Position numbers and translations under genes: made by a program | The notes under the pieces: model-generated | Told to the model about the DNA's origin: nothing | Database searches by the model: none | Seen by the model: the letters and a program-made list of their open reading frames with translations, nothing else | Shown: piece by piece, positions 1 through 64,000 of the stretch | Layout: every line of letters begins with the position of its first letter | Position numbering within the stretch: position 1 is the first letter of the stretch | From: Patescibacteria group bacterium | GTDB lineage: Bacteria; Patescibacteriota; Saccharimonadia; Saccharimonadales; UBA4665 | Reading direction: 5' to 3' | Length of the DNA stretch: 64,000 nt | Assembly: GCA_030272735.1 (NCBI GenBank) | Contig: JARXKL010000002.1 | Location: forward strand, 1-64,000

Positions 1-676
1 CAAACATAACCCCAATCTTCATACGGATCTGATTAATGAAAATTACTGTTACGTTTGAGCGTGAAATTACACCGGTCAACTTACGTAAAGCTTGGCTCAT
101 AAGTCGCGCTTGCAAGCCCATGTGGCTGTCACCCATGTCGCCTTCGATTTCGGCACGTGGGACAAGCGCTGCAACGGAGTCAACAACAATCAGGTCGACA
201 GCATTAGACCGCACCAAAGTTTCGGTGATTTCAAGTGCTTGTTCACCGTTGTCTGGTTGACTCAAAAGCAAGTTCTCAACATCTACTCCTATACGCTTGG
301 CGTATGAAGGATCGAGGGCGTGCTCAGCGTCAATGAAGGCTGCGGTGCCACCGGCTCTTTGGATTTCAGCAATCGCGTGGAGTGTCAGCGTAGTTTTACC
401 TGAAGATTCAGGGCCATATACTTCTACAATGCGACCGCGGGGAATGCCGCCACCAAGAGCGAGATCAAGCGACAAGCTGCCCGTAGGTGTTGTTTCTACG
501 CTAGTGGTGTGAGCGTCGCCGAGCTTCATAATTGAGCCCTTACCGAATTGCTTTTCAATAGTTTCGAGCGCTAAACCGAGGGCTTTGCTTTTGCCGTCTG
601 TTGCGGCAGCTGAGGCTTTTTCTTCTTTAGTTTCTTTTGGTGCTTTTGCAGTTTTAGGTTCTTTGATGTCTGCCAT
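1..676 (-). CDS. recA: RecA recombinase, N-terminal part (cut by window edge)
   Basis: This is the first 225 codons of RecA, the ATP-dependent strand-exchange protein of homologous recombination and SOS control; the gene runs off the left edge. A low-complexity N-terminal extension rich in Lys, Ala and Glu (about 28 residues) precedes the RecA core. Visible are the Walker A motif GPESSGKTT, the segment [10 protein letters not shown], the Walker B region [15 protein letters not shown] and the end [13 protein letters not shown]. The start at 676 is supported by a Shine-Dalgarno CTAGGAGG-type sequence (AGGAGG at 688-683). It is divergent from the pilus locus. Confidence 0.97.
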
Positions 677-832
677 TGCTAACCTCCTAGGTCAATTACT
701 GTGGGTACTGTCATAAGTGGTATGTACCAGGTCTACCTAGTTTAGCACTATACCTAGGTTACAACTCAGTGGAAATTGCTACAGCTTATCAATTTGAAAG
801 ACTTAATTTTTGTTTAATAAATAAGGTGTGCA

Positions 833-1456
833 ATGCACAAAACGCTTCTGCTTTTTGACAGGAGTTGTTATGATGTGACCAGGATGGGTGAGCACCGAAA
901 TAAAAATATTGCACGAGGTTTTACGCTTATAGAGCTGCTGCTCGTTATGAGCGTTATTGGCGTTTTAGCGCTGATTACGACAGCCCAGGTTATACCCCGC
1001 TATCATGAGCGGACCCGATTTAGCCGTGCCGTGTCTGAGATGAATACCATGGCCAACGCCTTAAGTCTCTACGCATCAAAGTACAACGACTATCCAGCAG
1101 ACACCGGACGCGGTATCCCCAATGGCATTAAAGAATTTATTCAGGCCGGCGGCGCTAACGACACTTGGCCAGATGCGCCTTGGCCTGGGAGTACCTATGA
1201 TTATGAAAGTTGGGCGCCTGACGCCATTAACAGTAGTCAAACCTACGAAATTGGCATCCGTTTTTGCGCTGCTGGTGATACCGCAACGTGTCAAAAAAAC
1301 TTCCCGAAGGAACCATGGGTAACGAGTAGCTGGGATAGCTATAGTTCGGTCTATTATTGCATCAGCGGTGGCTGCCGAGCTCATCAGAGTAAACCCTTAA
1401 ACCACCCAGGGTACTGCATTAATTGCGGTGGCGCGACGGACGTCTTTAAAGGTTAG
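833..1456 (+). CDS. Type IV prepilin-like protein at the head of the pilus locus
   Basis: The protein carries a class III prepilin signal, a short basic leader ending in G followed by FTLIELLLVMSVIGVLALI, which a prepilin peptidase would cut after the Gly before forming the hydrophobic assembly helix. The C-terminal part contains several Cys and Trp residues (CISGGC, CINCGG) and looks like a globular pseudopilin head. The start is uncertain: ATG 833 has a weak AAGGTG upstream, GTG 875 has AGGAG about 10 nt upstream, and ATG 884 gives a more normal leader length. It lies 2 nt from pilB. The role is inferred to be a minor pilin. Confidence 0.85.
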   Translation: MHKTLLLFDRSCYDVTRMGEHRNKNIARGFTLIELLLVMSVIGVLALITTAQVIPRYHERTRFSRAVSEMNTMANALSLYASKYNDYPADTGRGIPNGIKEFIQAGGANDTWPDAPWPGSTYDYESWAPDAINSSQTYEIGIRFCAAGDTATCQKNFPKEPWVTSSWDSYSSVYYCISGGCRAHQSKPLNHPGYCINCGGATDVFKG

Positions 1457-1458
1457 CT

Positions 1459-3261
1459 ATGCGTATACCCGATTCACTCGTTGAACAACTTCTGAAAGAT
1501 AGCGGCACCTGCACAGACGAGCAGTTGAAAACACTACGCGAACAAGAAGGCACTGAAAAAAAGGCCATGCAGGACCTGGCAATTAACAACAATGTTATTA
1601 CCGAGAAAGAGCTGACGAAGCTCTACGCTGCAGAAATAGATGTACCCTTTGTGGAGCTGAATGCCCGCGAAATTGAGCACGATATCCTGAAGCAACTCCC
1701 AGAACGCATCGCCCGACAATACAACGCGGTAGTCTTCGAAATTGACGAAACTGGCGCAAAGCAAGTAGCCATGCAGGATCCTGACGACATTCAAGCGCTT
1801 AACTTCTTGCAAAAGCAACTCGGCGCCAACATAAAAGTTTCAATTACGACGGCCAGCTTGTTGCAGGCTGCGCTCGACCAATATCGCGGCAACATTAGTA
1901 GCGAGTTAACAAAAGTTATCACTGATGATGACCTTGCCGACATACCGGATGAAGTTAATGAGAATGATATTGCTGAAGACTCACCGGTGGCCCAGACCGT
2001 CAATATTATTATTGAATACGGCGTAAAAAGTGGTGCGAGCGATGTACATATTGAGCCACGTGAAGATTTTGTTGTGGTGCGTTACCGCATAGACGGCTTA
2101 TTGCGCGAAGCTAACAAATTGCCGCGCAAAATGCTCGGCTCGCTTGTCAGTCGTATAAAAATCCTCAGCAACCTCAAAATTGATGAACACCGAGCGCCAC
2201 AAGATGGCCGCTTTAAGGTTGAAGTAAGCGGGCTCATCTATGCCCTGCGCGTGTCTACGCTGCCAATTTTGGACGGCGAAAAAGTGGTTATGCGTATTTT
2301 GAATGAATCGACGAAGCCAGCCGATTTCACCGAGCTCGGATTCTGGGGTGGCGCTCTCACTGACTTGCGCCAAGCGATCATTCAGCCACACGGCATGGTG
2401 CTGGTGACTGGCCCAACCGGCTCGGGTAAATCCACGACACTGTTTAGCGTATTGAGCACTTTAAACACGCCAAATGTTAATATTTCGACCGTTGAAGATC
2501 CTATAGAGTACCATATTGTTGGAGCCAATCAGGTGCAGGTTAATCCGATTGCCGGAATGACGTTTGTGAATGGCTTAAGAGCTCTGTTACGACAAGATCC
2601 GAATATCATCATGGTTGGAGAAGTGCGCGACGGCGAAACGGCCGATCTTGCCGTCCAAGCTGCCCTGACTGGGCACTTAGTGTTTAGTACGTTGCACACC
2701 AATAATGCGGCAACTTGCCTACCTCGCCTGCTCGATATGGGCGTCGAACCGTTCCTTATAGCTAGCACCGTCCGCGTGATTGTTGCGCAACGTTTAGTAA
2801 GGCGTTTATGTGTCGACTGCCGCGAGAGCTTTGCCCCCGATGCCACCTATGCGAAACACCTCGAAGACACCTTCCACATACACAAGAATGGTGGCATCAA
2901 AAAACTTCACGAACTAGAAACAACCGCCCTTAAAGATGGTATCGGTGCTGCCAGTGATAAAAAAGGACCAACTAATGAGCTCGGGACCAGTGCTACCGAA
3001 ATTACCCGATTATGGAAAGCCCACGAAACTGGCTGCGACCGCTGTAATCATACCGGCTACAAAGGCCGCATTGGTATTTATGAAGTTCTTAATAACAACT
3101 CGGAAGTTCAGCAAATGATTGTGGGCGCTAAAACCAGCGAAGTTATTGAGCAAGCGGCAATCGATGGCGGCATGCTTACTATGCAGCTCGACGGACTCGT
3201 TAAGGCTTTACGCGGCCAAACCACTATCGAAGAAGTGCTGCGCGTAACGGTTCAGGAATAA
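1459..3261 (+). CDS. pilB: Type IV pilus assembly ATPase PilB
   Basis: This is a GspE/PilB-family hexameric ATPase that powers pilin polymerisation from the cytoplasmic side. The N-terminal region (about 1-150) is a GspE_N-like domain. The ATPase core has Walker A GPTGSGKST at 318-326, the Asp-box IDEHRAPQDGRF, the Walker B/His-box region GEVRDGETADLAVQAALTGH and STLHTN. Two CxxC pairs (about 451/454 and 526/529) form the zinc site, with an unusually long spacer of some 70 residues between them. Length 600 is normal for PilB. Its stop is 1 nt from the pilC start, so the two are translationally linked. No PilT retraction ATPase is present in the window. Confidence 0.97.
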   Translation: MRIPDSLVEQLLKDSGTCTDEQLKTLREQEGTEKKAMQDLAINNNVITEKELTKLYAAEIDVPFVELNAREIEHDILKQLPERIARQYNAVVFEIDETGAKQVAMQDPDDIQALNFLQKQLGANIKVSITTASLLQAALDQYRGNISSELTKVITDDDLADIPDEVNENDIAEDSPVAQTVNIIIEYGVKSGASDVHIEPREDFVVVRYRIDGLLREANKLPRKMLGSLVSRIKILSNLKIDEHRAPQDGRFKVEVSGLIYALRVSTLPILDGEKVVMRILNESTKPADFTELGFWGGALTDLRQAIIQPHGMVLVTGPTGSGKSTTLFSVLSTLNTPNVNISTVEDPIEYHIVGANQVQVNPIAGMTFVNGLRALLRQDPNIIMVGEVRDGETADLAVQAALTGHLVFSTLHTNNAATCLPRLLDMGVEPFLIASTVRVIVAQRLVRRLCVDCRESFAPDATYAKHLEDTFHIHKNGGIKKLHELETTALKDGIGAASDKKGPTNELGTSATEITRLWKAHETGCDRCNHTGYKGRIGIYEVLNNNSEVQQMIVGAKTSEVIEQAAIDGGMLTMQLDGLVKALRGQTTIEEVLRVTVQE

Positions 3262-3262
3262 C

Positions 3263-4507
3263 ATGACATTTACCTATAAAGCACGCACCGCTGAAGGCAA
3301 AACCGTTTCTGGCACAGCCGAAGCTGCCAGCAAACAAGCCCTCATTGGCTTATTACGTAAGCAAGATTTACATCCCGTGCTCATTGAAGCGGGTGGCAAA
3401 GCCAAAAAAGGCGGAGGTCTTTTTGGACCGAAGAAAAAAGTTAAACTCAATGACTTAGTCATATTCACTCGCCAGTTAGCAACCATGATTGGCGCCGGTG
3501 TGCCCTTAGCGCGTTCGTTAAATGCGCTCAAAAGTGACGCTTCAAACCCCTACATGCAAGAAGTGCTTTTGAGTGTCAGCAAAGACATCGAAAGTGGTGC
3601 ACCTTTAGCCGATGCCTTCGGCAAGTATCCTAATGTCTTTTCTGAGGTCTACGTAAATATGGTTCGAGCCGGCGAAGAAGGCGGTATTCTTGACGATATT
3701 TTGAAACGCTTAGCCACACAGGTTGAACAAGACGCTTCGATCCGTAAAAAGATTAAGGGCGCGATGATGTACCCGACAGTTATATTGACGGTGACTGTCG
3801 TAGCCTTTTTTGGCATTATGCTGTTTATTGTCCCGAAGCTTGGCAAAATTTTAACAGGGCTGGGTGGTCCAAATGCCAAACTGCCAATTTACACCCAAGT
3901 CCTACTTAATATTAGTGAGCTCTGCGTGAAAGCCTCAATTATCCCGCATGTCCCGAACCTCCTGTTCCTAATGGCACTCATGGGCGTCGGCGGATTTTAT
4001 GGGCTGCGTTATATAAAGACACCGAAGGGTAAGTTCAGGTTTCACGGATTACTGCTCAAAACACCCATCGTAAAAACTATCATACTTAAAGTAGCTGTAG
4101 CCCGCTTTTCACGGACATTTGCTTCGCTGATGGGCGCGGGAGTGAGTGTACTAGATGCCCTTGAAGTCACCGGCGCAGCACTCGGCAATAAGGTGATCGA
4201 ACAGGAACTCAAAGAAGCCGCCGAAGAAGTACGTAATGGCAAGCCCTTGAGTGACCCGATTAGCCGCAGTAAGCACTTCCCTCCCATCGTGGCTCAAATG
4301 TTACTCGTTGGTGAAGAAACAGGCCAAATAGATACGGTATTGACTAAAATCGCGGATTTTTACGAAGAGGAAGTCAGCGTGCTCATAGATGGGCTGGCTG
4401 CAATTATCGAACCGGTAATGATAATTTTCTTGGGTGCAGGGGTGGGCCTAATTGCTGCCTCTGTTATGGGGCCAATCTCGAATCTTTCCAAGAATATTGG
4501 CACATAA
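3263..4507 (+). CDS. pilC: Type IV pilus inner-membrane platform protein PilC
   Basis: PilC/GspF is the polytopic platform that couples PilB to pilin addition. The protein begins FTYKARTAEGKTVSGTAEA, typical of the family, and contains the duplicated T2SSF domain: first copy about residues 65-190 (FTRQLATMIGAGVPLARSL) and second about 270-400 (FSRTFASLMGAGVSVLDAL). Transmembrane stretches are visible near 170-192, 222-242 and 378-402. Length 414 matches canonical PilC. It follows pilB directly and ends before the promoter that drives the pilA gene. Confidence 0.97.
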   Translation: MTFTYKARTAEGKTVSGTAEAASKQALIGLLRKQDLHPVLIEAGGKAKKGGGLFGPKKKVKLNDLVIFTRQLATMIGAGVPLARSLNALKSDASNPYMQEVLLSVSKDIESGAPLADAFGKYPNVFSEVYVNMVRAGEEGGILDDILKRLATQVEQDASIRKKIKGAMMYPTVILTVTVVAFFGIMLFIVPKLGKILTGLGGPNAKLPIYTQVLLNISELCVKASIIPHVPNLLFLMALMGVGGFYGLRYIKTPKGKFRFHGLLLKTPIVKTIILKVAVARFSRTFASLMGAGVSVLDALEVTGAALGNKVIEQELKEAAEEVRNGKPLSDPISRSKHFPPIVAQMLLVGEETGQIDTVLTKIADFYEEEVSVLIDGLAAIIEPVMIIFLGAGVGLIAASVMGPISNLSKNIGT

Positions 4508-4544
4508 TGCTCGCTTGATCGCAAAAAGTTATCCCCAGTTATAG

Positions 4545-4608
4545 TTGACTAGCTTACGCTTATGGTTATAATCATACTCAGATACTTTCTTATTAGATGC
4601 ATGCATCT
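4545..4608 (+). promoter_or_regulatory. Promoter and palindromic leader of the major pilin gene
   Basis: A sigma70-type promoter is visible: TTGACT at 4545-4550, a 16-nt spacer and TATAAT at 4567-4572. The predicted leader of about 80 nt contains the perfect 14-nt palindrome AGATGCATGCATCT at 4595-4608 and ends with a strong ribosome binding site (GGAGGG) in front of the pilin ATG at 4659. The palindrome could be an operator or a hairpin that stabilises an abundant mRNA; that role is inference. Confidence 0.65.
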
Positions 4609-4658
4609 GAAACGAAGATCATATAGTAAACAATAAATAAATCGGAGGGTGGGCTCTC

Positions 4659-5132
4659 ATGATCTCGCACACAAAGCTAAAAAATAATAAAGGTTTCACG
4701 ATCGTCGAACTTTTGATCGTCATCGTAGTCATCGGTATCCTAGCGCTTCTCGTTATCACAACGTACAGCGGCATCCAAGGCAAAGCACGGAACAGTAAGC
4801 GCCAGACAGACTTGGCAGCACTACAAACGCACTTAGAAGCGTTTTACAACGATAACGGGTTTTATCCAACACTCACTGAAGTGAACGATACTACTTTTGT
4901 CGCAGCTAAATTCAAAGGCTTAGACGTTACAGCGTTTATCGATCCGTCTAACCCAACTCAAAGCAAAACCATGGCAGCTGCACCAGTTGCTAAATCGTAT
5001 GCTTACGAAGTTAAAGATGCGGCCGGTGCTGTTTGTACTGTTGACACCAACTGTACTAAGTACACCTTAACTGCTACCTACGAAGGTACTGTTAACGGCT
5101 CTACAACTTACGTTAAGAACAGCTTAAACTAA
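4659..5132 (+). CDS. pilA: Major type IV pilin candidate (PilA-like)
   Basis: This is the best major-pilin candidate. It has a short leader with NNKG, then FTIVELLIVIVVIGILALLVIT, i.e. the prepilin cleavage site with Glu at position +5. A linker with ARNSKRQTDLAALQTHLEAFYNDNGFYPT follows, the alpha1-C region common to Gram-positive pilins, and then a small head with a Cys pair (CTVDTNC). It has its own consensus promoter, a strong GGAGGG ribosome binding site and its own terminator directly after the stop, consistent with high expression. Length is 157 residues. Confidence 0.9.
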   Translation: MISHTKLKNNKGFTIVELLIVIVVIGILALLVITTYSGIQGKARNSKRQTDLAALQTHLEAFYNDNGFYPTLTEVNDTTFVAAKFKGLDVTAFIDPSNPTQSKTMAAAPVAKSYAYEVKDAAGAVCTVDTNCTKYTLTATYEGTVNGSTTYVKNSLN

Positions 5133-5150
5133 GCCTACTTACGTTATATA

Positions 5151-5177
5151 AAAGCCCCGCTCCATGCGGGGCTTTTT
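5151..5177 (+). terminator. Intrinsic terminator after the major pilin gene
   Basis: A 9-bp perfect stem AAGCCCCGC/GCGGGGCTT (5152-5160 and 5166-5174) with a TCCAT loop is followed by a T run. It lies 19 nt after the pilin stop codon and separates the pilin transcript from the minor pilins. Confidence 0.93.
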
Positions 5178-5224
5178 CTATGGCTATCTTATAGAGACAG
5201 GCTTCGCTATAATGGGCATAAAGC

Positions 5225-5641
5225 ATGAGCAGTATAAAAAACAATGGGGAGGGCTTTACCGCTATTGAGCTAGTGGTAATGTTAGTGGTCCTTGCCGTAG
5301 CCTTTACTGGCTTTGCAGGCTCTTACAATACTATCCAAGGTATTACAAAAAAAGCTCGTGATATTAACGTAGCGAACCAACTGGCTTTTGCGAAAGTCCA
5401 AGCATATGAAAACCTTGCCTACACCAGTTTGCCCACAACAACACCTACGGGCAGCTTGATTCAGGTTGAAGATTTCAGTAGTGCCCTGCCGACTAATCTC
5501 CGCGCACCGCGCACGGGCATAGTGTACGTTAATACCGTATCACCAACGCTGAAACAAATTGTTGTAAGCATCCGTTATGGCAGTAGTGACGACCAAAAAG
5601 TTATCGATTATGCTGACTTTATACAGAAAAACGGGTTGTAG
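5225..5641 (+). CDS. Minor pseudopilin
   Basis: This short protein (138 residues) has the prepilin signal GEGFTAIELVVMLVVLAVAF, with Gly at the cleavage site and Glu at +5. The rest is a small beta-rich domain without recognised family motifs. It begins a chain of closely spaced minor-pilin genes, with the next start 2 nt after its stop. Its position matches PilV/GspI-type subunits, but the exact type cannot be assigned from sequence alone. Confidence 0.85.
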   Translation: MSSIKNNGEGFTAIELVVMLVVLAVAFTGFAGSYNTIQGITKKARDINVANQLAFAKVQAYENLAYTSLPTTTPTGSLIQVEDFSSALPTNLRAPRTGIVYVNTVSPTLKQIVVSIRYGSSDDQKVIDYADFIQKNGL

Positions 5642-5642
5642 C

Positions 5643-6383
5643 ATGAGGTCAAACACACGACTTAGCACCTCTAACGCTGGGTTTACCTTGGTCGAACTGC
5701 TTGTTATATGCCCTATACTAATGGCCGTCATAGCATTCCTGATGAATTATATGTTTAACCAGTACGGGCAACTCGTCGTACAGAACTCTCAAGTTAATCT
5801 GCAAATTTCTGCGCAATCAGACGTCTTTAGCATGCAAGATGACATTTATTTTGCTAATCGCTTCGTGAGCAACCTCAATACTACTGTTTCGGACCCGTAC
5901 GCGCCGACCGGCGGCTGGGTTACCTCCAGTTCTCCGACAGTTTTTATAATTTCTACTCCCGCCCTTACAGCCAGTCACCGTAATCCTTCGAAACAAGCAG
6001 TCTTTATAAATACGCTCGGATGCTCGCCCCAGAGCACAAAGGAGCAAAATGACATTTTGTACAATAATATAATTTATTTCGTCAGTGGCTCCAACCTCTA
6101 CAAACGGATCGTAACGTCACCGAGCAGCACCAGTCTCTGCGGTACAAGTTTTCTGCAACCGACTTGTCCTGCTGCAAACGCCACCACGAGCTGCGCAAAA
6201 GACATACTTATTACCGACCAATTACAGTCATTCTCGGTAACGTACTCTGACCTAACTGGTGCGACGGTAACCACTCCTGAACAAGCTCGCTTAGCTAAAA
6301 TAAGCTTAACGCTGCAAGACAAAGCATATGCTCAAAACGTCAGCGCCAATACAACCGTGACTTTGCGAAGGATTAACCAATGA
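5643..6383 (+). CDS. PilW-like minor pilin
   Basis: A longer open frame exists upstream, but the ATG at 5643, directly after the previous stop, gives a normal prepilin leader: MRSNTRLSTSNAG followed by [20 protein letters not shown]. The 246-residue product resembles PilW/GspJ-size pseudopilins, with several Cys pairs in the head (CGTSFLQPTC, then TTSC). The stop overlaps the next start by 4 nt (ATGA), which indicates translational coupling to the large pilin-like adhesin. Confidence 0.85.
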   Translation: MRSNTRLSTSNAGFTLVELLVICPILMAVIAFLMNYMFNQYGQLVVQNSQVNLQISAQSDVFSMQDDIYFANRFVSNLNTTVSDPYAPTGGWVTSSSPTVFIISTPALTASHRNPSKQAVFINTLGCSPQSTKEQNDILYNNIIYFVSGSNLYKRIVTSPSSTSLCGTSFLQPTCPAANATTSCAKDILITDQLQSFSVTYSDLTGATVTTPEQARLAKISLTLQDKAYAQNVSANTTVTLRRINQ

Positions 6384-8260
6384 ATATAGTCCGTAACCAA
6401 AAAGGCTTTGCTATGCCGGTTATTATTCTGCTCATAGCCCTTATGGCTATGACCGCTTACACCGTGCTTGTGCAAACGTCTAACAGCCTAGGGCTCAGTT
6501 ATCGCCAATCATACCTACAAATGGCGCGCGTAGCCTCCAAAGCGGCCATAGACTACTCTCAGGAGCAGTTTGATAACGCTACTTGCGGTAACTATACGGG
6601 AACTGCAGAGCAAAATATGGTAAGTAACAGCCATTACCGTGTTACCTTCAAATCCGATGTATTGAATACTTCTCCGGATGGTCTAAGCAAAACTATTCAA
6701 GGCACCGGCAGCGTCTACTTACCTAAAAACTCTGTCAGTGCTCGGTATGTTTTTAGCGTAAATTCCGAAATCGTAAACACTTTTGCCACCTGTAAATCGC
6801 CCGACAATTACAGCCCTCTGCTGTGGCTCGATGCGAGCGACACTTCGACCCTTAAAAAAGTTGGGACAGTTACTAGTTCCGTCACACCAACGACCAGTTT
6901 TGGCATGGCGAGCGACACCATACGCGATACACTTGAAGAACGAGCTGATGATGGCACGACAACCAACGCCGCCTGGCAAGCCAATGATCTTGAAATGCAT
7001 ATCTGTGACCCGGCAAAGTTCAGCAATGCTGTCTGTACGGCCAATGCCACCAAATACGTTAATGTTGGCTTTGTATATTCTAATGTTAACGTTCCCAAGA
7101 ACGCTACCATCACCAACGCTACCATCACCTTGCACTGCGCAACACCTTCTGGGACCAGTGGATCAACTCTGCATCGTATTTATGGGATTTATCAGTCGGC
7201 GAGTAATCCTCACCCAGCGCTGTTTACCAAGACTGGTACCAATCAACTTAAAACCAAGCTTGCTACCTCGACGCTGCACACCACCAAGTACGATGATATT
7301 TCTGAGAATAACTGCCAGCCGGGTAATGATACGCAGTATAACGTAACTGATTTAGCGCAGGAGATGGTTAACAATACCAATTGGGACCCAACCGGCACTG
7401 GCAATGGTGGACGAATGGGCTTTGGAGTCCAATACCAAAGCGGAGCTGGAAGCCGTCACTTATACAAGGACGGGAACAACTTGAGTATTTCATACTCTAC
7501 CACTTCTGTTACTCCAGCTAATAATGGCGACCCCCTAGGCGTCTGGGTCGATAAGTCTGGGCATAGCAACGATGCGGTTTTCGCGTACGGTACAGCAGCT
7601 ACCCGACAAGACAACCAAATAAATGCCAAGACCGTGATCCGGTTTGGTAATGGCAACATGTTATCGACGCTAACCAACCCAATGGTCAACCAACGTGAAA
7701 TGACGACTTTTGCAGTCGTTAAGCCTAACTATACAACCAGTGCTGCCGACGGCCGCGTAGTGAGCGGTATGTCTACAACAGGTACAAACGATACGACTGG
7801 CGGTTCTGGTATAGTCCCCTTGTTACGCAATGGCTCGGGCAGCGGCATCTCCAGTATATATAGCGGTAACAGCTCTACCTTCCGCACTTCATATAATTGT
7901 GCAAACTGTGCCAGTGTTCCCAACATTTTCGATAGCCGGTTCATAAACAGTGGACTCAATACTACCGATAGTTTCCTGTCAGCTAATGGAGTGAAAGTGG
8001 CCGAAAATGACAATTACCAGCCGGGTAACCCTTATACATTCAGCATTGACCAGCTCTATGTGGGAGGAACACGTAATGGCTCTAATACAGGAGGAGCGGG
8101 CAATAGCTATCTCAACGGCGATTACGCTGAAATTATTGTCTACGATCATGCGTTGTCTTGCCACCAAACCGTTTCAATTGAAAATTATTTGCGGAGTAAG
8201 TGGAATGTATCTGCCAGCCCTTATGCCGATACCTGCCCGGATGATGTTCCAACGCTGTAA
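6380..8260 (+). CDS. Large PilX-like pilin with nested lectin domain (putative pilus-tip adhesin)
   Basis: The N terminus (MNIVRNQKGFAMPVIILLIA) is a pilin-like hydrophobic helix of the PilX kind. At about 147-160 the sequence PLLWLDASDTSTLKKVG starts a concanavalin A/LamG-like domain, which normally continues into a W-x-DKSG segment. Here that segment (VWVDKSGHSNDAV) appears only at about 390, after an inserted beta-rich domain of some 200 residues with DNRLRE-like character (ADDGTTTNAAW, NVPKNATITNATITLHC, YNVTDLAQEMVN). The lectin-like domain then ends with YAEIIVYDHAL and YLRSKWN. Such architecture suggests a minor pilin presenting an adhesive head to host cells or glycans; the function is inference. 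Confidence 0.8.
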   Translation: MNIVRNQKGFAMPVIILLIALMAMTAYTVLVQTSNSLGLSYRQSYLQMARVASKAAIDYSQEQFDNATCGNYTGTAEQNMVSNSHYRVTFKSDVLNTSPDGLSKTIQGTGSVYLPKNSVSARYVFSVNSEIVNTFATCKSPDNYSPLLWLDASDTSTLKKVGTVTSSVTPTTSFGMASDTIRDTLEERADDGTTTNAAWQANDLEMHICDPAKFSNAVCTANATKYVNVGFVYSNVNVPKNATITNATITLHCATPSGTSGSTLHRIYGIYQSASNPHPALFTKTGTNQLKTKLATSTLHTTKYDDISENNCQPGNDTQYNVTDLAQEMVNNTNWDPTGTGNGGRMGFGVQYQSGAGSRHLYKDGNNLSISYSTTSVTPANNGDPLGVWVDKSGHSNDAVFAYGTAATRQDNQINAKTVIRFGNGNMLSTLTNPMVNQREMTTFAVVKPNYTTSAADGRVVSGMSTTGTNDTTGGSGIVPLLRNGSGSGISSIYSGNSSTFRTSYNCANCASVPNIFDSRFINSGLNTTDSFLSANGVKVAENDNYQPGNPYTFSIDQLYVGGTRNGSNTGGAGNSYLNGDYAEIIVYDHALSCHQTVSIENYLRSKWNVSASPYADTCPDDVPTL

Positions 8261-8274
8261 AAGGTGCTTATGTT

Positions 8275-8283
8275 TGCTATACT
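8275..8283 (+). promoter_or_regulatory. Extended -10 promoter for the pilMNO genes
   Basis: TGC followed by TATACT (8278-8283) forms an extended -10 element in the short gap after the adhesin gene. The pilM Shine-Dalgarno AGGTGGG follows at 8304-8310. No convincing -35 box is seen. Confidence 0.45.
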
Positions 8284-8317
8284 TAACTCAAGTTACAATG
8301 CCTAGGTGGGCGCACGC

Positions 8318-9412
8318 ATGAAACAAGCAAAAATCTCAAATTTCTATCACGATAAACCCCTGTTCGGGCTTGATATTGGCCATGGTTCGCTTAAAGTCAT
8401 GCAGCTCAGCGATCCAGCCGAAAAAGTTATCGCCAAACATCACCTGCCTAAAGTAGTTGGATACGGCTTTATTAATTTTGACAAATCTGCCCAGCAGGAC
8501 GGCGTGGTAGTGAAACCAGAAATTATTGCTCAGGCTGCTCAAGAACTTTTCAAGAACAACTTAATCGGCGATATAACGACTCGCCGCGTGGCCATTGCGA
8601 TTCCTGCCTATCGTACCTTTACCCGCTCTCTTCAGCTGCCAAAACTTAAACCGAACGAACTCCGCGAAGCCGTAGAGCTCGAAGCCGAACAGTACATTTC
8701 CTTGCCACTCGAAGATTTATATCTGGACTATGAAATCGTAAAGCAAACCGAAGACTCTACTGATTTGTTTGTAATAGCAGTCCCGCGCGATATTGTTGAT
8801 TCTTACCTTAATTTGACCCAGTTACTCGGATTGGAAGCCGTGCTGATTGAACCAACCCTCAGTAGTTCGGGGCGTTTATTCACTATTGATGAGCGCAGTG
8901 AAAGTGCCAGTTTTGTCATAGATTTCGGGTCGCTGTCATCTGATATTAGTATCTTTGACAAGCACGTTATTGTCACCGGCACCGTCCAAGGCGGCGGCGT
9001 AAACTTTACGCAGTCCATCAAAGAAGCGTTAGGGGTTACTGAGGCGGAAGCTGGCATTATCAAAACCCGTTACGGCCTAAGTGCCTCCAAAAAACAAGCA
9101 GAAATCAAGAAGGCTTTAGAGCCAACACTCCAGCAAATTGTTAAAGAAATTCGCCGCATGATGCGCTACTATGAGGAGCGATATGGCGCTGACCGACCAA
9201 TCTCCCAAATTATTACTCTCGGTGGTGGCGCCAATATGCCTGGCCTCAGTGAGTACTTAACTGAAACATTACGACTGGCAGTCCGTCACAGCGATCCTTG
9301 GCAATATATTGACCCCAAAGGATTACCCTTGCCCTCTGATGCCGACAAACCGATGTACAGCACCGTTGCCGGCCTAGGTCTGGCTAATTATACCGAGGTA
9401 TTCAGCGCATGA
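8318..9412 (+). CDS. pilM: Type IV pilus assembly protein PilM
   Basis: PilM is an actin-like cytoplasmic ATP-binding protein that binds the PilN tail. Motifs include PLFGLDIGHGSLKVMQL, RVAIAIPAYRTFTRSLQLP, ELEAEQYISLPLEDLYLDYEIV (long family signature), FVIDFGSLSSDISIF and ITLGGGANMPGL. A GTG at 8306 is in frame, but the ATG at 8318 is preferred because AGGTGGG sits 7 nt upstream of it. The stop overlaps the pilN start by 4 nt. Confidence 0.95.
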   Translation: MKQAKISNFYHDKPLFGLDIGHGSLKVMQLSDPAEKVIAKHHLPKVVGYGFINFDKSAQQDGVVVKPEIIAQAAQELFKNNLIGDITTRRVAIAIPAYRTFTRSLQLPKLKPNELREAVELEAEQYISLPLEDLYLDYEIVKQTEDSTDLFVIAVPRDIVDSYLNLTQLLGLEAVLIEPTLSSSGRLFTIDERSESASFVIDFGSLSSDISIFDKHVIVTGTVQGGGVNFTQSIKEALGVTEAEAGIIKTRYGLSASKKQAEIKKALEPTLQQIVKEIRRMMRYYEERYGADRPISQIITLGGGANMPGLSEYLTETLRLAVRHSDPWQYIDPKGLPLPSDADKPMYSTVAGLGLANYTEVFSA

Positions 9413-10023
9413 TTAATTTGCTGCCACCAGAAGTAAAAAGTAGTTATAATTATTCGCGGCGTAATGTTGGCCTACGTCGTTGGCTTATCCTGTTTTCGCT
9501 GGCACTTGTTGGTCTCGGTGCGATTATTACTTTTGGTCTCTTGAGTATGCAGCAATCAACCACTCGGTATCAGAAACAAATTGCCGCTACCGAAGATTTA
9601 TTTAAACAAGAAAAGTTTGCCGAAACACAAAAGCAAGTCAAAGACATAGACAGTAGCTTTAAGCTTGTCGTTAAAGTTCTCGGTAATGAAGTGCTGTTTT
9701 CTCAGTTATTGCAGCAAATAGCGGTTGCTGTGCCTGCAAAGGCGAGTTTAACTGGACTAACCATAAATCAATCACAGAGCGCGCTCGATATTTCGGCCAC
9801 AGCTGCAGACTATGCAACTGCCACGCAAATACAGGTAAACCTCAGCGATCCAGCTAATAAGATATTTAGTAAAGCCGATATTGTCAGCATTAGCTGTAAC
9901 AGCCAAGGTGGTGCAGTAGCTGCGGCTGGGCAGAGCGTATACCCCTGTAACGTCAGTATCCGCGCACTTTTCTCAGCTAACAACCCTTACCTGTTTGTGA
10001 ATAGTAAAGGCCTCAAAAAATGA
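9409..10023 (+). CDS. pilN: Type IV pilus assembly protein PilN
   Basis: The N terminus MINLLPPE is the conserved PilN peptide that docks into PilM. A single transmembrane helix follows (about residues 24-47), then a coiled-coil segment and a ferredoxin-like extracytoplasmic domain. Both ends overlap the neighbouring pil genes by ATGA junctions. Length 204 is usual. Confidence 0.92.
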   Translation: MINLLPPEVKSSYNYSRRNVGLRRWLILFSLALVGLGAIITFGLLSMQQSTTRYQKQIAATEDLFKQEKFAETQKQVKDIDSSFKLVVKVLGNEVLFSQLLQQIAVAVPAKASLTGLTINQSQSALDISATAADYATATQIQVNLSDPANKIFSKADIVSISCNSQGGAVAAAGQSVYPCNVSIRALFSANNPYLFVNSKGLKK

Positions 10024-10673
10024 GCAGTAAACGTCTGTTTTTGGTCCAACTAGTGTTAATTGGCGTTGCTGTTCTCGCCCTCTTCGGTGGTGTCTATGTC
10101 GCTAATAGCTTGCTTACAAAAAAATCCCATGATCTCGTCGCGCTTAAGTCTAAGAGTTTAGCGCTTGAACAAGAACATCAGACGCTAGCCACGTACAAAA
10201 ATGAACTTAAGAAATACACTGAGCTCCAGTCGATCACCCGAGCGGTCGTACCTGAAGATAAAAATCAAGCTCAGGCCGTTGGTGAGATCGTTAAGATAGC
10301 TGCAGCCAACAACATCAATTTAGCGTCTATCACCTTCCCGGCTTCTACACTCGGCGCCACAAAAGCAGGTGCTACTGCCGGTGCAAGTGGCACTGCTCCA
10401 CCGACAGCCGCAGCAGGTGCCGCTAATCTCAAAATGGCTGGTTTGTCTCAGCTGCAGCCCGTCAAAGACATTCCTGGCGTCTACTTGTTGGTCATTACCG
10501 TCCAAGGCGATCCGCAACAATCTGTCCCGTATAGCCGCTTCATTGCTTTTTTGCGCGATCTCGAGCATAACCGCCGAACAGCTCAAGTTAGTAACATTAC
10601 TCTGTCACCAGATTCCGAGAATCGAAATAACTTAACTTTTAGCCTCAGCTTAAACGAGTACATAAAACCATGA
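10020..10673 (+). CDS. pilO: Type IV pilus assembly protein PilO
   Basis: This is a bitopic membrane protein with an N-terminal helix (about 8-30), a coiled-coil stretch (LVALKSKSLALEQEHQTLATYKNEL, interrupted here for clarity at about 39-63) and a C-terminal ferredoxin-like fold. PilO pairs with PilN to align the pilus motor. An Ala/Gly/Thr-rich insertion lies at about 107-140. It overlaps pilN and the next gene by 4 nt each. Confidence 0.9.
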   Translation: MSSKRLFLVQLVLIGVAVLALFGGVYVANSLLTKKSHDLVALKSKSLALEQEHQTLATYKNELKKYTELQSITRAVVPEDKNQAQAVGEIVKIAAANNINLASITFPASTLGATKAGATAGASGTAPPTAAAGAANLKMAGLSQLQPVKDIPGVYLLVITVQGDPQQSVPYSRFIAFLRDLEHNRRTAQVSNITLSPDSENRNNLTFSLSLNEYIKP

Positions 10674-10978
10674 CCGCACCATCACTCAACATTAAATCAG
10701 TTAGAACATCGGCTATCGATTTTATTCAAAAAATTCGACCGTACAGCTTAGCAATTTTCTTAATCCTCGTTGGCTCACTGTACGGGTTTGTCCTGTTCCG
10801 CATTCATGCGCTTAATGCCGCGCAACCTACTGCTAATTCAGTTTCTAGTCAGATACAAGCTGCTAAAGTTCCTCGTATTGATCCTTCAGTGGTGAAACAG
10901 CTAGAATCCCTCCAAGATAACAGCGTCAGCGTCAAAGCCTTATTTGACGAGGCGCGTAGCAACCCGTTCAATCAGTAG
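10670..10978 (+). CDS. Small bitopic membrane protein ending the pil operon
   Basis: This protein of 102 residues has one transmembrane helix (about 23-43, LAIFLILVGSLYGFVLF) and a hydrophilic tail. Its overlap with pilO and its place in the PilP position suggest an accessory subunit of the PilMNO motor, but it lacks the lipoprotein signal and HQ domain of true PilP. No family recognised. Confidence 0.75.
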   Translation: MTAPSLNIKSVRTSAIDFIQKIRPYSLAIFLILVGSLYGFVLFRIHALNAAQPTANSVSSQIQAAKVPRIDPSVVKQLESLQDNSVSVKALFDEARSNPFNQ

Positions 10979-11001
10979 TCATAGTCTTTACTACTTGCGA
11001 A

Positions 11002-11586
11002 TTAGTGTTGGCTCATAGCTTCACGAGCGGCTAGTACTTGTTGGGCGCGGGCAGATGGGTCTGCGCAGTATGGGAATGAGAATTTACTGTGTTCACCCGC
11101 TGTTTCCGCGGTAACAGTACCATAATTAAACATCTGTTGAAGCATACCTTTTTTCTCGGCAGTTACATCTTCTAGTTTATTGAGTGGAAGTTGGCTTTGT
11201 TGTTTGTTAAACAAACTCGTTTGCTTGATTTGCGTCAGGCTATCGCTACTCAGGATCCACTGATTACCCCAGTAAACTTTGTTAGCTATAAATGTAAATA
11301 CGATCATTATAAGTGCCATTATTAGAAATATAATAAATCCAATAGCAGTTAGTTGGCTCTTATTACCGGGTGATAGTGATGGCAGTACTACAAAGAGGAG
11401 CATAGCCAAGGCCAACAGTACGAGGGCGGCAAACGTAAACATTGCCAGCAGCCCAAAGGGATGACGCTTAATGTTAAACAGTTCTTTTTCACCCGCTTGC
11501 ATGACCTCCAGTGGGTTACCGGATGATGTCTGTTGCGGTGGTAGTCCGGGTTCGTTGCTTGGGGAGGTAGTTTCAGGATTCATCAA
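11002..11586 (-). CDS. Membrane protein with bacterial PH (YdbT/DUF304-like) domain
   Basis: A Pro/Ser/Thr-rich N terminus (about 1-30) precedes two transmembrane helices (about 46-69 and 79-103). A short PH-like domain follows, with the typical strand pattern WILSSDSLTQIKQTSLFNKQQSQLPLNKLEDV and a GTVTAETAGE strand. Such proteins are membrane-associated with unknown ligands. It is convergent with the pil operon and 6 nt downstream of ruvB, so it is probably the tail of the ruv transcript. Confidence 0.75.
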   Translation of the reverse strand: MMNPETTSPSNEPGLPPQQTSSGNPLEVMQAGEKELFNIKRHPFGLLAMFTFAALVLLALAMLLFVVLPSLSPGNKSQLTAIGFIIFLIMALIMIVFTFIANKVYWGNQWILSSDSLTQIKQTSLFNKQQSQLPLNKLEDVTAEKKGMLQQMFNYGTVTAETAGEHSKFSFPYCADPSARAQQVLAAREAMSQH

Positions 11587-11592
11587 AAATAA

Positions 11593-12621
11593 TTATAACA
11601 GTTCTGGTTGCATTGCAGGAGATTGCTTTCTGCCCAGATGCTGATAGGTTTTGGCTGTTACTTTGCGCCCTCGCGGCGTGCGCTCTAGTAAACCAATCTG
11701 CATAAGATACGGCTCATAAAAGTCCTCAATAGTGCTACGCTCTTCAGCGGTAACGGCTGCGAGCGTCTCTACACCAACCGGTCCACCATCGTAGCGGTCA
11801 ATAATAGCTTCGAGTAACATTCGGTCGGCGGTATCCAGTCCGAGCTCATCAACATCGAGCAGTTCGAGCGCCTTATAGCTCAGCGTCGTATCTATAATTC
11901 CATCACCGTTAACGTCGGCATAATCACGAACTCGCTTTAATAAGCGGTTAGCAATACGCGGCGTTAATCGTGACCGACGCGATAACTCTTCAGCAGCATC
12001 CTTATGTATCTCGACATTAAGAATCGTGGCGGCTCGTTCAATTATCTGCTGGATTTCATTTGGCTTGTAGAACTCTAAGCGGTGAATCATCCCAAAACGG
12101 TCGCGCAATGGCGCCGCGAGAGTACCCGTCCGCGTAGTGGCACCGATAATCGTGAACTTCGGTAAATCGAGGCGTAAACTACGTGCCGATGGGCCTTTGC
12201 CAAGCATAATATCGAGCTTAAAATCTTCCATGGCGCTGTAGAGCACCTCTTCCACATTGCGGTTCAGGCGGTGTATTTCATCGATAAATAAGATGTCGCC
12301 GTCCTGCAAATTTGTAAGTAAACTTGCAAGATCGCCAGCACGCTCGATAGCCGGGCCGCTGGTAATGCGTATCTGAGCGCCCATTTCATTGGCAATTACG
12401 CTGGCCATGGTTGTTTTACCGAGCCCTGGCGGACCATGCAGCAATACGTGGTCAAGCGGCTCGCCGCGTTTTTTGGCAGCTTCTATCGACAATTTGAGGT
12501 TTTGCTTCAGTCGTTCTTGCCCGGTATAGCTGGCAAAGTCACGTGGTCGTAACGTTACTTCTAACTCGACTTCCTGAGGTTCATCCGGTTCAGCACCGGC
12601 ATTTACAATGCGATCAATCAT
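11593..12621 (-). CDS. ruvB: Holliday junction branch migration ATPase RuvB
   Basis: RuvB is the AAA+ motor of the RuvAB complex. Visible motifs are [19 protein letters not shown], Walker [10 protein letters not shown], Walker [10 protein letters not shown], sensor 1 IGATTRTG with the arginine-finger segment LRDRFG, and the C-terminal winged helix ending [13 protein letters not shown]. Length 342 is normal. A TATACT box lies 8 nt upstream of its ATG at 12635-12630, so it may have its own promoter besides readthrough from the ruvC-ruvA-AKR genes. Confidence 0.97.
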
Positions 12622-12649
12622 TATCTACTAGTATACAGTAGCGGAATGA

Positions 12650-13468
12650 TTATGGTACGTGAACGGGGCTCCAGCAAGTGCGCAGATCTCGATCGAGGGT
12701 TTGCAGTGCAGCCTTGTCCTCGTCGTCGAAAGCAAAATCAAACAGTTGTAAGTTTTCGATAATCCGGCTCGGCGTAATTGACTTCGCAAGCACCACGGCG
12801 TCTTGCTCAATACACCAGCGCAGCATAATTCGCGCATAACTTTTACCGTGCTTCTCGGCTATTTCCGTGATTGTTGGGTCGTCCATAACTTTGCCGTGTG
12901 CCAGCGGCGAATACGCTTCAATTTTGATTCCCTCTTGGCGGCAATACTCAACGAGCTCAGGTTGCTGCAAAAATACGTGTAGCTCTACCTGGTTAACTGC
13001 CGGAGTAATGGTTGCATACTTCTTCATTTCTTCGAGGTGGCGCACCGTGTAGTTACTGACACCGATGGCTTTAACCGTATCACCTTGGACGAGCTCTTCA
13101 AGTATTTTCCAAGCTTTTCTGCGCAGTACCGTCACTGGAAAATGTAGCAGTAACAGATCAACATACTCAGTTTGCAAATTTTTGAGTGATGCTTCAAGGC
13201 TTTTTTGGAGGTGCCGCTGGCCGTAGTTCTTGAGCCAAATTTTGGTCGTGATAAACAGTTCCTCTCGAGGTAAGCCGCTGGCTTTCCAAGCAGAGCCGAG
13301 CATGGTTTCATTGCCGTAAATTTGAGCTGTGTCGAAGTGGCGGTAACCAGCATCAATGGCAGACTGGAAACCTTCTGCAAACTGCGTTTCGTCTTTCACC
13401 TTCCAGAGGCCGAGCCCGATTTGTGGTATATGCACGCCACTGGCGATTTCGATAGTTGGAACAGCCAT
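12650..13468 (-). CDS. Aldo/keto reductase
   Basis: This is an NAD(P)H-dependent oxidoreductase of the AKR superfamily with a TIM-barrel fold. The catalytic tetrad is visible in FDTAQIYGNE (Asp, Tyr), TTKIW (Lys) and LLLLHFP (His), and the cofactor-binding end contains LAKSITPSRIIENL. Length 272 fits AKR5-type enzymes. Its ATG overlaps the ruvA stop (TAATG), placing it inside the ruvC-ruvA-ruvB order. The substrate cannot be told. Confidence 0.93.
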   Translation of the reverse strand: MAVPTIEIASGVHIPQIGLGLWKVKDETQFAEGFQSAIDAGYRHFDTAQIYGNETMLGSAWKASGLPREELFITTKIWLKNYGQRHLQKSLEASLKNLQTEYVDLLLLHFPVTVLRRKAWKILEELVQGDTVKAIGVSNYTVRHLEEMKKYATITPAVNQVELHVFLQQPELVEYCRQEGIKIEAYSPLAHGKVMDDPTITEIAEKHGKSYARIMLRWCIEQDAVVLAKSITPSRIIENLQLFDFAFDDEDKAALQTLDRDLRTCWSPVHVP

Positions 13469-14052
13469 TATTTACTCGCCAGTGCTTGTTTTATACGCTC
13501 AGCAGTCGGGAGAGTTTTATCAACACCTTCTAATGCCTTCATAGCGTCTTGCGGGGAGAAGCCAAGCGCAGCTAATGCTTCAGCCGCTTCATCGCCCATA
13601 ATCATGGTGTCACTTTGTAATAATCCAGTGCTGGCGAGGTCAACACCGCTCAGGCCTACCTTGTCTTTTAGTTCTACTACAATACGCTCTGCTACTTTTT
13701 TACCGACGCCATTGGTTTGTTGTATAAATTTTACGTCACCACCAGCTATTGCCTGTCTAACGGATTGTGTCGTACCGATACTTAACACGTTAAGTGCCAT
13801 CTTAGGCCCCACGCCGTTCACTTCGAGCAGCTGTTCAAAGAGTTGTTTGCTGTCCTGGGTTATAAAACCAAATAAATCATGCGATTGTTCGCGGATGTGC
13901 TCGTATATATACACTTTGGCCGACTCGCCGCTTACTAATCGACCGTAATCTTCGGTTGGTACGAGCAAGCCATAGCCTACACCACGCACATCTAATACAA
14001 CAACGTTAAGTAGTTTTTCGGCAACTATTCCAGTCAGTGTAGCTATCATCAA
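13468..14052 (-). CDS. ruvA: Holliday junction DNA helicase subunit RuvA
   Basis: RuvA binds four-way junctions and loads RuvB. The N-terminal OB domain begins MIATLTGIVAEKL, two helix-hairpin-helix motifs follow (LLEVNGVGPKMALNVLS and FIQQTNGVGKKVAERIVVELKDK), and the C-terminal RuvB-binding helices contain EAAEALAALGFSPQDAMKAL. Either of two adjacent ATGs (14052 or 14049) could start it. It lies 4 nt after ruvC and overlaps the following reductase gene. Confidence 0.97.
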   Translation of the reverse strand: MMIATLTGIVAEKLLNVVVLDVRGVGYGLLVPTEDYGRLVSGESAKVYIYEHIREQSHDLFGFITQDSKQLFEQLLEVNGVGPKMALNVLSIGTTQSVRQAIAGGDVKFIQQTNGVGKKVAERIVVELKDKVGLSGVDLASTGLLQSDTMIMGDEAAEALAALGFSPQDAMKALEGVDKTLPTAERIKQALASK

Positions 14053-14056
14053 ATTA

Positions 14057-14527
14057 TTATCGCACAGTCATCGAATAGGTTATAGCCGCAGCCAGCGCAT
14101 CAGCAGCGTCATCAGGCTTTGGGACTTCTTTGAGTTGTAGAATAACTCGCACCATCTCTTGCATTTGCTTTTTATCAGCCTTGCCGTATCCGGTAATGGC
14201 CTGTTTGATCTGCATTGGCGTATATTCATATATTTCTAGGCCTGACTGCATGGCACAGAGCAGTACGACGCCCCTTGCTTGCGCAACCGTCATGGCAGTG
14301 GTCACATTACGAGCGAAGAACAGTTTTTCTACAGAAATATGTGTCGGCTTCGTTTCTTTGATGATCTCTGTCAGTTCATCGTAAATAGTTAATAAACGCA
14401 CCGCGTCATTTTCTTTGACTGGTGTTCGTATAACGCCGGCGTCGACCAGCTTGAGTTTACCCCGCTCATAGTCAATAACCCCAAAACCGAGTATACCCGT
14501 ACCGGGGTCGATGCCTAATATTCTCAT
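14057..14527 (-). CDS. ruvC: Holliday junction resolvase RuvC
   Basis: RuvC is the endonuclease that resolves the junction bound by RuvAB. The acidic catalytic residues appear in GIDPGTG (Asp), SVEKLFF (Glu) and PKPDDAADALA (two Asp). GYGKADKKQMQ is the characteristic basic loop. The ATG overlaps the stop of the upstream metallopeptidase gene by 4 nt. Confidence 0.97.
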   Translation of the reverse strand: MRILGIDPGTGILGFGVIDYERGKLKLVDAGVIRTPVKENDAVRLLTIYDELTEIIKETKPTHISVEKLFFARNVTTAMTVAQARGVVLLCAMQSGLEIYEYTPMQIKQAITGYGKADKKQMQEMVRVILQLKEVPKPDDAADALAAAITYSMTVR

Positions 14528-15150
14528 AATCCGGAGAGTTGCAGTATTTCTTCAGGCTGTTTGGTGGCCAGACTTTCTATGCTTAGATGGGCATTTTTTT
14601 GTAGTGCCGTGCTCACAATATAGGTTCCGACGCGGTATAACACCCATTTTCTATCGCCGACTGGGTCATAGAACTTCCATTTAGTACGGTCGTAATCCAG
14701 TGGTAATTGCATGACTTCTTGGAACCACTCATTGATACTTACTGGGTAATTGCCCCAGTCCGGGCGTGTGCCAACACGTAGCATTTCGAAGACGGTCGCG
14801 GCGCCTTCTTGAACTGCCTCAGTTAGCGGAGCCGCCGTGCGTTGCTCCCCAGTAAACCCCTGCGCAACATGGAATGACTCGTGGAACACCGAAGCCTTGA
14901 GACTTTTTTCTTTAGCCTCTAACGAAGTTTTGAAAAATGGGTCATACGCAACGGTTATTGCGGAGCTGCTTGGCGTGAAGCCACCTGATGCTGTCCCTGG
15001 CACAATCCAACTGGTATCGATATTAATCGTTATGGTATCCGGCAATTGGGGCAATCGCTTGCGAGCCTCCTGAAACCATTCAGAGCACCGATCATGTACA
15101 TACGATTCAAGCTGATCGTATATTTTTGGATCAGGCATTAGCGTAGGCAT
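14524..15150 (-). CDS. Putative zinc metallopeptidase (HExxH)
   Basis: An HESFH motif (His90, Glu91, His94) is followed by a downstream Glu-rich helix LTEAVQEGA (Glu111 or Glu115 as third ligand), the pattern of DUF2268-like gluzincins. No signal peptide or membrane segment is visible, so it is predicted cytosolic. It sits between yebC (1 nt gap) and ruvC (overlap), so it is co-transcribed with DNA-repair genes. Substrate unknown. Confidence 0.75.
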   Translation of the reverse strand: MPTLMPDPKIYDQLESYVHDRCSEWFQEARKRLPQLPDTITINIDTSWIVPGTASGGFTPSSSAITVAYDPFFKTSLEAKEKSLKASVFHESFHVAQGFTGEQRTAAPLTEAVQEGAATVFEMLRVGTRPDWGNYPVSINEWFQEVMQLPLDYDRTKWKFYDPVGDRKWVLYRVGTYIVSTALQKNAHLSIESLATKQPEEILQLSGL

Positions 15151-15151
15151 G

Positions 15152-15877
15152 CTATCCTAGCAACTCTTCTGGAATATCAAAGTTTACATGCGTGGCAGAT
15201 ATATCGTCATTGTCTTCAAGGGCATTCATCATACGCATGATTTTGCCGGCGGTTGCTGCATCGGTAATCTCTACGGTGTTATTTGGCACATACGTCAGCT
15301 CAGCTTCAGTCACTTTGATGCCGGCTTGGTTCAGTGCATCACGTACTTTTGCAAGTTCTTTAGGGTCGGTAAAAACTATCGACTCATCGCCTTCCTCTTG
15401 CACATCTTCAGCGCCGGCATCGATTGCTGTCATGATCCAATCATCTCCAGTGGCTTCAACACGGATCATGCCTTTATGATCAAATTGGAAAGCAACGGCG
15501 CCTTTTTCAGCAATACTGCCGCCGTGCTTAGAAAATGCCAACTTCACTTCGGGATAGGTACGGTTAATGTTATCGGTTGCGCATTCAACCATTACGGCGA
15601 CTCCGCCTGAGCCATAGCCCTCGTACATAATTTCGGTCAGTTGAGCAGCGTCCTTATCTTTAGCCCGGTCAATCGAGCGCTGGATATTCGCTGATGGCAT
15701 ATTGAAAGCTTTGGCACGGTCAATGGCTAAGCGCAGTGCAAAGTTAGTATCTGGGTCAGTCCCGCTACGGGCTGCAATCGCAATCGCATTACCTAATTTA
15801 GTAAAGACAGCGCCACGAGCTGCATCTTTAGCACCTTTTTCGCGTTTGATTGTAGACCATTTACTGTGTCCGCTCAT
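15152..15877 (-). CDS. yebC: YebC/PmpR-family protein
   Basis: This is a highly conserved three-domain protein that begins MSGHSKWSTIKREKGAKDAARG. Family members act as DNA-binding regulators or as translation factors that relieve ribosome stalling. The segment EIMYEGYGSGGVAVMVEC is diagnostic. Length 241 is canonical. Its ATG overlaps the comEC stop by 4 nt and it is followed by the metallopeptidase and ruvCA, a common bacterial neighbourhood. Confidence 0.96.
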   Translation of the reverse strand: MSGHSKWSTIKREKGAKDAARGAVFTKLGNAIAIAARSGTDPDTNFALRLAIDRAKAFNMPSANIQRSIDRAKDKDAAQLTEIMYEGYGSGGVAVMVECATDNINRTYPEVKLAFSKHGGSIAEKGAVAFQFDHKGMIRVEATGDDWIMTAIDAGAEDVQEEGDESIVFTDPKELAKVRDALNQAGIKVTEAELTYVPNNTVEITDAATAGKIMRMMNALEDNDDISATHVNFDIPEELLG

Positions 15878-17358
15878 GCCAACATTCCTCTATATTTCGG
15901 TTCATTTCTATCTGTTATTGTAGCAGGTTTTTGACCCCTTGTCTTGTGCATGAGTACGATAGTTAACATGATAATTATCACATAACTCGTGATGAGCGCA
16001 GGCAGCGGAAAGCCAATTCCGTTTATAAAAACACCGGGAACGCTCGCCAAAATATGGGCGGTATCGAGCATATAATTGAGCATAAGTACTGCCGGCCACG
16101 CAAACCAGCCGGCGATTGATCCTAAATACATACCAGCCAGTCCTGCAATAGCTCCCAAAAGCATAGCGAGCGGCACAAGACTCACTACTAACACATTTGC
16201 AAGCAGGCCAATCTTGGACATTTGCCCAAAAATAAACAAAATAAACGGTAGCGTAAGAAGTTCTGCGCAAAGACTTTCGAGAGCAATACTCATAATTAGC
16301 GAATCATGCCATTTACCAGGCCATCGAGCTTGAATCAGCGGGCCAAGCACCATAACCCCGTAAAAAGCTAAGAAGCTTAAATACCAACTCAGGTCACTCC
16401 AGATATATGCTGGGTTCGCCCAGGCGGTAATGACCGCAGCTAGCGCGAGCAAGTTACACGGCTTAAAAGCCCGCCCATAATAGCCGGCAGCTATGCTCAG
16501 CAGACTAACAATTGCTGCCCTTACAATAGAAGCGCTATTGCCGGCAATCAGTAAAAATACGCCAATTAATAGCACCGATAGTAGCGTCGATATGCGCTTA
16601 GACCGCTTACCGAATACTTTCTTACTAGCCTGTAAGATAATTGTCAGGTTGTATCCAGAGACAGCAATGATATGCGTTAGGCCGACCTTCTGCAGATCGG
16701 TCTTGATATTGTCAGGTAACGTGGCGCGCTGGCCTATGAGCAGCCCCATAACGAATGGCGCTAATGGTTCGGGTAAAGCGTTCTGGGTACCGACTATAAA
16801 CTTTCGCCGGAAAGAAGCGATTAAAGTGGGGTGTTCTTCAAGTACGCTGAGGTTCGCAAAGCTCATTCGAGCCTGATTGGCGCTGCGACTCGGGTACATT
16901 TTGCCGCTTATCGATATAACATCATTCTGAAAAACTGCGTTAACACCGTACCCGCTAACCAACATTTTACCGGGCAATATTATTCCGTTTTCCAGCGTTA
17001 TGTTGTGCGCAGCAAAAGTCAGTTGTTTAGTTTTACCATAGGTAGCATCTTCGCTGGCAACCGCCGTAACAGTTATCTGGCGATAGAAAAGTGCGTCGTA
17101 CGCCTGTAGTCGGTGTGCGTAAGCAGCACCGCGCCATAAGCCACAGCTCAGCCCAAAGAGCACAGCAGCTACTATTACCATGAAGCTACGATGAACACAT
17201 GCGACCACAGCTAACACACCAAGTAGCAGGCACCATATACCTGGCACGACATACCCCCAATGTGCCACACCAATGCCTACTAAAATACTCAAAAACAGGC
17301 ATAAATAAAGAGTACTCCGCTTGAACCGATGGCCTGGTGGGGAAAACAGTGCGGCCAT
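15874..17358 (-). CDS. comEC: ComEC-type DNA uptake channel
   Basis: ComEC transports single-stranded DNA across the membrane during natural transformation. The protein has N-terminal helices, a DUF4131/OB-like segment and the Competence domain with GLLIGQRATLP and GLTHIIAVSGYNLTII, followed by many transmembrane helices. It ends without the C-terminal metallo-beta-lactamase domain found in long ComEC proteins. The open frame extends to 17442, but that extension runs through the upstream gene's terminator, so the Met at 17358 (MAALFSPPG) is preferred, giving 494 residues. Together with the type IV pili this suggests competence. Confidence 0.92.
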   Translation of the reverse strand: MAALFSPPGHRFKRSTLYLCLFLSILVGIGVAHWGYVVPGIWCLLLGVLAVVACVHRSFMVIVAAVLFGLSCGLWRGAAYAHRLQAYDALFYRQITVTAVASEDATYGKTKQLTFAAHNITLENGIILPGKMLVSGYGVNAVFQNDVISISGKMYPSRSANQARMSFANLSVLEEHPTLIASFRRKFIVGTQNALPEPLAPFVMGLLIGQRATLPDNIKTDLQKVGLTHIIAVSGYNLTIILQASKKVFGKRSKRISTLLSVLLIGVFLLIAGNSASIVRAAIVSLLSIAAGYYGRAFKPCNLLALAAVITAWANPAYIWSDLSWYLSFLAFYGVMVLGPLIQARWPGKWHDSLIMSIALESLCAELLTLPFILFIFGQMSKIGLLANVLVVSLVPLAMLLGAIAGLAGMYLGSIAGWFAWPAVLMLNYMLDTAHILASVPGVFINGIGFPLPALITSYVIIIMLTIVLMHKTRGQKPATITDRNEPKYRGMLA

Positions 17359-17413
17359 TGAGTCAGTGTAAAAGTAAACTATTGCCGAACGCGAATAAGT
17401 TAATAAAAAGTTA

Positions 17414-17440
17414 ATAAGAAAAGGAGCCCCGAAGGGCTCC
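17414..17440 (-). terminator. Intrinsic terminator of the KGG-protein gene
   Basis: On the minus strand, GGAGCCC and GGGCTCC pair perfectly around a stable TTCG tetraloop, and TTTTCTT follows. It is placed 28 nt downstream of the KGG gene stop, and upstream of the preferred comEC start. Confidence 0.93.
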
Positions 17441-17467
17441 ATATGGAAAACTTACGATAAAGTGGGA

Positions 17468-17653
17468 TTAGCTGGTAGTGTTGCGATGGCTGTTTGTGCC
17501 GCCGCGCTTTGCCGCTTCTGTGTGGCCGGCTGCGCCACGTGAACTGGTGCCACTGCTCTTCTGCGACTTCGCGCCACCTGCTTTGCCACCCATGCTCTGT
17601 ATCTTACGAGCCTTCTTATCGTCCATTGATGCGAATCCTTGGTTTCCTGCCAT
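17468..17653 (-). CDS. KGG-repeat stress protein (con-10/YciG-like)
   Basis: This 61-residue, highly charged, Gly/Ser-rich protein has the family opening GNQGFASMDDKKARKIQSMG followed by a KAGG motif and a second degenerate repeat near the C terminus. Members are intrinsically disordered and are typically induced in general stress or stationary phase. A strong AGGAGG ribosome binding site precedes the ATG and a TTCG-loop terminator follows, so it is a monocistronic gene. Confidence 0.88.
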   Translation of the reverse strand: MAGNQGFASMDDKKARKIQSMGGKAGGAKSQKSSGTSSRGAAGHTEAAKRGGTNSHRNTTS

Positions 17654-17766
17654 GCGAACCTCCTGTGCTACATTAATAATGTATGCACAACTATAAATTT
17701 GTTAGGTAATTGTTACAGTGAAAAATCTGCTTGCTTACCTAGTGTATGGTTATGCTTATTATAATT

Positions 17767-18492
17767 ATGAAAATATCTGTTGTTATTCCCGTCCATAATG
17801 AATCGGCCGAAGTTGAAGGTTGCCTTGAGAGCTTAAAAAACCAGCTCAGACCAGCGGATGAAATTATTGTGGTCGATAACAATTGCACTGACGACACAAT
17901 TACTAAAGCGCGGCGCTATAACATCCATATTGTTAACCAAAAGAAGCAAGGTATTTGGCCATCGCGAACAGCCGGAAACAATGCGGCGACCGGTGATATT
18001 ATTGCCTTTGCAGATTGCGACAGTCGCATGCCAGAAGAATGGCTGCAAAAGATCGAGCAGACATTTTTGAGTGACTCTACAATAATTGCCGTAACCGGCC
18101 CAGGTAAATTCTACGACAGCAATTATTTGGGCAATGCCCTTGCTTACTACAGCTATATGGTTCCATATTTTCTATTAGTTGGCAGTGCACTTGGCACGAG
18201 ACCACTGTTTGCCTCTAATGCCGCAATGCGTGCTAGTGCCTGGAAAAATGTACGAAACGAAGTGCACAACGATTCAGATGCCGTCCATGATGATATTGAT
18301 CTGACCTATCACTTGCTATGCCAAGGAAAGATTTATTACGACAAAAACAACCCAGTTTTAATTTCAACTCGGCCCTTTAAGCATCCATTGCTACTGATCA
18401 AGCGCTACAGCAAAGCACTCCACACTTTGCGTTTGCACTGGCCCAAGCAATCGCCGCGCAAAATCTACGAACAAAAACTGCGCCAGCGCTAA
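17767..18492 (+). CDS. Family 2 glycosyltransferase
   Basis: This is a GT-A fold glycosyltransferase with the opening MKISVVIPVHNESAEVEGCL, the nucleotide-sugar motif EIIVVDNNCTDDT and the DxD-type metal site ADCDSRMP. The acceptor region is DDIDLTYHLLCQGKI. Start M at 17767 is chosen over the in-frame ATG at 17746 because it gives the standard family N terminus. No transmembrane tail is visible. It presumably acts in surface polysaccharide or glycolipid synthesis; donor and acceptor are unknown. Confidence 0.9.
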   Translation: MKISVVIPVHNESAEVEGCLESLKNQLRPADEIIVVDNNCTDDTITKARRYNIHIVNQKKQGIWPSRTAGNNAATGDIIAFADCDSRMPEEWLQKIEQTFLSDSTIIAVTGPGKFYDSNYLGNALAYYSYMVPYFLLVGSALGTRPLFASNAAMRASAWKNVRNEVHNDSDAVHDDIDLTYHLLCQGKIYYDKNNPVLISTRPFKHPLLLIKRYSKALHTLRLHWPKQSPRKIYEQKLRQR

Positions 18493-18553
18493 ATGTGATA
18501 TTTATCGCGTTGCCAATAATGCTTATGTTTCGTACTATTCGAATTAAGACACT

Positions 18554-19021
18554 ATGGCAGAAAAACGAATATATGATGATGAGCAAAATTTTATAGGTGT
18601 TATTCCTGTTGTCGAATATGACACAAGTCTAGGAGTTTTGGCATTTGATTATACGAATACTCTTCGCAAAGTCTATAGCATAGAATGTGCCGCCGCGAAT
18701 CATATTGAGCATAAAACTGAAGACGGCCGCTTGATTGGCCTGCTCTTCTCGGCAACTGATACCGAAATTCTCGATGAACTCGACAAACTAAACTTCCCAC
18801 TATCAGTAACCGCCGGGCCTACACCCCCAGATGCAGAGTATTTTGATAAAACTTTTCTGAGTACGATTGGTGGCACTGGCATAGCATCGCCACATGAATA
18901 CTTATACGAGATAGCTGGCGCCAAAAATAATGTACCTAAACAAATAGAAACCCTTTTAGGTTCATTTGCCATTCTCGCCGGTAACTATTTATTAGATTTA
19001 TTTACCGATAAACCTAAATAA
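18554..19021 (+). CDS. Hypothetical protein
   Basis: This 155-residue protein has no family that I recognise. It is acidic, has no signal peptide, and ends with a moderately hydrophobic helix (LLGSFAILAGNYLLDLF, about 133-149). A TACTAT box lies about 15 nt upstream of the ATG, suggesting its own promoter with a short leader. It stands alone between the glycosyltransferase and a convergent 2H phosphoesterase. Confidence 0.6.
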   Translation: MAEKRIYDDEQNFIGVIPVVEYDTSLGVLAFDYTNTLRKVYSIECAAANHIEHKTEDGRLIGLLFSATDTEILDELDKLNFPLSVTAGPTPPDAEYFDKTFLSTIGGTGIASPHEYLYEIAGAKNNVPKQIETLLGSFAILAGNYLLDLFTDKPK

Positions 19022-19082
19022 AAACACTGAGGTGCACCTATAGGCAGAATATGTTAATCACATACTATTGATGACTTACGCT

Positions 19083-19580
19083 TTAGTATTTATTTAGCGA
19101 AACAGTTTTGAGAACTTTGCGGTTATGTGGATTTCCGTCCGGAAACATGTCAATTAACGAGAGTGACGTAAGGTATATGTTTTCCCTCTTACGTACCCTA
19201 GCCTGTTTTTGCACGGTTATATGCGGGCGATAGCCATCGCCAATATAGGACGGCTCGTCAAATATCGCTCCACTGGCAGTCAGTGTAGTAATTAGTGCTG
19301 TGTGCAGATTTTCAAGGACTTCGGTAGGAACGACAAGCGAAACTGGCAGGTCATTTTTATCTCCGAACATTGCATCGTCACCGATTTCTACGTTAAAAGC
19401 TGCGTATTCTTTTGCAAACTTTTCTAGTGTCTTTACTAAATCGTCGACGCCAACAACCGTCGTGAACCTAGGCGCTACTGTTGTATGCAAAGGCCACTCG
19501 GATGCATCAAATACCAGACCATCCACTACTGGTTGTATGAGACTTACAATTACATATTTCTGCACAAAGTTTTCTGGCAT
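19083..19580 (-). CDS. 2H phosphoesterase superfamily protein
   Basis: Two HxT motifs define this family: PLHTTVAPRF (His32) and RPHITVQ (His120), spaced as in 2'-5' RNA ligase/cyclic phosphodiesterase enzymes. Members hydrolyse or form 2',3'-cyclic or 2'-5' phosphodiester bonds in RNA or nucleotides. Length 165 is typical for the LigT-like group. The specific substrate is not evident. Confidence 0.85.
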   Translation of the reverse strand: MPENFVQKYVIVSLIQPVVDGLVFDASEWPLHTTVAPRFTTVVGVDDLVKTLEKFAKEYAAFNVEIGDDAMFGDKNDLPVSLVVPTEVLENLHTALITTLTASGAIFDEPSYIGDGYRPHITVQKQARVRKRENIYLTSLSLIDMFPDGNPHNRKVLKTVSLNKY

Positions 19581-19714
19581 ACATGGTCCACTTTAGCATA
19601 ATATTCGGCTATGCATCGGTCTGCTACAGCTGTTGGATTAAACACAATGAATCCAAGTTGCATTAAGTTTTTAATGAGTGCATAGTAGCAAGAGAGTGGC
19701 ACTAGCCAAAAATT

Positions 19715-20641
19715 ATGCCAAATTTAAACCCAGAATTACTCGAAATATCTGCCTTCATAAGCAGCCCGTTACCATTGATATCTGCAGCTCCGGCAGCTAT
19801 TATCGCCGGTACATCTGCAGCCAAATCATTTACAATAGTCCATCAAAGCGAAATGGGCGTTCGTACTCGCGGTGGAGCACCTATGCTCAAGCCTGAAATA
19901 AGTAACCGTATATTGCAGGAAATCTGCGATGAGTTACCAGAGCGACGAATTCGATGCCTTTCACAGATTAACCAACTCCCAAAGGACGAGCGGCGTGAAA
20001 GAATAAATGAAAAGATTGATGAACTACCTGAAGAAATTAGAGAAGAAGGAATTTATAGAATCGTTGGACGCGGCGTTGTATGGTTGAGGCCTTTTATAGA
20101 CCACGTACCTAAAATAAATGTCGCGGATCAAACGACTGTTATTAGTCCGTTTGAACTTGAGAGCGAAGAAGACACTCAAATGTTGGTTACACCCAGCGTA
20201 ACGTGGCGAGTGCGGAGTGATTTCGATAACCCGTTCAAAGCGCTATTCAATATAAATAACGAAAAAGAATCACGGCTCAAAAACAAAACTCAAGAACTTG
20301 AGCAGACAGTTGAGTGGATATGTAGCGAAGGACTAGGGCTAGTATTAGGAGACTGGACATATCAGCGATTAAAGAAACTCAGCACATCTGATAAAGCTGA
20401 AATTACCAGAAAGACCAAAGAGTTGTGCGACAAGGATATGCTTAAATATGGCACTCAAATTGAGGCCGTTCGCCTTAAACCAAGTGCCAGAACTGCTGCC
20501 GAAAGACTCGCCCAAGCTATCGAAAAGAATCCTGATTCTGCAGATGCTGGAATCATTGGAGGCATTGCCACTTCTCGAAGAGTCGGTAGACGAGTAATGC
20601 AACTCGTCCCTCCATCAGCGCCTCCAGACGCAGCTGCTTAG
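19715..20641 (+). CDS. SPFH/Band-7 domain protein with internal helical insertion
   Basis: The segment FTIVHQSEMGVRTRGGAP is the first SPFH strand pair, but the next strands (YRIVGRGVVWLRPFIDHVPKI) follow only after about 55 residues of charged helix. The rest of the Band-7 fold (SPFELESEEDTQMLVTPSVTWRV) and a long helical tail follow. SPFH proteins form membrane-associated rings or microdomains. The N-terminal hydrophobic stretch (about 15-35) could associate with the membrane. Confidence 0.78.
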   Translation: MPNLNPELLEISAFISSPLPLISAAPAAIIAGTSAAKSFTIVHQSEMGVRTRGGAPMLKPEISNRILQEICDELPERRIRCLSQINQLPKDERRERINEKIDELPEEIREEGIYRIVGRGVVWLRPFIDHVPKINVADQTTVISPFELESEEDTQMLVTPSVTWRVRSDFDNPFKALFNINNEKESRLKNKTQELEQTVEWICSEGLGLVLGDWTYQRLKKLSTSDKAEITRKTKELCDKDMLKYGTQIEAVRLKPSARTAAERLAQAIEKNPDSADAGIIGGIATSRRVGRRVMQLVPPSAPPDAAA

Positions 20642-20666
20642 TAATAGGCTTTGTGTATGAATTAAC

Positions 20667-22322
20667 TCAGTGTCGAGTAGCTGGCTTCAAGCGCCGTGCA
20701 ATATAGAGCAGTGTTCCGGCAGCTAAAGTAGTAAATCCTAATGACACAAATGGTTGGGCAGCAATAAGCCCGAAGCCAGTGTTAGGTGTCTTGGGTGGAG
20801 TATCGGCAGGCTTAGAAGCAGCAGCTGCAACGGCAGCATCAACTTTCGTGACAGTTAGCACGATATCGTTGCCACTCCCACCTTTGTAGGTCACTGTATA
20901 GGTAACGCCTCCGCTGATAAAGCTCGCTCCCTCTCCTAAGCCTTTAAATGTTCCTGTGACCGTACCACCACCATTATTTTTGATAATAGTAAACGTATTA
21001 CCTACAGTCGGAACAAATCCATTAACTAGTGGTGTATCTAAGGTGCCTCCCGAAACATCTACAGCGCCGTTAACAATGAGCTGATCATAACTTGTGCAGG
21101 CTGTTGTGCCGCCAATTTCAGCAGTATAGGTGCCATTCATCGTTAAGCTACTCATAGTTAAACATCCAGGACTATGGCCTGGAGCAATTGTTCCAGTATC
21201 AGCAAAAACATGAACCGCTCCTAATGTGCCCGTGCCTTTAAGTGTTCCCCCTTGAACATCCACATCGCCTATTTTACCGTCTACAATCAGTAGATCGCTT
21301 TCACTCTTAACGCCCATGCCCCATGTAAGACCATGAAAATCCTGACTTGCAGGAATAATCGTTGTTTGAGTAGTACCATCATTTGATTTATCACCAAAGA
21401 AACTGCTGAGTTCACCATCATATTGTTGTCCGTATGAGTGCATAGTTGTGTAATAACCACCGCTAATACTTGGGTCTAGTCCGGCAAGGAATGACTTCAA
21501 TAATGATACTTTATTCGAGAGATTAGTATCGGTGACTAATAGTGGTTCCAGCGCTCGGTCGCCGATCTCTGTCATCAATGCAGCCCCTGTTTCTGCGACG
21601 TCTTCTACATAAGCCGCTTCAGCATAGCTCGAAATAAAACCATTGCCCGTCTGAAAACCTGCCGAACATCCCGCACTACCTTCATAACAAGTCGACCCAG
21701 CATAGTTAGCGTAAGTGAAACCATTAGGGTTATAACTCTGCCATGTTGCTTGGTTTAAGGCCTTTGGGCCGCCTCGTGTTTGAAAATCAAGTAAATGGAT
21801 AAACTCATGCTGAATAAAACGCCTGTAGTAATCAGAGTTGTTGTAGCCTACATGATATACAATGCCGTAACCTTGGTAATACACACCAGCCACTTGGCCA
21901 GTTATGCCATTAGGGCCTGCAACGCCTGATGCGCTGACGAGGTACATTGTTTTATCCGATAGTCCTTGGATAATGTTTGTTGGCCATTTGGACATTTCTT
22001 CAATAAGCATTACTGAGTAGGCTTTAAGTTGCCCAAAATTTGCGTCAGTTGTAGCAGAACAGGTATTGCCATTGAGTGTTGCTGGAGCAGGACAGGCCAG
22101 TGATATAGTTAACCCATACTGGGAGGCAAATAATTGGTCGTCAGCTAGAATCTGGGCTACGGTAGTGTCCTGATTTAGAATACTAAGTCGTGCATTCAAT
22201 GTAGCCACACTACTTTGGGTACCTGACCCACCTAATGCACCTACCTTAACAGTTGGTAACAATGCTCCGTTTACTCCTAAAAGTACGGCAAATAAAGCGA
22301 TAGCTAATTTTTTTATTTTCAC
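20667..22322 (-). CDS. Secreted cell-surface metalloprotease-like protein with C-terminal anchor
   Basis: A signal peptide (about 1-29) starts at GTG 22322. The catalytic-like domain has QHEFIHLLDF (His172, Glu173, His176) and the helix YAEAAYVEDVAETG with possible third ligands. A second region of beta-helix type (KGTGTLGAVHVFADTGTIAP, GHSPGCL) resembles autotransporter-associated repeats. The C terminus is PKTPNTGFG, a hydrophobic helix and a basic tail, as in sortase-type sorting signals. A TGC-TATTGT extended -10 lies upstream. The likely role is processing of surface or host proteins; this is inference. Confidence 0.78.
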   Translation of the reverse strand: MKIKKLAIALFAVLLGVNGALLPTVKVGALGGSGTQSSVATLNARLSILNQDTTVAQILADDQLFASQYGLTISLACPAPATLNGNTCSATTDANFGQLKAYSVMLIEEMSKWPTNIIQGLSDKTMYLVSASGVAGPNGITGQVAGVYYQGYGIVYHVGYNNSDYYRRFIQHEFIHLLDFQTRGGPKALNQATWQSYNPNGFTYANYAGSTCYEGSAGCSAGFQTGNGFISSYAEAAYVEDVAETGAALMTEIGDRALEPLLVTDTNLSNKVSLLKSFLAGLDPSISGGYYTTMHSYGQQYDGELSSFFGDKSNDGTTQTTIIPASQDFHGLTWGMGVKSESDLLIVDGKIGDVDVQGGTLKGTGTLGAVHVFADTGTIAPGHSPGCLTMSSLTMNGTYTAEIGGTTACTSYDQLIVNGAVDVSGGTLDTPLVNGFVPTVGNTFTIIKNNGGGTVTGTFKGLGEGASFISGGVTYTVTYKGGSGNDIVLTVTKVDAAVAAAASKPADTPPKTPNTGFGLIAAQPFVSLGFTTLAAGTLLYIARRLKPATRH

Positions 22323-22438
22323 GTTTGGTTTTTTTCTTTACTAACTAGACAATAGCATTAGCATTATGAGAATGCAATGAGCTTTTCATATACTTCTGCG
22401 CCTAACAAGGCTACTGAAACTATCTCCTGTGACTAGTA

Positions 22439-23029
22439 TTAGCGATTACTAATAAACGTAGCTAATTCGTTTGATACCTCTTGCTGGTCAGCTTCTCCAT
22501 TTATTACGTGCACAAGATAATCTTGAGACATGGCTTCTATTGTTGGTAAGGCGTTCTTTCTGTAGCCATCTAAACGCTTTGTGATGTACACTTCGTCTTC
22601 TGCCACCAAAGTTGTTCTCCGCGCCCTGCCCGCTATACGTTCCGCCGCGGTTTCATCTGACACTTCAATGAGGCAAATAGCTAAAACTTTACCACCTACT
22701 CGCTCGATTGTTTCAGTGAATCCTGGCAATCGGTCAGCATATTGCGGATAACCGTCAACGATGACGGTTTGGTGAGGACTGCTCTCGATGCATTCCTCAA
22801 AAACTAAGCCAGGAAGATGCGATGGCACTGGCAATGCTTGCCTCAACTGCTCAGCATATTGCTTCAGTTCATCGCTATGTCGTGAAGGCTTATCGTGCAA
22901 AGCCCGTGCACGAAGTTCCTCTCCAATCGAGAAGTTATAGACATTTTCGAGCTGCTCAGCAGCTAATTTCGATGCTGTTGATTTACCCGAGCCTGGCTTG
23001 CCGTGTACGAGAAAAAGTTCTACTGCCAT
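22439..23029 (-). CDS. Adenylate-kinase-like nucleoside monophosphate kinase
   Basis: The P-loop GKPGSGKST lies at the N terminus, the NMP-binding region includes FSIGEELRARA, and VIVDGYPQYADRL matches the Walker B region of adenylate kinases (normally DGFPR). The LID is short (GRARRTTLVAEDEVYITKRL) and lacks zinc cysteines. Length 196 is within range. A paralogue or a kinase with a different NMP preference is possible, because the canonical adk normally lies in ribosomal operons. Confidence 0.8.
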   Translation of the reverse strand: MAVELFLVHGKPGSGKSTASKLAAEQLENVYNFSIGEELRARALHDKPSRHSDELKQYAEQLRQALPVPSHLPGLVFEECIESSPHQTVIVDGYPQYADRLPGFTETIERVGGKVLAICLIEVSDETAAERIAGRARRTTLVAEDEVYITKRLDGYRKNALPTIEAMSQDYLVHVINGEADQQEVSNELATFISNR

Positions 23030-23073
23030 TTAAATAGTTATACCATAAAAGAGCCGTGGTCATAAATTGTGGA

Positions 23074-23793
23074 TTATTTAGAGTTTCGAATGGTCTGCCA
23101 CGATTGCCAGGTAGCCTGCAGTATCATCGCCGTTATCAAAAAACCTATGATTGGATCTGCAATCGGGAGTCCGATATAAATTAGGAACGCGCTCAGTATT
23201 ACTCCAGCGCTCACTATGCCATCGGCGCGGGCGTGATTGCCGTCTGCAATCAGAGCCGGGCTATCCAAATGCTTGCCCGCTCGCCAGCGGATTACCGCTG
23301 CGATTTCATTGCCTGCTACACCTATGAGGCCGGCAATCATTATTGCCCAGAGGTGCGTTGGTGTCGACGGATGTATAATTTTATTGATAACTTCATATAA
23401 GGCTACTAGTGCGCTAATGAAAATGAACATGACGACGGCATAGCCAGCCCAGCGCTCACCTTTTTTACTTTTATAAAAGAATGCTAAGCCCAGAGGAATT
23501 GCAGTCAGTGCGTCGCCGCCGTTATGAATAAGGTCAGTTAGCAGTGCAATGCTGCCGCTGAAGCTGTACACAAACAACTGCAGCATTGATGCAACAAACA
23601 ACACTGCAAAACTGAGGCTGACAGCTTTTACACCTTCTTTGGAGCGGATGATTGATTCATCAACTAACCCGTGGCTATGACCATGAGGTTCACCATGATT
23701 ATGTCCGTGTGCTTGATCATGACTATGCCCATGGTCATGGTCTGCGTGGTCGTGAGGGTGCTCATTGTGCTCGGTGGGATGATTATTGGCCAT
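23074..23793 (-). CDS. Cation diffusion facilitator (CDF) metal transporter with His-rich N terminus
   Basis: The first 42 residues contain 15 histidines in HxH repeats, a metal-buffering tail. Transmembrane helices follow with the CDF metal-site motifs LLTDLIHNGGDALTAIP (Asp/His/Asp pattern) and LIADGNHARADGIVS (HxxxD pair). The protein stops after the membrane domain and lacks the usual cytoplasmic C-terminal domain. CDF proteins export Zn, Co, Cd or similar ions by proton antiport. It is the last gene of a CsoR-type operon and overlaps the YHS gene by 11 nt. Confidence 0.9.
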   Translation of the reverse strand: MANNHPTEHNEHPHDHADHDHGHSHDQAHGHNHGEPHGHSHGLVDESIIRSKEGVKAVSLSFAVLFVASMLQLFVYSFSGSIALLTDLIHNGGDALTAIPLGLAFFYKSKKGERWAGYAVVMFIFISALVALYEVINKIIHPSTPTHLWAIMIAGLIGVAGNEIAAVIRWRAGKHLDSPALIADGNHARADGIVSAGVILSAFLIYIGLPIADPIIGFLITAMILQATWQSWQTIRNSK

Positions 23794-23953
23794 AAGTATA
23801 CTGTACTGGATTTTTATCGAAAGCTACTACACATGGATCGCAGCAGAGAAAATACGTTTTCCCGTTATACTCGCGAACCCTGCGCTTACTGCGAGCCGTT
23901 TTCTTATCGGTCATAACCTGCATGACGACGCAAAAAGCTTTGCTACCACTCAT
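23783..23953 (-). CDS. YHS-domain small metal-binding protein
   Basis: This 56-residue protein contains C-x-x-M-Q-V, then REYNGKTYFLCCDPCVVAFDKNP, the core of a YHS domain, with Cys residues likely to bind copper or a similar metal. The open frame extends further upstream through the DUF305 gene, but ATG 23953, 4 nt after the DUF305 stop, fits the domain start, and GGAG lies 10 nt upstream. It overlaps the CDF transporter start by 11 nt. Confidence 0.82.
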   Translation of the reverse strand: MSGSKAFCVVMQVMTDKKTARSKRRVREYNGKTYFLCCDPCVVAFDKNPVQYTYGQ

Positions 23954-23957
23954 GTAT

Positions 23958-24356
23958 TTAGTGCTCCATACCGTGCATAGAATTCGTATCCGACTGAACA
24001 TTATAGCCCCAATCTTTCTGCCACTGTTGCATCTGTTTGATCTCTGTTTCCTGAGCTGCAATTATATTCGTAGACAGGTCTTTGATTTCCTGGTGCTTCG
24101 CATTTCCATTAGAGAGCTTTGCCATGGCTACAGCTGACTCGTGGTGCTTGATCATCTCTGCCATGAACGCTTTATCGTAAGTATTACCCGTTTTGCCTTC
24201 TAAGCTGGCAACCATGTGGCTCATGCTATCGGTGCTTTTTGCTGACGAGCTTGTCAGCGCAGTATCGTTTTTATCAAATGTTGTAGCGGCAATCGATACC
24301 AATAACCCGCCTGCTATAAACCCACCTATTCCGTATAATAATGATTTATTTACCAT
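23958..24356 (-). CDS. DUF305 protein, membrane-anchored
   Basis: An N-terminal hydrophobic helix (about 6-27) anchors or exports the protein. The DUF305 core AFMAEMIKHHESAVAMAKL carries a Met/His-rich ferritin-like motif, and Met/His residues are also enriched at the C-terminal end (MHGMEH). DUF305 proteins frequently accompany copper resistance genes, which agrees with the CsoR gene just upstream (11 nt gap). Confidence 0.87.
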   Translation of the reverse strand: MVNKSLLYGIGGFIAGGLLVSIAATTFDKNDTALTSSSAKSTDSMSHMVASLEGKTGNTYDKAFMAEMIKHHESAVAMAKLSNGNAKHQEIKDLSTNIIAAQETEIKQMQQWQKDWGYNVQSDTNSMHGMEH

Positions 24357-24367
24357 ATAACCTCCTA

Positions 24368-24649
24368 TTACCTTGATAACATTCTGTTGACTGCACCGAC
24401 CAGCTCATCGGCCTTTTCGCCCTGTTCTTTGGGAGTTTTAGCGTTCGCTATGCAGTGCTTGGCGTGGTCGCGGAGCAGCTCTATTGCTACTTTGTCGAGG
24501 GCTGCCTGGGCCGCTGTAATCTGGGTCATAATGTCGATACAATATTTGTCTTCCGTTACCATTCGAGCAACGCCACGCACTTGGCCTTCCGCGCGCTTCA
24601 GTCGTACGAGGACTTGCTCTTTGTTATCGGCGTAACCATATTTGCTCAT
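24368..24649 (-). CDS. csoR: CsoR-family copper-sensing repressor
   Basis: This is an all-helical CsoR/RcnR repressor. Counted from the preferred start MSKYGYAD, the ligands are Cys37, His62 and Cys66 (YCIDIMTQ and DHAKHCI), the same C-H-C set as in Cu(I)-sensing CsoR. An alternative start 18 nt upstream (24667) would overlap the preceding gene. The matching operator (arms GTATACCCC) lies in the promoter of the operon, so the protein very probably autoregulates it. Confidence 0.92.
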   Translation of the reverse strand: MSKYGYADNKEQVLVRLKRAEGQVRGVARMVTEDKYCIDIMTQITAAQAALDKVAIELLRDHAKHCIANAKTPKEQGEKADELVGAVNRMLSR

Positions 24650-24653
24650 ACTA

Positions 24654-25106
24654 TTAGTGTCCTCCATGTAATTGCTTATGTATTAGGGCATGCCCTTTTC
24701 CTCTTTTAAGTAGGTATTCGTTTACCGGCACTGCTACAAAAAAAGCAATCAAAAGTGAGATCGGCATTGTCGCCCAAAATAGCGGGTTTACTAACCCTGC
24801 GTTCATGGCGCCTGGAATCAATGCCATTACCGCGTTATCGGCTAGTTCCATAGTAGCTATCGATACTGTGTCGGAAACCGCAACGACGGAGAGTGCTGCT
24901 GAAACTGTTAAGCCTGCCTTTAGTAGCGGCAGCATAGATAGGCTATAGCCGAACAAAAATGCCAGCGCGATAGATATGATAATCGTGACAAGATTTGTGA
25001 GGCCAAACGCCGTGCCTATAATGAGGCCGAGGATTTCACCAATTGCACAACCTGTTATGCAGTGCAGGGTTGCTCCAATTGCTACTTGTCGTATGTTTCC
25101 ATCCAT
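24654..25106 (-). CDS. DUF4396-like membrane protein, first gene of the CsoR operon
   Basis: This multi-pass protein (150 residues from MDGNIRQV) has four hydrophobic helices and a conserved TLHCITGCAIGE segment with two Cys residues, as in DUF4396. The family often sits beside heavy-metal genes. The open frame extends to 25127, but that Met lies inside the CsoR operator. Met 25106 is preferred and coincides with the predicted transcription start. Confidence 0.8.
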   Translation of the reverse strand: MDGNIRQVAIGATLHCITGCAIGEILGLIIGTAFGLTNLVTIIISIALAFLFGYSLSMLPLLKAGLTVSAALSVVAVSDTVSIATMELADNAVMALIPGAMNAGLVNPLFWATMPISLLIAFFVAVPVNEYLLKRGKGHALIHKQLHGGH

Positions 25107-25112
25107 ACCTAG

Positions 25113-25141
25113 ATTGTATACCCCCATGGGGTATACGTCAA
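25113..25141 (-). promoter_or_regulatory. CsoR operator embedded in a consensus promoter
   Basis: Minus strand: TTGACG (25141-25136), a 17-nt spacer and TACAAT (25118-25113). The spacer and its edges are filled by an inverted repeat with 9-nt arms GTATACCCC/GGGGTATAC around CAT (25116-25136), matching the G/C-tract-flanked operator type of CsoR. The start site would fall on the ATG at 25106, predicting a leaderless mRNA. Confidence 0.88.
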
Positions 25142-25212
25142 TTCACCCTGTCACGTTTTAGCTTCAGTGTGAGTACTTCGTATTGTTATTAGGTGCAGTT
25201 ATACTAATCCGC

Positions 25213-26082
25213 ATGTGGTTTATATATGCACTACTTGGAGCCGTTGGTAAATCGTATGCAGGTTTTTTTCGTAAGAAAATTGCAAATAGCATAGGTGGGT
25301 CAACGTATATTTGGATCGGGTATTCACTTATTCTGCTCATAATGACGCCTTTTATGTTTGTACAGTTACCTGAGGTCCTCGACTCATTCACTAAATTTCC
25401 TGCGGTTGTTTTTGGGGCAGCATTATCCTACTTGGTAGCTACTCAGCTTAATCTGGAGGCGCTCAAGCGCGAAGATTTATCATATACAGCCCCGCTCAAT
25501 GCCTTCGTGCCAGTTTTTACACTAGCAATTGCTGTGCCGTTTTTGAGCGAGACTCCACCAAAATTTGGCCTGATAGGAATTGCTCTCGTAGTGTCAGGGG
25601 CATATATAGTGAGCATTAAACCAGATCGCGTGAGTTGGACTGATCCGCTCAAGCGCCTACTGACAAGTACAGGCGCGCGATTGAGTTTGGGAGTAGCGCT
25701 CTGTTATGCAATCAATACTATTCTTATGAAGATACTCACAAACCATCATTTCAGCGCATTTGTTGTTCTATATGTCACGACTCTGGTGGGATGGCTGCTA
25801 CTAGTTAATGTGCCAATTTCACGTCGTAATGAGCTCAAAGCGATCCGACCATCTGATAAAATAGCCGTTCTCGGCGGAAGTCTCAGTTCATTCGCAGGCA
25901 GCTTCTTTCACATACTTGCGCTCGCAAATACTTTCACGAGTTATGCGACTGCAGTTCGCCGCTTAGACGCAGTAATTTCAGTTATGCTCGGGTGGCGCTA
26001 CTTGGATGAAAAGAATATTCGCATTAAGCTCGCGGGGAGCATCATAATGACAGTTGGCGCTGTAATTATCGCTGTTTCATAA
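25213..26082 (+). CDS. EamA/DMT-superfamily transporter
   Basis: About ten hydrophobic helices in two related halves are visible, with FIYALLGAVGKSYAGFFRKK at the start and LAGSIIMTVGAVIIAVS at the end, typical of the drug/metabolite transporter fold. A TTG at 25183 is in frame, but ATG 25213 gives the normal N terminus. No Shine-Dalgarno is visible. The gene is divergent from the CsoR operon. Substrate unknown. Confidence 0.82.
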   Translation: MWFIYALLGAVGKSYAGFFRKKIANSIGGSTYIWIGYSLILLIMTPFMFVQLPEVLDSFTKFPAVVFGAALSYLVATQLNLEALKREDLSYTAPLNAFVPVFTLAIAVPFLSETPPKFGLIGIALVVSGAYIVSIKPDRVSWTDPLKRLLTSTGARLSLGVALCYAINTILMKILTNHHFSAFVVLYVTTLVGWLLLVNVPISRRNELKAIRPSDKIAVLGGSLSSFAGSFFHILALANTFTSYATAVRRLDAVISVMLGWRYLDEKNIRIKLAGSIIMTVGAVIIAVS

Positions 26083-26465
26083 TTGATTAAGTAATAAAAA
26101 TTTGTTCCACTTTCTCCTCATTAGCTCATTGGCCCCAAGTGCGGCTTGGCGTGCTTTCGCTAATTGAATGCACAAGATGAGGGGCAAAAGCGTAAGTGGT
26201 ATGCACTTGATCCTCATTTTGATTGTCTACTTGTTAATGAGCGTTCGGAAATATTTCTATCTCTACGAAGCCTATATTTAATATCATTTTAGGGTGTATA
26301 AGTCAATAATTTTACATCGGTGGGATCACTCACTTTTCTGCCTTGGGCAGATTTTACGAGCGCTCTAAATTAGGTCCAGTAGATCTTCTGCCGCTGACTA
26401 TTGAAAATGCAGGTATCGATTACCTTACGCTACATGTGATTAGTATAACTAATACTAAAATTAAA
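26083..26465. other. Gene-free stretch with repeat remnant
   Basis: I see no supportable gene in these 383 bases. They hold one copy of a short dispersed repeat (26320-26374), an ATGAGG/CCTCAT inverted pair near 26178-26217, and an AT-rich inverted repeat TTAGTAT/ATACTAA close to the HIT gene stop that could act as a weak terminator. The sequence looks like decayed intergenic DNA. Confidence 0.5.
26320..26374 (+). repeat. Dispersed repeat, copy A
   Basis: Starts GTGGGATCACTC and ends CGCTCTAAATTAGG. The same two blocks occur in the same order at 28626-28659. Copy A carries a longer middle with its own small hairpin (CTGCC...GGCAG). The two copies bracket the HIT, 447-residue and small membrane genes. 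Confidence 0.6.
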
Positions 26466-26846
26466 TTAGACTAGCTCATCAGGTTGATTGCGATCACCCA
26501 GTCTAATAAACTCATCATTTGGATATCGAGGCACAAGATGTACATGCGCATGCATCACTACTTGGCCTGCAGCCTTACCTACATTGCTAAATATATTATA
26601 GCCTGCAGGGCTAAATTGGGCATCGACTATCGTTTTAACTGCTTTACTGAGCTCGAGGATCGCGTTAATCTCACCGTTGTTTAGTGCGAAATAATTCTCC
26701 CGATGGGCTCTGGGTATAACTAACGAATGACCAGGTGCGACTGGTTTAAAATCCCATATAGCATAAGCTAACTCATTGGCAGTAATCAGACTATGACTTT
26801 CGTAAGTATCCACTGGACAGAATACACATTCAGTAGTAGTTGGCAT
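26466..26846 (-). CDS. HIT-family nucleotide hydrolase/transferase
   Basis: The histidine triad HAHVHLVPR is present near residue 98, preceded by the Hint-type segments CVFCPV, VAPGHSLVIPRAHRENYF and NIFSNVGKAAGQVV. HIT enzymes hydrolyse adenylated or diadenosine substrates. Length 126 is typical. It may be co-transcribed with the upstream 447-residue gene (78 nt gap). Confidence 0.93.
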   Translation of the reverse strand: MPTTTECVFCPVDTYESHSLITANELAYAIWDFKPVAPGHSLVIPRAHRENYFALNNGEINAILELSKAVKTIVDAQFSPAGYNIFSNVGKAAGQVVMHAHVHLVPRYPNDEFIRLGDRNQPDELV

Positions 26847-26924
26847 GAATCAATCATAACAAACAAATACTCCCTAAAACAGCGGGGCTGTACTCATGAG
26901 GGTGTTGGAGTGCCACAATAGGCA

Positions 26925-28166
26925 CTATCGCAACGATGATTCAGCAAATAATACAGGTAGAAAGCACGTATCTCTTCCAGTGGGAACAACTTTAGTACCT
27001 AAAGTAGCTTCTACGGCTGTAGGAACGGGATATTTGTTTTCATAGGGTATATTGACATACTTGACGCATATCCTATTAAACCTTGATTCAAAGTCAAGCC
27101 CTTTTCCGCCCCTAGCCCTTAAATGGACATCGTACTTCTTTGGCTGAACATATACTTGCTTGACAAATTTTACGCCTAGATTTAAAAGTTTTACCATTTT
27201 AAGTCTATCTTCAGTACTGTTCCAAGGCCCTACAACGCTTCGTCCTCTCTCGAGTCGTTTTATTTGCTGATCTGGTGCATAATATGCTTTTACTACCCAT
27301 TCCTTGCTGTTAAGCGCAGCGACAGTAGAATCATAACCCTCAACAAGCTCAGTGTATGGAATAACAGTTTTCAAATACTCCCTGGTATCGCGTGGTAGGT
27401 TAGGCAACATAGGATCATTTTCATTGTGGATAGCAGCAAAAATTGCTTTGGATCCGAGTGCAGAATAACCTCCTGCACTTATAATTTTTTCATTTGCTAA
27501 GCCGTATTGAGCTAGCAAAGAGGGGCTAATGTAACCTCCATTATTCAACACTAGAAAAAACTCGCTCCAATCTGAAATCTGTGGAGTGTTGAACCGATCG
27601 ATAACAGTTACGAGGTACCTTCCATCACTTTCTAGTTCGATGAGCTCTGCCATTCGTTCTACATTTGCAGTGTAAGGACTCAGGCCAACGCTCTCTGCTA
27701 TTATTGCGATCCGGTGTACCTCTTTTTTGTCGTTTAAGGAGTCAAAATAACGGACATACGCGCTCGGTGTGCTGATGCCATACGGCGGATCCAGTGAATA
27801 CGCTTTTTGCTCTGCTGTCATAAGCGCATCTGCGCCATCTGGAATGTTTATTTCATTGACTTTTAGAGTATCTGTTTCATCGATAATTGAGTCTATGCGC
27901 CAAGAAATCGGCGTAGTTGGATGCAATTTGCCAGCAAAGAAATTATAGTTTGATTCTATCGCATCACCCAACTCTAAAATAGCTTCGCCGATTCGATAGA
28001 ATTCTTGTTTGTATTCATAAGGGAGTGTGAGTGGTTCCGCTGCAACTCTAAAAGTGGGTCTGGCTTCCTGATCATTCCCATAAAATGGTCCCAAATTAGT
28101 TAAGACGGCATAGGCCATATTTGCCGATTCTAACAATTCTGCTGGCGTCTTGCCTGAGGTATACAT
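26925..28166 (-). CDS. Hypothetical protein, possibly a divergent ATP-grasp enzyme
   Basis: I do not recognise a family with certainty. The segments VNEINIPDGADALMTAEQKA, a central Rossmann-like part (HRIAIIAESVGLSP) and KEWVVKAYYAPD...GRSVVGPW...VKFVKQVYVQP resemble the order of motifs in circularly permuted ATP-grasp enzymes. The frame is open to 28268, but Met 28166 (MYTSGKTPAELLES) is the first Met of the conserved-looking region, giving 413 residues. No signal peptide. Confidence 0.55.
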   Translation of the reverse strand: MYTSGKTPAELLESANMAYAVLTNLGPFYGNDQEARPTFRVAAEPLTLPYEYKQEFYRIGEAILELGDAIESNYNFFAGKLHPTTPISWRIDSIIDETDTLKVNEINIPDGADALMTAEQKAYSLDPPYGISTPSAYVRYFDSLNDKKEVHRIAIIAESVGLSPYTANVERMAELIELESDGRYLVTVIDRFNTPQISDWSEFFLVLNNGGYISPSLLAQYGLANEKIISAGGYSALGSKAIFAAIHNENDPMLPNLPRDTREYLKTVIPYTELVEGYDSTVAALNSKEWVVKAYYAPDQQIKRLERGRSVVGPWNSTEDRLKMVKLLNLGVKFVKQVYVQPKKYDVHLRARGGKGLDFESRFNRICVKYVNIPYENKYPVPTAVEATLGTKVVPTGRDTCFLPVLFAESSLR

Positions 28167-28208
28167 TTTGAAAACTATATCAGTTAATGATATTGTTTTC
28201 AAGTCAAA

Positions 28209-28599
28209 TTGGAATTCTTTACAGGAGAGAATAATTTTGCAGCGCTGCCATATGTTGTGTATGCTCACGCAATCACTGTGTTTTGCACCGGCTTATTTAC
28301 GGCTCTATGGCTGAAGAAGATTACACTTGCAAAGACAGAAAACAAACAATTAGCATTAACGGTTTTTGGAGTCCATTCATCAGCAGCACTATTAACGTTC
28401 ACTCTTTCTAATTTAGCTTGGCTCTATTTTTATGAATCCGCTAGCTTTCGCGATTTTTGCCACACTACCATACATAAGTTGGACGATTATAGTTCGCCAT
28501 AAGAACTTAAAGATACTTACTCTTATAGCTTTTGGCATTTTTTTGTGGATTTTGTTGCACGCATGGAATTGGTACAAAGTTTTTACTTTCAAACCTTAA
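28209..28599 (+). pseudogene. Small membrane protein split over two frames
   Basis: Two overlapping frames both encode hydrophobic helices: frame one (28209-28502) has AITVFCTGLFTALWLKK and a second helix up to LAWLYFY. Frame two (28432-28599, 55 residues, ATG start) has AFAIFATLPYISWTIIV and LTLIAFGIFLWILLHAW. They join perfectly if one T is removed from the run of five T at 28427-28431. Frame one becomes hydrophilic right after the T run. The simplest reading is one four-helix protein broken by a frameshift, or a sequencing error. Two independent genes or programmed frameshifting are alternatives. Confidence 0.5.
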
Positions 28600-28613
28600 T
28601 CTCAAGCTCGGTC

Positions 28614-28683
28614 GAGCAAGATCCAGTGGGATCACTCGCTTTGCTCGCTCTAAATTAGGCATGTCACTGGCATGCCTAATTTA
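28614..28683 (+). repeat. Dispersed repeat, copy B, with strong inverted repeats
   Basis: Contains the blocks shared with copy A (28626-28659). It is highly foldable: CGAGCAA pairs with TTGCTCG around a GATCC/GGATC stem, and TAAATTAGGCATG (28651-28663) pairs perfectly over 13 bp with CATGCCTAATTTA (28671-28683). It could be a terminator-like or mobile-repeat structure. Confidence 0.6.
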
Positions 28684-28716
28684 CGAACCTGTTCTGTAGT
28701 CCATTGAACCAACCAA

Positions 28717-28743
28717 ATAAAAAACGCCAGCTCTGCTGACGTT
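28717..28743 (-). terminator. Intrinsic terminator of tRNA-Lys
   Basis: On the minus strand AACGTCAGC pairs with GCTGGCGTT (one G-T pair) around AGA, followed by a TTTTTTATTT tract, 8 nt after the CCA end of the tRNA. Confidence 0.88.
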
Positions 28744-28750
28744 CTTTATT

Positions 28751-28827
28751 TGGAGGGCCCAGTGGGACTCGAACCCACGACACCCTGCTTAAAAGGCAGG
28801 TGCTCTAACCGGCTGAGCTATGGGCCC
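28751..28827 (-). tRNA. tRNA-Lys (anticodon TTT)
   Basis: A full cloverleaf can be drawn: acceptor GGGCCCA/TGGGCCC, D arm GCTC/GAGC, anticodon arm CCTGC-CTTTTAA-GCAGG with anticodon TTT, and T arm GTGGG-TTCGAGT-CCCAC. The CCA end is encoded. The discriminator base reads T, unusual for tRNA-Lys, where A is expected. A terminator follows. Confidence 0.95.
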
Positions 28828-28903
28828 AAAAGTTTGAGTACTTTTGTCTTATTAACTCCTTACATTATCCGTATTTTGGTCAAATTGTCAATGCGGCTGG
28901 CGT

Positions 28904-29410
28904 TTACTTGTGTTTGCCGTGCTTGTCATCGCGGTGGTGTTTTGGCCGCTGCATCCATACTGTAAGCAGCGAGACGGTCGCTGTAAGGCCCACAATATAG
29001 CCCTGTGCTTGCTGGCCTTGGTTCCAGTAGGTTGTATTCATTATGTCCGTTCTCAATGATTCCGGCAGCAGCGGTACGATTAACAGCGCTGCCAATACTC
29101 CGACGCCGAGGGCTGGCAATATATTCAGAACAAGTCTGCCCTTCCCTTTTACGGTTCTTATCATAAATAGGATTGTAAGAACTGCCGGTAGCGATAGGAG
29201 CGCAATTTTTATTGTATTGCTATCGGTTGGTGCGTTAGGGTTATGAGCAGAAAAAATTTGTGTCAGGGTTGTTACGTCTGCTGAAGCAAACTGCATCAAA
29301 ACAGCGCCTAAACAAAGACTCAAAAAGACGAGGGCTCCATGCACGCGCAATACAGTCAGCACTATTGCTGGCACAAGAACTAATGCTGCGAGAATAATAA
29401 CGGGGGTCAT
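28904..29410 (-). CDS. Multi-pass membrane protein of unknown function
   Basis: This 168-residue protein has about five hydrophobic helices (near 3-22, 25-45, 68-86, 94-115 and 134-152) and a basic His/Lys-rich C-terminal tail. An acidic or polar loop (about 50-66) may face outside. It lies alone between tRNA-Lys and the rimK gene. No family recognised. Confidence 0.65.
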   Translation of the reverse strand: MTPVIILAALVLVPAIVLTVLRVHGALVFLSLCLGAVLMQFASADVTTLTQIFSAHNPNAPTDSNTIKIALLSLPAVLTILFMIRTVKGKGRLVLNILPALGVGVLAALLIVPLLPESLRTDIMNTTYWNQGQQAQGYIVGLTATVSLLTVWMQRPKHHRDDKHGKHK

Positions 29411-29445
29411 TACCCCTAATCATACCATAAGCGAATTATTGGGTT

Positions 29446-30348
29446 TTAGGCGCCGACTTTATCTTTACGTCGACCAGCTTTGGCCACCAATTCGGCGTGT
29501 TCAATTACTTTACAAGCTACATTTGCGCCCGTTACTTTTTCTATACCAAACCCGGGGCTGGAATTTACTTCGAGTACCAGTGGCCCGCGTTCGCTGCGCA
29601 TCATATCCACGCCGCAGATTGGTAGTCCCATGGCCTTGGCTGCCTTTTGGGCAGTTTTGCGTTCCTCTGGTGTCAATTTAACAGCTATGCCTTCAGCGCC
29701 TTGATGTAAATTTGAGCGGAAGTCGTCGTCAAGACTCTGGCGCATCATACTCGAAACTACTTTGCCGTTAACCACGAATGCTCGTATATCAACACCGGCA
29801 CTTTCAGCAATAAATTCTTGGACTACAAAGCTCACACTCTCCACATAAAATGCCTGCATAACGGCTTTGGCTGCTTTACGAGTTTCAGCAAGTACCACGC
29901 CGTTGCCATGCGTACCACGAGCGACTTTGATAATAACCGGTGCTCCACCAACCTGTTCCAAGACTACATCCAGATCGGCTTCTTCGCGGGCAAAGACCGT
30001 CTTCGGGATGCCAATCCCAGCTTTGGCCATAAGTTGCATGCTACGCAGTTTATCTCGTGAGCGGACGATTGCGATTGAACTAGTTATGGTTGGAACGTTT
30101 TGCATTTCAAATTGCCTGACTATAGAAGTACCGTATTTTGTTAAGCTCGATGCGATACGAGGGATAACAACATCAACGTCTTTAACTTCTTCACCCTTAT
30201 AGTGCACAGCAGGATTACCGCGCTCGACAGTCACATAGCACTTGGCGTAATTTATGACGCGCACCTCATGCCCACGTTTAGCCGCCTCTTCTTTAAGACG
30301 CCGCGTGGAGTAGTTGCCCGGCCCTTTCGATAAAATAACAATTCTCAT
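29446..30348 (-). CDS. rimK: RimK-type ATP-grasp ligase
   Basis: RimK adds glutamates to the C terminus of ribosomal protein S6 or related substrates. The sequence follows RimK throughout: MRIVILSKGPGNYSTRRL, IPRIASSLTKYGTSIVRQFE, VIIKVARGTHGNGVVLAET, FVVQEFIAESAGVDIRAFVV and the metal site VLEVNSSPGFGIE. Length 300 is canonical. It sits 13 nt after the RimB-type protease gene, the same pair as in several proteobacteria. Confidence 0.93.
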   Translation of the reverse strand: MRIVILSKGPGNYSTRRLKEEAAKRGHEVRVINYAKCYVTVERGNPAVHYKGEEVKDVDVVIPRIASSLTKYGTSIVRQFEMQNVPTITSSIAIVRSRDKLRSMQLMAKAGIGIPKTVFAREEADLDVVLEQVGGAPVIIKVARGTHGNGVVLAETRKAAKAVMQAFYVESVSFVVQEFIAESAGVDIRAFVVNGKVVSSMMRQSLDDDFRSNLHQGAEGIAVKLTPEERKTAQKAAKAMGLPICGVDMMRSERGPLVLEVNSSPGFGIEKVTGANVACKVIEHAELVAKAGRRKDKVGA

Positions 30349-30361
30349 GGATTAGCCTAGC

Positions 30362-30856
30362 TTACGCCTGTTGACGCTTCAATTCAACCTGTAATTTCGC
30401 ATGCTTTTTTTGCTCGGCATCGATGAGTGGCTGGCCCGTAGAAACATCTACGAGGAATTTTCGATTAAGTAGACGCCGACCGAGTAATACCGGATAGATT
30501 TTACTACTTCTATTTGCCAAACTAAAGGTGCTTTTAATTCGTCGGCCTTTCACTAAAACACGGAGTACTACTACATACCGCATCTCTTTTTCGCCAAATG
30601 AATTTGCTATTCGCGTGCGTTTAAATTTACCGTGTGGTAACGAGATAACTGTTCCAGTGTAATATTCATTTTTAGGAGCAAACAATGTGAAAGATAACCC
30701 ATCCATATTTTCAATAATATTTGTTGCCCACACGCTCGATAGATCAGCTCCTGTATCGATTTTGGCCGGAATGCCGCGAGCTGAATCATCCAAAAAATCA
30801 ATCCGCTCAGCCCGGCCAATAATTGATAGCTCTTTGTGTAATGAATTGTCTTGCAT
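30362..30856 (-). CDS. RimB-type retropepsin-like protease
   Basis: The active-site motif IDTGADLSS (Asp34-Thr-Gly) and the strand PVLLGRRLLNRKFLVDVS are those of the small aspartic protease family annotated as ATP-dependent zinc protease or RimB. RimB acts with RimK in controlling poly-glutamylation of S6. The gene directly precedes rimK. A dimeric retropepsin fold is expected from its 164-residue length. Confidence 0.85.
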   Translation of the reverse strand: MQDNSLHKELSIIGRAERIDFLDDSARGIPAKIDTGADLSSVWATNIIENMDGLSFTLFAPKNEYYTGTVISLPHGKFKRTRIANSFGEKEMRYVVVLRVLVKGRRIKSTFSLANRSSKIYPVLLGRRLLNRKFLVDVSTGQPLIDAEQKKHAKLQVELKRQQA

Positions 30857-30898
30857 AGTGTAGTAAATTGTTTAAAATTCTTGTATAGTATATAACAA

Positions 30899-31837
30899 AT
30901 GAATACTTTAAGCAACGAAATATATAACTATTACGTAGACCACCTCACAGAGCTGCCTTTAGACAAGCAGTTCCATTTCGCGTCCCGGCTGTATCTATGG
31001 TCAGGCGATACAGCCATGCAAAAGTGTCTTGGTGATTTTAAGAACGAATTTACATTTAACGATCAGCCTCAGCACGCTGTACAGGAAGTACTGCGGCTAG
31101 CAAAAGAGTCGCCAAATTTTGGATCCAAAAATGCTGGTGAGCTTCGCAGACAATACTTTGAGCGCTACCCAATGCTTAAACAATATGTATCGGTGTTATT
31201 TCGGATATGTTTTATGCAAACTATTTACGATATAAATGCCCGCCAGTTGTTTGGTGAATGTTTTCCTCTGTCCGAAGTCGAAACTATGCAGCGATCATTA
31301 GTAGCAGATACTGAAGCAATTGCCATCTTGTCGACTCATGCCATAAATTTTTTGTACTTATACGAGCGCCTCATAAAACAAGATGATGCAAGCCTTTCAC
31401 CTCAGCAATTTTTGGAGATTGGCGAGTCGCAGTATGATTTAGAAAATCCCATACATATTCAGCTACTTATTTACCTCTACACGCACTGCATTATAGGCGA
31501 ATCGCTCTTTTATTCCCGTAGTTTGCCAAATCAATTTAGAAACACATACCAGCAAATGATTGTTTCGTTAGAAAAACTTATTGCAGCTAACTACGACTCA
31601 GTTAACTTAGATAATAAATATGAGTTTTTGGTGTGCTGCCAGATGGTCGGACATACAACCGATTTGTTGGCTCGTATCAATCATGAAGCAGCGTTATCGG
31701 TTTCAGATGATGGGCATTTTATAATCGACAGACATAATCTGAACCCTCAGATTACGAACAGCACGCTCGATAAATCCGAGCACCGCAATGTGCTCTGTAT
31801 TATGGCAAATACACCTATGCGAACTACTAAAAACTAG
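30899..31837 (+). CDS. Hypothetical helical protein beside the ATP-grasp cluster
   Basis: This 312-residue, mostly alpha-helical protein has no recognised domain, no signal peptide and no clear membrane segment. A TATAGT box sits 9 nt upstream of the ATG. It is divergent from the rimB-rimK pair and converges with an ATP-grasp gene (4 nt overlap), so its association with the cluster is positional only. Confidence 0.6.
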   Translation: MNTLSNEIYNYYVDHLTELPLDKQFHFASRLYLWSGDTAMQKCLGDFKNEFTFNDQPQHAVQEVLRLAKESPNFGSKNAGELRRQYFERYPMLKQYVSVLFRICFMQTIYDINARQLFGECFPLSEVETMQRSLVADTEAIAILSTHAINFLYLYERLIKQDDASLSPQQFLEIGESQYDLENPIHIQLLIYLYTHCIIGESLFYSRSLPNQFRNTYQQMIVSLEKLIAANYDSVNLDNKYEFLVCCQMVGHTTDLLARINHEAALSVSDDGHFIIDRHNLNPQITNSTLDKSEHRNVLCIMANTPMRTTKN

Positions 31838-32742
31838 CTGCTCAGTAAGTTCCTGAAGTAAGTCCCGAGCATTGCCGATTTTTCGTCTAGGAATACCCCG
31901 CTAGCGAGTTGTGGTTGGGAATTAATTTCTAAGAAATAATGTTTATTAGTATTTTTATCGAATATAACATCGACACCAGCGATTTCATATTCGCAGGCCT
32001 TAGCAAAAATACGAGCATCACGAACAACTTCCGCTGGAAATTCGTCGAGTGGAATAATTGAGGCAGTTGCGCCTTGAGACGTATTATTCAAATGTGAGCC
32101 GTCGATTCCTTTGCGCTTAATAATCATCGTTTGATTGCCAACTAATAGCACTCGGTAATCGCCGTCGTTCTCTATAAATTCTTGAGCCATAAAATCCATA
32201 TGTTCGTTGCCATGGAGTATGCTCAGTAACTCGTCTTTGCTCGCAACCAAATAATTATTGTTGCCGTGTGCACCTTTTACGTCTTTTACTATCGCCGGAT
32301 AACTTAAATGCTTTTCAATCAAATCGGGTAAGTACTTTACGCTTGCGCTAACTGTTTTAGGTATAGGTAAATTCATGTCTACAAGCTGGCACATTTGAGC
32401 AATTTTGCCGACTGCTCGGCGATTCGCATAGGCAGTATTCACCGTCGGAATGCCTTTTGCCTGCAGGTACTGCGAAGCTGTGGCTGCAATATTTATTGCT
32501 GAGGCGAGCTTGCCGCGAAACCATACTAAATCATACTCAGACAAGTCGAGGGAATCTCGCATATTGAAAAGTTGCACAGAATCATTCTGTATAACGTAGC
32601 CAATCTCATCTAAATGGCAAAAATCAGCGCGGGATACGATGTCAGATCCTATTGCTTTATGTGAATACGCAGCCATAGCTTCGACCACAGCAGTTTCATT
32701 TGTATCTTTTTTGCTACTACCAATGACGAGAATTCGCTTCAT
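31834..32742 (-). CDS. ATP-grasp ligase (RimK-like), second in the cluster
   Basis: An N-terminal pre-ATP-grasp domain (MKRILVIGSSKKDTNE) is followed by the ATP-binding part YPAIVKDVKGAHGNNNYLV, FMAQEFIEN and the metal-site strand YFLEINSQPQ, with Glu and Asn placed as in glutathione synthetase/RimK enzymes. It catalyses carboxylate-amine ligation via an acyl phosphate; the substrate is unknown. It lies 6 nt after the next ATP-grasp gene, so both are in one transcript. Confidence 0.85.
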   Translation of the reverse strand: MKRILVIGSSKKDTNETAVVEAMAAYSHKAIGSDIVSRADFCHLDEIGYVIQNDSVQLFNMRDSLDLSEYDLVWFRGKLASAINIAATASQYLQAKGIPTVNTAYANRRAVGKIAQMCQLVDMNLPIPKTVSASVKYLPDLIEKHLSYPAIVKDVKGAHGNNNYLVASKDELLSILHGNEHMDFMAQEFIENDGDYRVLLVGNQTMIIKRKGIDGSHLNNTSQGATASIIPLDEFPAEVVRDARIFAKACEYEIAGVDVIFDKNTNKHYFLEINSQPQLASGVFLDEKSAMLGTYFRNLLSS

Positions 32743-32748
32743 ATACTG

Positions 32749-33747
32749 TTATCTTACACGGCTGACGAGGAGTTCTGCTTCAGCAATATCCCACTGTTTT
32801 GCTAATTTACGAATACCTGGCAAATCGGTATTACGCTTTGCTTCTTTACCCATTGCGTCCCAAAGGCTAATGCGTTGGGGACGGCGGTTAACTTCGCATA
32901 ATTTATCAACGACTTTCCCGGAAGAATCTCTTCCTCGCATAACGTCAATCGCTATAACATTACTACCACTGCCTGCAAGCTTCGAAAGCACTTCGTGCAC
33001 TCGGTCAACTATCGATTTCATCGTATTCGGGAGCGTATCGGGGTCAATATAAGCGCCGTATACGTCATTTTTTAGCATATCGTTTTGTTCGGGGTTGATT
33101 CGGGCTATTGCACCTATAGCTTTACTGCCAATTGAAATAATACGAATATTGTGGGTTCCGGTTACGCCGAATTCTGGCATACCCTCTGAACTGTCTACAT
33201 ATTCCTGCACAAGATAGCCACCAGGCTGTGGCTCGGAGCATTGCGAGTGCTTTTCGCGGAGCTCTACACCTTTTCCCGCCATACCGGTGACTGGTTTAAC
33301 GATGACTCTTGAGCCAGGCGTCGCAGCTACTGCTTCAGCAACATCTTCATGTGACACAACGACTGTGATGGGGTGTATTTCCGGCGCTAGCGCGAACACA
33401 TCTGCTTTATTGCGTAAAAAATCATTGAGTGCGGGCGCGTGTACCAGTGCTGGTCGGTTCACATCGTTATATAAATCTGCTAGATCCGGATTCTTTGGCA
33501 TAGTTAAATCTCTGACAACTTTTACCGCAGCATGCGCAGCTAATTGACTATGCTCTGCATCCGTGACTGCTTCGAAGGTCGATGTATCAGCGTCATAACT
33601 TACTTGCGAATGGGCAAAACAGGCCGTAAAACCTAACGTATGAATTTCGTCGCTGAGTCCTTGGTATCGGACCTTGCTTCGTTCATAATTATCAGGATTT
33701 ATCTGGGGTAACAGTATTGCAATATCGTATTGAGCTGTAAAAGGCAT
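32749..33747 (-). CDS. ATP-grasp enzyme, first in the cluster
   Basis: ATP-grasp motifs visible are SRVIVKPVTGMAGKGVEL (small Gly-rich loop), YLVQEYVDSSEG and VDKLCEVNRRPQR (metal-binding Glu/Asn). The N-terminal region DIAILLPQINPDNYERSKVRY is a divergent substrate domain. It is the upstream partner of the RimK-like gene at 31834. Peptide or amino-acid ligation is inferred. Confidence 0.82.
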   Translation of the reverse strand: MPFTAQYDIAILLPQINPDNYERSKVRYQGLSDEIHTLGFTACFAHSQVSYDADTSTFEAVTDAEHSQLAAHAAVKVVRDLTMPKNPDLADLYNDVNRPALVHAPALNDFLRNKADVFALAPEIHPITVVVSHEDVAEAVAATPGSRVIVKPVTGMAGKGVELREKHSQCSEPQPGGYLVQEYVDSSEGMPEFGVTGTHNIRIISIGSKAIGAIARINPEQNDMLKNDVYGAYIDPDTLPNTMKSIVDRVHEVLSKLAGSGSNVIAIDVMRGRDSSGKVVDKLCEVNRRPQRISLWDAMGKEAKRNTDLPGIRKLAKQWDIAEAELLVSRVR

Positions 33748-33788
33748 GAATATAATGATAACATATTTTTAGCCATTTTTCAACGGAA

Positions 33789-33905
33789 TTACTGTGCAGC
33801 GTGGGTAACACGGCTGTAAACAATATAAAGAACTGCGAGCACGATCATCGCGACACTAATAAGCAGAGGGATAAAACCGGATTGGTTTTGCGGGAAACGG
33901 ACCAT
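33789..33905 (-). CDS. Very small membrane protein downstream of dnaJ
   Basis: This 38-residue frame opens MVRFPQNQSGFIPLLISVAM and continues with a hydrophobic helix into a short polar end. It follows dnaJ by about 45 nt. There is no strong ribosome binding site. The hydrophobic pattern and the clean fit into the gap support a real small gene, but the evidence is modest. Confidence 0.45.
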   Translation of the reverse strand: MVRFPQNQSGFIPLLISVAMIVLAVLYIVYSRVTHAAQ

Positions 33906-33950
33906 AGTGCTTACATAATAAACTGTTTATGGCTAAAAACGAATTTGTGC

Positions 33951-35042
33951 TTAGAAAAGCTTCTTTTTGCTGCTGGTTGCGGCAAACTCTTGGAGGAGCT
34001 CTTGTTGTTTTTTGGAGAGCTTTGTTGGCGTGTCGACGGTTATTGTCACAATATGCGCCCCGCGCGTTGTGCCCTTCAGGTGCGGCACACCGTGGTTGGA
34101 TAACTTAAAGTCGGCACCTGATTGCGTACCGGCCGGAATTTTCATGCGGACTGGACCGTCGACAGTTGCTACATCAATTTCAGTGCCGAGTGCCGCCTGC
34201 ACCATCGTGATATGCTCTTCGCTCAGTATAAGGTCGCCTTCGCGCGTAAAGTGCTTATGCGATTTGACTCGGATATTAACGTATAAATCGCCCTTTGGCC
34301 CGCTAGCGATTGCTTCGCCGCGCTCACGCAAGCGGATAGTCGCCCCGTCATCAACCCCGGCTGGTACTTTGAGCTGGATTTTCTGCTTCTTAGTTTGCGT
34401 GCCTTTGCCATGGCAAACGGTACATATTTTTTCAGGAATTTTGCCGCGGCCATGGCACTTTGGGCAGACAGCAGCTTGCTGTATGTTGCCAAAAATTGTT
34501 CGCGCCACAGTTACAACTTGCCCTGATCCTTTACATTGGTCGCATGTTTTCAATTCGTAGCCAGGCTCAACAGTATCGCCATTGCAATGCTCACAGGTAT
34601 CATCAAGGTTGAGCATTATGTCTACATCGGTGCCGAAAACAGCTTCTTCAAAACCTATTTCAACACCGGCTTCAACATCGCGGCCGCGGGCTTGGCGCTG
34701 TGAATGATGTCCACCACCGCCTCCACCAAAGAAGCTGCTAAATATATCGCCGAGCCCAAGATCGCCAAAATCAAAATTGACATTTTGACCCTGACCAAAA
34801 CCTTCGAATGGATTGCCGCCAGCTGCACCACCGACACCCGCGTGGCCAAATTGGTCGTAACGCTTTCGTTTTTCGGTGTCTTTTAGCACCTCATAGGCCT
34901 CATTGAGCTCTTTAAATTTCGTCTCGTCGCCACCGCGATCTGGATGATGTTCTACTGCGGCACGCCTAAACGCCTTCTTAATTTCATCTGGTGAGGCATC
35001 TTTGCCGATGCCAAGTGTTTCGTAATAGTCGCGTTTAGCCAT
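33951..35042 (-). CDS. dnaJ: Chaperone DnaJ
   Basis: DnaJ stimulates the DnaK ATPase and delivers clients. The J domain has HHPDRGGDE with the HPD motif, then a Gly/Phe-rich linker (about 70-115), four CxxCxGxG-type zinc repeats (CEHCNGDT, CDQCKGSG, CPKCHGRG, CTVCHGKG) and the C-terminal client domains. The first repeat is slightly degenerate. Length 363 is canonical. It is the third gene after dnaK. Confidence 0.97.
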   Translation of the reverse strand: MAKRDYYETLGIGKDASPDEIKKAFRRAAVEHHPDRGGDETKFKELNEAYEVLKDTEKRKRYDQFGHAGVGGAAGGNPFEGFGQGQNVNFDFGDLGLGDIFSSFFGGGGGGHHSQRQARGRDVEAGVEIGFEEAVFGTDVDIMLNLDDTCEHCNGDTVEPGYELKTCDQCKGSGQVVTVARTIFGNIQQAAVCPKCHGRGKIPEKICTVCHGKGTQTKKQKIQLKVPAGVDDGATIRLRERGEAIASGPKGDLYVNIRVKSHKHFTREGDLILSEEHITMVQAALGTEIDVATVDGPVRMKIPAGTQSGADFKLSNHGVPHLKGTTRGAHIVTITVDTPTKLSKKQQELLQEFAATSSKKKLF

Positions 35043-35058
35043 GGTTATGTATTGTACC

Positions 35059-35343
35059 TTATGAGCTTCTTTTATTGAGTTGCTTGGTAATGCGACGCTT
35101 AGCTAATGCGACCGCGAGCTCAACCCCGAATGCATCCAGAAAATAGTCATCTCTAATTTCTTTCAGGAGTAAGTCATGGTCATAGTTTTCTAATATGCCA
35201 GCCCTGGTGTCGTTTACCGCGTCAGTATCGCCGAGTATTTGGATCCCCAGCACGGCTACAAGATCGTTGTCATGGCTGGCATTTTCGGCGGCAATCAAAT
35301 CAAGTGTTATATCAATCTCATCTGCCGAATAACGCTCAGTCAA
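35059..35343 (-). CDS. Hypothetical protein in the dnaK-dnaJ operon
   Basis: This small acidic protein (94 residues) has no recognised domain. It starts 2 nt after dnaK and ends 16 nt before dnaJ, so it is certainly co-transcribed. It looks helical with a basic C-terminal tail (KRRITKQLNKRSS). Its position suggests a lineage-specific accessory of the chaperone system. Confidence 0.7.
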   Translation of the reverse strand: MTERYSADEIDITLDLIAAENASHDNDLVAVLGIQILGDTDAVNDTRAGILENYDHDLLLKEIRDDYFLDAFGVELAVALAKRRITKQLNKRSS

Positions 35344-35345
35344 AA

Positions 35346-37259
35346 CTAGGCCTTCTTGTCCTCGTCAACGACTTCGCCTTCGATTGTTTCGTCCTTGTCG
35401 TCGCTCTTAGCTTCTGAGTCGCCTTCGGCAGATGGCTCTTCAGCCGCAGCTTGCTCGTACATTTTGGCGCCAATTGGCATCAATTTGTCGTTGAGCTCTT
35501 TAGCAGCTGCTTCAAGTTCGTCTTTTGAGGCGTCTTTGTTCTCGACTACTTTTTTAGCTGCCTCTACGGCTTCATCGAGAATTTTTTTGTCATCGTCACT
35601 TATCTTCTCGCCGTTGTCGTTCTTGAGTTTTTCAGCCTGGTAGACGGTGCTATCGAGCAGGTTGCGCGCTTCTACCGCTTCTTTACGAGCTTTGTCTTCT
35701 TCGGCATGGGTTTCGGCTTCTTTGGCCATCTTCTCGACTTCAGTTTTATCGAGGTTACCAGAACCGCTAATAGTAATACTCTGCTCTTTGCCGGTTCCCT
35801 TGTCTTTAGCAGTTACGTTCAAGATACCGTTGGCATCAATATTAAAGGTCACTTCAATCTGTGGAACGCCGCGTGGAGCTGGAGGGATACCGTCGAGTAC
35901 AAAGCGCCCGAGGCTTTTATTGCCTTCAATCATATCGCGCTCACCCTGGCCAACATGCACTTCTACTTGTGGTTGGTTGTCAGCGGCGGTGCTAAATACT
36001 TCAGATTTGCTGGTTGGAATAGTGGTATTGCGCTCGATGAGCTTAGTCATGACGCCGCCCATAGTCTCGATACCAAGGCTCAGTGGAGTAACATCGAGCA
36101 AGAGCACGTCCTTAACGTCGCCTTGCATGACACCGCCTTGGATGGCTGCGCCAATGGCCACAACTTCGTCAGGGTTCACGCCCTTCATAGGGTCTTTGCC
36201 AAAAATAGACTTAACTTTTTCCTGTACAGCCGGCATGCGTGTCATACCACCTACTAATACGACAGCGTCTATATCACTCGCCTTAAGGCCAGCGTCCTTT
36301 AATGCCTTTTCGCATGGTGTTGCGGTGTTATCAATGAGTTCTGAAACAAGGCTCTCGAGCTTAGCACGGGTCAGTTTGTGCTCGAAGTGCTTAGGACCGT
36401 CTGCATCAGCGGTAAGGAATGGTAAATTTACGTCAACTTCTTGTGCAGTTGATAGCTCAATTTTGGCTTTTTCAGCTTCGTCACGCAGGCGCTGCATAGC
36501 TGCTTTGTCGCCACTAATGTCGATACCATGTACTTTTTTGAACTCATCAGCGAAGTAGTTAATGACCACGCGGTCAAAGTCGGCACCGCCTAAGTGAGTG
36601 TCACCGTTAGTAGACTTAACTTCGAAAACGCCATCACCGAGCTCGAGAATAGACACGTCAAACGTACCGCCACCGAGGTCGTACACGGCGATTTTTTCGT
36701 CCGTCTTGCTGCCTTTGTCGAGGCCATATGCAAGAGCAGCGGCAGTTGGTTCATTAATAATGCGCTTTACTTCAAGGCCTGCTATTTTGCCGGCATCTTT
36801 AGTAGCTTGGCGCTGTGAGTCGTCAAAATAAGCAGGTACGGTAATGACCGCCTCAGTTACAGGGCCGCCAGTGAAGCTTTCGGCATCAGCCTTGAGCTTG
36901 CTCAAGATCATGGCACTTACTTCTTCAGGGCTAAACTCTTTGTCGCCCATTTTTACTTTTACGCCGTTGCCACTCTTGATAATTTCATAGCCCATAAGTT
37001 TAAGGTCGCGCTGAACTTCTTTGTCGTTAAAATTGCGGCCTATGAGGCGCTTAACTTCGTAAATAGTGTTCTTACTATTCGTAACTTGTTGGCGGCGAGC
37101 AACCTGGCCAACTAAGCGTTCGCCATTTTTGTTAACAGCTACCACTGATGGTGTCGTGCGGTTGCCTTCAGAGTTTGCAATAATTTCTGGCTTACCAGAT
37201 TGCATAACCGCCATTGCAGAGTTTGTAGTTCCAAGATCGATTCCAATAATTTTACCCAT
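35346..37259 (-). CDS. dnaK: Chaperone DnaK (Hsp70)
   Basis: This is a full-length Hsp70 of 637 residues. The nucleotide-binding domain has [31 protein letters not shown] and [13 protein letters not shown]. The interdomain linker [16 protein letters not shown], the substrate-binding domain and an acidic lid end (GEVVDED) follow. An AAAGGA ribosome binding site precedes the ATG. A CIRCE operator and promoter lie upstream. Confidence 0.98.
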
Positions 37260-37302
37260 AGAGATATATCCTTTCGTGAATGTTATAAGGGAGTATGGCC
37301 TA

Positions 37303-37341
37303 ATTATAAGTGAGTTAGCACTCGCATGTCAAGAGTGCTAA
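37303..37341 (-). promoter_or_regulatory. dnaK promoter with CIRCE operator
   Basis: A perfect CIRCE (TTAGCACTC, 9 nt, GAGTGCTAA) lies at 37315-37341 and overlaps the -35 TTGACA (37332-37327). TATAAT follows at 37308-37303. HrcA binding would block polymerase. The predicted leader is about 37 nt and carries a normal ribosome binding site. Confidence 0.96.
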
Positions 37342-37351
37342 TTGTTGTTTT

Positions 37352-37603
37352 TTAGGCTACCTTTCCTTCTAAGGCATACGAAAAACTAGCTAAACTTTTA
37401 TCATCAAGTTTTATTAGAAAGTCGCCACTATCAGCAATTATCCCACAGTCGTTTTTGGCCATATCTTCTGTCAGTTCGTACAAATTAACAAGGAACTCGC
37501 CTACAGTTTCGTATATTTCATTCTGCTGGCTTTTGGGTAATAACCAGTGTGGATGATACTGATCTATTTTAGAAGGTTCTAATGCTCGAAGAATTTCGGC
37601 CAT
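37352..37603 (-). CDS. Hypothetical protein between grpE and dnaK
   Basis: This 83-residue protein has no recognised family. Its ATG overlaps the grpE stop (TAATG), so it is co-translated with grpE. It appears to be a small mixed alpha/beta protein without membrane segments. It stops just before the dnaK CIRCE operator. Confidence 0.68.
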   Translation of the reverse strand: MAEILRALEPSKIDQYHPHWLLPKSQQNEIYETVGEFLVNLYELTEDMAKNDCGIIADSGDFLIKLDDKSLASFSYALEGKVA

Positions 37604-38094
37604 TATTCGCTCATTACTCTGACCATGGCGTGCCTAATCACGTCATCGCCTATTTGATAGCCGGACTGGAGTTCTTCGCACACGATCTCTTTGTCGCCAT
37701 CGCCTTCTTCCATGCTGATTGCTTCATGCAAATCTGGATTAAAAGGCTCGCCGACAGTCTTAATGCGCTCGACACCTATATCTGTCAGCGTTTTTTCGAA
37801 TTGTTTTACCACACCTTGCACGCCTTTAACGTAGTCGTTATCTTTCAGGTCATCGGGAACATGCTTGAGCGCACGCTCGAAATTGTCGATTACTGGCAGT
37901 AAATCTTTGATTACTGTCGCTTTAAGACGCGTGCGCAGCCGAGTTATTTCTTCGTCATGGCGACGACGAATATTGGTTGCATCGGCTCGCTCACGCTGTA
38001 ATGCTTCAGTTAAATCAGCAATTTTCTGCTCAAGATCGGCTATATCAATTGATTCTTTTTTATTAGTTTTTTTGGTCGACTTTTTATCGGACAT
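37603..38094 (-). CDS. grpE: Nucleotide exchange factor GrpE
   Basis: GrpE releases ADP from DnaK. The N-terminal coiled coil (IADLEQKIADLTEALQRER) and the C-terminal beta-wing with VCEELQSGYQIGDDVIRHAM are family hallmarks. The basic N-terminal tail is short. The 163-residue length fits. It overlaps the upstream small gene by 11 nt. Confidence 0.95.
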   Translation of the reverse strand: MSDKKSTKKTNKKESIDIADLEQKIADLTEALQRERADATNIRRRHDEEITRLRTRLKATVIKDLLPVIDNFERALKHVPDDLKDNDYVKGVQGVVKQFEKTLTDIGVERIKTVGEPFNPDLHEAISMEEGDGDKEIVCEELQSGYQIGDDVIRHAMVRVMSE

Positions 38095-38329
38095 GATTTA
38101 TTCCCCATTTAATGGCTTTAAGAGCTCCCATAAGTGCAACCACCCCTGCAGCAGCAACAAATGTCAGTTCGGCTTTAACTTGAGCATCGGTGAGCGGCGG
38201 AGGTGACCCATTCTCCATAGTGGTATTTACATAAAGTGGCACTGTAGTGCGAGGTTGCCCTTCCCGTATATCGTGTACCACTCCCGTTTGAGTTTCTGTT
38301 TTGGGCCTTAGGTGATAAACATTAGACAT
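38084..38329 (-). CDS. Small protein with C-terminal membrane helix between hrcA and grpE
   Basis: This 81-residue protein has a polar N terminus (MSNVYHLRPKTETQ) and a C-terminal hydrophobic helix (about 56-72, FVAAAGVVALMGAL), so it is a tail-anchored candidate. It overlaps both hrcA (8 nt) and grpE (11 nt), showing tight coupling in the heat-shock operon. No family recognised. Confidence 0.65.
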   Translation of the reverse strand: MSNVYHLRPKTETQTGVVHDIREGQPRTTVPLYVNTTMENGSPPPLTDAQVKAELTFVAAAGVVALMGALKAIKWGINHVR

Positions 38330-39053
38330 ATAAAACCTCTTCTAATTCTTGGCCAGCTCGTGAAACAAGTGTCATGACGTCGCGGTAGCTTTGGCGAGTT
38401 GGACCGAGAGTACCAATATAGCTGCGGTCGCTGAAAGGGCTACGGAAACGACTAATAATAAGTGAGCAGCCTGCCGCCCGACCGATTGGGTTTTCTTGTC
38501 CTATATAGACACTCAAGGGCTCATTTGGTGCAGCTTCACGTAACCACGGCTCCAAATTGTCGAGTAACTGAGCGACTTGTTGCACGTTGTTTTGGCTGGT
38601 ATACCCATGCATGCCGTTCATAAATTCTGGTTGCCCAAATAAATTACTTAACCCGCTAATATACAACTGGTTACCAATTGTCGCTAAGCCCAAATTGTGC
38701 GTAAGTTCAACAAGGGTGTCTACCGCATTACGAATCATACGCTCGGGGGCGCCAGCGTTCTGAACACGAGAAGCCAAGGCACGTTCGCCTCGGCGCTCAG
38801 GTAAGCTTGGAACAGCTGGGTTATCGTTGATGGTATTCACATATAATCGATAGCCTTTATCGGTAGGGATACGGCCGGCACTGGTGTGGGGTTGCATAAT
38901 AAAGCCGCAACGTTCAAGTTCTGCCATTTCGGCACGAATGGTGGCTGAACTGACTTTAAACACTTTGGCGAGCAAACTACTGCCAACGGGCACGGCTACT
39001 TCTGCATACTGCTCAACAATGGCGCTTAAGATATTTTGTTGACGCAAAGTCAT
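38322..39053 (-). CDS. hrcA: Heat-inducible repressor HrcA, shortened form
   Basis: HrcA represses CIRCE-controlled genes. The winged-helix domain (VSSATIRAEMAELERCGFIMQPHTSAGRIPTDKGYRLYV, about residues 35-75 when counted from this start) is well conserved, and the end SYIGTLGPTRQSYRDVM matches the family end. At 243 residues it is about 100 shorter than typical HrcA, consistent with loss of the inserted dimerisation domain. Met 39053 is preferred over 39077 because the latter lies in the CIRCE element and 39053 lies 6 nt from the -10 box. Confidence 0.9.
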   Translation of the reverse strand: MTLRQQNILSAIVEQYAEVAVPVGSSLLAKVFKVSSATIRAEMAELERCGFIMQPHTSAGRIPTDKGYRLYVNTINDNPAVPSLPERRGERALASRVQNAGAPERMIRNAVDTLVELTHNLGLATIGNQLYISGLSNLFGQPEFMNGMHGYTSQNNVQQVAQLLDNLEPWLREAAPNEPLSVYIGQENPIGRAAGCSLIISRFRSPFSDRSYIGTLGPTRQSYRDVMTLVSRAGQELEEVLYV

Positions 39054-39059
39054 GCATAT

Positions 39060-39097
39060 ATCGTACTCATTTAGCACTCGCTAGTCAAGAGTGCCAG
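39060..39097 (-). promoter_or_regulatory. hrcA promoter with CIRCE operator
   Basis: CIRCE-type repeat TTAGCACTC, 9 nt, GAGTGCCAG (39071-39097; the distal arm has two changes). It overlaps -35 TTGACT (39088-39083). The -10 TACGAT is at 39065-39060, 17 nt away. Only 6 nt separate it from ATG 39053, predicting a leaderless, autoregulated transcript. Confidence 0.9.
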
Positions 39098-39098
39098 A

Positions 39099-39833
39099 CT
39101 AAAGCGACTTGAGGAGGGCTTGTGTGTCTACGTAGAGTCTTTTGGCCAATTCGCGGGCCTTCACTTGCGCCTCATCGTCAATGTAATCGAGCTTTGCTAG
39201 AGTATGAATTTGCTCAGCCGCTTGCAACACTGAATCGTTGATAACAAATTTATAGTAATCATGCTCTAATGCAGCTTTAAATTCTACGGCCGCACTCTCC
39301 ATGCGTCTTTTGTACTCTTCATGGTTCATTTCACCACGGTGTTTTATGCGTCGCTGCCACTCATCAAAGTTCGGTGGGAGTACAAAAATAGCTAAAGTAT
39401 CCGGTTTAAGCTTGAGAGCATTATCAACTCCGGCAATTTCAGCATCAGTTAATGCAATTTTCTCTGAGTCGTTTGCCATTTGTAATTCACGAATACTAAT
39501 ACCTGAAACCTGTTGTTCGTGGATAACAGCTGCTTCTAAGTATTTACCATCTTTGATATCCTGGAGCACGTCTTCTTCAGGCCGGAACCAGTATTCTACG
39601 CCATCGCGTTCCATGATCCCATCGTTGCTACGCTTTAAGCGCGTAGTGTCGGAAATTATAAAATAATAATCGCCGGTTTTCATGAGCTCACGAATAATAG
39701 TGTTGCGGCCAGATGAACTCGGCGCCACTAATAGCACCAATTGCGTCTGAGACAGCGCCTGTAATGAGGACTTAGAAAGGTTGTAATCAGCTAGATGCTT
39801 TTTGAATTCTTCAATATGATCTAGTTTGTTCAT
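39099..39833 (-). CDS. Guanylate-kinase-like protein with altered P-loop
   Basis: Similarity to guanylate kinases is clear from the order of motifs: P-loop region, TTRLKRSNDGIMERDGVEYWF and the LAIFVLPPNFDEWQRRIKHRG segment. The P-loop, however, reads APSSSGRNT (37-45) instead of GPSGxGKST, so both glycines and the catalytic Lys are changed. An N-terminal helical extension of about 30 residues and a C-terminal helical tail are also present. It may be a non-canonical kinase or a nucleotide-sensing relative. Confidence 0.8.
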   Translation of the reverse strand: MNKLDHIEEFKKHLADYNLSKSSLQALSQTQLVLLVAPSSSGRNTIIRELMKTGDYYFIISDTTRLKRSNDGIMERDGVEYWFRPEEDVLQDIKDGKYLEAAVIHEQQVSGISIRELQMANDSEKIALTDAEIAGVDNALKLKPDTLAIFVLPPNFDEWQRRIKHRGEMNHEEYKRRMESAAVEFKAALEHDYYKFVINDSVLQAAEQIHTLAKLDYIDDEAQVKARELAKRLYVDTQALLKSL

Positions 39834-39839
39834 CGTATA

Positions 39840-39868
39840 GTTATAGCAGGAATACAGGGGTAAAACAA
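39840..39868 (-). promoter_or_regulatory. Leaderless-type promoter of the guanylate-kinase-like gene
   Basis: TTGTTT (39868-39863), a 17-nt spacer ending in TGC and TATAAC (39845-39840) form an extended -10 promoter. The ATG follows 6 nt after the -10, so the start site should coincide with the start codon. Confidence 0.65.
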
Positions 39869-39973
39869 CTCAGAATGGCTATAGTTAATAAATTAAATTT
39901 GTTGACAAACCGGTTGCATGGAGCGATACTTACAACAGATATAATCAAAAAAATTAATAATAAAGAAAATAAA

Positions 39974-40510
39974 ATGAAAAAATTAGATACCCGCGGCGTC
40001 GCTCATCAGATTGCCTTGATCGCTTTTGTCGTACTATTCGCAGTAGTCGGAGTCGGCTATTTAGTAGCCAGCCATGCTGATTCTTGTAACCCTCCTTCTA
40101 GCGTTAGCGGAGCAGTTTCAAGTAGTGTCAGTAGTCCTGTATCAGGCGGTAATTGCGCAACGTCAAATTTAGCGTGTACCATTAATGGCGTTCCCGCCAA
40201 CCCTGTTAAGGGTCAGATTGTTCGCCCAACGTTTACTGTTACGAATGCGGGGAAAACTAAGGTAGCGTTTAACGCATATACTGATGTCCTCGCATACAAC
40301 AATCCTACTAAGGGTGGCGTACTTTCATCGAAGCATTTTAGTCAAAAATTACGACCCGGAAGCACCTCTACTCATAAAATGAAATCATATAAAGTCGCCT
40401 ATGCATCTGCAACCGTTTCTAAGATTGAATACGATGCCAACTTTGTTCAGAACGGCTACCAGCCCGCATGCTCCGCAGTCATGACGCTTCCAATAAAGCC
40501 TGCTCAATAA
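39974..40510 (+). CDS. Membrane-anchored extracellular hypothetical protein
   Basis: The frame is open from 39875, but Met 39974 gives a classic signal-anchor: MKKLDTRGVAHQIALIAFVV, with a helix to about residue 31. A Ser-rich linker with Val and Gly repeats (about 40-57) precedes a domain of about 115 residues with CARDB-like character (GQIVRPTFTVTNAGKTKV). Cys residues could form disulfides. It is predicted to be exposed on the surface. No precise family. Confidence 0.7.
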   Translation: MKKLDTRGVAHQIALIAFVVLFAVVGVGYLVASHADSCNPPSSVSGAVSSSVSSPVSGGNCATSNLACTINGVPANPVKGQIVRPTFTVTNAGKTKVAFNAYTDVLAYNNPTKGGVLSSKHFSQKLRPGSTSTHKMKSYKVAYASATVSKIEYDANFVQNGYQPACSAVMTLPIKPAQ

Positions 40511-40584
40511 GTCGTACTGTGAAACTACATACTGCTTTCAACTGTGCTGCAGCATTTAGTGCACGTAAATAATCCGATCATGCA

Positions 40585-41778
40585 ATGAAGAACATAGCTG
40601 TATCTAAAACTGATGCAGCACTTACCTGCAAGCGGATTGCCATAAGTATCGCTATTGCGCTCGTGTTTTCAGTTCCATTCTCACCCCGTAAGAATATTGA
40701 TATGCAGGGAATACTGCTTATTATCAGCGGTAGTTTTGCCCTAGCAAGTCTTCTGTTTAGCCTTAATATCAAGAAATTTACGGCATTTAGTTATGCGCGA
40801 CTCCTCATTGTAATGTTTCTACTACTGAGTATCTGCAGCTCGTTGACCCAGCCGCACCTTATTTACAATTTGCTTGGAGCACCACAAGTGCGACTGGGTA
40901 GTCTAGGACTAGCATCTTGTGTTGCAGTTGGGCTCCTATGTAAGCAGTACACCGCTAAAAGGACCATCGCTTGGTTATTCGGTTTGGGCGTCGCCGTGAG
41001 TGTTATATCTATTCCATATACACTTATAACGCTTCATTCGTTGCATAGATTTGGAGGCATATTTGCTCAAGCAGATATAATGGCCTGCCTACTTGGCGTA
41101 ACGTGCATACTCGGTTTTAGCATAGTTCGCATGAATACTCCCTATAACAGGGCAATTACTACAGCTATCTGTTTGCTTTCTGTAATGCTAGTACTCACTG
41201 AGACTCGTAGTATTATCTATCTTTTACTTTTAGCGATAACTGTTCTTGCTTTAAAAGAATTGCTATCTAATCCCCGATATTTTCGCTACGCAGCCGTCGG
41301 TACTGCGCTATGCATTTTAGTCGTAGTATTTTTACTGCCGCAACGCCTACATAATCGTGGGTATTTGTTCGAAAGCGTAACTTACCGTACGGAATTATTC
41401 GAAGCAGGTATAGCCGCTACTTCGACTCATCCGTTACTGGGCTATGGTCCTGGAAATCTCGCCGACGCATTAGCATGCGACAAATTAACCGCAGATGAGT
41501 TACAACGGACTTGCGAAGATGGTTACTACTTTAACAGTAGTCATGTACTATTTTTAGATAGGGTACTGATGATTGGCTGGCCTGGTGGCATAGTGTTTCT
41601 GGCACTATTGTTATTAGCACTACGACGAGGCTTTACCGGTTCAAAAGAGCAGCAAATTTTCGCGTGGATACTGACGTTACTCTGCATATACCTATTAACC
41701 AACGTAACTCATATTCTTTTGGAGCTTTTATTATGGGTATTAGTTTTTCAATGTCTGAAACGGATTAGTCGCGCTTGA
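40585..41778 (+). CDS. O-antigen ligase/Wzy-like membrane protein
   Basis: About ten to eleven transmembrane helices flank a large external loop. The Wzy_C-type signature RTELFEAGIAATSTHPLLGYGPGNLADAL, written here for orientation at about 268-297, includes the conserved THPLLGYGPGN. Such enzymes ligate or polymerise glycans, or glycosylate pilins. No glycan gene cluster surrounds it. Its 3' end overlaps convergent lepA by 14 nt. Confidence 0.82.
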   Translation: MKNIAVSKTDAALTCKRIAISIAIALVFSVPFSPRKNIDMQGILLIISGSFALASLLFSLNIKKFTAFSYARLLIVMFLLLSICSSLTQPHLIYNLLGAPQVRLGSLGLASCVAVGLLCKQYTAKRTIAWLFGLGVAVSVISIPYTLITLHSLHRFGGIFAQADIMACLLGVTCILGFSIVRMNTPYNRAITTAICLLSVMLVLTETRSIIYLLLLAITVLALKELLSNPRYFRYAAVGTALCILVVVFLLPQRLHNRGYLFESVTYRTELFEAGIAATSTHPLLGYGPGNLADALACDKLTADELQRTCEDGYYFNSSHVLFLDRVLMIGWPGGIVFLALLLLALRRGFTGSKEQQIFAWILTLLCIYLLTNVTHILLELLLWVLVFQCLKRISRA

Positions 41779-43543
41779 GCATGACGGTGAAAGCTTCGGC
41801 GGGTATGTCTACTTTTCCGAAGCGCTTCATGCGTTTCTTACCCTTAGCTTGTTTAGCAAGCACCTTTTTCTTGCGCGATACATCTCCGCCATACAGGCCG
41901 GTTGTCACATCTTTACGGAATGCGCTAATATCTTCTCGGGCAATAAACTTGCCGCCAATTGCTGCTTGCAAGGCGACCTGGAAATTTTGACGAGGGATAA
42001 TTTCTTTCAGTTTTTCTACCGTTGTGCGACCTAAACTCTGTGCCTCGGTGCGGTGGACCATAATACTTAACGCGCTAACTATATCTCCCGCGACATAAAA
42101 GTCTAAACGAACCAGGTCCTCTGCGCGGTAATTATCGAGTTCGTAGTTAAATGAGCCGTAACCGCTCGTTAAGCTTTTGAGTTGGTCATAAAAATCAGTT
42201 AGTAAGTTGGCAAGCGGCGCCTCAAAACTTATCATCGCGCGCTTATCAATATAGCTAATATTGTTCTGTAGGCCGCGCTTACTGCTAATCAGTTGTATTA
42301 CAGGACCTATGTAGTCCTGAGGCACTACGATTTCACCTTTTATCCACGGTTCACGAATTTCTTTAATCCTTGCGGGATCGGGCAAATCGGCTGCGCTTTG
42401 AATATCGACAGTTTCTCCGCTCAAGAGTTCCACTTGGTAGTCCGTCGACGGATTAGTGACGACAAGTTCGAGGTTATATTCTCGCTCCAAGCGCTCGCGA
42501 ATTATATCCATGTGCAGCAACCCTAGGAAACCGATGCGAACACCAAAGCCCAAGACGGGTGAGTTCTCAGGTACAAACTGCAGAGCGGAGTCGCTCAGAC
42601 TGAGCTTTTCTATGGCATCTTTCAGCTCTTGGTAAAACTCGTTGCTTTCCGGGAAAAAACCGGCATAAACAAACGGTTGTACATCGCGGTAACCCGGCAG
42701 CATTTCGGTGGCTGGGTTGTTAGTGAGCGTAATAGTGTCGCCTACTTTGGCTTCTCGCGTAGATTTCAGGTTTGTAACTATGTAGCCAATTTCACCAGTC
42801 TCTAGAGACGTACCGGCTGTCATTTGCGGCTTAAGCGCACCAATTTCGAGTGCAATACCATGCGCGTTAGTGGCAAACATCGTAATTGGTGATGACTTCT
42901 TGATAGCACCCTCAAATACACGTACGTACAATATAACGCCGCGGTAATCGTCATAGTAACTATCAAAAATGAGTGCACGCGTTACGCCGGAATCGCGTGG
43001 TATTGGTGCTGGTAAATCGGCGACCACATGCTCCAAAACATTCTCGACACCCATACCGGTTTTAGCAGAAATTTGTAATATATCTTCGAATTTACAGCCG
43101 AGTAAGCTCACAATTTCGGCACCGACGCGCTCGACATCAGCAGCGGGCAGATCTATTTTATTGAGTACCGGTATGATTGTGAGGTCGGCAGCTATGGCCA
43201 AGTACACATTCGCTAAGGTTTGCGCCTGTATACCCTGACTCGCGTCAACCACAAGCAGTGCGCCTTCACAAGCTTCGAGGCTTCGCGACACTTCATAGCT
43301 AAAGTCGACATGCCCAGGGGTATCAATCAGGTTAAGCTGGTAGCCTTTGTAGTCCATGCGTACTGGCGCTAGCTTAATAGTAATGCCTTTTTCGCGCTCC
43401 AAATCCATGCGGTCGAGCATTTGGGCTTTCATATCACGTTTGAGCACCGTGCCAGTAAGCTCTAGCAAGCGATCAGCGAGCGTCGATTTGCCATGGTCGA
43501 TATGCGCAATAATACAGAAGTTTCTAATACGGTCTTGGGTCAT
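41765..43543 (-). CDS. lepA: Elongation factor 4 (LepA)
   Basis: LepA is a ribosome-associated GTPase. The G motifs are AHIDHGKST, DTPGHVDF and NKIDLP. The family-specific C-terminal domain ends KKRMKRFGKVDIPAEAF. The frame is open to 43582, but MTQDRIRNFCIIAH at 43543 is the conserved start (592 residues). An extended -10 TGT-TATACT (43559-43551) lies 7 nt upstream, predicting a leaderless mRNA. Confidence 0.97.
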   Translation of the reverse strand: MTQDRIRNFCIIAHIDHGKSTLADRLLELTGTVLKRDMKAQMLDRMDLEREKGITIKLAPVRMDYKGYQLNLIDTPGHVDFSYEVSRSLEACEGALLVVDASQGIQAQTLANVYLAIAADLTIIPVLNKIDLPAADVERVGAEIVSLLGCKFEDILQISAKTGMGVENVLEHVVADLPAPIPRDSGVTRALIFDSYYDDYRGVILYVRVFEGAIKKSSPITMFATNAHGIALEIGALKPQMTAGTSLETGEIGYIVTNLKSTREAKVGDTITLTNNPATEMLPGYRDVQPFVYAGFFPESNEFYQELKDAIEKLSLSDSALQFVPENSPVLGFGVRIGFLGLLHMDIIRERLEREYNLELVVTNPSTDYQVELLSGETVDIQSAADLPDPARIKEIREPWIKGEIVVPQDYIGPVIQLISSKRGLQNNISYIDKRAMISFEAPLANLLTDFYDQLKSLTSGYGSFNYELDNYRAEDLVRLDFYVAGDIVSALSIMVHRTEAQSLGRTTVEKLKEIIPRQNFQVALQAAIGGKFIAREDISAFRKDVTTGLYGGDVSRKKKVLAKQAKGKKRMKRFGKVDIPAEAFTVMLKRD

Positions 43544-43598
43544 TGCATCTAGTATAACAGAGGTCGGTGTACATACTGGCATTTACCGCAAACTATGT

Positions 43599-45188
43599 TC
43601 AAACACGTATTGCCTTAAAAGCGATTTTTCGGGCACGTTTAAATATCGGACGCACTTCTTCTAGTCCGAATACGGTAGAGAGCGCAAGGTGCGTCCCAAA
43701 TATTACGACCGCAATCAGTAACAACTTGCTCCCGAGCGTAACGAAGCCTTTGTCTGCAGCACCCAAAGGGTACAATGTCACCGTAACAAACCCAGCGATC
43801 ACGCTAAATCCGGTGACCGAAATTGTCCGCATGACGCCATTCCAAAACTCAGCATTAAATAATTGATGGTCGCGGTACAGCATTATTGTCACCAATATGC
43901 CGACTTCGATCATTGAGACCAGGGACTGAGCTATGGCCAAGCCCGCAACACCATAGCCACCTGGACGCGTAAGCGAATAAGCCAGGAATATGTTGAGCGC
44001 GATAGTAAACAGCGAAACAAGCAGCGGTGTGCGCGTATCTTTTTGGGCATAAAACCAGCGCGAGATAATGGAATACATAATACGGAAGAAAATAGCCAGC
44101 GTCAGGAACCCAAATATTGTAGCAATTTGCGGGCTACCATTTGCATATATTAATCGAGCTAAGTAGCCTCGGGCGAAGTAACATACGGTTACAAGTGGTG
44201 CGCTAATCCATATCATGGCCCGTATGACCATCAGGAAGTCTCTACGGAACAAGTCTGGTCGGTTCTGACTGAGTCGTGCGTTCAAACGCGGAAATGCAGC
44301 AGTAGAAATAGCTGTACCAATCAGCAATATTGGTGCGGTGCTAAGCACGAAGGCATTATTATAAAAACTAATCGCGCCGGAACCGAGCCCACTCGCGATA
44401 TTGGTTTCTACAATGTTCTCAATCTGGTCGACTCCTTGGTCGAGTGAACGCGGTGGCAGGTTCCTGAGCACACTGCGAAAGTCCTTACTGCGCCATGCAA
44501 TTTTGGGATGCCACTTGAACCCAGTCTTGTACAGTCCACACATTACAACGAGTAATTGAGCAATTGCGCCTATAAGGGCACCGAGACCAAGACCGGCCAA
44601 GCCTATATTGTCTTTAAACAGGTAAATACTGGCGATAATAGAAAGATTGTAGAACAGTGGCGCGATAGCAAAGAACAAGAAACGGCCAAGCGTTTGCTGC
44701 AAACTGGTCAGAATTCCAGAAATCGTAAACAGTAGCGGGTTGAATGACAGGAATCGCATGATATTTGTAGCTGTATCAAGCTGTTCTCCGCTTAATCCTG
44801 GGGCCACAAAGGTGTGGATTAATGGCCGGGCAAACAAAAACATAATAACGCCAACAACAGCCATCAGAATGGCCAAGAAATTCATAAGTGATGCAGAAAG
44901 TTCCCACATGCCAGCACGGTCATTCTTGTACAGCCTGTCTGATAACACCGGCATAAAGGCTACGCCGAGGGCGCCAGCAGCGAGAGTAAAGAAGAAAAAG
45001 TCCGGAATGTTAAAGGCAGCAAAGTAAGCATCCGTACTTTGACCGCCAGAAGTTGGGAAGTTGGCATTGACCAGTTTGGTACGCAAAAAACCCAGGATTT
45101 GGCCAGATAACGATGCCGCAATAAGCAGTGCGGCAACATTGCCGATATTAATTTTGGGCTTTTTCTTGTGGTGGTCAGTTTGATTCAT
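43599..45188 (-). CDS. murJ: Lipid II flippase MurJ (MviN)
   Basis: MurJ moves the peptidoglycan precursor lipid II across the membrane. The protein has about fourteen transmembrane helices, begins with AALLIAASLSGQILGFLRTKLV and includes FFFTLAAGALGVAFMPVLS and RWFYAQKDTRTPLLVSL, which are conserved in the family. Length 529 is canonical. Its presence shows that a peptidoglycan wall is made. Confidence 0.95.
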   Translation of the reverse strand: MNQTDHHKKKPKINIGNVAALLIAASLSGQILGFLRTKLVNANFPTSGGQSTDAYFAAFNIPDFFFFTLAAGALGVAFMPVLSDRLYKNDRAGMWELSASLMNFLAILMAVVGVIMFLFARPLIHTFVAPGLSGEQLDTATNIMRFLSFNPLLFTISGILTSLQQTLGRFLFFAIAPLFYNLSIIASIYLFKDNIGLAGLGLGALIGAIAQLLVVMCGLYKTGFKWHPKIAWRSKDFRSVLRNLPPRSLDQGVDQIENIVETNIASGLGSGAISFYNNAFVLSTAPILLIGTAISTAAFPRLNARLSQNRPDLFRRDFLMVIRAMIWISAPLVTVCYFARGYLARLIYANGSPQIATIFGFLTLAIFFRIMYSIISRWFYAQKDTRTPLLVSLFTIALNIFLAYSLTRPGGYGVAGLAIAQSLVSMIEVGILVTIMLYRDHQLFNAEFWNGVMRTISVTGFSVIAGFVTVTLYPLGAADKGFVTLGSKLLLIAVVIFGTHLALSTVFGLEEVRPIFKRARKIAFKAIRV

Positions 45189-45275
45189 GCAATAGCCATA
45201 AAAGGTTTACTCGCTTCTAGTATAAAGCAGGTTCCCCTCTGTTAACAGGGCTATTAGCACGTAATGTTGCACATT

Positions 45276-47141
45276 CTAGTAAAGTGACGCAGCCGCTGGC
45301 AGTTTTGCACCTTCGAATACGGTCAGGATTTCGTCGGCGTCGACCGTTTCTTTCTCGAGTAATCGATCCTTTAGTGCTTCGAGTTTATCGAGGTTGGCCT
45401 TGATCACGGCACGAGCACGAACAGTTGCTTCGTTGATCAAACTTTCGACTTCTTCATCGATAGCTTTGGCAGTGTCGTCAGAGTAAGCGCGTTCCTGCAT
45501 CATGCGGTCCATCATCATACCTTCATCAGTTGGGAAGACTTGGTTGCGCAATTTGTCACCCATACCTTGGTTCACGACCATGTCGCGGGCAATGGCTGCC
45601 GCGTTCGGCAAATCGCTGCCGGCACCAGTAGTAATACGGTCTTTACCAAAAATAACTTCTTCGGCCACGCGACCACCGAGCGCGCGTGCTAATACGTCTT
45701 TGAATTCAATAACAGAAGTAAAATAGCGGTCTTCAGGTGGGATAAACCAGGTTACACCACCGGTACCGCCACGAGGAATAATAGTAACTTTGTGCACTGG
45801 GTCGCTGTCTGGCAAGACGTGACCAACAATTGCGTGGCCAGCTTCGTGGTAGGCCGTCATAACTTTGTCGGCTTCAGTCATCACTTTGCTCTTTCTTTCT
45901 GGCCCGATGGCTACACGTTCAAAAGCTTCGGTGACGTCATGCTGCGTGATGTCGGAGTGACCGTTACGGGCTGCAATAATTGCGGCTTCGTTAGCCATGT
46001 TGGCGAGGTCAGCACCAGATGAGCCAGCCGATTTAGCAGCGAGAGCATCGAGGTCGACAGTTTTAGCTAATGGCTTCTTTTCGAAGTGTACTTTAAGAAT
46101 TGCTTCGCGGTCTTTGCGGTCAGGCAAGCCAATATTTACGCGGCGGTCAAAACGACCTGGGCGTAGTAAGGCTGGGTCTAAGACATCAGCACGGTTGGTG
46201 GCAGCGAGTACTATAACGTTCTGGCCCTGATCGAATCCGTCCATTTCAACCAATATTTGGTTGAGGGTTTGCTCACGCTCATCGTGTCCACCCCCCATGC
46301 CAGAACCGCGGCGGCGTCCAACAGCGTCAATTTCGTCGACAAAAATAATACATGGTGCGTTCTTCTTGGCCTTCGCAAATAAATCACGTACGCGAGAGGC
46401 ACCAACACCAACAAACATTTCTACGAATTCTGAACCTGAAATGCTAAAGAATGGCACGTTAGCTTCACCAGCAACTGCGCGCGATAATAAGGTCTTACCG
46501 GTTCCTGGAGGACCAACCAATAGCACGCCTTTTGGTATGCGCGCGCCCATGCCTGAGAACTTTTTAGGGAACTTCAGGAACTCAACAACTTCTTCAAGGT
46601 CTTGCTTGGCCTCGTCGCTACCGGCAATTTCCTTGAAAGTAACTTTGTCTTTTTCGTTGCCATATAAACGGGCGCGGCTTTTGCCAAAGCTCATTGCTTG
46701 GTTGCCTTGGCCTTGCGCGCTGCGGAGCATAAAGTACAGCAATCCGCCAATCAGAACTACGGGTATAATTTGCCCGGCCAAGTTGACCCAGGCAGAGCTG
46801 CCATTAGTTTCTGGCTTGTAGGTTACTGCTACTTTTTTCGTATCTAACCCCTGTTCTTTTAGGCTTGCGTTCGGATCGATGAAGGCTTTGATGGTTGGTT
46901 TAGATTCGCCTTTTTTAGTAATGTCTAATTGGTTACCGGTCACCTCTATTTTATCGTATTTTCCGGCGTTGGCGTCGGCAATTACGGTAGAAACGGGTAA
47001 ACCGGGTTTTGTTGGCTGATTGGCGGCTGCAAATATTATAAGACCAAAAATAACGATTAGCGCTATGAAGCCAGCGTTCTTCATGCCCCTGTTGGTGGAC
47101 TTATTTGGCTTATGGTTGGGTCGGGTGGGTTTCTTATCCAT
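45276..47141 (-). CDS. ftsH: ATP-dependent zinc metalloprotease FtsH
   Basis: FtsH degrades membrane and short-lived proteins. Two transmembrane helices (about 23-41 and 116-137) flank an external domain. The AAA module has [19 protein letters not shown] and the SRH ending RPGRFDRR. The zinc site is [12 protein letters not shown]. Length 621 is normal. A TATAAT box lies 8 nt upstream of the ATG, again suggesting a leaderless transcript. Confidence 0.98.
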
Positions 47142-47175
47142 GGATATTAATTATACCCCTGCTGACAAATTATTA

Positions 47176-48081
47176 CTAGCGCTCCAAGCCCCTGAGTGCT
47201 AAATTATCGATCCAAACCTGCATTGAAGCGCGCTGCAGCACGTCGAACCGGCTACCTGGCGTGGCAACTTTCGCCGCCACTACGAGGCGTTCAATAGTTT
47301 TTGAGTCGTATCCACTAATGCCCTCTTTTCGTAACCAGGCAGCCATAATTTCGCAGGATACTTTATGGGGAAGCTGCATAAACCACAGACGATCAAGCCG
47401 GTGTTGGACGGTATGCATTGCTAGATGTTCCCGTAATTCTGTATCGAGCTCGCTATTTGTTGAACGGAGCTGCACTACAATATCGTGTAGCTGCTGCTTA
47501 TGTTCCGCTTCGAATCGCGGCAATATTTTATGGCGAATATAATTGCGGGCATACGCAGTATCGACATTAGTCGAATCTTCGTGCCATTCGAGCTGATGCT
47601 CACGGGCGTGCGCAATAATCTCATGTTTTGGCACGAGCAAAAAAGGCCTCAAAACGCCGTTGCGCGTTCCTAACGCTGTAATTCCTTTGCGACCGGTGCC
47701 GCGAATCATATTATGAATCGCAGTTTCCAGGGCATCGTCTTGGTGGTGTGCAGTAATAATCGCTGAAGCCTCGCTCGCTGCCCGTACTTTTTCCAAAAAC
47801 TTGTAGCGGGCTATTCTAGCCTGGTCTTCACTTGCCCCTGCGCCTAAATGTGCACTGTCATATATAAAGGGCAAGCCATACTGTTGCGCAGCCGCCTGCA
47901 CCAAACGCCTATCGTCTACCGAATCCTGCCGCATACCATGGTCTAAATGAGCGACGATAAGTTTATACGGTTCATCGCTCTCAGCGGCATGCGTGTGTAA
48001 ATAATGGAGCAGCACCATAGAATCGACGCCGCCACTGACGGCAACCACATACGTTCCAGGATTAGGTACTACAATTTCCAT
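47176..48081 (-). CDS. tilS: tRNA(Ile)-lysidine synthetase TilS
   Basis: TilS converts C34 of tRNA-Ile(CAU) to lysidine. The PP-loop AVSGGVDSMVLL is at the N terminus, followed by VAHLDHGMRQDS, ITAHHQDDALET and MIRGTGRKGITAL, all family hallmarks. At 301 residues it lacks the long C-terminal domains of E. coli TilS, as in short forms. It has an extended -10 TGC-TACAAT 8 nt from the ATG. ftsH follows on the same strand. Confidence 0.96.
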   Translation of the reverse strand: MEIVVPNPGTYVVAVSGGVDSMVLLHYLHTHAAESDEPYKLIVAHLDHGMRQDSVDDRRLVQAAAQQYGLPFIYDSAHLGAGASEDQARIARYKFLEKVRAASEASAIITAHHQDDALETAIHNMIRGTGRKGITALGTRNGVLRPFLLVPKHEIIAHAREHQLEWHEDSTNVDTAYARNYIRHKILPRFEAEHKQQLHDIVVQLRSTNSELDTELREHLAMHTVQHRLDRLWFMQLPHKVSCEIMAAWLRKEGISGYDSKTIERLVVAAKVATPGSRFDVLQRASMQVWIDNLALRGLER

Positions 48082-48175
48082 GCCTTATTATTGTAGCAAT
48101 GACAGCACGAAACGACGCTAAGCTTCTAATGCTTATATAGTCTGATAGACTGAATAGTAGCAACTCAAAACAAAT

Positions 48176-48943
48176 ATGACAGAATTAGTACTTTTTTTAT
48201 CCGGCATAGTTGTCGGTGCCATGAACGCGATTGCCGGCGGCGGCATGTTGCTGGGTTTTCCTATTTTACTAACCACCGGCATCTCTCCGCTTATAGCCAA
48301 CGCGACGAGCAGCGTCATTACTTTACCCGGTCAGCTGAGTTCAGCGTATGCTTACCGCACGTATTTGCGCAAGATACCTAAACTGTATTTATTGCTGATC
48401 ATCCCTTGTATTATCGGTGCGGTTATCGGCACATATATATTACGAAATACTCCGGCACAGCACTTCCAGGAATTGGTGCCCGGCTTGATACTTTTTGCGG
48501 TGCTGCTGTTTGCGTACCAGCCCTTTTTGCACAGAATGGTACACCGACATATGCACGGGTTGGCTAAATTTCGAAAGAGTAACCGTCCAGTCTACATTTT
48601 GTGCGTCGCTATGTTTCCTTTAGCGATTTACGGTGGTTATTTTGGTGCCGGAATGGGCTTTATAATGCTGGCGTTTATTGGGTTCACAAAGATACATGAG
48701 ATTCACCAAGTAGCCGTACTCAAGAACATGATGGCTGCCGTTATTGTCGCAACATCAATTGTATGTTTGCTAGGGTCACATCTCATTAACTGGAAATTTG
48801 GACTGATTATGGGCGCAGGCAATATGGTTGGCGGTTACGCCGGTGCCCGCGGCGCGCAACGATTCTCTTCGCATGCAATTCGCATCCTGATTATCACGAT
48901 CGGTATTACGACTGCAATTTACCTAGTCTTCAAGGATTACTAA
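48176..48943 (+). CDS. TauE/SafE-type membrane transporter
   Basis: This polytopic protein of 255 residues begins LFLSGIVVGAMNAIAGGGMLLGFPILL and has a second GGYFGAGMGFIMLAFIG segment, the duplicated Gly-rich motifs of the TauE/SafE (sulfite or organosulfur exporter-like) family. About eight helices are visible. It is divergent from tilS. Substrate unknown. Confidence 0.88.
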   Translation: MTELVLFLSGIVVGAMNAIAGGGMLLGFPILLTTGISPLIANATSSVITLPGQLSSAYAYRTYLRKIPKLYLLLIIPCIIGAVIGTYILRNTPAQHFQELVPGLILFAVLLFAYQPFLHRMVHRHMHGLAKFRKSNRPVYILCVAMFPLAIYGGYFGAGMGFIMLAFIGFTKIHEIHQVAVLKNMMAAVIVATSIVCLLGSHLINWKFGLIMGAGNMVGGYAGARGAQRFSSHAIRILIITIGITTAIYLVFKDY

Positions 48944-48974
48944 CTCTCGGGACCTAGCCAACAGGGATGAATCA

Positions 48975-48983
48975 TGCTATATT
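48975..48983 (+). promoter_or_regulatory. Extended -10 promoter of tRNA-Met
   Basis: TGC directly before TATATT (48978-48983) gives an extended -10, about 20 nt before the mature tRNA 5' end. No good -35 is visible. Confidence 0.55.
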
Positions 48984-49003
48984 GAGCGTTGCCAGACACA
49001 CTT

Positions 49004-49080
49004 GGCGGCGTAGCTCAGCTGGTTAGAGCGCCGGACTCATAAGCCGGAGGTCACAGGTTCAAGTCCCGTCGCCGCTACCA
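49004..49080 (+). tRNA. tRNA-Met (anticodon CAT, elongator type)
   Basis: The cloverleaf has acceptor GGCGGCG/CGCCGCT (a G-U pair at 1-72), D arm GCTC/GAGC, anticodon arm CCGGA-CTCATAA-GCCGG (A-G mismatch at 31-39), T arm ACAGG-TTCAAGT-CCCGT and encoded CCA. The variable and T arms match bacterial elongator tRNA-Met closely. A tRNA-Ile2 (CAT, TilS substrate) is the alternative and is less likely. Confidence 0.9.
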
Positions 49081-49123
49081 CACCGCAGATACCTTTACTC
49101 CATGACTGCTTTGCGAATTATTT

Positions 49124-50035
49124 CTATAACAAGTCGGTCAGCATCATCATACCTTTGTTTAACAAATGCTGCGCATATTCGGGTTCAGTATCGAATCGAT
49201 TGTATGCAGACAAGCCATACTGAAGCGATGCACCTAGATTTAGTTGGAATGTGCGTGAATAGTCACTTAACCCAAGTTCTTCTCCTAAACCGTCCTCTAC
49301 TTCTGCATAGGCCGACGCAGCTTTCAGTGAACCGGGTAGATCGTAAATTACAGTCGAGAGTGTTTTAAACTGAGAAATATTTATCATACATGCACCTCTA
49401 TATACTGGTTGCTCCCATGGATCGATAAATAATATATTGTTATTTTTAAAAAATAAATTATCAGGAGTAAAATCTGCGATGAAGCAAGCCGACCTATCAC
49501 CATACGCGCCTTCGAATGATATTTTGTTTAAAGCACGCAAGCCAGCTTGAGCATTCATGCCTTTATGTAACGCCATGGTAAAGTATTTTTTTGTTTCTTC
49601 TGCAACGTATTGTAGCGACCGCTGATTAAAGTTTTCAATGTCAGCAGAAATAGATTTTCGGAATAGTGTATGCATGCTTGCAAGTGCACTAGTGAAGTCT
49701 AGAGTACCGGCTTTGGATGACTCGCTTACATTATTTCCTAAATCCGTAAGTAATAAATACAGAAAGTCATCTACTTCACCGTGGACATAGTAGGGGATAA
49801 TATCTGCAGCCCCTGCGCTGGCAATACCTCTATAGCCGGCAATATTATTTTGTATTTCTTTACGCGCAAGTGGCTCACTACCAATTTTTATAACTTTGCT
49901 GCCGCCTATACGATCTTTGCATCTGTATATAAATGCACCTGTATGGCCGCATGACATAGTCTCAACGTCGGATAACTCATGTATAATTGCTATCTCGGCT
50001 AAGGCTTTATAAATTTTTGAATCTATATTCATCAT
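49124..50035 (-). CDS. APH-fold kinase-like protein
   Basis: The protein follows the aminoglycoside phosphotransferase/choline kinase fold: a N-lobe with KVIKIGSEPLARKEIQ (Lys), the hinge LYLLLTDLG, a catalytic loop IADFTPDNLFFKN (Asp and Asn, with the usual His-Gly replaced) and the metal Asp in ILFIDPW. Small-molecule phosphorylation is the likely reaction. It follows the HAD/LOG genes on the same strand after a 206-nt gap that shows no gene. Confidence 0.75.
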   Translation of the reverse strand: MMNIDSKIYKALAEIAIIHELSDVETMSCGHTGAFIYRCKDRIGGSKVIKIGSEPLARKEIQNNIAGYRGIASAGAADIIPYYVHGEVDDFLYLLLTDLGNNVSESSKAGTLDFTSALASMHTLFRKSISADIENFNQRSLQYVAEETKKYFTMALHKGMNAQAGLRALNKISFEGAYGDRSACFIADFTPDNLFFKNNNILFIDPWEQPVYRGACMINISQFKTLSTVIYDLPGSLKAASAYAEVEDGLGEELGLSDYSRTFQLNLGASLQYGLSAYNRFDTEPEYAQHLLNKGMMMLTDLL

Positions 50036-50241
50036 TTAGCAGAGGGTTATACTTAACATTAAATGTGTAACGAGTTTACTCATCAAACTTTTCGACACGT
50101 CCATATAGACTTTTATTATTTTTCTTAATATCACTCCCGGAATTACTAATGGCACTGTAGCACAGCTTTCTGTAAGTAATATGCAAAAGATTATAAGTAT
50201 TCATTACATAATGATATAGCGCATATCGAGAAGCTAGGCAA

Positions 50242-51108
50242 TTATTTTATAAATTGCAGTAGCTCATGGACCCCTTCAGTGTACCGGGCCTTTGCAACAT
50301 GCTTTGCTGCATGCTTGGCCATTTGTTCGGCATTATTTGGCGCAAGAAAAGTACCAAAACCATCAACCATTTCAAAGTCATTCAGTTCGTCGCCGATGAC
50401 ATATATTTGATCATACATCTTAATCTCACGCAGCTTTTGTAATGCTGTGCGTTTAGAAATAAAATTCGAATGCATCAAAATATTTCCAAATGCCTGTGAA
50501 TAATTCACCGTGCAATTTATAGGTAATGATGGGTGGTTGCTTAAAAGTTCGGCAACTTTAGACACCTGTTCAGTCATGGAAATTAATCTGGTCGCTTTAC
50601 TTTGTTTTAGATGGGCACTGACAGTGTACTGACGATACTTATTATTGAGAACTACGATTGAGTCTTCCTCGAACATACTAGATTGATGATGAGATATGGC
50701 TTCCACAGTATTTTCATCTATCCAATGCACTACTGTGTTGGGGAACTGTTCTTGAAGAACTGCGTATAATAATTTTTCGGCGTTTTCCTTAATTGACTCC
50801 ACTTCGCCGAGCATTTCTTTTGGCAATAAATAACCTGTGCTATTTGTTGTAGGATCATAAACAAATATACCATTTTCGCCAATCAGTGGGCCCGTAATAT
50901 TAAATTGCTGCGCAACAGGTAAAAGATCATGCAATGCCCGGTTTGAGTTTATGCAGAAAGACACGCCCAATGCGGACAGACGAGTAATTTCGCTTGTAAG
51001 ATCTGGATAGTTACTCTGATACTCCTCGTCTAGTAGGGTGCCATCAATATCAAGCACCACTAGTGATTTTGTCGTAACTGAAACAGGCTTTTTACTTGAA
51101 TTGGGCAC
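50242..51108 (-). CDS. HAD-family phosphatase (Cof-like), first paralogue
   Basis: Motif I is LDIDGTLLDEEY, motif II is FCINSNRA, and motif IV is YVIGDELNDFEM with the acidic pair. A type IIB cap is inserted between motifs II and III. Cof-type enzymes dephosphorylate sugar phosphates or nucleotides. Its start overlaps the LOG-like gene by 17 nt. It resembles the HAD gene at 55279 in the motif I surroundings (DGTL-x-DE-x-Y). Confidence 0.88.
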   Translation of the reverse strand: MPNSSKKPVSVTTKSLVVLDIDGTLLDEEYQSNYPDLTSEITRLSALGVSFCINSNRALHDLLPVAQQFNITGPLIGENGIFVYDPTTNSTGYLLPKEMLGEVESIKENAEKLLYAVLQEQFPNTVVHWIDENTVEAISHHQSSMFEEDSIVVLNNKYRQYTVSAHLKQSKATRLISMTEQVSKVAELLSNHPSLPINCTVNYSQAFGNILMHSNFISKRTALQKLREIKMYDQIYVIGDELNDFEMVDGFGTFLAPNNAEQMAKHAAKHVAKARYTEGVHELLQFIK

Positions 51109-51649
51109 GATAAATCTCGCCTTCCCGAAATGCTATTTCAACAGCATCTTCCGGCGTCTTAGCTCCGTGAGTTAACGTTCGTTCTCTCGCATCAATATAT
51201 GTATCGGCTAATTTATCTGCCCAGCCACCATAACCCGTCAACACCACAGTTGGAATATTAGCTTGATAGGCAATCGCTAGCTCTGTAAGCGTACCGGATC
51301 CTCCACTAATCGCAATGACTGCATCACAACCGGTAACTAGTACTGTCTCTCTACCGCCGCCACGCTCTAATCCACAAGGTATAATAATATCCGCATTTTT
51401 TTGCCATATATCTTTACCCTTACCGTAGGTAATCCCTACCGTCAGTCCGCCCGCACTTTGCGCACCACGACAGGCAGCGGTTGATAACGAGTCGTAATCT
51501 TTCTCGGCTCCAAAAAAGAGTATGCCTTGTCTTTCGGCTATCAGACGACCTATGCTTTCAGCGGCAGCTTCAAAGTCTTTAGTGTAATGTAAGTCTGCTG
51601 CAGAACCCATCACACCGATTTGTAGTCGTGTTTTTTTCTGTACATCCAT
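51092..51649 (-). CDS. LOG/TIGR00725-like nucleotide-binding protein
   Basis: This Rossmann-fold protein has the lysine-decarboxylase-like (LOG) signature: GGGRETVLVTGCDAVIAISG followed by GSGTLTELAIAY. The first part has IGVMGSAAD. LOG enzymes cleave nucleoside monophosphates to base and ribose 5-phosphate. The frame is open to 51763, but ATG 51649 has AGGAG at a 5-nt distance and gives 185 residues. The longer version would read through a terminator hairpin. Confidence 0.85.
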   Translation of the reverse strand: MDVQKKTRLQIGVMGSAADLHYTKDFEAAAESIGRLIAERQGILFFGAEKDYDSLSTAACRGAQSAGGLTVGITYGKGKDIWQKNADIIIPCGLERGGGRETVLVTGCDAVIAISGGSGTLTELAIAYQANIPTVVLTGYGGWADKLADTYIDARERTLTHGAKTPEDAVEIAFREGEIYRAQFK

Positions 51650-51687
51650 GTGAGCTCCTATACATATGAGTTTATATATTAATAAGC

Positions 51688-51849
51688 AAAAAAAGACCCA
51701 AAGAGGGTCTTTTCTCATAACATACCATTTAAGAGAGACCGACTCCACGTATTTTCGCGACAACGGCTGACTTACTTAACGGTTAGACTCCCGTAGTGCA
51801 TTTTGGCACTCAGCTTGCTCCGGCGTGACTGGAACTCAAACGCTTTATA
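51688..51849 (-). ncRNA. Candidate structured RNA gene
   Basis: A gap of 238 nt carries a complete small transcription unit: a consensus promoter, about 135 nt of foldable sequence and a strong terminator (AAAAGACCC-TCTTT-GGGTCTTTT, 51713-51691, then T run). Inside, AGTGC/GCACT form a hairpin with a CAAAAT loop, and ACCGTTAAG pairs with CTTAAATGGT (one bulge). It matches none of the RNA families I can recognise (tmRNA, SRP, RNase P, T-box). It could instead be an attenuating leader of the LOG-like gene. Confidence 0.55.
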
Positions 51850-51855
51850 ACTTTC

Positions 51856-51885
51856 AGTATAGCCGAAGTGAGCTTCAAACGTCAA
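51856..51885 (-). promoter_or_regulatory. Promoter of the candidate RNA/LOG-HAD unit
   Basis: TTGACG (51885-51880), an 18-nt spacer and TATACT (51861-51856), directly after the phosphoribosyltransferase stop codon. A start near 51849 is predicted. Confidence 0.75.
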
Positions 51886-51887
51886 AT

Positions 51888-52898
51888 TCAACGCTGGTCA
51901 ATTTGCGCCAAATAGTCGGTGACTCTAGTATCAAGAGCTGGAAACTTAGTGGAACCGAGTGGAAGTGGTATGCTAGTACGCTGCCGTGTATTTAGAAGTT
52001 TACCAATTGTAATATCTTCTTTAGGATTTAACTTAACAATAGTTTCAAACAAATTTCTCGTAAGCTCAATGCATTTACGTGACACTTCACTAGTCTTATC
52101 GTGCGGGATAGTCGCCCACTCAGCTGTAGGGCCATATGGCTGAATGTATGGTGTTGCATACGATGATCTATTTTCGTCATAAAATGGATACGGCTGATCA
52201 TCGAATATGACACCGAGTACTTTTCCGCAACCAGGCACAAATGGAATGAAATCGTGATCAGGAATCCAGTCTTTAACATTTGTAAACTTTTCTGTAGTAA
52301 CTAAATCGTATTTAGTATGCTTCAACCAGCTAAGACTTGTACCTTTACAGTCAAAGCCTACAACGACTGCTTTTGTTTCGTGGCCGTGTTCTTGGAGTTT
52401 ATTAACGCTATGGCGTATGGTTGAGCCAGTAAAAATTCCGTCCTCAACAATAACCACGTCTTTTCCGCGTAGTTGTTTTTCCTGGCTATCTATTTGAACA
52501 TCAAGAGACGGATGACCTGGTCGTGGTCCAATGCCAATAGCCCTACCTTTGGTGTCGAAAATACGATTGATCTGTAAATGAGCCCCGTCTATTGGAGAAA
52601 ATATTTCCGGGCAGGTACTCACTACAACTGGATTTTCTAAACCTAAATCTTTAACCTTTCTATGTGCTGCTCCAAGCACACTATCAGCTAGGTCGCGCAT
52701 GTGAACTGGGATAACTTTCGTCTCTGGCATTGCCTGCTGCAATACACTTGCCAGTTCACTTTGTAAATCGCGAGTATAGTCATCTAACGGGCCGGGCGCA
52801 TCTATGCCGATGTGTATCAGAGACTTTAATTTTTCACCCAAATCCATAGTTAGAATATAGGTTGATTCTTCGCTTACATGGGGTGCTTGCTCAGCCAT
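51888..52898 (-). CDS. Type I phosphoribosyltransferase-like protein (paralogue 1)
   Basis: The PRPP-binding loop is VVIVEDGIFTGSTI (acidic pair Glu152-Asp153, then T-G-S-T). A GPRPG turn precedes it. The C-terminal extension contains TPYIQPYGPTAEWATIP, which is shared with the 54305 gene product (APYLEPFGSTSWASIP) but not with ordinary phosphoribosyltransferases that I know. It likely transfers PRPP to a base or acts as a regulator. It lies 55 nt after hisS. Confidence 0.82.
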   Translation of the reverse strand: MAEQAPHVSEESTYILTMDLGEKLKSLIHIGIDAPGPLDDYTRDLQSELASVLQQAMPETKVIPVHMRDLADSVLGAAHRKVKDLGLENPVVVSTCPEIFSPIDGAHLQINRIFDTKGRAIGIGPRPGHPSLDVQIDSQEKQLRGKDVVIVEDGIFTGSTIRHSVNKLQEHGHETKAVVVGFDCKGTSLSWLKHTKYDLVTTEKFTNVKDWIPDHDFIPFVPGCGKVLGVIFDDQPYPFYDENRSSYATPYIQPYGPTAEWATIPHDKTSEVSRKCIELTRNLFETIVKLNPKEDITIGKLLNTRQRTSIPLPLGSTKFPALDTRVTDYLAQIDQR

Positions 52899-52953
52899 AA
52901 ATACTCATTTCTTAGATAAACATTCTTATACTTGATATTATTGGGTATATTTC

Positions 52954-54294
52954 TCAATCGGTCAAATTTGTTTTCAAAGCATTAGCTTTAAGTTGTGCAA
53001 TGTATGTCGGCAGCTCATCAATTGCAATCTCTAACTGCTGACCTGATGCCAATGTTTTAAGAACGGCCACCCCTTTTTCTGCCTCATCAGGTCCGATAAG
53101 TACGACATATGGAATGTTCATTCGATTAGCGAAGCTTAGCTGTTTTTTTAGTTTTACGTCTTCGTAATAAACTTCAGAAGCAATTCCTGCTTGCCTCAAT
53201 TCACGTGCAACCCGTACATAATTAGGAGCATCATTTGAATCGAAGTTAGTTACTAGTACTTCGGTAGTAGTTTTGAATTCTTTTACTCGACCGAGCTTTT
53301 TCAAACCTTCTAAGAGGCGATCTACTCCGATAGATGTTCCTACAGCAGGTAAGCTTGGGCCTCCAAGGGATTCCACCAAATTATCGAAACGGCCCCCGCT
53401 ACATACACTGCCTAACTCTTCGGCACCCTTCAAGGTGGTCTCGTAAATAACTCCGGTGTAGTAACTCAGTCCCCTAGCAATGCTTTGATCGAAAACGACC
53501 TGGTCTTCTGTATAACCAGATGACTGCAGCATACTGAATATCTCTGTCAAATTATCTGCGCCTATGGTAGTTGAATCACTTCCACCGAGGAGTTCTCGTA
53601 TTTTGGCTAACTTATCTAAAGGAGCACCATCAACTGACAAATAATCGCTGACCAACTGCCCCGTCGTTTCTCCAAAACCTTCCGATATTTCAGCTACAAC
53701 CGCATTCTTTCCGATTTTGTCGACTTTATCGATAGTACTTATAATTTTCATTGCGTCAGCACGCTCTGTGTAGCCTGCTTTTTCTGCTAAGGCATCTAAC
53801 AAGCTACGGTTATTTACTCGTATTACAGATTCTGCGCCTAAGGCCGTCATGGTATCCGACATCATACCTATAACTTCTGCATCGGCGATAGAACTCGTGG
53901 TACCGACAATGTCGGCATCAAACTGTGTGAATTCTCTATATCTGCCAGCTTGAGGGCTTTCGCCTCGCCATACTTCGCCGACTGCATACCTTTTATATGG
54001 CATGGGAAGTCGACTTCCATACTGAGCAACGACACGAGCCAAAGGAACGGTCTGGTCATAGCGCATTGCAACATCACGCCCACCATTATCCTTGAACTTA
54101 TACATTAAACTTTCGCCCTCGTCGCCGTATTTACCAGTGAGCGTCGATAGACGCTCTAGAGCTGGGGTTTTGAGTGGTACGAAGCCGTAACTCTCATATA
54201 CTCCCTGAATAGTTCCGATCATGCCATTTCTGGCAATCATTTCTTCTGCGAGCATGTCGCGGAATCCTGACATTGGTCCTTGTTCTGCTGCCAT
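52954..54294 (-). CDS. hisS: Histidyl-tRNA synthetase
   Basis: This is a full class II synthetase. Motif 2 lies in KRYAVGEVWRGESPQAGRYREF, the histidine-specific loop is ARGLSYYTGVIYET, and motif 3 is VGTSIGVDRLL. A complete C-terminal anticodon-binding domain follows (about 345-446). It is therefore not a HisZ regulatory paralogue. ATG 54294 has AGGAG 6 nt upstream; the TTG at 54300 is not preferred. It lies between two paralogous phosphoribosyltransferase genes. Confidence 0.96.
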   Translation of the reverse strand: MAAEQGPMSGFRDMLAEEMIARNGMIGTIQGVYESYGFVPLKTPALERLSTLTGKYGDEGESLMYKFKDNGGRDVAMRYDQTVPLARVVAQYGSRLPMPYKRYAVGEVWRGESPQAGRYREFTQFDADIVGTTSSIADAEVIGMMSDTMTALGAESVIRVNNRSLLDALAEKAGYTERADAMKIISTIDKVDKIGKNAVVAEISEGFGETTGQLVSDYLSVDGAPLDKLAKIRELLGGSDSTTIGADNLTEIFSMLQSSGYTEDQVVFDQSIARGLSYYTGVIYETTLKGAEELGSVCSGGRFDNLVESLGGPSLPAVGTSIGVDRLLEGLKKLGRVKEFKTTTEVLVTNFDSNDAPNYVRVARELRQAGIASEVYYEDVKLKKQLSFANRMNIPYVVLIGPDEAEKGVAVLKTLASGQQLEIAIDELPTYIAQLKANALKTNLTD

Positions 54295-54304
54295 AATCAA
54301 CTCC

Positions 54305-55219
54305 TTATACGGTCTCTAATAAAATTTCTTGCAAAGCTTTTGTAATTGAAGGGGCTTTTTGCAGGGCTCTAACCGGACGAGGAATTTTATCGCCGGGAAT
54401 CGTAAATCCATTTAAACGTTCAATTTCTTTCCAGTAGCGATACGAAAGGTCGGTGCAGACCTTGCTAAATTGCTCTGACTTATCTTCTGGAATACTAGCC
54501 CAGCTTGTTGAGCCAAACGGCTCAAGGTATGGAGCGCTCCACCATGTACCCCCATCTTTCAATACTGTACGGCCAGATAATGGAGCACCTAGGATAAAGT
54601 CACGCTCACATACTTCATCGTATACTTCGTCGTATTCTTTTACGCAATCTATCTCTACGCCAAGCGTTCGGAGCAAGTTTATGCCGCTACCTACACCTAT
54701 TCCAACTATTACTTTTTCAACTGGGCGATTCACTTCCTCAAGCATCTCAGCTACTGCCTTAAGTCCTGCGCCCGAAAATAAAACGTCATCTACCAAACAA
54801 ACAGGTTCACGAGATTTAGCAGAAAGTGCTCCTATCTGGGAGGCAATATCTAACGCTCCAGGTCGTGGACTCAGCCCAAGCCCTCTGTACCCCAATATGG
54901 GACTGAAATCTTCCGTAACTGCCCGAGTGAACTCTATGTGTGAGGCATTATCGTCGTCAGTAATATAAGCCCTGTCTAAGGATATTATTGGCAAATGAGT
55001 ACCTTTGAGCTTTTGGTGCATTCCCTTACTAATATCGTCAGCGGAAACAATTTCTATCTCGCAGTCCGTTGCTTTAGCAAGTTCATCTGCTAATACACTA
55101 TGGTGTAGCTCGTAATATTCTGGCTGGGGAGTGATAATGCCCTCAGATTTCCCCCATCGATTAGTGACCGCTTCCAGATCTGCAGAGACTACATACAGTT
55201 GCTTAGTACCTTCAGGCAT
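54305..55219 (-). CDS. Type I phosphoribosyltransferase-like protein (paralogue 2)
   Basis: The loop is VCLVDDVLFSGAGLKAV (Asp144-Asp145), preceded by LSPRPGALD. The C-terminal signature APYLEPFGSTSWASIP, with an EDKS segment and a Cys, matches the 51888 product. It starts with a strong GGAGGA ribosome binding site and lies 10 nt upstream of hisS, so the pair is one transcript. The reaction is not known. Confidence 0.82.
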   Translation of the reverse strand: MPEGTKQLYVVSADLEAVTNRWGKSEGIITPQPEYYELHHSVLADELAKATDCEIEIVSADDISKGMHQKLKGTHLPIISLDRAYITDDDNASHIEFTRAVTEDFSPILGYRGLGLSPRPGALDIASQIGALSAKSREPVCLVDDVLFSGAGLKAVAEMLEEVNRPVEKVIVGIGVGSGINLLRTLGVEIDCVKEYDEVYDEVCERDFILGAPLSGRTVLKDGGTWWSAPYLEPFGSTSWASIPEDKSEQFSKVCTDLSYRYWKEIERLNGFTIPGDKIPRPVRALQKAPSITKALQEILLETV

Positions 55220-55244
55220 TCGTTCCTCCAGAGTTGATAGCCAA

Positions 55245-55272
55245 ATCGTAGCATATAACTTGAATATTGCAA
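55245..55272 (-). promoter_or_regulatory. Promoter of the phosphoribosyltransferase-hisS transcript
   Basis: TTGCAA (55272-55267), a 16-nt spacer ending in TGC and TACGAT (55250-55245) make an extended -10 promoter between the HAD and phosphoribosyltransferase genes. Confidence 0.65.
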
Positions 55273-55278
55273 GTGAAA

Positions 55279-56115
55279 TTACTGTTCACGTGCAGTTATT
55301 CCTGATAGTCCTTTCAAGATTGACTGCACACCTAACGTATATTTCAGTGGATCGCTATAGTCTGCAACGGCTTTGAATTCTTCATCAGCATTGCCTACAC
55401 TGTAGTGGTTGGCTACATCATGACCCAGGAAATCGGCCATGCTATTCCCTATCATCGCTATTTTCCCTAACCTTAATTTACTAAGTAAACTCCTGGTACC
55501 AGTCCGCTTATCTACGTCTCTACAAGTTGCTATAACCAGTCCGTAGTCATAGTTCAAATCCTCACTCGTATCCAAATCTACAGGGTAGCAATCTCGTATA
55601 CTGTCTATCTGCGATTCTAATAAATTGTTGTCTACTACAATTACTCCATTAGCCGTAACTCTCCTCGCAAAAATACCGAGGCTACAAAGACGCTGATCAC
55701 TCACCATCATCACAGCCTCACCGGGCTCCGCTATAGATTTTTTTTGAGTTATAGCTTCTACCGGATTTCCATACCAGACTTTAATTGACTGCTTGTTAAA
55801 GTATTCGCCGATTTTTTCTCGTGCAACTGCATAACTTTCGGCACGATGCCTGCTGTACTCTAACACTCCGTTGATAGCCACCACCGCGCCACGTTCAGCA
55901 AGTATAGGTCCATTCATGTTAAATTTTTCATGCCACGATTTCAAAGCTTCATACGGTGTGTCTGAGCTTAAACCTATCGTCCAGCCGGCAGATTGAGCGG
56001 CTGTAACGGTATCTATTAGGTCGTTACTGTTTTGGTTATAAGTTTCGTCTACAAGCGTTCCATCTAGGTCAATTAAAGCGAAGTGAGAATCAGGTTTTGG
56101 AAATGTTTCACTCAT
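55279..56115 (-). CDS. HAD-family phosphatase, second paralogue
   Basis: Motif I is LIDLDGTLVDETY, followed by GLSSDTP (motif II) and IAMIGNSMADFLG (motif IV, with fewer acidic residues than usual). The overall plan with a Cof-type cap matches the 50242 product. It is the most upstream gene of the cluster and lies 72 nt from the direct repeat that bounds the redox cassette. Its substrate may be a nucleotide or sugar phosphate. Confidence 0.82.
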   Translation of the reverse strand: MSETFPKPDSHFALIDLDGTLVDETYNQNSNDLIDTVTAAQSAGWTIGLSSDTPYEALKSWHEKFNMNGPILAERGAVVAINGVLEYSRHRAESYAVAREKIGEYFNKQSIKVWYGNPVEAITQKKSIAEPGEAVMMVSDQRLCSLGIFARRVTANGVIVVDNNLLESQIDSIRDCYPVDLDTSEDLNYDYGLVIATCRDVDKRTGTRSLLSKLRLGKIAMIGNSMADFLGHDVANHYSVGNADEEFKAVADYSDPLKYTLGVQSILKGLSGITAREQ

Positions 56116-56186
56116 TTCAGAATTAAATCATCTGTTTGAAATAATGTCCATAATTTTCTCCTGGATTCCATTATGTTCCTAGGATA

Positions 56187-56242
56187 TGCATCTCCGACAG
56201 TTCAGACCTGATTAGTTTCCAGTTCGTCCAACTCTGCTCTAC
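56187..56242 (+). repeat. 56-bp direct repeat, left copy
   Basis: Begins TGCATCTCCGACAG and ends CTCTGCTCTAC. It agrees with 58689-58744 at 54 of 56 positions (differences: T/G in the ATTAG-TTCC block and G/A shortly after). It lies between the HAD gene and the redox cassette. Confidence 0.92.
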
Positions 56243-56313
56243 CATATTTTGAATTTACTTATGTATGATAATAATTTCTGGTTAATGCTATCAACCACTG
56301 TTAATATGTAATT

Positions 56314-57153
56314 ATGCAGACTAAATCTGGCAAACCACTGTTTCCGATTGGCATAGGCACATGGAATATTGGTGGTGTTTTCAATCCGAATGACCCAACC
56401 GCTAAGTACAAAGGTGCTGAGCCAGTTTATGGCAATGAAGAGACTGAAATTGAAGCCATACGTTACTCAATCTCAAATGGACAAAACCATATTGATTGCG
56501 CTGAGCTATACGGTGCATTTTATACCGATGAAATAGTCGGGCGAGCAATTGTAGGGTTAGAGCGAACCGACCTATACATTGCCGATAAGCTCTGGAGAAC
56601 GAGTCTAGAAAAAAGACTTGTATGGCCAACAGTGCAGAAAATGCTTGAAAAGCTCGGAACTAATTATTTAGATATGCTTTATATACATGCACCTTTCAAA
56701 GATGCTAATTGGCAAGAAGCTATTTCGCAAATAGACGAGCTAATAGATACAGGCATTGTGCGTGATTTTGGCGTTAGCAACTTTACCGTCGCAGATATAA
56801 AGTTGGCGAACAAGCTTGCCAGGCACCCCATTACTGCCAATCAGATGAACTTCAATGTGCTACACAAAATCGAAGTAACCGATGATCTCAAGGTGTATTG
56901 TCAACAAAATAATATACAGCTCATTGCATATCAGCCCATTAAGCGTAAAGAAGTGTTAGGCAGTAAAATCATTCAAACCATTGCAGATAAGCATGATGCT
57001 ACGCCAGCGCAAATAGCCCTAGCTTGGCTACTGAATCAAAATGCACTCACTATACCGAAAGCAATCAATCATCAGCATATCGATGAGAATATTGCGGCCG
57101 CAAAAATTAAATTAAGCGAAAGTGACCTTGCAGAACTAGATAAGGAAATATAA
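56314..57153 (+). CDS. Aldo/keto reductase of the redox cassette
   Basis: This is a second AKR in the window with catalytic residues in IDCAELYGAFYTDE (Asp, Tyr), IADKLWR (Lys) and LYIHAPF (His), plus the cofactor-binding end TIPKAINHQHIDEN. It is 279 residues long and only moderately similar to the AKR in the ruv block. It is followed after 2 nt by the flavin-binding gene. Substrate unknown. Confidence 0.92.
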   Translation: MQTKSGKPLFPIGIGTWNIGGVFNPNDPTAKYKGAEPVYGNEETEIEAIRYSISNGQNHIDCAELYGAFYTDEIVGRAIVGLERTDLYIADKLWRTSLEKRLVWPTVQKMLEKLGTNYLDMLYIHAPFKDANWQEAISQIDELIDTGIVRDFGVSNFTVADIKLANKLARHPITANQMNFNVLHKIEVTDDLKVYCQQNNIQLIAYQPIKRKEVLGSKIIQTIADKHDATPAQIALAWLLNQNALTIPKAINHQHIDENIAAAKIKLSESDLAELDKEI

Positions 57154-57155
57154 CT

Positions 57156-57632
57156 ATGAGAGAGCTCATTGAAAAATACCTAAAGGGCAAGAATGATATG
57201 CAGTTAGCGACTGTTGCTGAGGGGCAGCCATGGATCTGCACTGTCTACTTTGTCTATGATGATAATTTCAATTTATATTGGACCTCCGGCCGCACACGGC
57301 AGCATTCGTTGGAAATACTCAATGATCCAAAAGCTGCCGTAACGATTGTTAAAGATTCCGAGCGCAAACAGGCCTTGCAAATAAATGGTATGGCCTATGA
57401 GGTAGCAGATGAAGACCTAGAACGAGTGCATGAACTGTATCAAGCTAAATACGGTGCAAAAGATTATGACTTGGAAGATATGAAAAGGCACGACTCCGAA
57501 GGACGCAGCTACTGGGTGTTCAAACCAACTGAAATATCATTGTGGGACGAAGTTAACTTTCCGGAATCACCTAAGCAAAAATACATACCTGGTGATAATA
57601 GTAGCTTAAATAAGGTAGGAGTGCAGAAATGA
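57156..57632 (+). CDS. Pyridoxamine 5'-phosphate oxidase-like FMN-binding protein
   Basis: The split-barrel fold is recognised by MQLATVAEGQPWICTVYFVYDD, YWTSGRTRQHSLEIL and AAVTIVKDS. Members bind FMN or F420 and often reduce small substrates or act as heme-utilisation proteins. The 158-residue length fits. The stop overlaps the next start by 4 nt, making one operon with the two dehydrogenase-type genes. Confidence 0.88.
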   Translation: MRELIEKYLKGKNDMQLATVAEGQPWICTVYFVYDDNFNLYWTSGRTRQHSLEILNDPKAAVTIVKDSERKQALQINGMAYEVADEDLERVHELYQAKYGAKDYDLEDMKRHDSEGRSYWVFKPTEISLWDEVNFPESPKQKYIPGDNSSLNKVGVQK

Positions 57633-58603
57633 AGATAGCAATTACTGAACTGCGTCAAAAAATCCTAAACACTTTATCAGCGAACTTCACTATGGAAGAA
57701 GCCAACATCATTGCCGACTATTTGCTTTGGGCTGACATGTCCGGCAACAAAACCCAGGGCTTGATTAAGATGACTGGCACAGAGCCATTACAGAGCATAA
57801 AACCACAGCACGAAATTAAAGTAGAACGAGACACTAAGTTATCACAGCTAATAAATGCTGGTGCTAACCCAGCCCCATTAGTGTCGGGTGTTGCCACTGA
57901 TGTGGTTATTCAGAAAGCGAAAGAACACGGTTTTGGATTGGTCGGAGTTCACAATTACTTTTCTAGTAACGGTGCACAGGCTTACTACGCTGAACGTATA
58001 GCAAAAGAAGATTTGATAGGTATAGTACTATGCAGCCAGCCTGCGTCTGTTGCTCCATTTAATACTATCGACCCTCTGTTTGGCACTAACCCAGTTGGCT
58101 TCTCATTTCCAACACAAAATGACCCATTAGTGTTTGATATGGCTACTTCGGTCATGACTTGGTACGGACTTGTATTAGCAAAAGCTCGTGGGGAACAAAT
58201 ACCAGAAAACATGGCGATAGATAATGATGGCAACTTAACCACTGACCCTGCACAGGCAATGGGCGGTGCTTTGTTGCCCTTTGACCGTGGCTATAAAGGT
58301 TCAGGTATTGGCATGGCCATAGAGATTATGGCTGGGCCTTTGGTAAATGCGGCATATGCGGACTTAGAGGGTGAATGGGGCGCATTGTTTATAGCAATTG
58401 ACCCAGACTTGCTTATAGACGCTGAGAAGTTTAAATCAAGCTGTACTGACCTTATCCGCAAGATTAAATCCGCTCGTAAAAAGCCTGAAACTGGCGAAGT
58501 GCGGCTACCCGGCGAAAGAGCGCAGGCAGCTAGGAAAGAAGCCGAGCAAAGTGGTTATGTAGTACTAGACGAAGCCATACTTAAAGAGCTAGGCTATAAT
58601 TAA
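57629..58603 (+). CDS. LDH2-type (malate/L-lactate/ureidoglycolate) dehydrogenase
   Basis: This NAD(P)-dependent oxidoreductase belongs to the Ldh_2 family, not the Rossmann lactate dehydrogenases. Motifs include GLVGVHNYFSSNGAQAYYAE, LFGTNPVGFSFP, VFDMATSVMTWYG and GYKGSGIGMAIEIMAG. Length 324 is near typical. Combined with the AKR and FMN protein, a keto/hydroxy-acid conversion is plausible but not shown. Confidence 0.9.
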   Translation: MKIAITELRQKILNTLSANFTMEEANIIADYLLWADMSGNKTQGLIKMTGTEPLQSIKPQHEIKVERDTKLSQLINAGANPAPLVSGVATDVVIQKAKEHGFGLVGVHNYFSSNGAQAYYAERIAKEDLIGIVLCSQPASVAPFNTIDPLFGTNPVGFSFPTQNDPLVFDMATSVMTWYGLVLAKARGEQIPENMAIDNDGNLTTDPAQAMGGALLPFDRGYKGSGIGMAIEIMAGPLVNAAYADLEGEWGALFIAIDPDLLIDAEKFKSSCTDLIRKIKSARKKPETGEVRLPGERAQAARKEAEQSGYVVLDEAILKELGYN

Positions 58604-58688
58604 TCATCGCTAAGGTGTTAATGTTAAGTTCAATACTCAGCTGGTAAGTGCTAACTGAGCTATCCTATTACTGCTCTTAAACAAGTCG

Positions 58689-58744
58689 TGCATCTCCGAC
58701 AGTTCAGACCTGATTAGGTTCCAATTCGTCCAACTCTGCTCTAC
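58689..58744 (+). repeat. 56-bp direct repeat, right copy
   Basis: Matches 56187-56242 at 54 of 56 positions and in the same orientation. It ends 12 nt from the response-regulator stop codon. The two copies enclose the three-gene redox operon. Confidence 0.92.
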
Positions 58745-58756
58745 GACACAATGTAT

Positions 58757-59128
58757 TTATGCTAAGGCTTGTTTGATATAGTCCGCGAGTTGATGCGGGG
58801 CCATGCTCGATTTAAGGATGTGGGCATGGACACCGCGCTCTATGAGTCGCTGGACGGTTTCACGGTCGGATAAATTGCTATAAATTATTATTTTAGTTTT
58901 CTTGTGCTTATTTAATATATCGGACTTGTCCAAAAAGCCTTCACCACCTAATATTGGCATGAGCATGTCGAGCAGTATTAAATCGGGCATATCTCGTTCG
59001 ATCTGTTCTATTGCCTGCTCACCATCGCTCGCCGTCATTACTTCATAACCATGACGATTGAGCACCATTGCATAGGCATCACGGAGTATGGATTCGTCTT
59101 CTACAATTAGTACTTTTTTATTTAACAT
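58757..59128 (-). CDS. Single-domain response regulator of the kai operon
   Basis: This is a CheY-like receiver of 123 residues with no output domain. The acidic pocket is VEDES, the phospho-acceptor is Asp54 (LILLDMLMP), and the Thr/Ser-Lys end includes HILKSS. It overlaps the kinase gene by 7 nt. It probably receives phosphate from that kinase and signals by protein contact. Confidence 0.93.
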   Translation of the reverse strand: MLNKKVLIVEDESILRDAYAMVLNRHGYEVMTASDGEQAIEQIERDMPDLILLDMLMPILGGEGFLDKSDILNKHKKTKIIIYSNLSDRETVQRLIERGVHAHILKSSMAPHQLADYIKQALA

Positions 59129-60330
59129 GACCGTAATTTGATAATAAATGTGGACCCTGAATCAAGTTCAGACGTAAGTATAATTTCGCCGCCGTGCAGC
59201 TCAACTATTTTCTTTACCCAATATAATCCGAGCCCGCTACCTGAAACTGTATCTGACAAAGCGTTATTAACGCGCGTGAATTTTTCGAATATTTTTGCTT
59301 GGTCTTCTTCGTGAATACCTACGCCGTTATCTGTTATCGCAACGTAAGCATGCTTAGGGTCTTTGTATATCTTGATACTTATTTTGCCGCCTACAGACGA
59401 GTATTTGCTGGCGTTCTCAATCAGATTAGAAATGACCAAGCTTATTTCCATGGGTTCAATCAGCGCGCAAACTTTTGGCTCAAACTCACATGTTATGGTC
59501 TGGTTGCGCATGGCTACTATTGGCTCGAAAGCTTTAAGGCTTTCCGATACTAGGTCGGCTAGATTTTTTTTGATGATTTTTAGCTGATACCCGCCGAAGT
59601 CAATTTGCGCAGTTTTGAGAATGCTATTGATAATTGCTAATTGTCGTTCATTGCTATCGAATGCTGTTTGAGCAAAAGTGCGTTGGCTTTCTGTCAACGT
59701 GCCGGCGTAACCTTCGAGTAGCATGCCGATATATTGTTTTACACCTGTCGCAGGTGTGCGCAACTGGTGCGAGGCCAGTGCGATAAATTCGTCCTTGGCA
59801 GTTTCGGCCCGTTTACGCTCTGTAATGTCCGTTACTACAAGGCAAATAAAAGCATTATCGCCATTGCTGGGTAACTTGCGAGCCGAGAATATGACCTCCT
59901 TTTGATGTGGGCCTTTGAGCCGTACGGTACGCTCAGATCCATTCACATTGGCTGAGCGTTGTTGTAAAATTTCTGCGACCAATCTGGCATCGTCTGGATC
60001 TACAAAAGCTGCAATTTTCTGCCCAATCACATGCTCTAGTGGCGTTGCAGTCATCCTGCTGAATTGTTCGTTGCTATAGAGTATTATTCCCTCTTCTGAA
60101 ATTGTGAGCGCCCCTTGGCTCATCGACTCAATAAGAACACGGTAGGTGTAATCGGCAGATTTGAGCGTATATATCTGCTGCCCAACCTGCGGGTTTTTCG
60201 TTACCAGCGCATCTACTGAACCGTCACGAATTGCATCGAGTGTGTCTTCTGCCTCCTGCAGCCGCGCTTCTAAATCTGCTATTTCAGCTTCAGTGTATTC
60301 ACGTTTAGCTCGGTTGGCCGTCATTTTCAT
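59122..60330 (-). CDS. Soluble PAS-domain histidine kinase of the kai operon
   Basis: Order of domains: N-terminal coiled coil (about 12-37), PAS (about 60-170, ending VVTDITERKRAE), HisKA with ASHQLRTPATG (His188), and HATPase_c with NLIENASKYS, DNGVGI and GSGLGLY. No membrane helix is present, so it senses an intracellular signal. Unlike SasA it has no KaiB-like N-terminal domain. It overlaps the upstream kaiB gene by 4 nt. Confidence 0.93.
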   Translation of the reverse strand: MKMTANRAKREYTEAEIADLEARLQEAEDTLDAIRDGSVDALVTKNPQVGQQIYTLKSADYTYRVLIESMSQGALTISEEGIILYSNEQFSRMTATPLEHVIGQKIAAFVDPDDARLVAEILQQRSANVNGSERTVRLKGPHQKEVIFSARKLPSNGDNAFICLVVTDITERKRAETAKDEFIALASHQLRTPATGVKQYIGMLLEGYAGTLTESQRTFAQTAFDSNERQLAIINSILKTAQIDFGGYQLKIIKKNLADLVSESLKAFEPIVAMRNQTITCEFEPKVCALIEPMEISLVISNLIENASKYSSVGGKISIKIYKDPKHAYVAITDNGVGIHEEDQAKIFEKFTRVNNALSDTVSGSGLGLYWVKKIVELHGGEIILTSELDSGSTFIIKLRSC

Positions 60331-60632
60331 TTCGTAGCCTTTTGCACATTCAGGACCGTCAAAATCTTTTCAGTATCGGACATATCACCAACAATGCGTC
60401 GCACGGGGTAAGGCTGGGTTTTGATGAGTGTCGGTGCGGCTATTATCTGCTTTTCTTTGGCTAAATAAGGCTGCTGGTAGACATCAATAATATCGAGGTC
60501 ATAACTATTTTCCAAATATTCCTCGCACAGTTTTTGTATGTTCCTGACGGCTTGCATGGAGTGATGGGTGGCGCCTGTTATATATAAGCGCAGCACTATC
60601 TTCTCATCTGCGAGCGAGGAATCATTGCTCAT
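60327..60632 (-). CDS. KaiB-like protein, second copy (divergent)
   Basis: A thioredoxin-like KaiB domain of 101 residues: [60 protein letters not shown]. The family core is retained but is more divergent than in the adjacent copy, notably at the end of the domain (ILTVLNV instead of VLxGLDL). It overlaps both neighbours by 4 nt. Confidence 0.9.
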
Positions 60633-60916
60633 GACCGCTCTCGTAAATCGAGCCCTACGAGCACACGTTCTTCATTAGATAAGTCGCCTATAATTTTACG
60701 GATAGGTACAGGGACTCGCCGCACTAGCGTCGGCACTGCCAAAATTTGGTCGCCTTCTGCAAGCTGTGGGTTAGCCAGTAAATCGATAATTTCAATACTA
60801 TACCGGTCTTTTACGTTCTCCTCACAATATCGTTTGAGATTCTCTAGGGCCGTTTTAGACCGTTGCGTTTCGCCGGCTATATACAGTCGTAACTCAAATT
60901 CTTTATGTTCAGCCAC
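60629..60916 (-). CDS. kaiB: KaiB, first copy
   Basis: This 95-residue KaiB closely follows the clock protein: [71 protein letters not shown]. KaiB is a fold-switching protein that binds the KaiC CI ring. Its start lies within the end of kaiC (8 nt overlap), so the ratio of KaiC to KaiB is likely fixed by coupled translation. Confidence 0.95.
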
Positions 60917-62615
60917 TTTGTTTACCGCCCCTTGAAACCTTGAATGCGGCTTTGTCTATGCTGTCGTGCGCACCGCGTTCTTCTTCATTAGCGTTACTAT
61001 TTTCGGTCTCGGTATCTTGTACGGCTAACTCTGCCTTAAGGCTTTCAATCTGCGCCAATATAAGCAGACGCTTGTGCTCGAGCTTACGTTCGGCCGTTCC
61101 CATCTGGTTTTTGCGTACGAGCTCAGCCGACTTATAGCGAGCTTCGGCCGCAACACGAGCTGAGCCTGTCAACATTCCTTCTGGACCAAGATAGACATCA
61201 ACAAGGTTTATACCGTTATCGCTAATTATGAACTCGCGTACTTGGTTTGAGTGATGCGTCCCACGAGATTTTAATACGTACATCAATCGGTTACGCTCGC
61301 CATTAACTTCAAAATCACGCAGTAAAAGCCAAGTATCGGCGAACGACGACACGCTATTTTCGGTTTGCTCTAAGTTTTCGTGGCCCTGTGTTAACGATGT
61401 CATCATGGCCGTAATATTTTCTGCCTTAAGCATGTCCATCATACGGCTCAACATATTTTGGGCATCGCGCACGTTGCTTGAGCTGGCAAGCGTTGTAATA
61501 GGATCGATAACAACAACTTCGGGCTTAAACTTTTGGATTACTTTATACAAAGAAGCCAGGTGCATTTCGAGCCCTTGGGACGCCGCTCGCACAGCACGGA
61601 ATTGTAGCAGGTCCTGCTTAATGTAGGGGTTAAGGTTTATGCCAATTGACTGCAGGTTGCGCGTAATTTGCTGCGGCGATTCTTCGAAAGCCACATATAA
61701 GCATTTAGCACCAGTTTTGCAGGTGGCGTCCGCTAAATAACCCGATACATTCGTTTTGCCGGTGCCAGAACTGCCTGAAACTAAAATACTAGAGCCTTTA
61801 TAGAACCCTCCGCCGAGCATGACATCAAGCTGCTCAATGCCTGAAGAAATGCGTTCTTTTGAGACCGGGTGGTTTAAGTTTAATGACGTTACCGGCATTA
61901 CAGTAATGCCATCTTCGTCAATTAAGAATGGATATTCGTTGGTACCGTGCGTTGAGCCGCGATACTTAACAACGCGTAAACGCCTGGTTGAAATTTGGTC
62001 TTCTATACGATGGTCGAGCAAAATAACACAATCTGAAACGTATTCTTCGAGACCTTGGCGTGTCAGAGACGTGTCGCCACGCTCGCCAGTAATAATTGCT
62101 GTCATTCCCTTGTCCTTGAGCCACTGAAATAAGCGGCGCAGTTCGGCGCGCAGTATCGCCTGATTCGTAAAACCAGAAAATAACGATTCAAGCGTATCTA
62201 ATACAATCCGCTTTGCGCCTATCGAATCAATGGCATAACCCAGGCGTATAAACAAACCTTCTAAGTCGTACTCACCGGCTTCTTCAATTTCACTGCGTTC
62301 GACAATAACTTGGTCAATGCGCAGTTTACCCTTTGCCACAAAGTCGTCCAAATCGTAGCCGAGCGATGCTACATTCAGCACTAAATCTTTGGCGCTTTCT
62401 TCGAAACTAATAAATACGCCGGGTTCGTTACATTCAGTAATTCCTTTTATAAGAAACTCCATGGCCAGTAGCGTTTTACCGCAACCTGCGTTTCCAGCTA
62501 TGAGCGTTGGGCGACCTTTTGGAAAGCCTCCCTCTGTTATTTCATCAAGGCCGTTTATTCCGGTAGGAGCTTTTTCAAGGCTAACGAGCACTTGCTCTTT
62601 GTGGACTTTCACCAT
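60909..62615 (-). CDS. kaiC: KaiC, double-domain clock-type ATPase/kinase
   Basis: Two RecA-like domains are complete. CI has GNAGCGKT (41-48) and the catalytic pair Glu72-Glu73. CII has GSSGTGKT (281-288) and Glu311-Glu312. The phosphorylation region reads [12 protein letters not shown] (417-428), so the positions of Thr426, Ser431 and Thr432 of cyanobacterial KaiC are Thr418, Ser423 and Ser424. The C terminus has [16 protein letters not shown] and a long charged coiled-coil extension (about 490-568). AGGAG lies 8 nt before the ATG. It is the first gene of a five-gene operon. Confidence 0.95.
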
Positions 62616-62715
62616 TGCACATGCTCCTAATTGTGTTCAGGAACCTTATTAATTCTTCATTCTACTCCTATATCCGCCAATCGCATGTACGATAACCGAT
62701 ATATCATAATTAGTC

Positions 62716-62744
62716 TTGCTTTTTGTTTGTTTATGTGCTATTGT
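62716..62744 (+). promoter_or_regulatory. Leaderless-type promoter opposite kaiC
   Basis: TTGCTT (62716-62721), a 17-nt spacer ending in TGC and TATTGT (62739-62744), followed 6 nt later by ATG 62751. It is divergent from the kai operon in a 135-nt shared region. Confidence 0.65.
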
Positions 62745-62750
62745 AGCGTA

Positions 62751-63287
62751 ATGGCTTCAATTTATGAGATTGCTCAACAAACAGAAGAAGTTGCGGAGAA
62801 TGTAGCGCTTCATACCCAAAAGTTTGAAGACATAGCTGCAGAACTTATTATGCGCAATATGGCCGTCATTATGGACCGCTTGGATCCAAACGACTACTCA
62901 TCAATGGACGCAGGCACTAAATCGAAAGTGCAAGCTGTCGCAATACACACTCGCAAAATTGCTCCTATAGAAGAGGGCGAATTAGCTCAAATGCCCTTTG
63001 AATCTCATTCAGAGTTTGTCTACAGGGCATCTGTAGTACATCCGCTACATAAAGCACAGCGTGCAATAGCCTTTGCAGATTTCGACACATACGATGTTGA
63101 GGACAGTAAAGATTACAGGACCGCAGTTCTGCTTGCAGGCAGAGGATTTAATGCCGTAGTCGGTGAAGTAGGCCATATGACCAAAATAACCCGCGAGACA
63201 AGATATTTTACTGGCAACATCGCTGCAGCAGCAGGCCGGATGGCTATAGTCGAAGGCGCAGAAACTCATGACAGCAGTAGTCGGTAG
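62751..63287 (+). CDS. Hypothetical protein divergent from kaiC
   Basis: An open frame begins at 62631, but Met 62751 (MASIYEIAQQTEEV) is chosen because a promoter ends 6 nt before it. The 178-residue product has no recognised family and no membrane segment. It is helical at the N terminus (about 1-45) and has a mixed C-terminal part. A role with the Kai genes is suggested only by the shared upstream region. Confidence 0.65.
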   Translation: MASIYEIAQQTEEVAENVALHTQKFEDIAAELIMRNMAVIMDRLDPNDYSSMDAGTKSKVQAVAIHTRKIAPIEEGELAQMPFESHSEFVYRASVVHPLHKAQRAIAFADFDTYDVEDSKDYRTAVLLAGRGFNAVVGEVGHMTKITRETRYFTGNIAAAAGRMAIVEGAETHDSSSR

Positions 63288-63359
63288 TTGAAGTATATAG
63301 AACAAAAGCACGGGCACCCAAATAACATGCTTAATAGCAATTGTGCTTATACTTAAAGG

Positions 63360-63983
63360 TTATTTTGCTCGCGGAATGAAGCCCCAACCATCTGCGCAAT
63401 ACCCAACGTTTTCGCATTCTTCTGGGTCATATGTCGGTAGTGGTTCGTTAATTATTGCGCGGTAAGCTATGCCCGAATCAAGTAATTTTTGCAATTTTGA
63501 CTGACGTTGCCATGTTAATACGACCTCAACTTCCTGAGCCCCAGCAGCCAGTGCATGTCGAGCGACTTGCACAGAATTCGAGCCCGTTGTACCAACATCT
63601 TCAAGAACTACTACCAGTTCCGGCTGCATAGCGGTGATAAGTTTACCTGCCATCTCGCTTAAATAGAGCTTCTTAGAATTTTCTGGATCTTTTTCGCTGA
63701 CTGCTCCTATTACATCGCCGTTGAAGTGCCGCGCGGTATCGATTGCTACTCTATTTGTACCATTCGCAACTCCCAAAATTATTTGGGGCAGCTCAGAATA
63801 CTCCTCCGAAATATAATCAGCTGCTACAGTTGTCCATTCTTCGTACAACGGCGATCCAATTGCGATCTTATCGAAATCGAGCTTGCGACCATGCATACCA
63901 CTTACAAATTCGTGATGCGTGCCTTCAGGGTCTAAAACCCCTGCTTCAAGTACGTGGTTTCTGAATGATTCGACGTCTGCCAT
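63360..63983 (-). CDS. Orotate-phosphoribosyltransferase-like protein
   Basis: The PRPP loop is VVVLEDVGTTGSNSV and the fold order matches PyrE-type enzymes. The end has PEECENVGYCADGWGF with two Cys. A strong AGGAG lies 11 nt upstream of the ATG. It is shorter than, and not obviously paralogous to, the two phosphoribosyltransferases of the hisS cluster, but adds a third such gene nearby. Pyrimidine salvage or synthesis is plausible. Confidence 0.85.
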   Translation of the reverse strand: MADVESFRNHVLEAGVLDPEGTHHEFVSGMHGRKLDFDKIAIGSPLYEEWTTVAADYISEEYSELPQIILGVANGTNRVAIDTARHFNGDVIGAVSEKDPENSKKLYLSEMAGKLITAMQPELVVVLEDVGTTGSNSVQVARHALAAGAQEVEVVLTWQRQSKLQKLLDSGIAYRAIINEPLPTYDPEECENVGYCADGWGFIPRAK

Positions 63984-64000
63984 TTTATGCTTCTCCTAAT

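Follow-up and report, generated by a model that had tools for sequence, protein, structure and literature searches.

T-box riboswitches that read tRNA-His usually control genes for histidine supply (PMC9413887). A precedent with an accessory synthetase is the histidine decarboxylase island of Lactobacillus parabuchneri, in which an accessory hisS gene is placed under a His (CAC) T-box (PMC5313534). The locus described here resembles that island in having an accessory hisS gene within a patchy gene cluster and, in its relatives, a His (CAC) T-box. Unlike the island, it has no decarboxylase or transporter; its enzymes are phosphoribosyltransferases (PRTases), a LOG-type protein, HAD phosphatases and a putative kinase, and the control region lies before hisG or the LOG gene rather than directly before hisS. 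Other systems offering points of comparison are the translational T-boxes with ultrashort Stem I of actinobacterial ileS genes (RF00230), the HisG-HisZ enzymes, the SLOG/LOG proteins, and the RqlH/RqlI and ShosTA pairs. RqlI, a protein of SLOG type, accompanies a genotoxic PRTase and has MoCo-carrier/DprA homology (PMC4670107).

The window, i.e. the whole 64,000-nucleotide stretch analysed, belongs to the genome (G000) of a small Saccharimonadia bacterium of parasitic type. As the earlier note had proposed, and as ORF positions and family scans confirmed, positions 49124-56115 harbour seven co-directional genes on the minus strand, with a structured leader RNA preceding the LOG gene. The features are as follows:

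55279..56115, minus strand: HAD1, Cof-type HAD-IIB phosphatase, 278 aa (PF08282, E=1.8e-10)
54305..55219, minus strand: PRT1, predicted divergent PRPP-dependent phosphoribosyltransferase-fold protein, 304 aa (PRPP motif LVDDVLFSG; structural model)
52954..54294, minus strand: hisS2, second histidyl-tRNA synthetase (TIGR00442, PF03129)
51888..52898, minus strand: PRT2, PRT1 paralogue, 336 aa (28% identity to PRT1)
51856..51885, minus strand: sigma-70-like promoter TTGACG-N18-TATACT, immediately 5' of the leader RNA (scan)
51736..51849, minus strand: conserved leader RNA, 5' half of a T-box-like element with short Stem I (CAC in the loop) and Stem II (conservation in relatives)
51687..51717, minus strand: intrinsic-terminator-like hairpin AAAAGACCCTCTTTGGGTCTTTTTTT (scan and alignment)
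51092..51649, minus strand: LOG-type SLOG protein (LDcluster4, PF18306)
50242..51108, minus strand: HAD2, Cof-type HAD-IIB phosphatase, 288 aa, 17-nt overlap with LOG (PF08282, E=1.9e-26)
49124..50035, minus strand: APH-like putative small-molecule kinase, 303 aa (motifs DFTPDN, FIDPW)

The likely start codons are ATG 54294 for hisS2 and ATG 51649, rather than TTG 51763, for LOG.

The hisS2 gene encodes a complete HisRS that differs from the housekeeping copy. The protein scores 387.5 bits against TIGR00442 (cut-off 286.75), contains the anticodon-binding domain PF03129, retains the class II and HisA motifs in alignments and has HisRS proteins as its best PDB matches. The other hisS of the genome, at G000:C13, is 30% identical to it. 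A HisZ identity was rejected because the protein reaches only 183.8 bits with TIGR00443 (cut-off 271.65) and possesses the anticodon domain. Thus, although a HisS-like protein is found beside HisG in relatives of the window, as in the short-form ATP phosphoribosyltransferases with a HisS-like subunit, the window protein scores as hisS and not hisZ, and G000 lacks hisG.

Unrelated genera of Saccharimonadia share this gene neighbourhood. The earlier note had allowed that these genes might be neighbours in no relative; they are in fact neighbours in G014, G155, G242 and others, so that the nucleotide-processing gene set is a recurrent one. G014 and G155 keep HAD1, PRT1, hisS and LOG together, with hisG in both and hisI in G155; the respective orders are HAD1-PRT1-hisS in G014 and hisG-hisI-LOG-hisS-HAD2-APH-HAD1-PRT1 in G155. 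The arrangement is PRT-LOG-hisS in G242 and LOG-hisS in both G175 and G278, an upstream gene in the latter bearing a PRT-like motif. Of 393 genomes, 11 have LOG, and the 5 that have PRT1 are all among them (hypergeometric 6e-9, or 6e-6 by genus, relatedness beyond genus being ignored). LOG is near hisS in 6 of its 11 genomes (about 1e-7, with the same disregard of relatedness beyond genus), and in each of the five genomes that have both LOG and hisG the two genes are close together. The gene arrangement exceeds chance, but the statistics are small, the set being confined to five to eleven genomes. An ordinary nucleotide salvage island, with the proximity of hisS being incidental, would suit the enzymes' membership of known superfamilies for which salvage roles are plausible, but it is improbable in view of these associations with hisS and hisG, of the T-box-type leader shared by several loci (see below) and of the great rarity of both PRT and LOG, which are not housekeeping genes.

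Second hisS copies were found in G000, G014 and G155, whereas the G242 gene is the only one in its genome. A second, divergent hisS next to enzymes that tailor nucleotides and, perhaps, an APH-type kinase might also denote a toxin or antibiotic module directed at HisRS, whose enzymes would make or detoxify a nucleoside or nucleotide inhibitor, hisS2 being the resistant copy and the loss of His-tRNA charging inducing the genes. The patchy distribution of the cluster and the ThiF/E1-like gene directly 3' of hisS in G014 would suit such a module. Nevertheless, we regard it as unlikely, since hisG and hisI in the operon do not fit, the G242 PRT-LOG pair adjoins a sole hisS, and no transporter or peptide precursor was seen.

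The earlier note had also taken the two PRT proteins for paralogous phosphoribosyltransferases, and their relationship holds (28% identity, E=1.1e-15), with an intact PRPP motif that is kept across the PRT1 family (LVDDVLFSG / VDDVxFSG). Their matches to the Pfam Pribosyltran profile are sub-threshold (14.5 bits for PRT1 and 25.9 bits for PRT2, cut-off 26.3). The AlphaFold2 model of PRT1 (pLDDT 83.9) has APRT/OPRT as best Foldseek matches, with a probability of 1.00 and TM scores of only about 0.3-0.5. With a PRPP-binding motif and a predicted Rossmann-like PRT fold, these proteins would thus qualify as type I PRTases, though below the Pfam cut-off. No PRT1 homologues were found in phages or plasmids. 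Regarding the phosphatases, a HAD1 homologue with 46% identity adjoins PRT1 in G014, HAD1 is also present in G155, and HAD2 is part of the same operon in the latter genome. The APH fold previously assigned to the product of 49124-50035 found no support in searches of Pfam, NCBIfam and PDB sequences, and the predicted structure was of low confidence (pLDDT 48.5); its putative APH-like identity comes from motif resemblance, namely the DFTPDN...FIDPW motifs common to two homologues, with the G155 homologue being 30% identical.

The LOG protein is a member of the LDcluster4 SLOG family (99.7 bits with PF18306, cut-off 26.3), and homologues with 67-77% identity occur in several genera. Its PDB relatives are 1rcu, MoCo carrier protein and LOG. 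It shares its fold family, the GGSGTLTE motif and conserved Arg/Glu positions with described SLOG/LOG proteins (LDcluster4, TIGR00725, LOG phosphoribohydrolase, MoCo carrier protein), but differs from them by its linkage to hisS/hisG and by a score below the LOG equivalog cut-off; assignment as a cytokinin phosphoribohydrolase equivalog was discarded (NF058542, 20.9 bits, cut-off 300).

The juxtaposition of a PRTase-fold protein with a SLOG protein, as in RqlH/RqlI and ShosTA, brings to mind a toxin-antitoxin-like pair embedded beside hisS, in which the PRTase would be a toxin held by its SLOG partner. PRT1 has a weak similarity to ShosT in the region of the PRPP loop (E=4e-4), the MoCo-carrier homology of RqlI parallels the PDB matches of LOG, and PRT-LOG pairs recur in two Clostridia, with no further copies among 247 genomes of that family. 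However, the ShosT match spans only 41 residues, LOG is not DprA-like overall, and in some genomes LOG without PRT is found beside hisG or hisS. Moreover, such a pair would leave the T-box(His) control, the HADs and the kinase unexplained, and we deem it quite unlikely. Membership of the ShosTA or RqlHI systems themselves was rejected: there is no full-length ShosT or RqlH PRTase with a DprA-like partner, LOG has no PADLOC match, and the locus differs from both systems in having no helicase and no HTH, a LOG of another SLOG family and different neighbours. Apart from the PRT1 match to ShosT, the defence-system scan yielded only E1-E2-like matches for the G014 ThiF protein.

The candidate RNA listed in the earlier note proved to be a conserved structured element (fold z = -3.0), its 5' half being 79-89% identical in G014, G017, G211, G368 and G155, where it lies upstream of hisG, the first gene of the operon. 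The window leader scores 127 bits with model R1, and this model detected no second good copy in the sequenced portion of G000. In each of the six genomes a similar promoter precedes the element by 6-25 nt; at the window leader, the count of sigma-70-like promoters in the scan was not above chance. In the five relatives, the 5' half runs on into features of a translational-type T-box, namely a CAC specifier, a UGGG sequence matching the CCCA end of tRNA-His and a sequestered Shine-Dalgarno site. The T-box motif AAGGATGGGACCGCGG is found in all five, in a AAGGATGGGACCGCGG...CTCGTTCCTT helix. In the relatives' alignment, 97.8% of cells are paired and 15 base pairs have changes on both sides, with 35-42% for slid controls. 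Helices 8 and 9 are 100% paired, a UGGN bulge lies in the antisequestrator helix of the five relatives but not in the window, and the Shine-Dalgarno region is paired in their folds, clearly so in four of them. All six genomes have a covarying Stem I whose loop contains CAC-G, which was matched to the tRNA by inspection only. The tRNA-His of G000 has a GTG anticodon and a 3' end ...CCCCA, therefore C73, in agreement with CAC and UGGG.

From these sequence and covariation marks, the relatives' leader appears to be a translational T-box reading tRNA-His, which strengthens the earlier suspicion that hisS ties the set to histidine or tRNA status. Rfam T-box matches were obtained with E=2.5e-4 (G014) and 7.5e-5 (G017), and scores with RF00230 were 26.9, 35.7 and 26.1 bits, all below the gathering cut-off of 93. 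Similar to the actinobacterial ileS elements, the relatives' leaders have a short Stem I, a codon followed by a purine (CAC-G), a Stem III, a T-box bulge UGGN at the 5' edge beside helix A1 and a sequestered Shine-Dalgarno site; they differ in being His-specific, in belonging to Saccharimonadia, in preceding hisG-LOG and in their sub-gathering scores. The window RNA matched no Rfam family beyond chance level up to E=10, and its T-box assignment therefore comes from the relatives. The window retains the 5', anticodon-reading half in front of LOG-HAD2-APH, but its T-box half is missing, with the terminator-like hairpin standing where the relatives have the antisequestrator (alignment A7). Control in the window, if it persists, must therefore differ, e.g. 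through the terminator. Neither model R1 nor the motif revealed a T-box before other hisS-hisG loci, and a single T-box motif match, at L061, appears to be coding sequence. Among the open papers covered, we found none on T-boxes in Saccharibacteria. Compared with the earlier note, the new points are that the RNA appears to be T-box-derived, that hisG and hisI join the set in relatives, and that hisS is a second copy.

As T-box(His) elements normally control histidine supply genes, and as relatives have hisG, hisI, hisD and a HisB-type phosphatase next to the set, the locus might represent a remnant or alternative form of histidine biosynthesis in which novel enzymes substitute for missing steps. 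We consider this very improbable: hisA and hisF are absent from all five PRT genomes, G014 is limited to hisG, hisD and the phosphatase, the 805 of 841 kb covered for G000 yielded no histidine biosynthesis gene, hisG included, and no member of the set resembles an imidazole-ring-forming enzyme. A full histidine pathway was rejected on the absence of hisA/F and other his genes, for G000 within these 805 kb.

Our best explanation, to which we give about an even chance, is that the cluster is a histidine-shortage module combining an accessory HisRS with a set of PRPP- and N-glycoside-processing enzymes. We counted in its favour the synteny, the co-occurrence of LOG and PRT1, the second hisS, the relatives' T-box and the L. 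parabuchneri precedent, and against it the window leader devoid of a T-box half, the LOG or PRT genes without this leader in G242, G175, G278 and G197 (model R1), the sole hisS of G242, the Rfam scores far below the gathering cut-off and the absence of hisG from G000. With respect to the original proposal of nucleotide salvage or remodelling or a modified nucleoside, the recurrent nucleotide-processing set and the histidine link stand, while salvage or a modified nucleoside would be a possible role only.

The RNA switch of the relatives appears to sense uncharged tRNA-His. We tentatively propose, as a possibility only, that the histidine-shortage module comprises an undescribed Saccharimonadia pathway coupled to the accessory HisRS, with a histidine-linked nucleotide being processed by the LOG-type hydrolase together with PRTases or an orphan HisG. 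In the histidine-shortage reading, when charged tRNA-His falls, uncharged tRNA-His would bind the His-specific T-box in the relatives, thereby freeing the Shine-Dalgarno site and turning the operon on. HisRS2 would maintain tRNA-His charging, PRT1 and PRT2, plus HisG in relatives, would make phosphoribosyl N-glycosides from PRPP, LOG would cleave phosphoribosyl N-glycosidic bonds, and the phosphorylation state would be set by the HADs together with the kinase, such that a histidine-tied nucleotide pool might be recycled or remodelled.

If this is true, tRNA-sensing T-boxes would extend to Patescibacteria, and the finding would bear on why histidine non-producers retain an orphan hisG beside hisS. 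It would also link the charging of a single tRNA to a concrete nucleotide pathway, PRT-LOG, that is open to testing, and provide a defined switch for studying amino-acid shortage in host-dependent ultrasmall bacteria.

The window is part of an 841-kb Saccharimonadia (TM7) genome bin of 93% completeness (G000); among its named relatives, a Candidatus Saccharibacteria bin is the closest. The gene cluster proposed in the earlier note was borne out, with seven genes on one strand.

Gene cluster of the window, in cluster order
56115 to 49124, minus strand: HAD1 (Cof-type HAD-IIB phosphatase), PRT1 (phosphoribosyltransferase-fold protein), hisS, PRT2 (paralogue of PRT1), LOG (LDcluster4 SLOG protein), HAD2 (Cof-type HAD-IIB phosphatase), APH-like (putative small-molecule kinase)
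Intergenic gaps, HAD1 to APH-like: 59, 10, 55, 238, -17 and 206 nt

Judging from the gap sizes, HAD1-PRT1-hisS-PRT2 and LOG-HAD2 look like operons, and the 238-nt gap 5' of LOG is filled by a structured leader RNA and, ahead of it, a good TTGACG-N18-TATACT promoter. The family assignments of HAD1, HAD2, hisS and LOG hold. Those predicted for PRT1 and PRT2 rest on a PRPP motif, their paralogy and a model (pLDDT 83.9) whose closest structural neighbours, at low TM-scores, are adenine and orotate phosphoribosyltransferases, and the putative APH-like assignment rests on two motifs common to the homologue in G155, a genome of another family. Plain salvage is one rival explanation for such a gene set. 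Outside the cluster, the window harbours another PRTase-like gene (63360-63983; PF00156 at 19.1 bits, under the cut-off) and, at 58757-62615, a KaiBC-type clock-like operon in a Saccharibacterium with no evident kaiA, in which kaiC, a pair of kaiB genes and the genes of a PAS histidine kinase and a response regulator follow one another.

PRT1 is rare, being found in 5 of the 393 Saccharimonadia genomes compared, and the LOG gene occurs in 11 of the 393, including all five with PRT1. LOG identity is 67-77% across several genera and families, which exceeds that of the other cluster proteins. The gene order is hisG-LOG-pfkB-HAD1-PRT1-hisS-unknown-thiF, all in one direction, in G014 (same family, other genus), and hisG-hisI-LOG-hisS-HAD2-APH-HAD1-PRT1 in G155, with two opposite-strand genes within gaps. 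Shorter combinations include PRT-LOG-hisS in G242, with LOG ~20 nt from hisS, overlapping LOG and hisS genes in G175 and G278, convergent PRT and LOG in G197, and a hisG-LOG pair in G017, G211 and G368. In G278, the overlapping gene that precedes LOG has a PRT-like motif and no Pfam match; in G080, LOG adjoins proS and lacks other members of the set. The co-occurrence and adjacency of these genes are far from chance, with the reservation that the genomes are related to one another. The PRT-LOG pair was also found in two Clostridia bins. A rival reading of the cluster is that of a PRTase/SLOG toxin-antitoxin pair like RqlH/RqlI (PMC4670107).

Several of these loci show further features. In the T-box-type operon of G014, a 182-aa uncharacterised gene and a ThiF/E1-like gene lie immediately 3' of hisS (L009 11318-13117). 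The two extra opposite-strand genes around hisI/hisG, conserved in G155 and G211 (L020 14245-15210 and 16190-16945; L047 6737-7447 and 7826-8911), code for an uncharacterised protein and a second LDcluster4 protein. In G017, the LOG gene that follows hisG (L050 9269-9670) is probably decaying, with a TAG stop in frame and a shortened reading frame. The PRT homologue of the Clostridia bins is divided between two overlapping frames (L018 9565-10510, L019 8330-9275), with a +1 shift needed just 5' of the PRPP motif. The two copies share 72% DNA identity, with differences third-position-biased in each half's own frame and ~31 identical nt around the first stop, making this a candidate programmed frameshift.

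Among the histidine synthesis genes, hisG was detected in 23 of the 393 genomes; true hisA/hisF are present in just 2 of these 23, and no genome with PRT has them. In G014, examined almost whole, the only his genes are hisG, hisD and a HisB-type phosphatase, and none was found in 805 kb of G000; direct searches in G155 covered his genes other than hisB, hisC, hisH and hisE. As pathway genes are missing, the set cannot belong to ordinary histidine synthesis in these genomes; a his remnant is another rival explanation. Elsewhere in Saccharimonadia, orphan hisG loci (L054-L066 and others), without hisA/hisF in the genome, frequently adjoin the housekeeping hisS and at times hisD or hisI. G140 harbours a hisS-hisG-hisH-hisA-hisF-hisI-hisE run (L048 8300-12963) with no hisB, hisC or hisD at that locus, and the pathway would end there at imidazole glycerol phosphate and AICAR.

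Two full hisS genes each are present in G000, G014 and G155, and the hisS beside PRT-LOG in G242 is the sole copy. The cluster HisRS proteins of G000 and G014 share 63% identity, versus 26-35% with the other HisRS compared. Class II motifs, HisA motif and anticodon domain are all retained in both, which therefore read as HisRS rather than HisZ. A HisRS-inhibitor module is a further rival reading of the set.

Homologues of the leader were identified with a 216-nt query taken from it in G014 and G017, and by a later local search in G211, G368 and G155. In all five relatives the element lies directly 5' of hisG, and in all six genomes, including that of the window, a promoter is found 6-25 nt upstream of it. 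In the proposed structure 97.8% of cells are paired, with 15 pairs changed on both sides, compared with 35-42% paired in a control with slid partners. All five hisG-type leaders extend into AAGGATGGGACCGCGG...CTCGTTCCTT. The Stem I loop, AGUCACGCC, contains the histidine codon CAC followed by a purine, and tRNA-His of G000 has the anticodon GTG and a 3' end CCCA. When the 3' part is folded alone, the CUAAGG in the Shine-Dalgarno region is paired with CCUUAG, as in translational T-boxes; four of the five leaders show this clearly. The Rfam T-box model gave weak matches in three of the five leaders (E 7.5e-5 to 0.022, well under the gathering score). By its sequence, the window leader is T-box-derived, since its first half is retained (127 bits with our model R1) and, in the alignment with the relatives, the T-box half is absent and an intrinsic-terminator-like hairpin occupies its position.

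The theme common to the set is tRNA-His: the accessory HisRS, the hisS adjacency and the T-box-type switch. The link with histidine or tRNA status suspected earlier receives strong indirect support, and the earlier reading as salvage or a modified nucleoside is possible. The cluster resembles known T-box-controlled accessory aminoacyl-tRNA synthetase clusters. In the histidine decarboxylase island of L. parabuchneri, an accessory hisS is under a His (CAC) T-box and its expression depends on histidine concentration (PMC5313534). We found no description of a His-type T-box in Saccharimonadia in the open-access papers searched, and its combination with these genes appears to be new. Most likely, the cluster is a module for histidine shortage that has nucleotide chemistry of its own. 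Sequence evidence shows the synteny and the regulation in this reading, and we infer the biochemical order and substrate: the PRTs, or HisG, would make N-glycosides from PRPP, LOG would cleave them, and the HADs and the putative kinase may trim phosphates.
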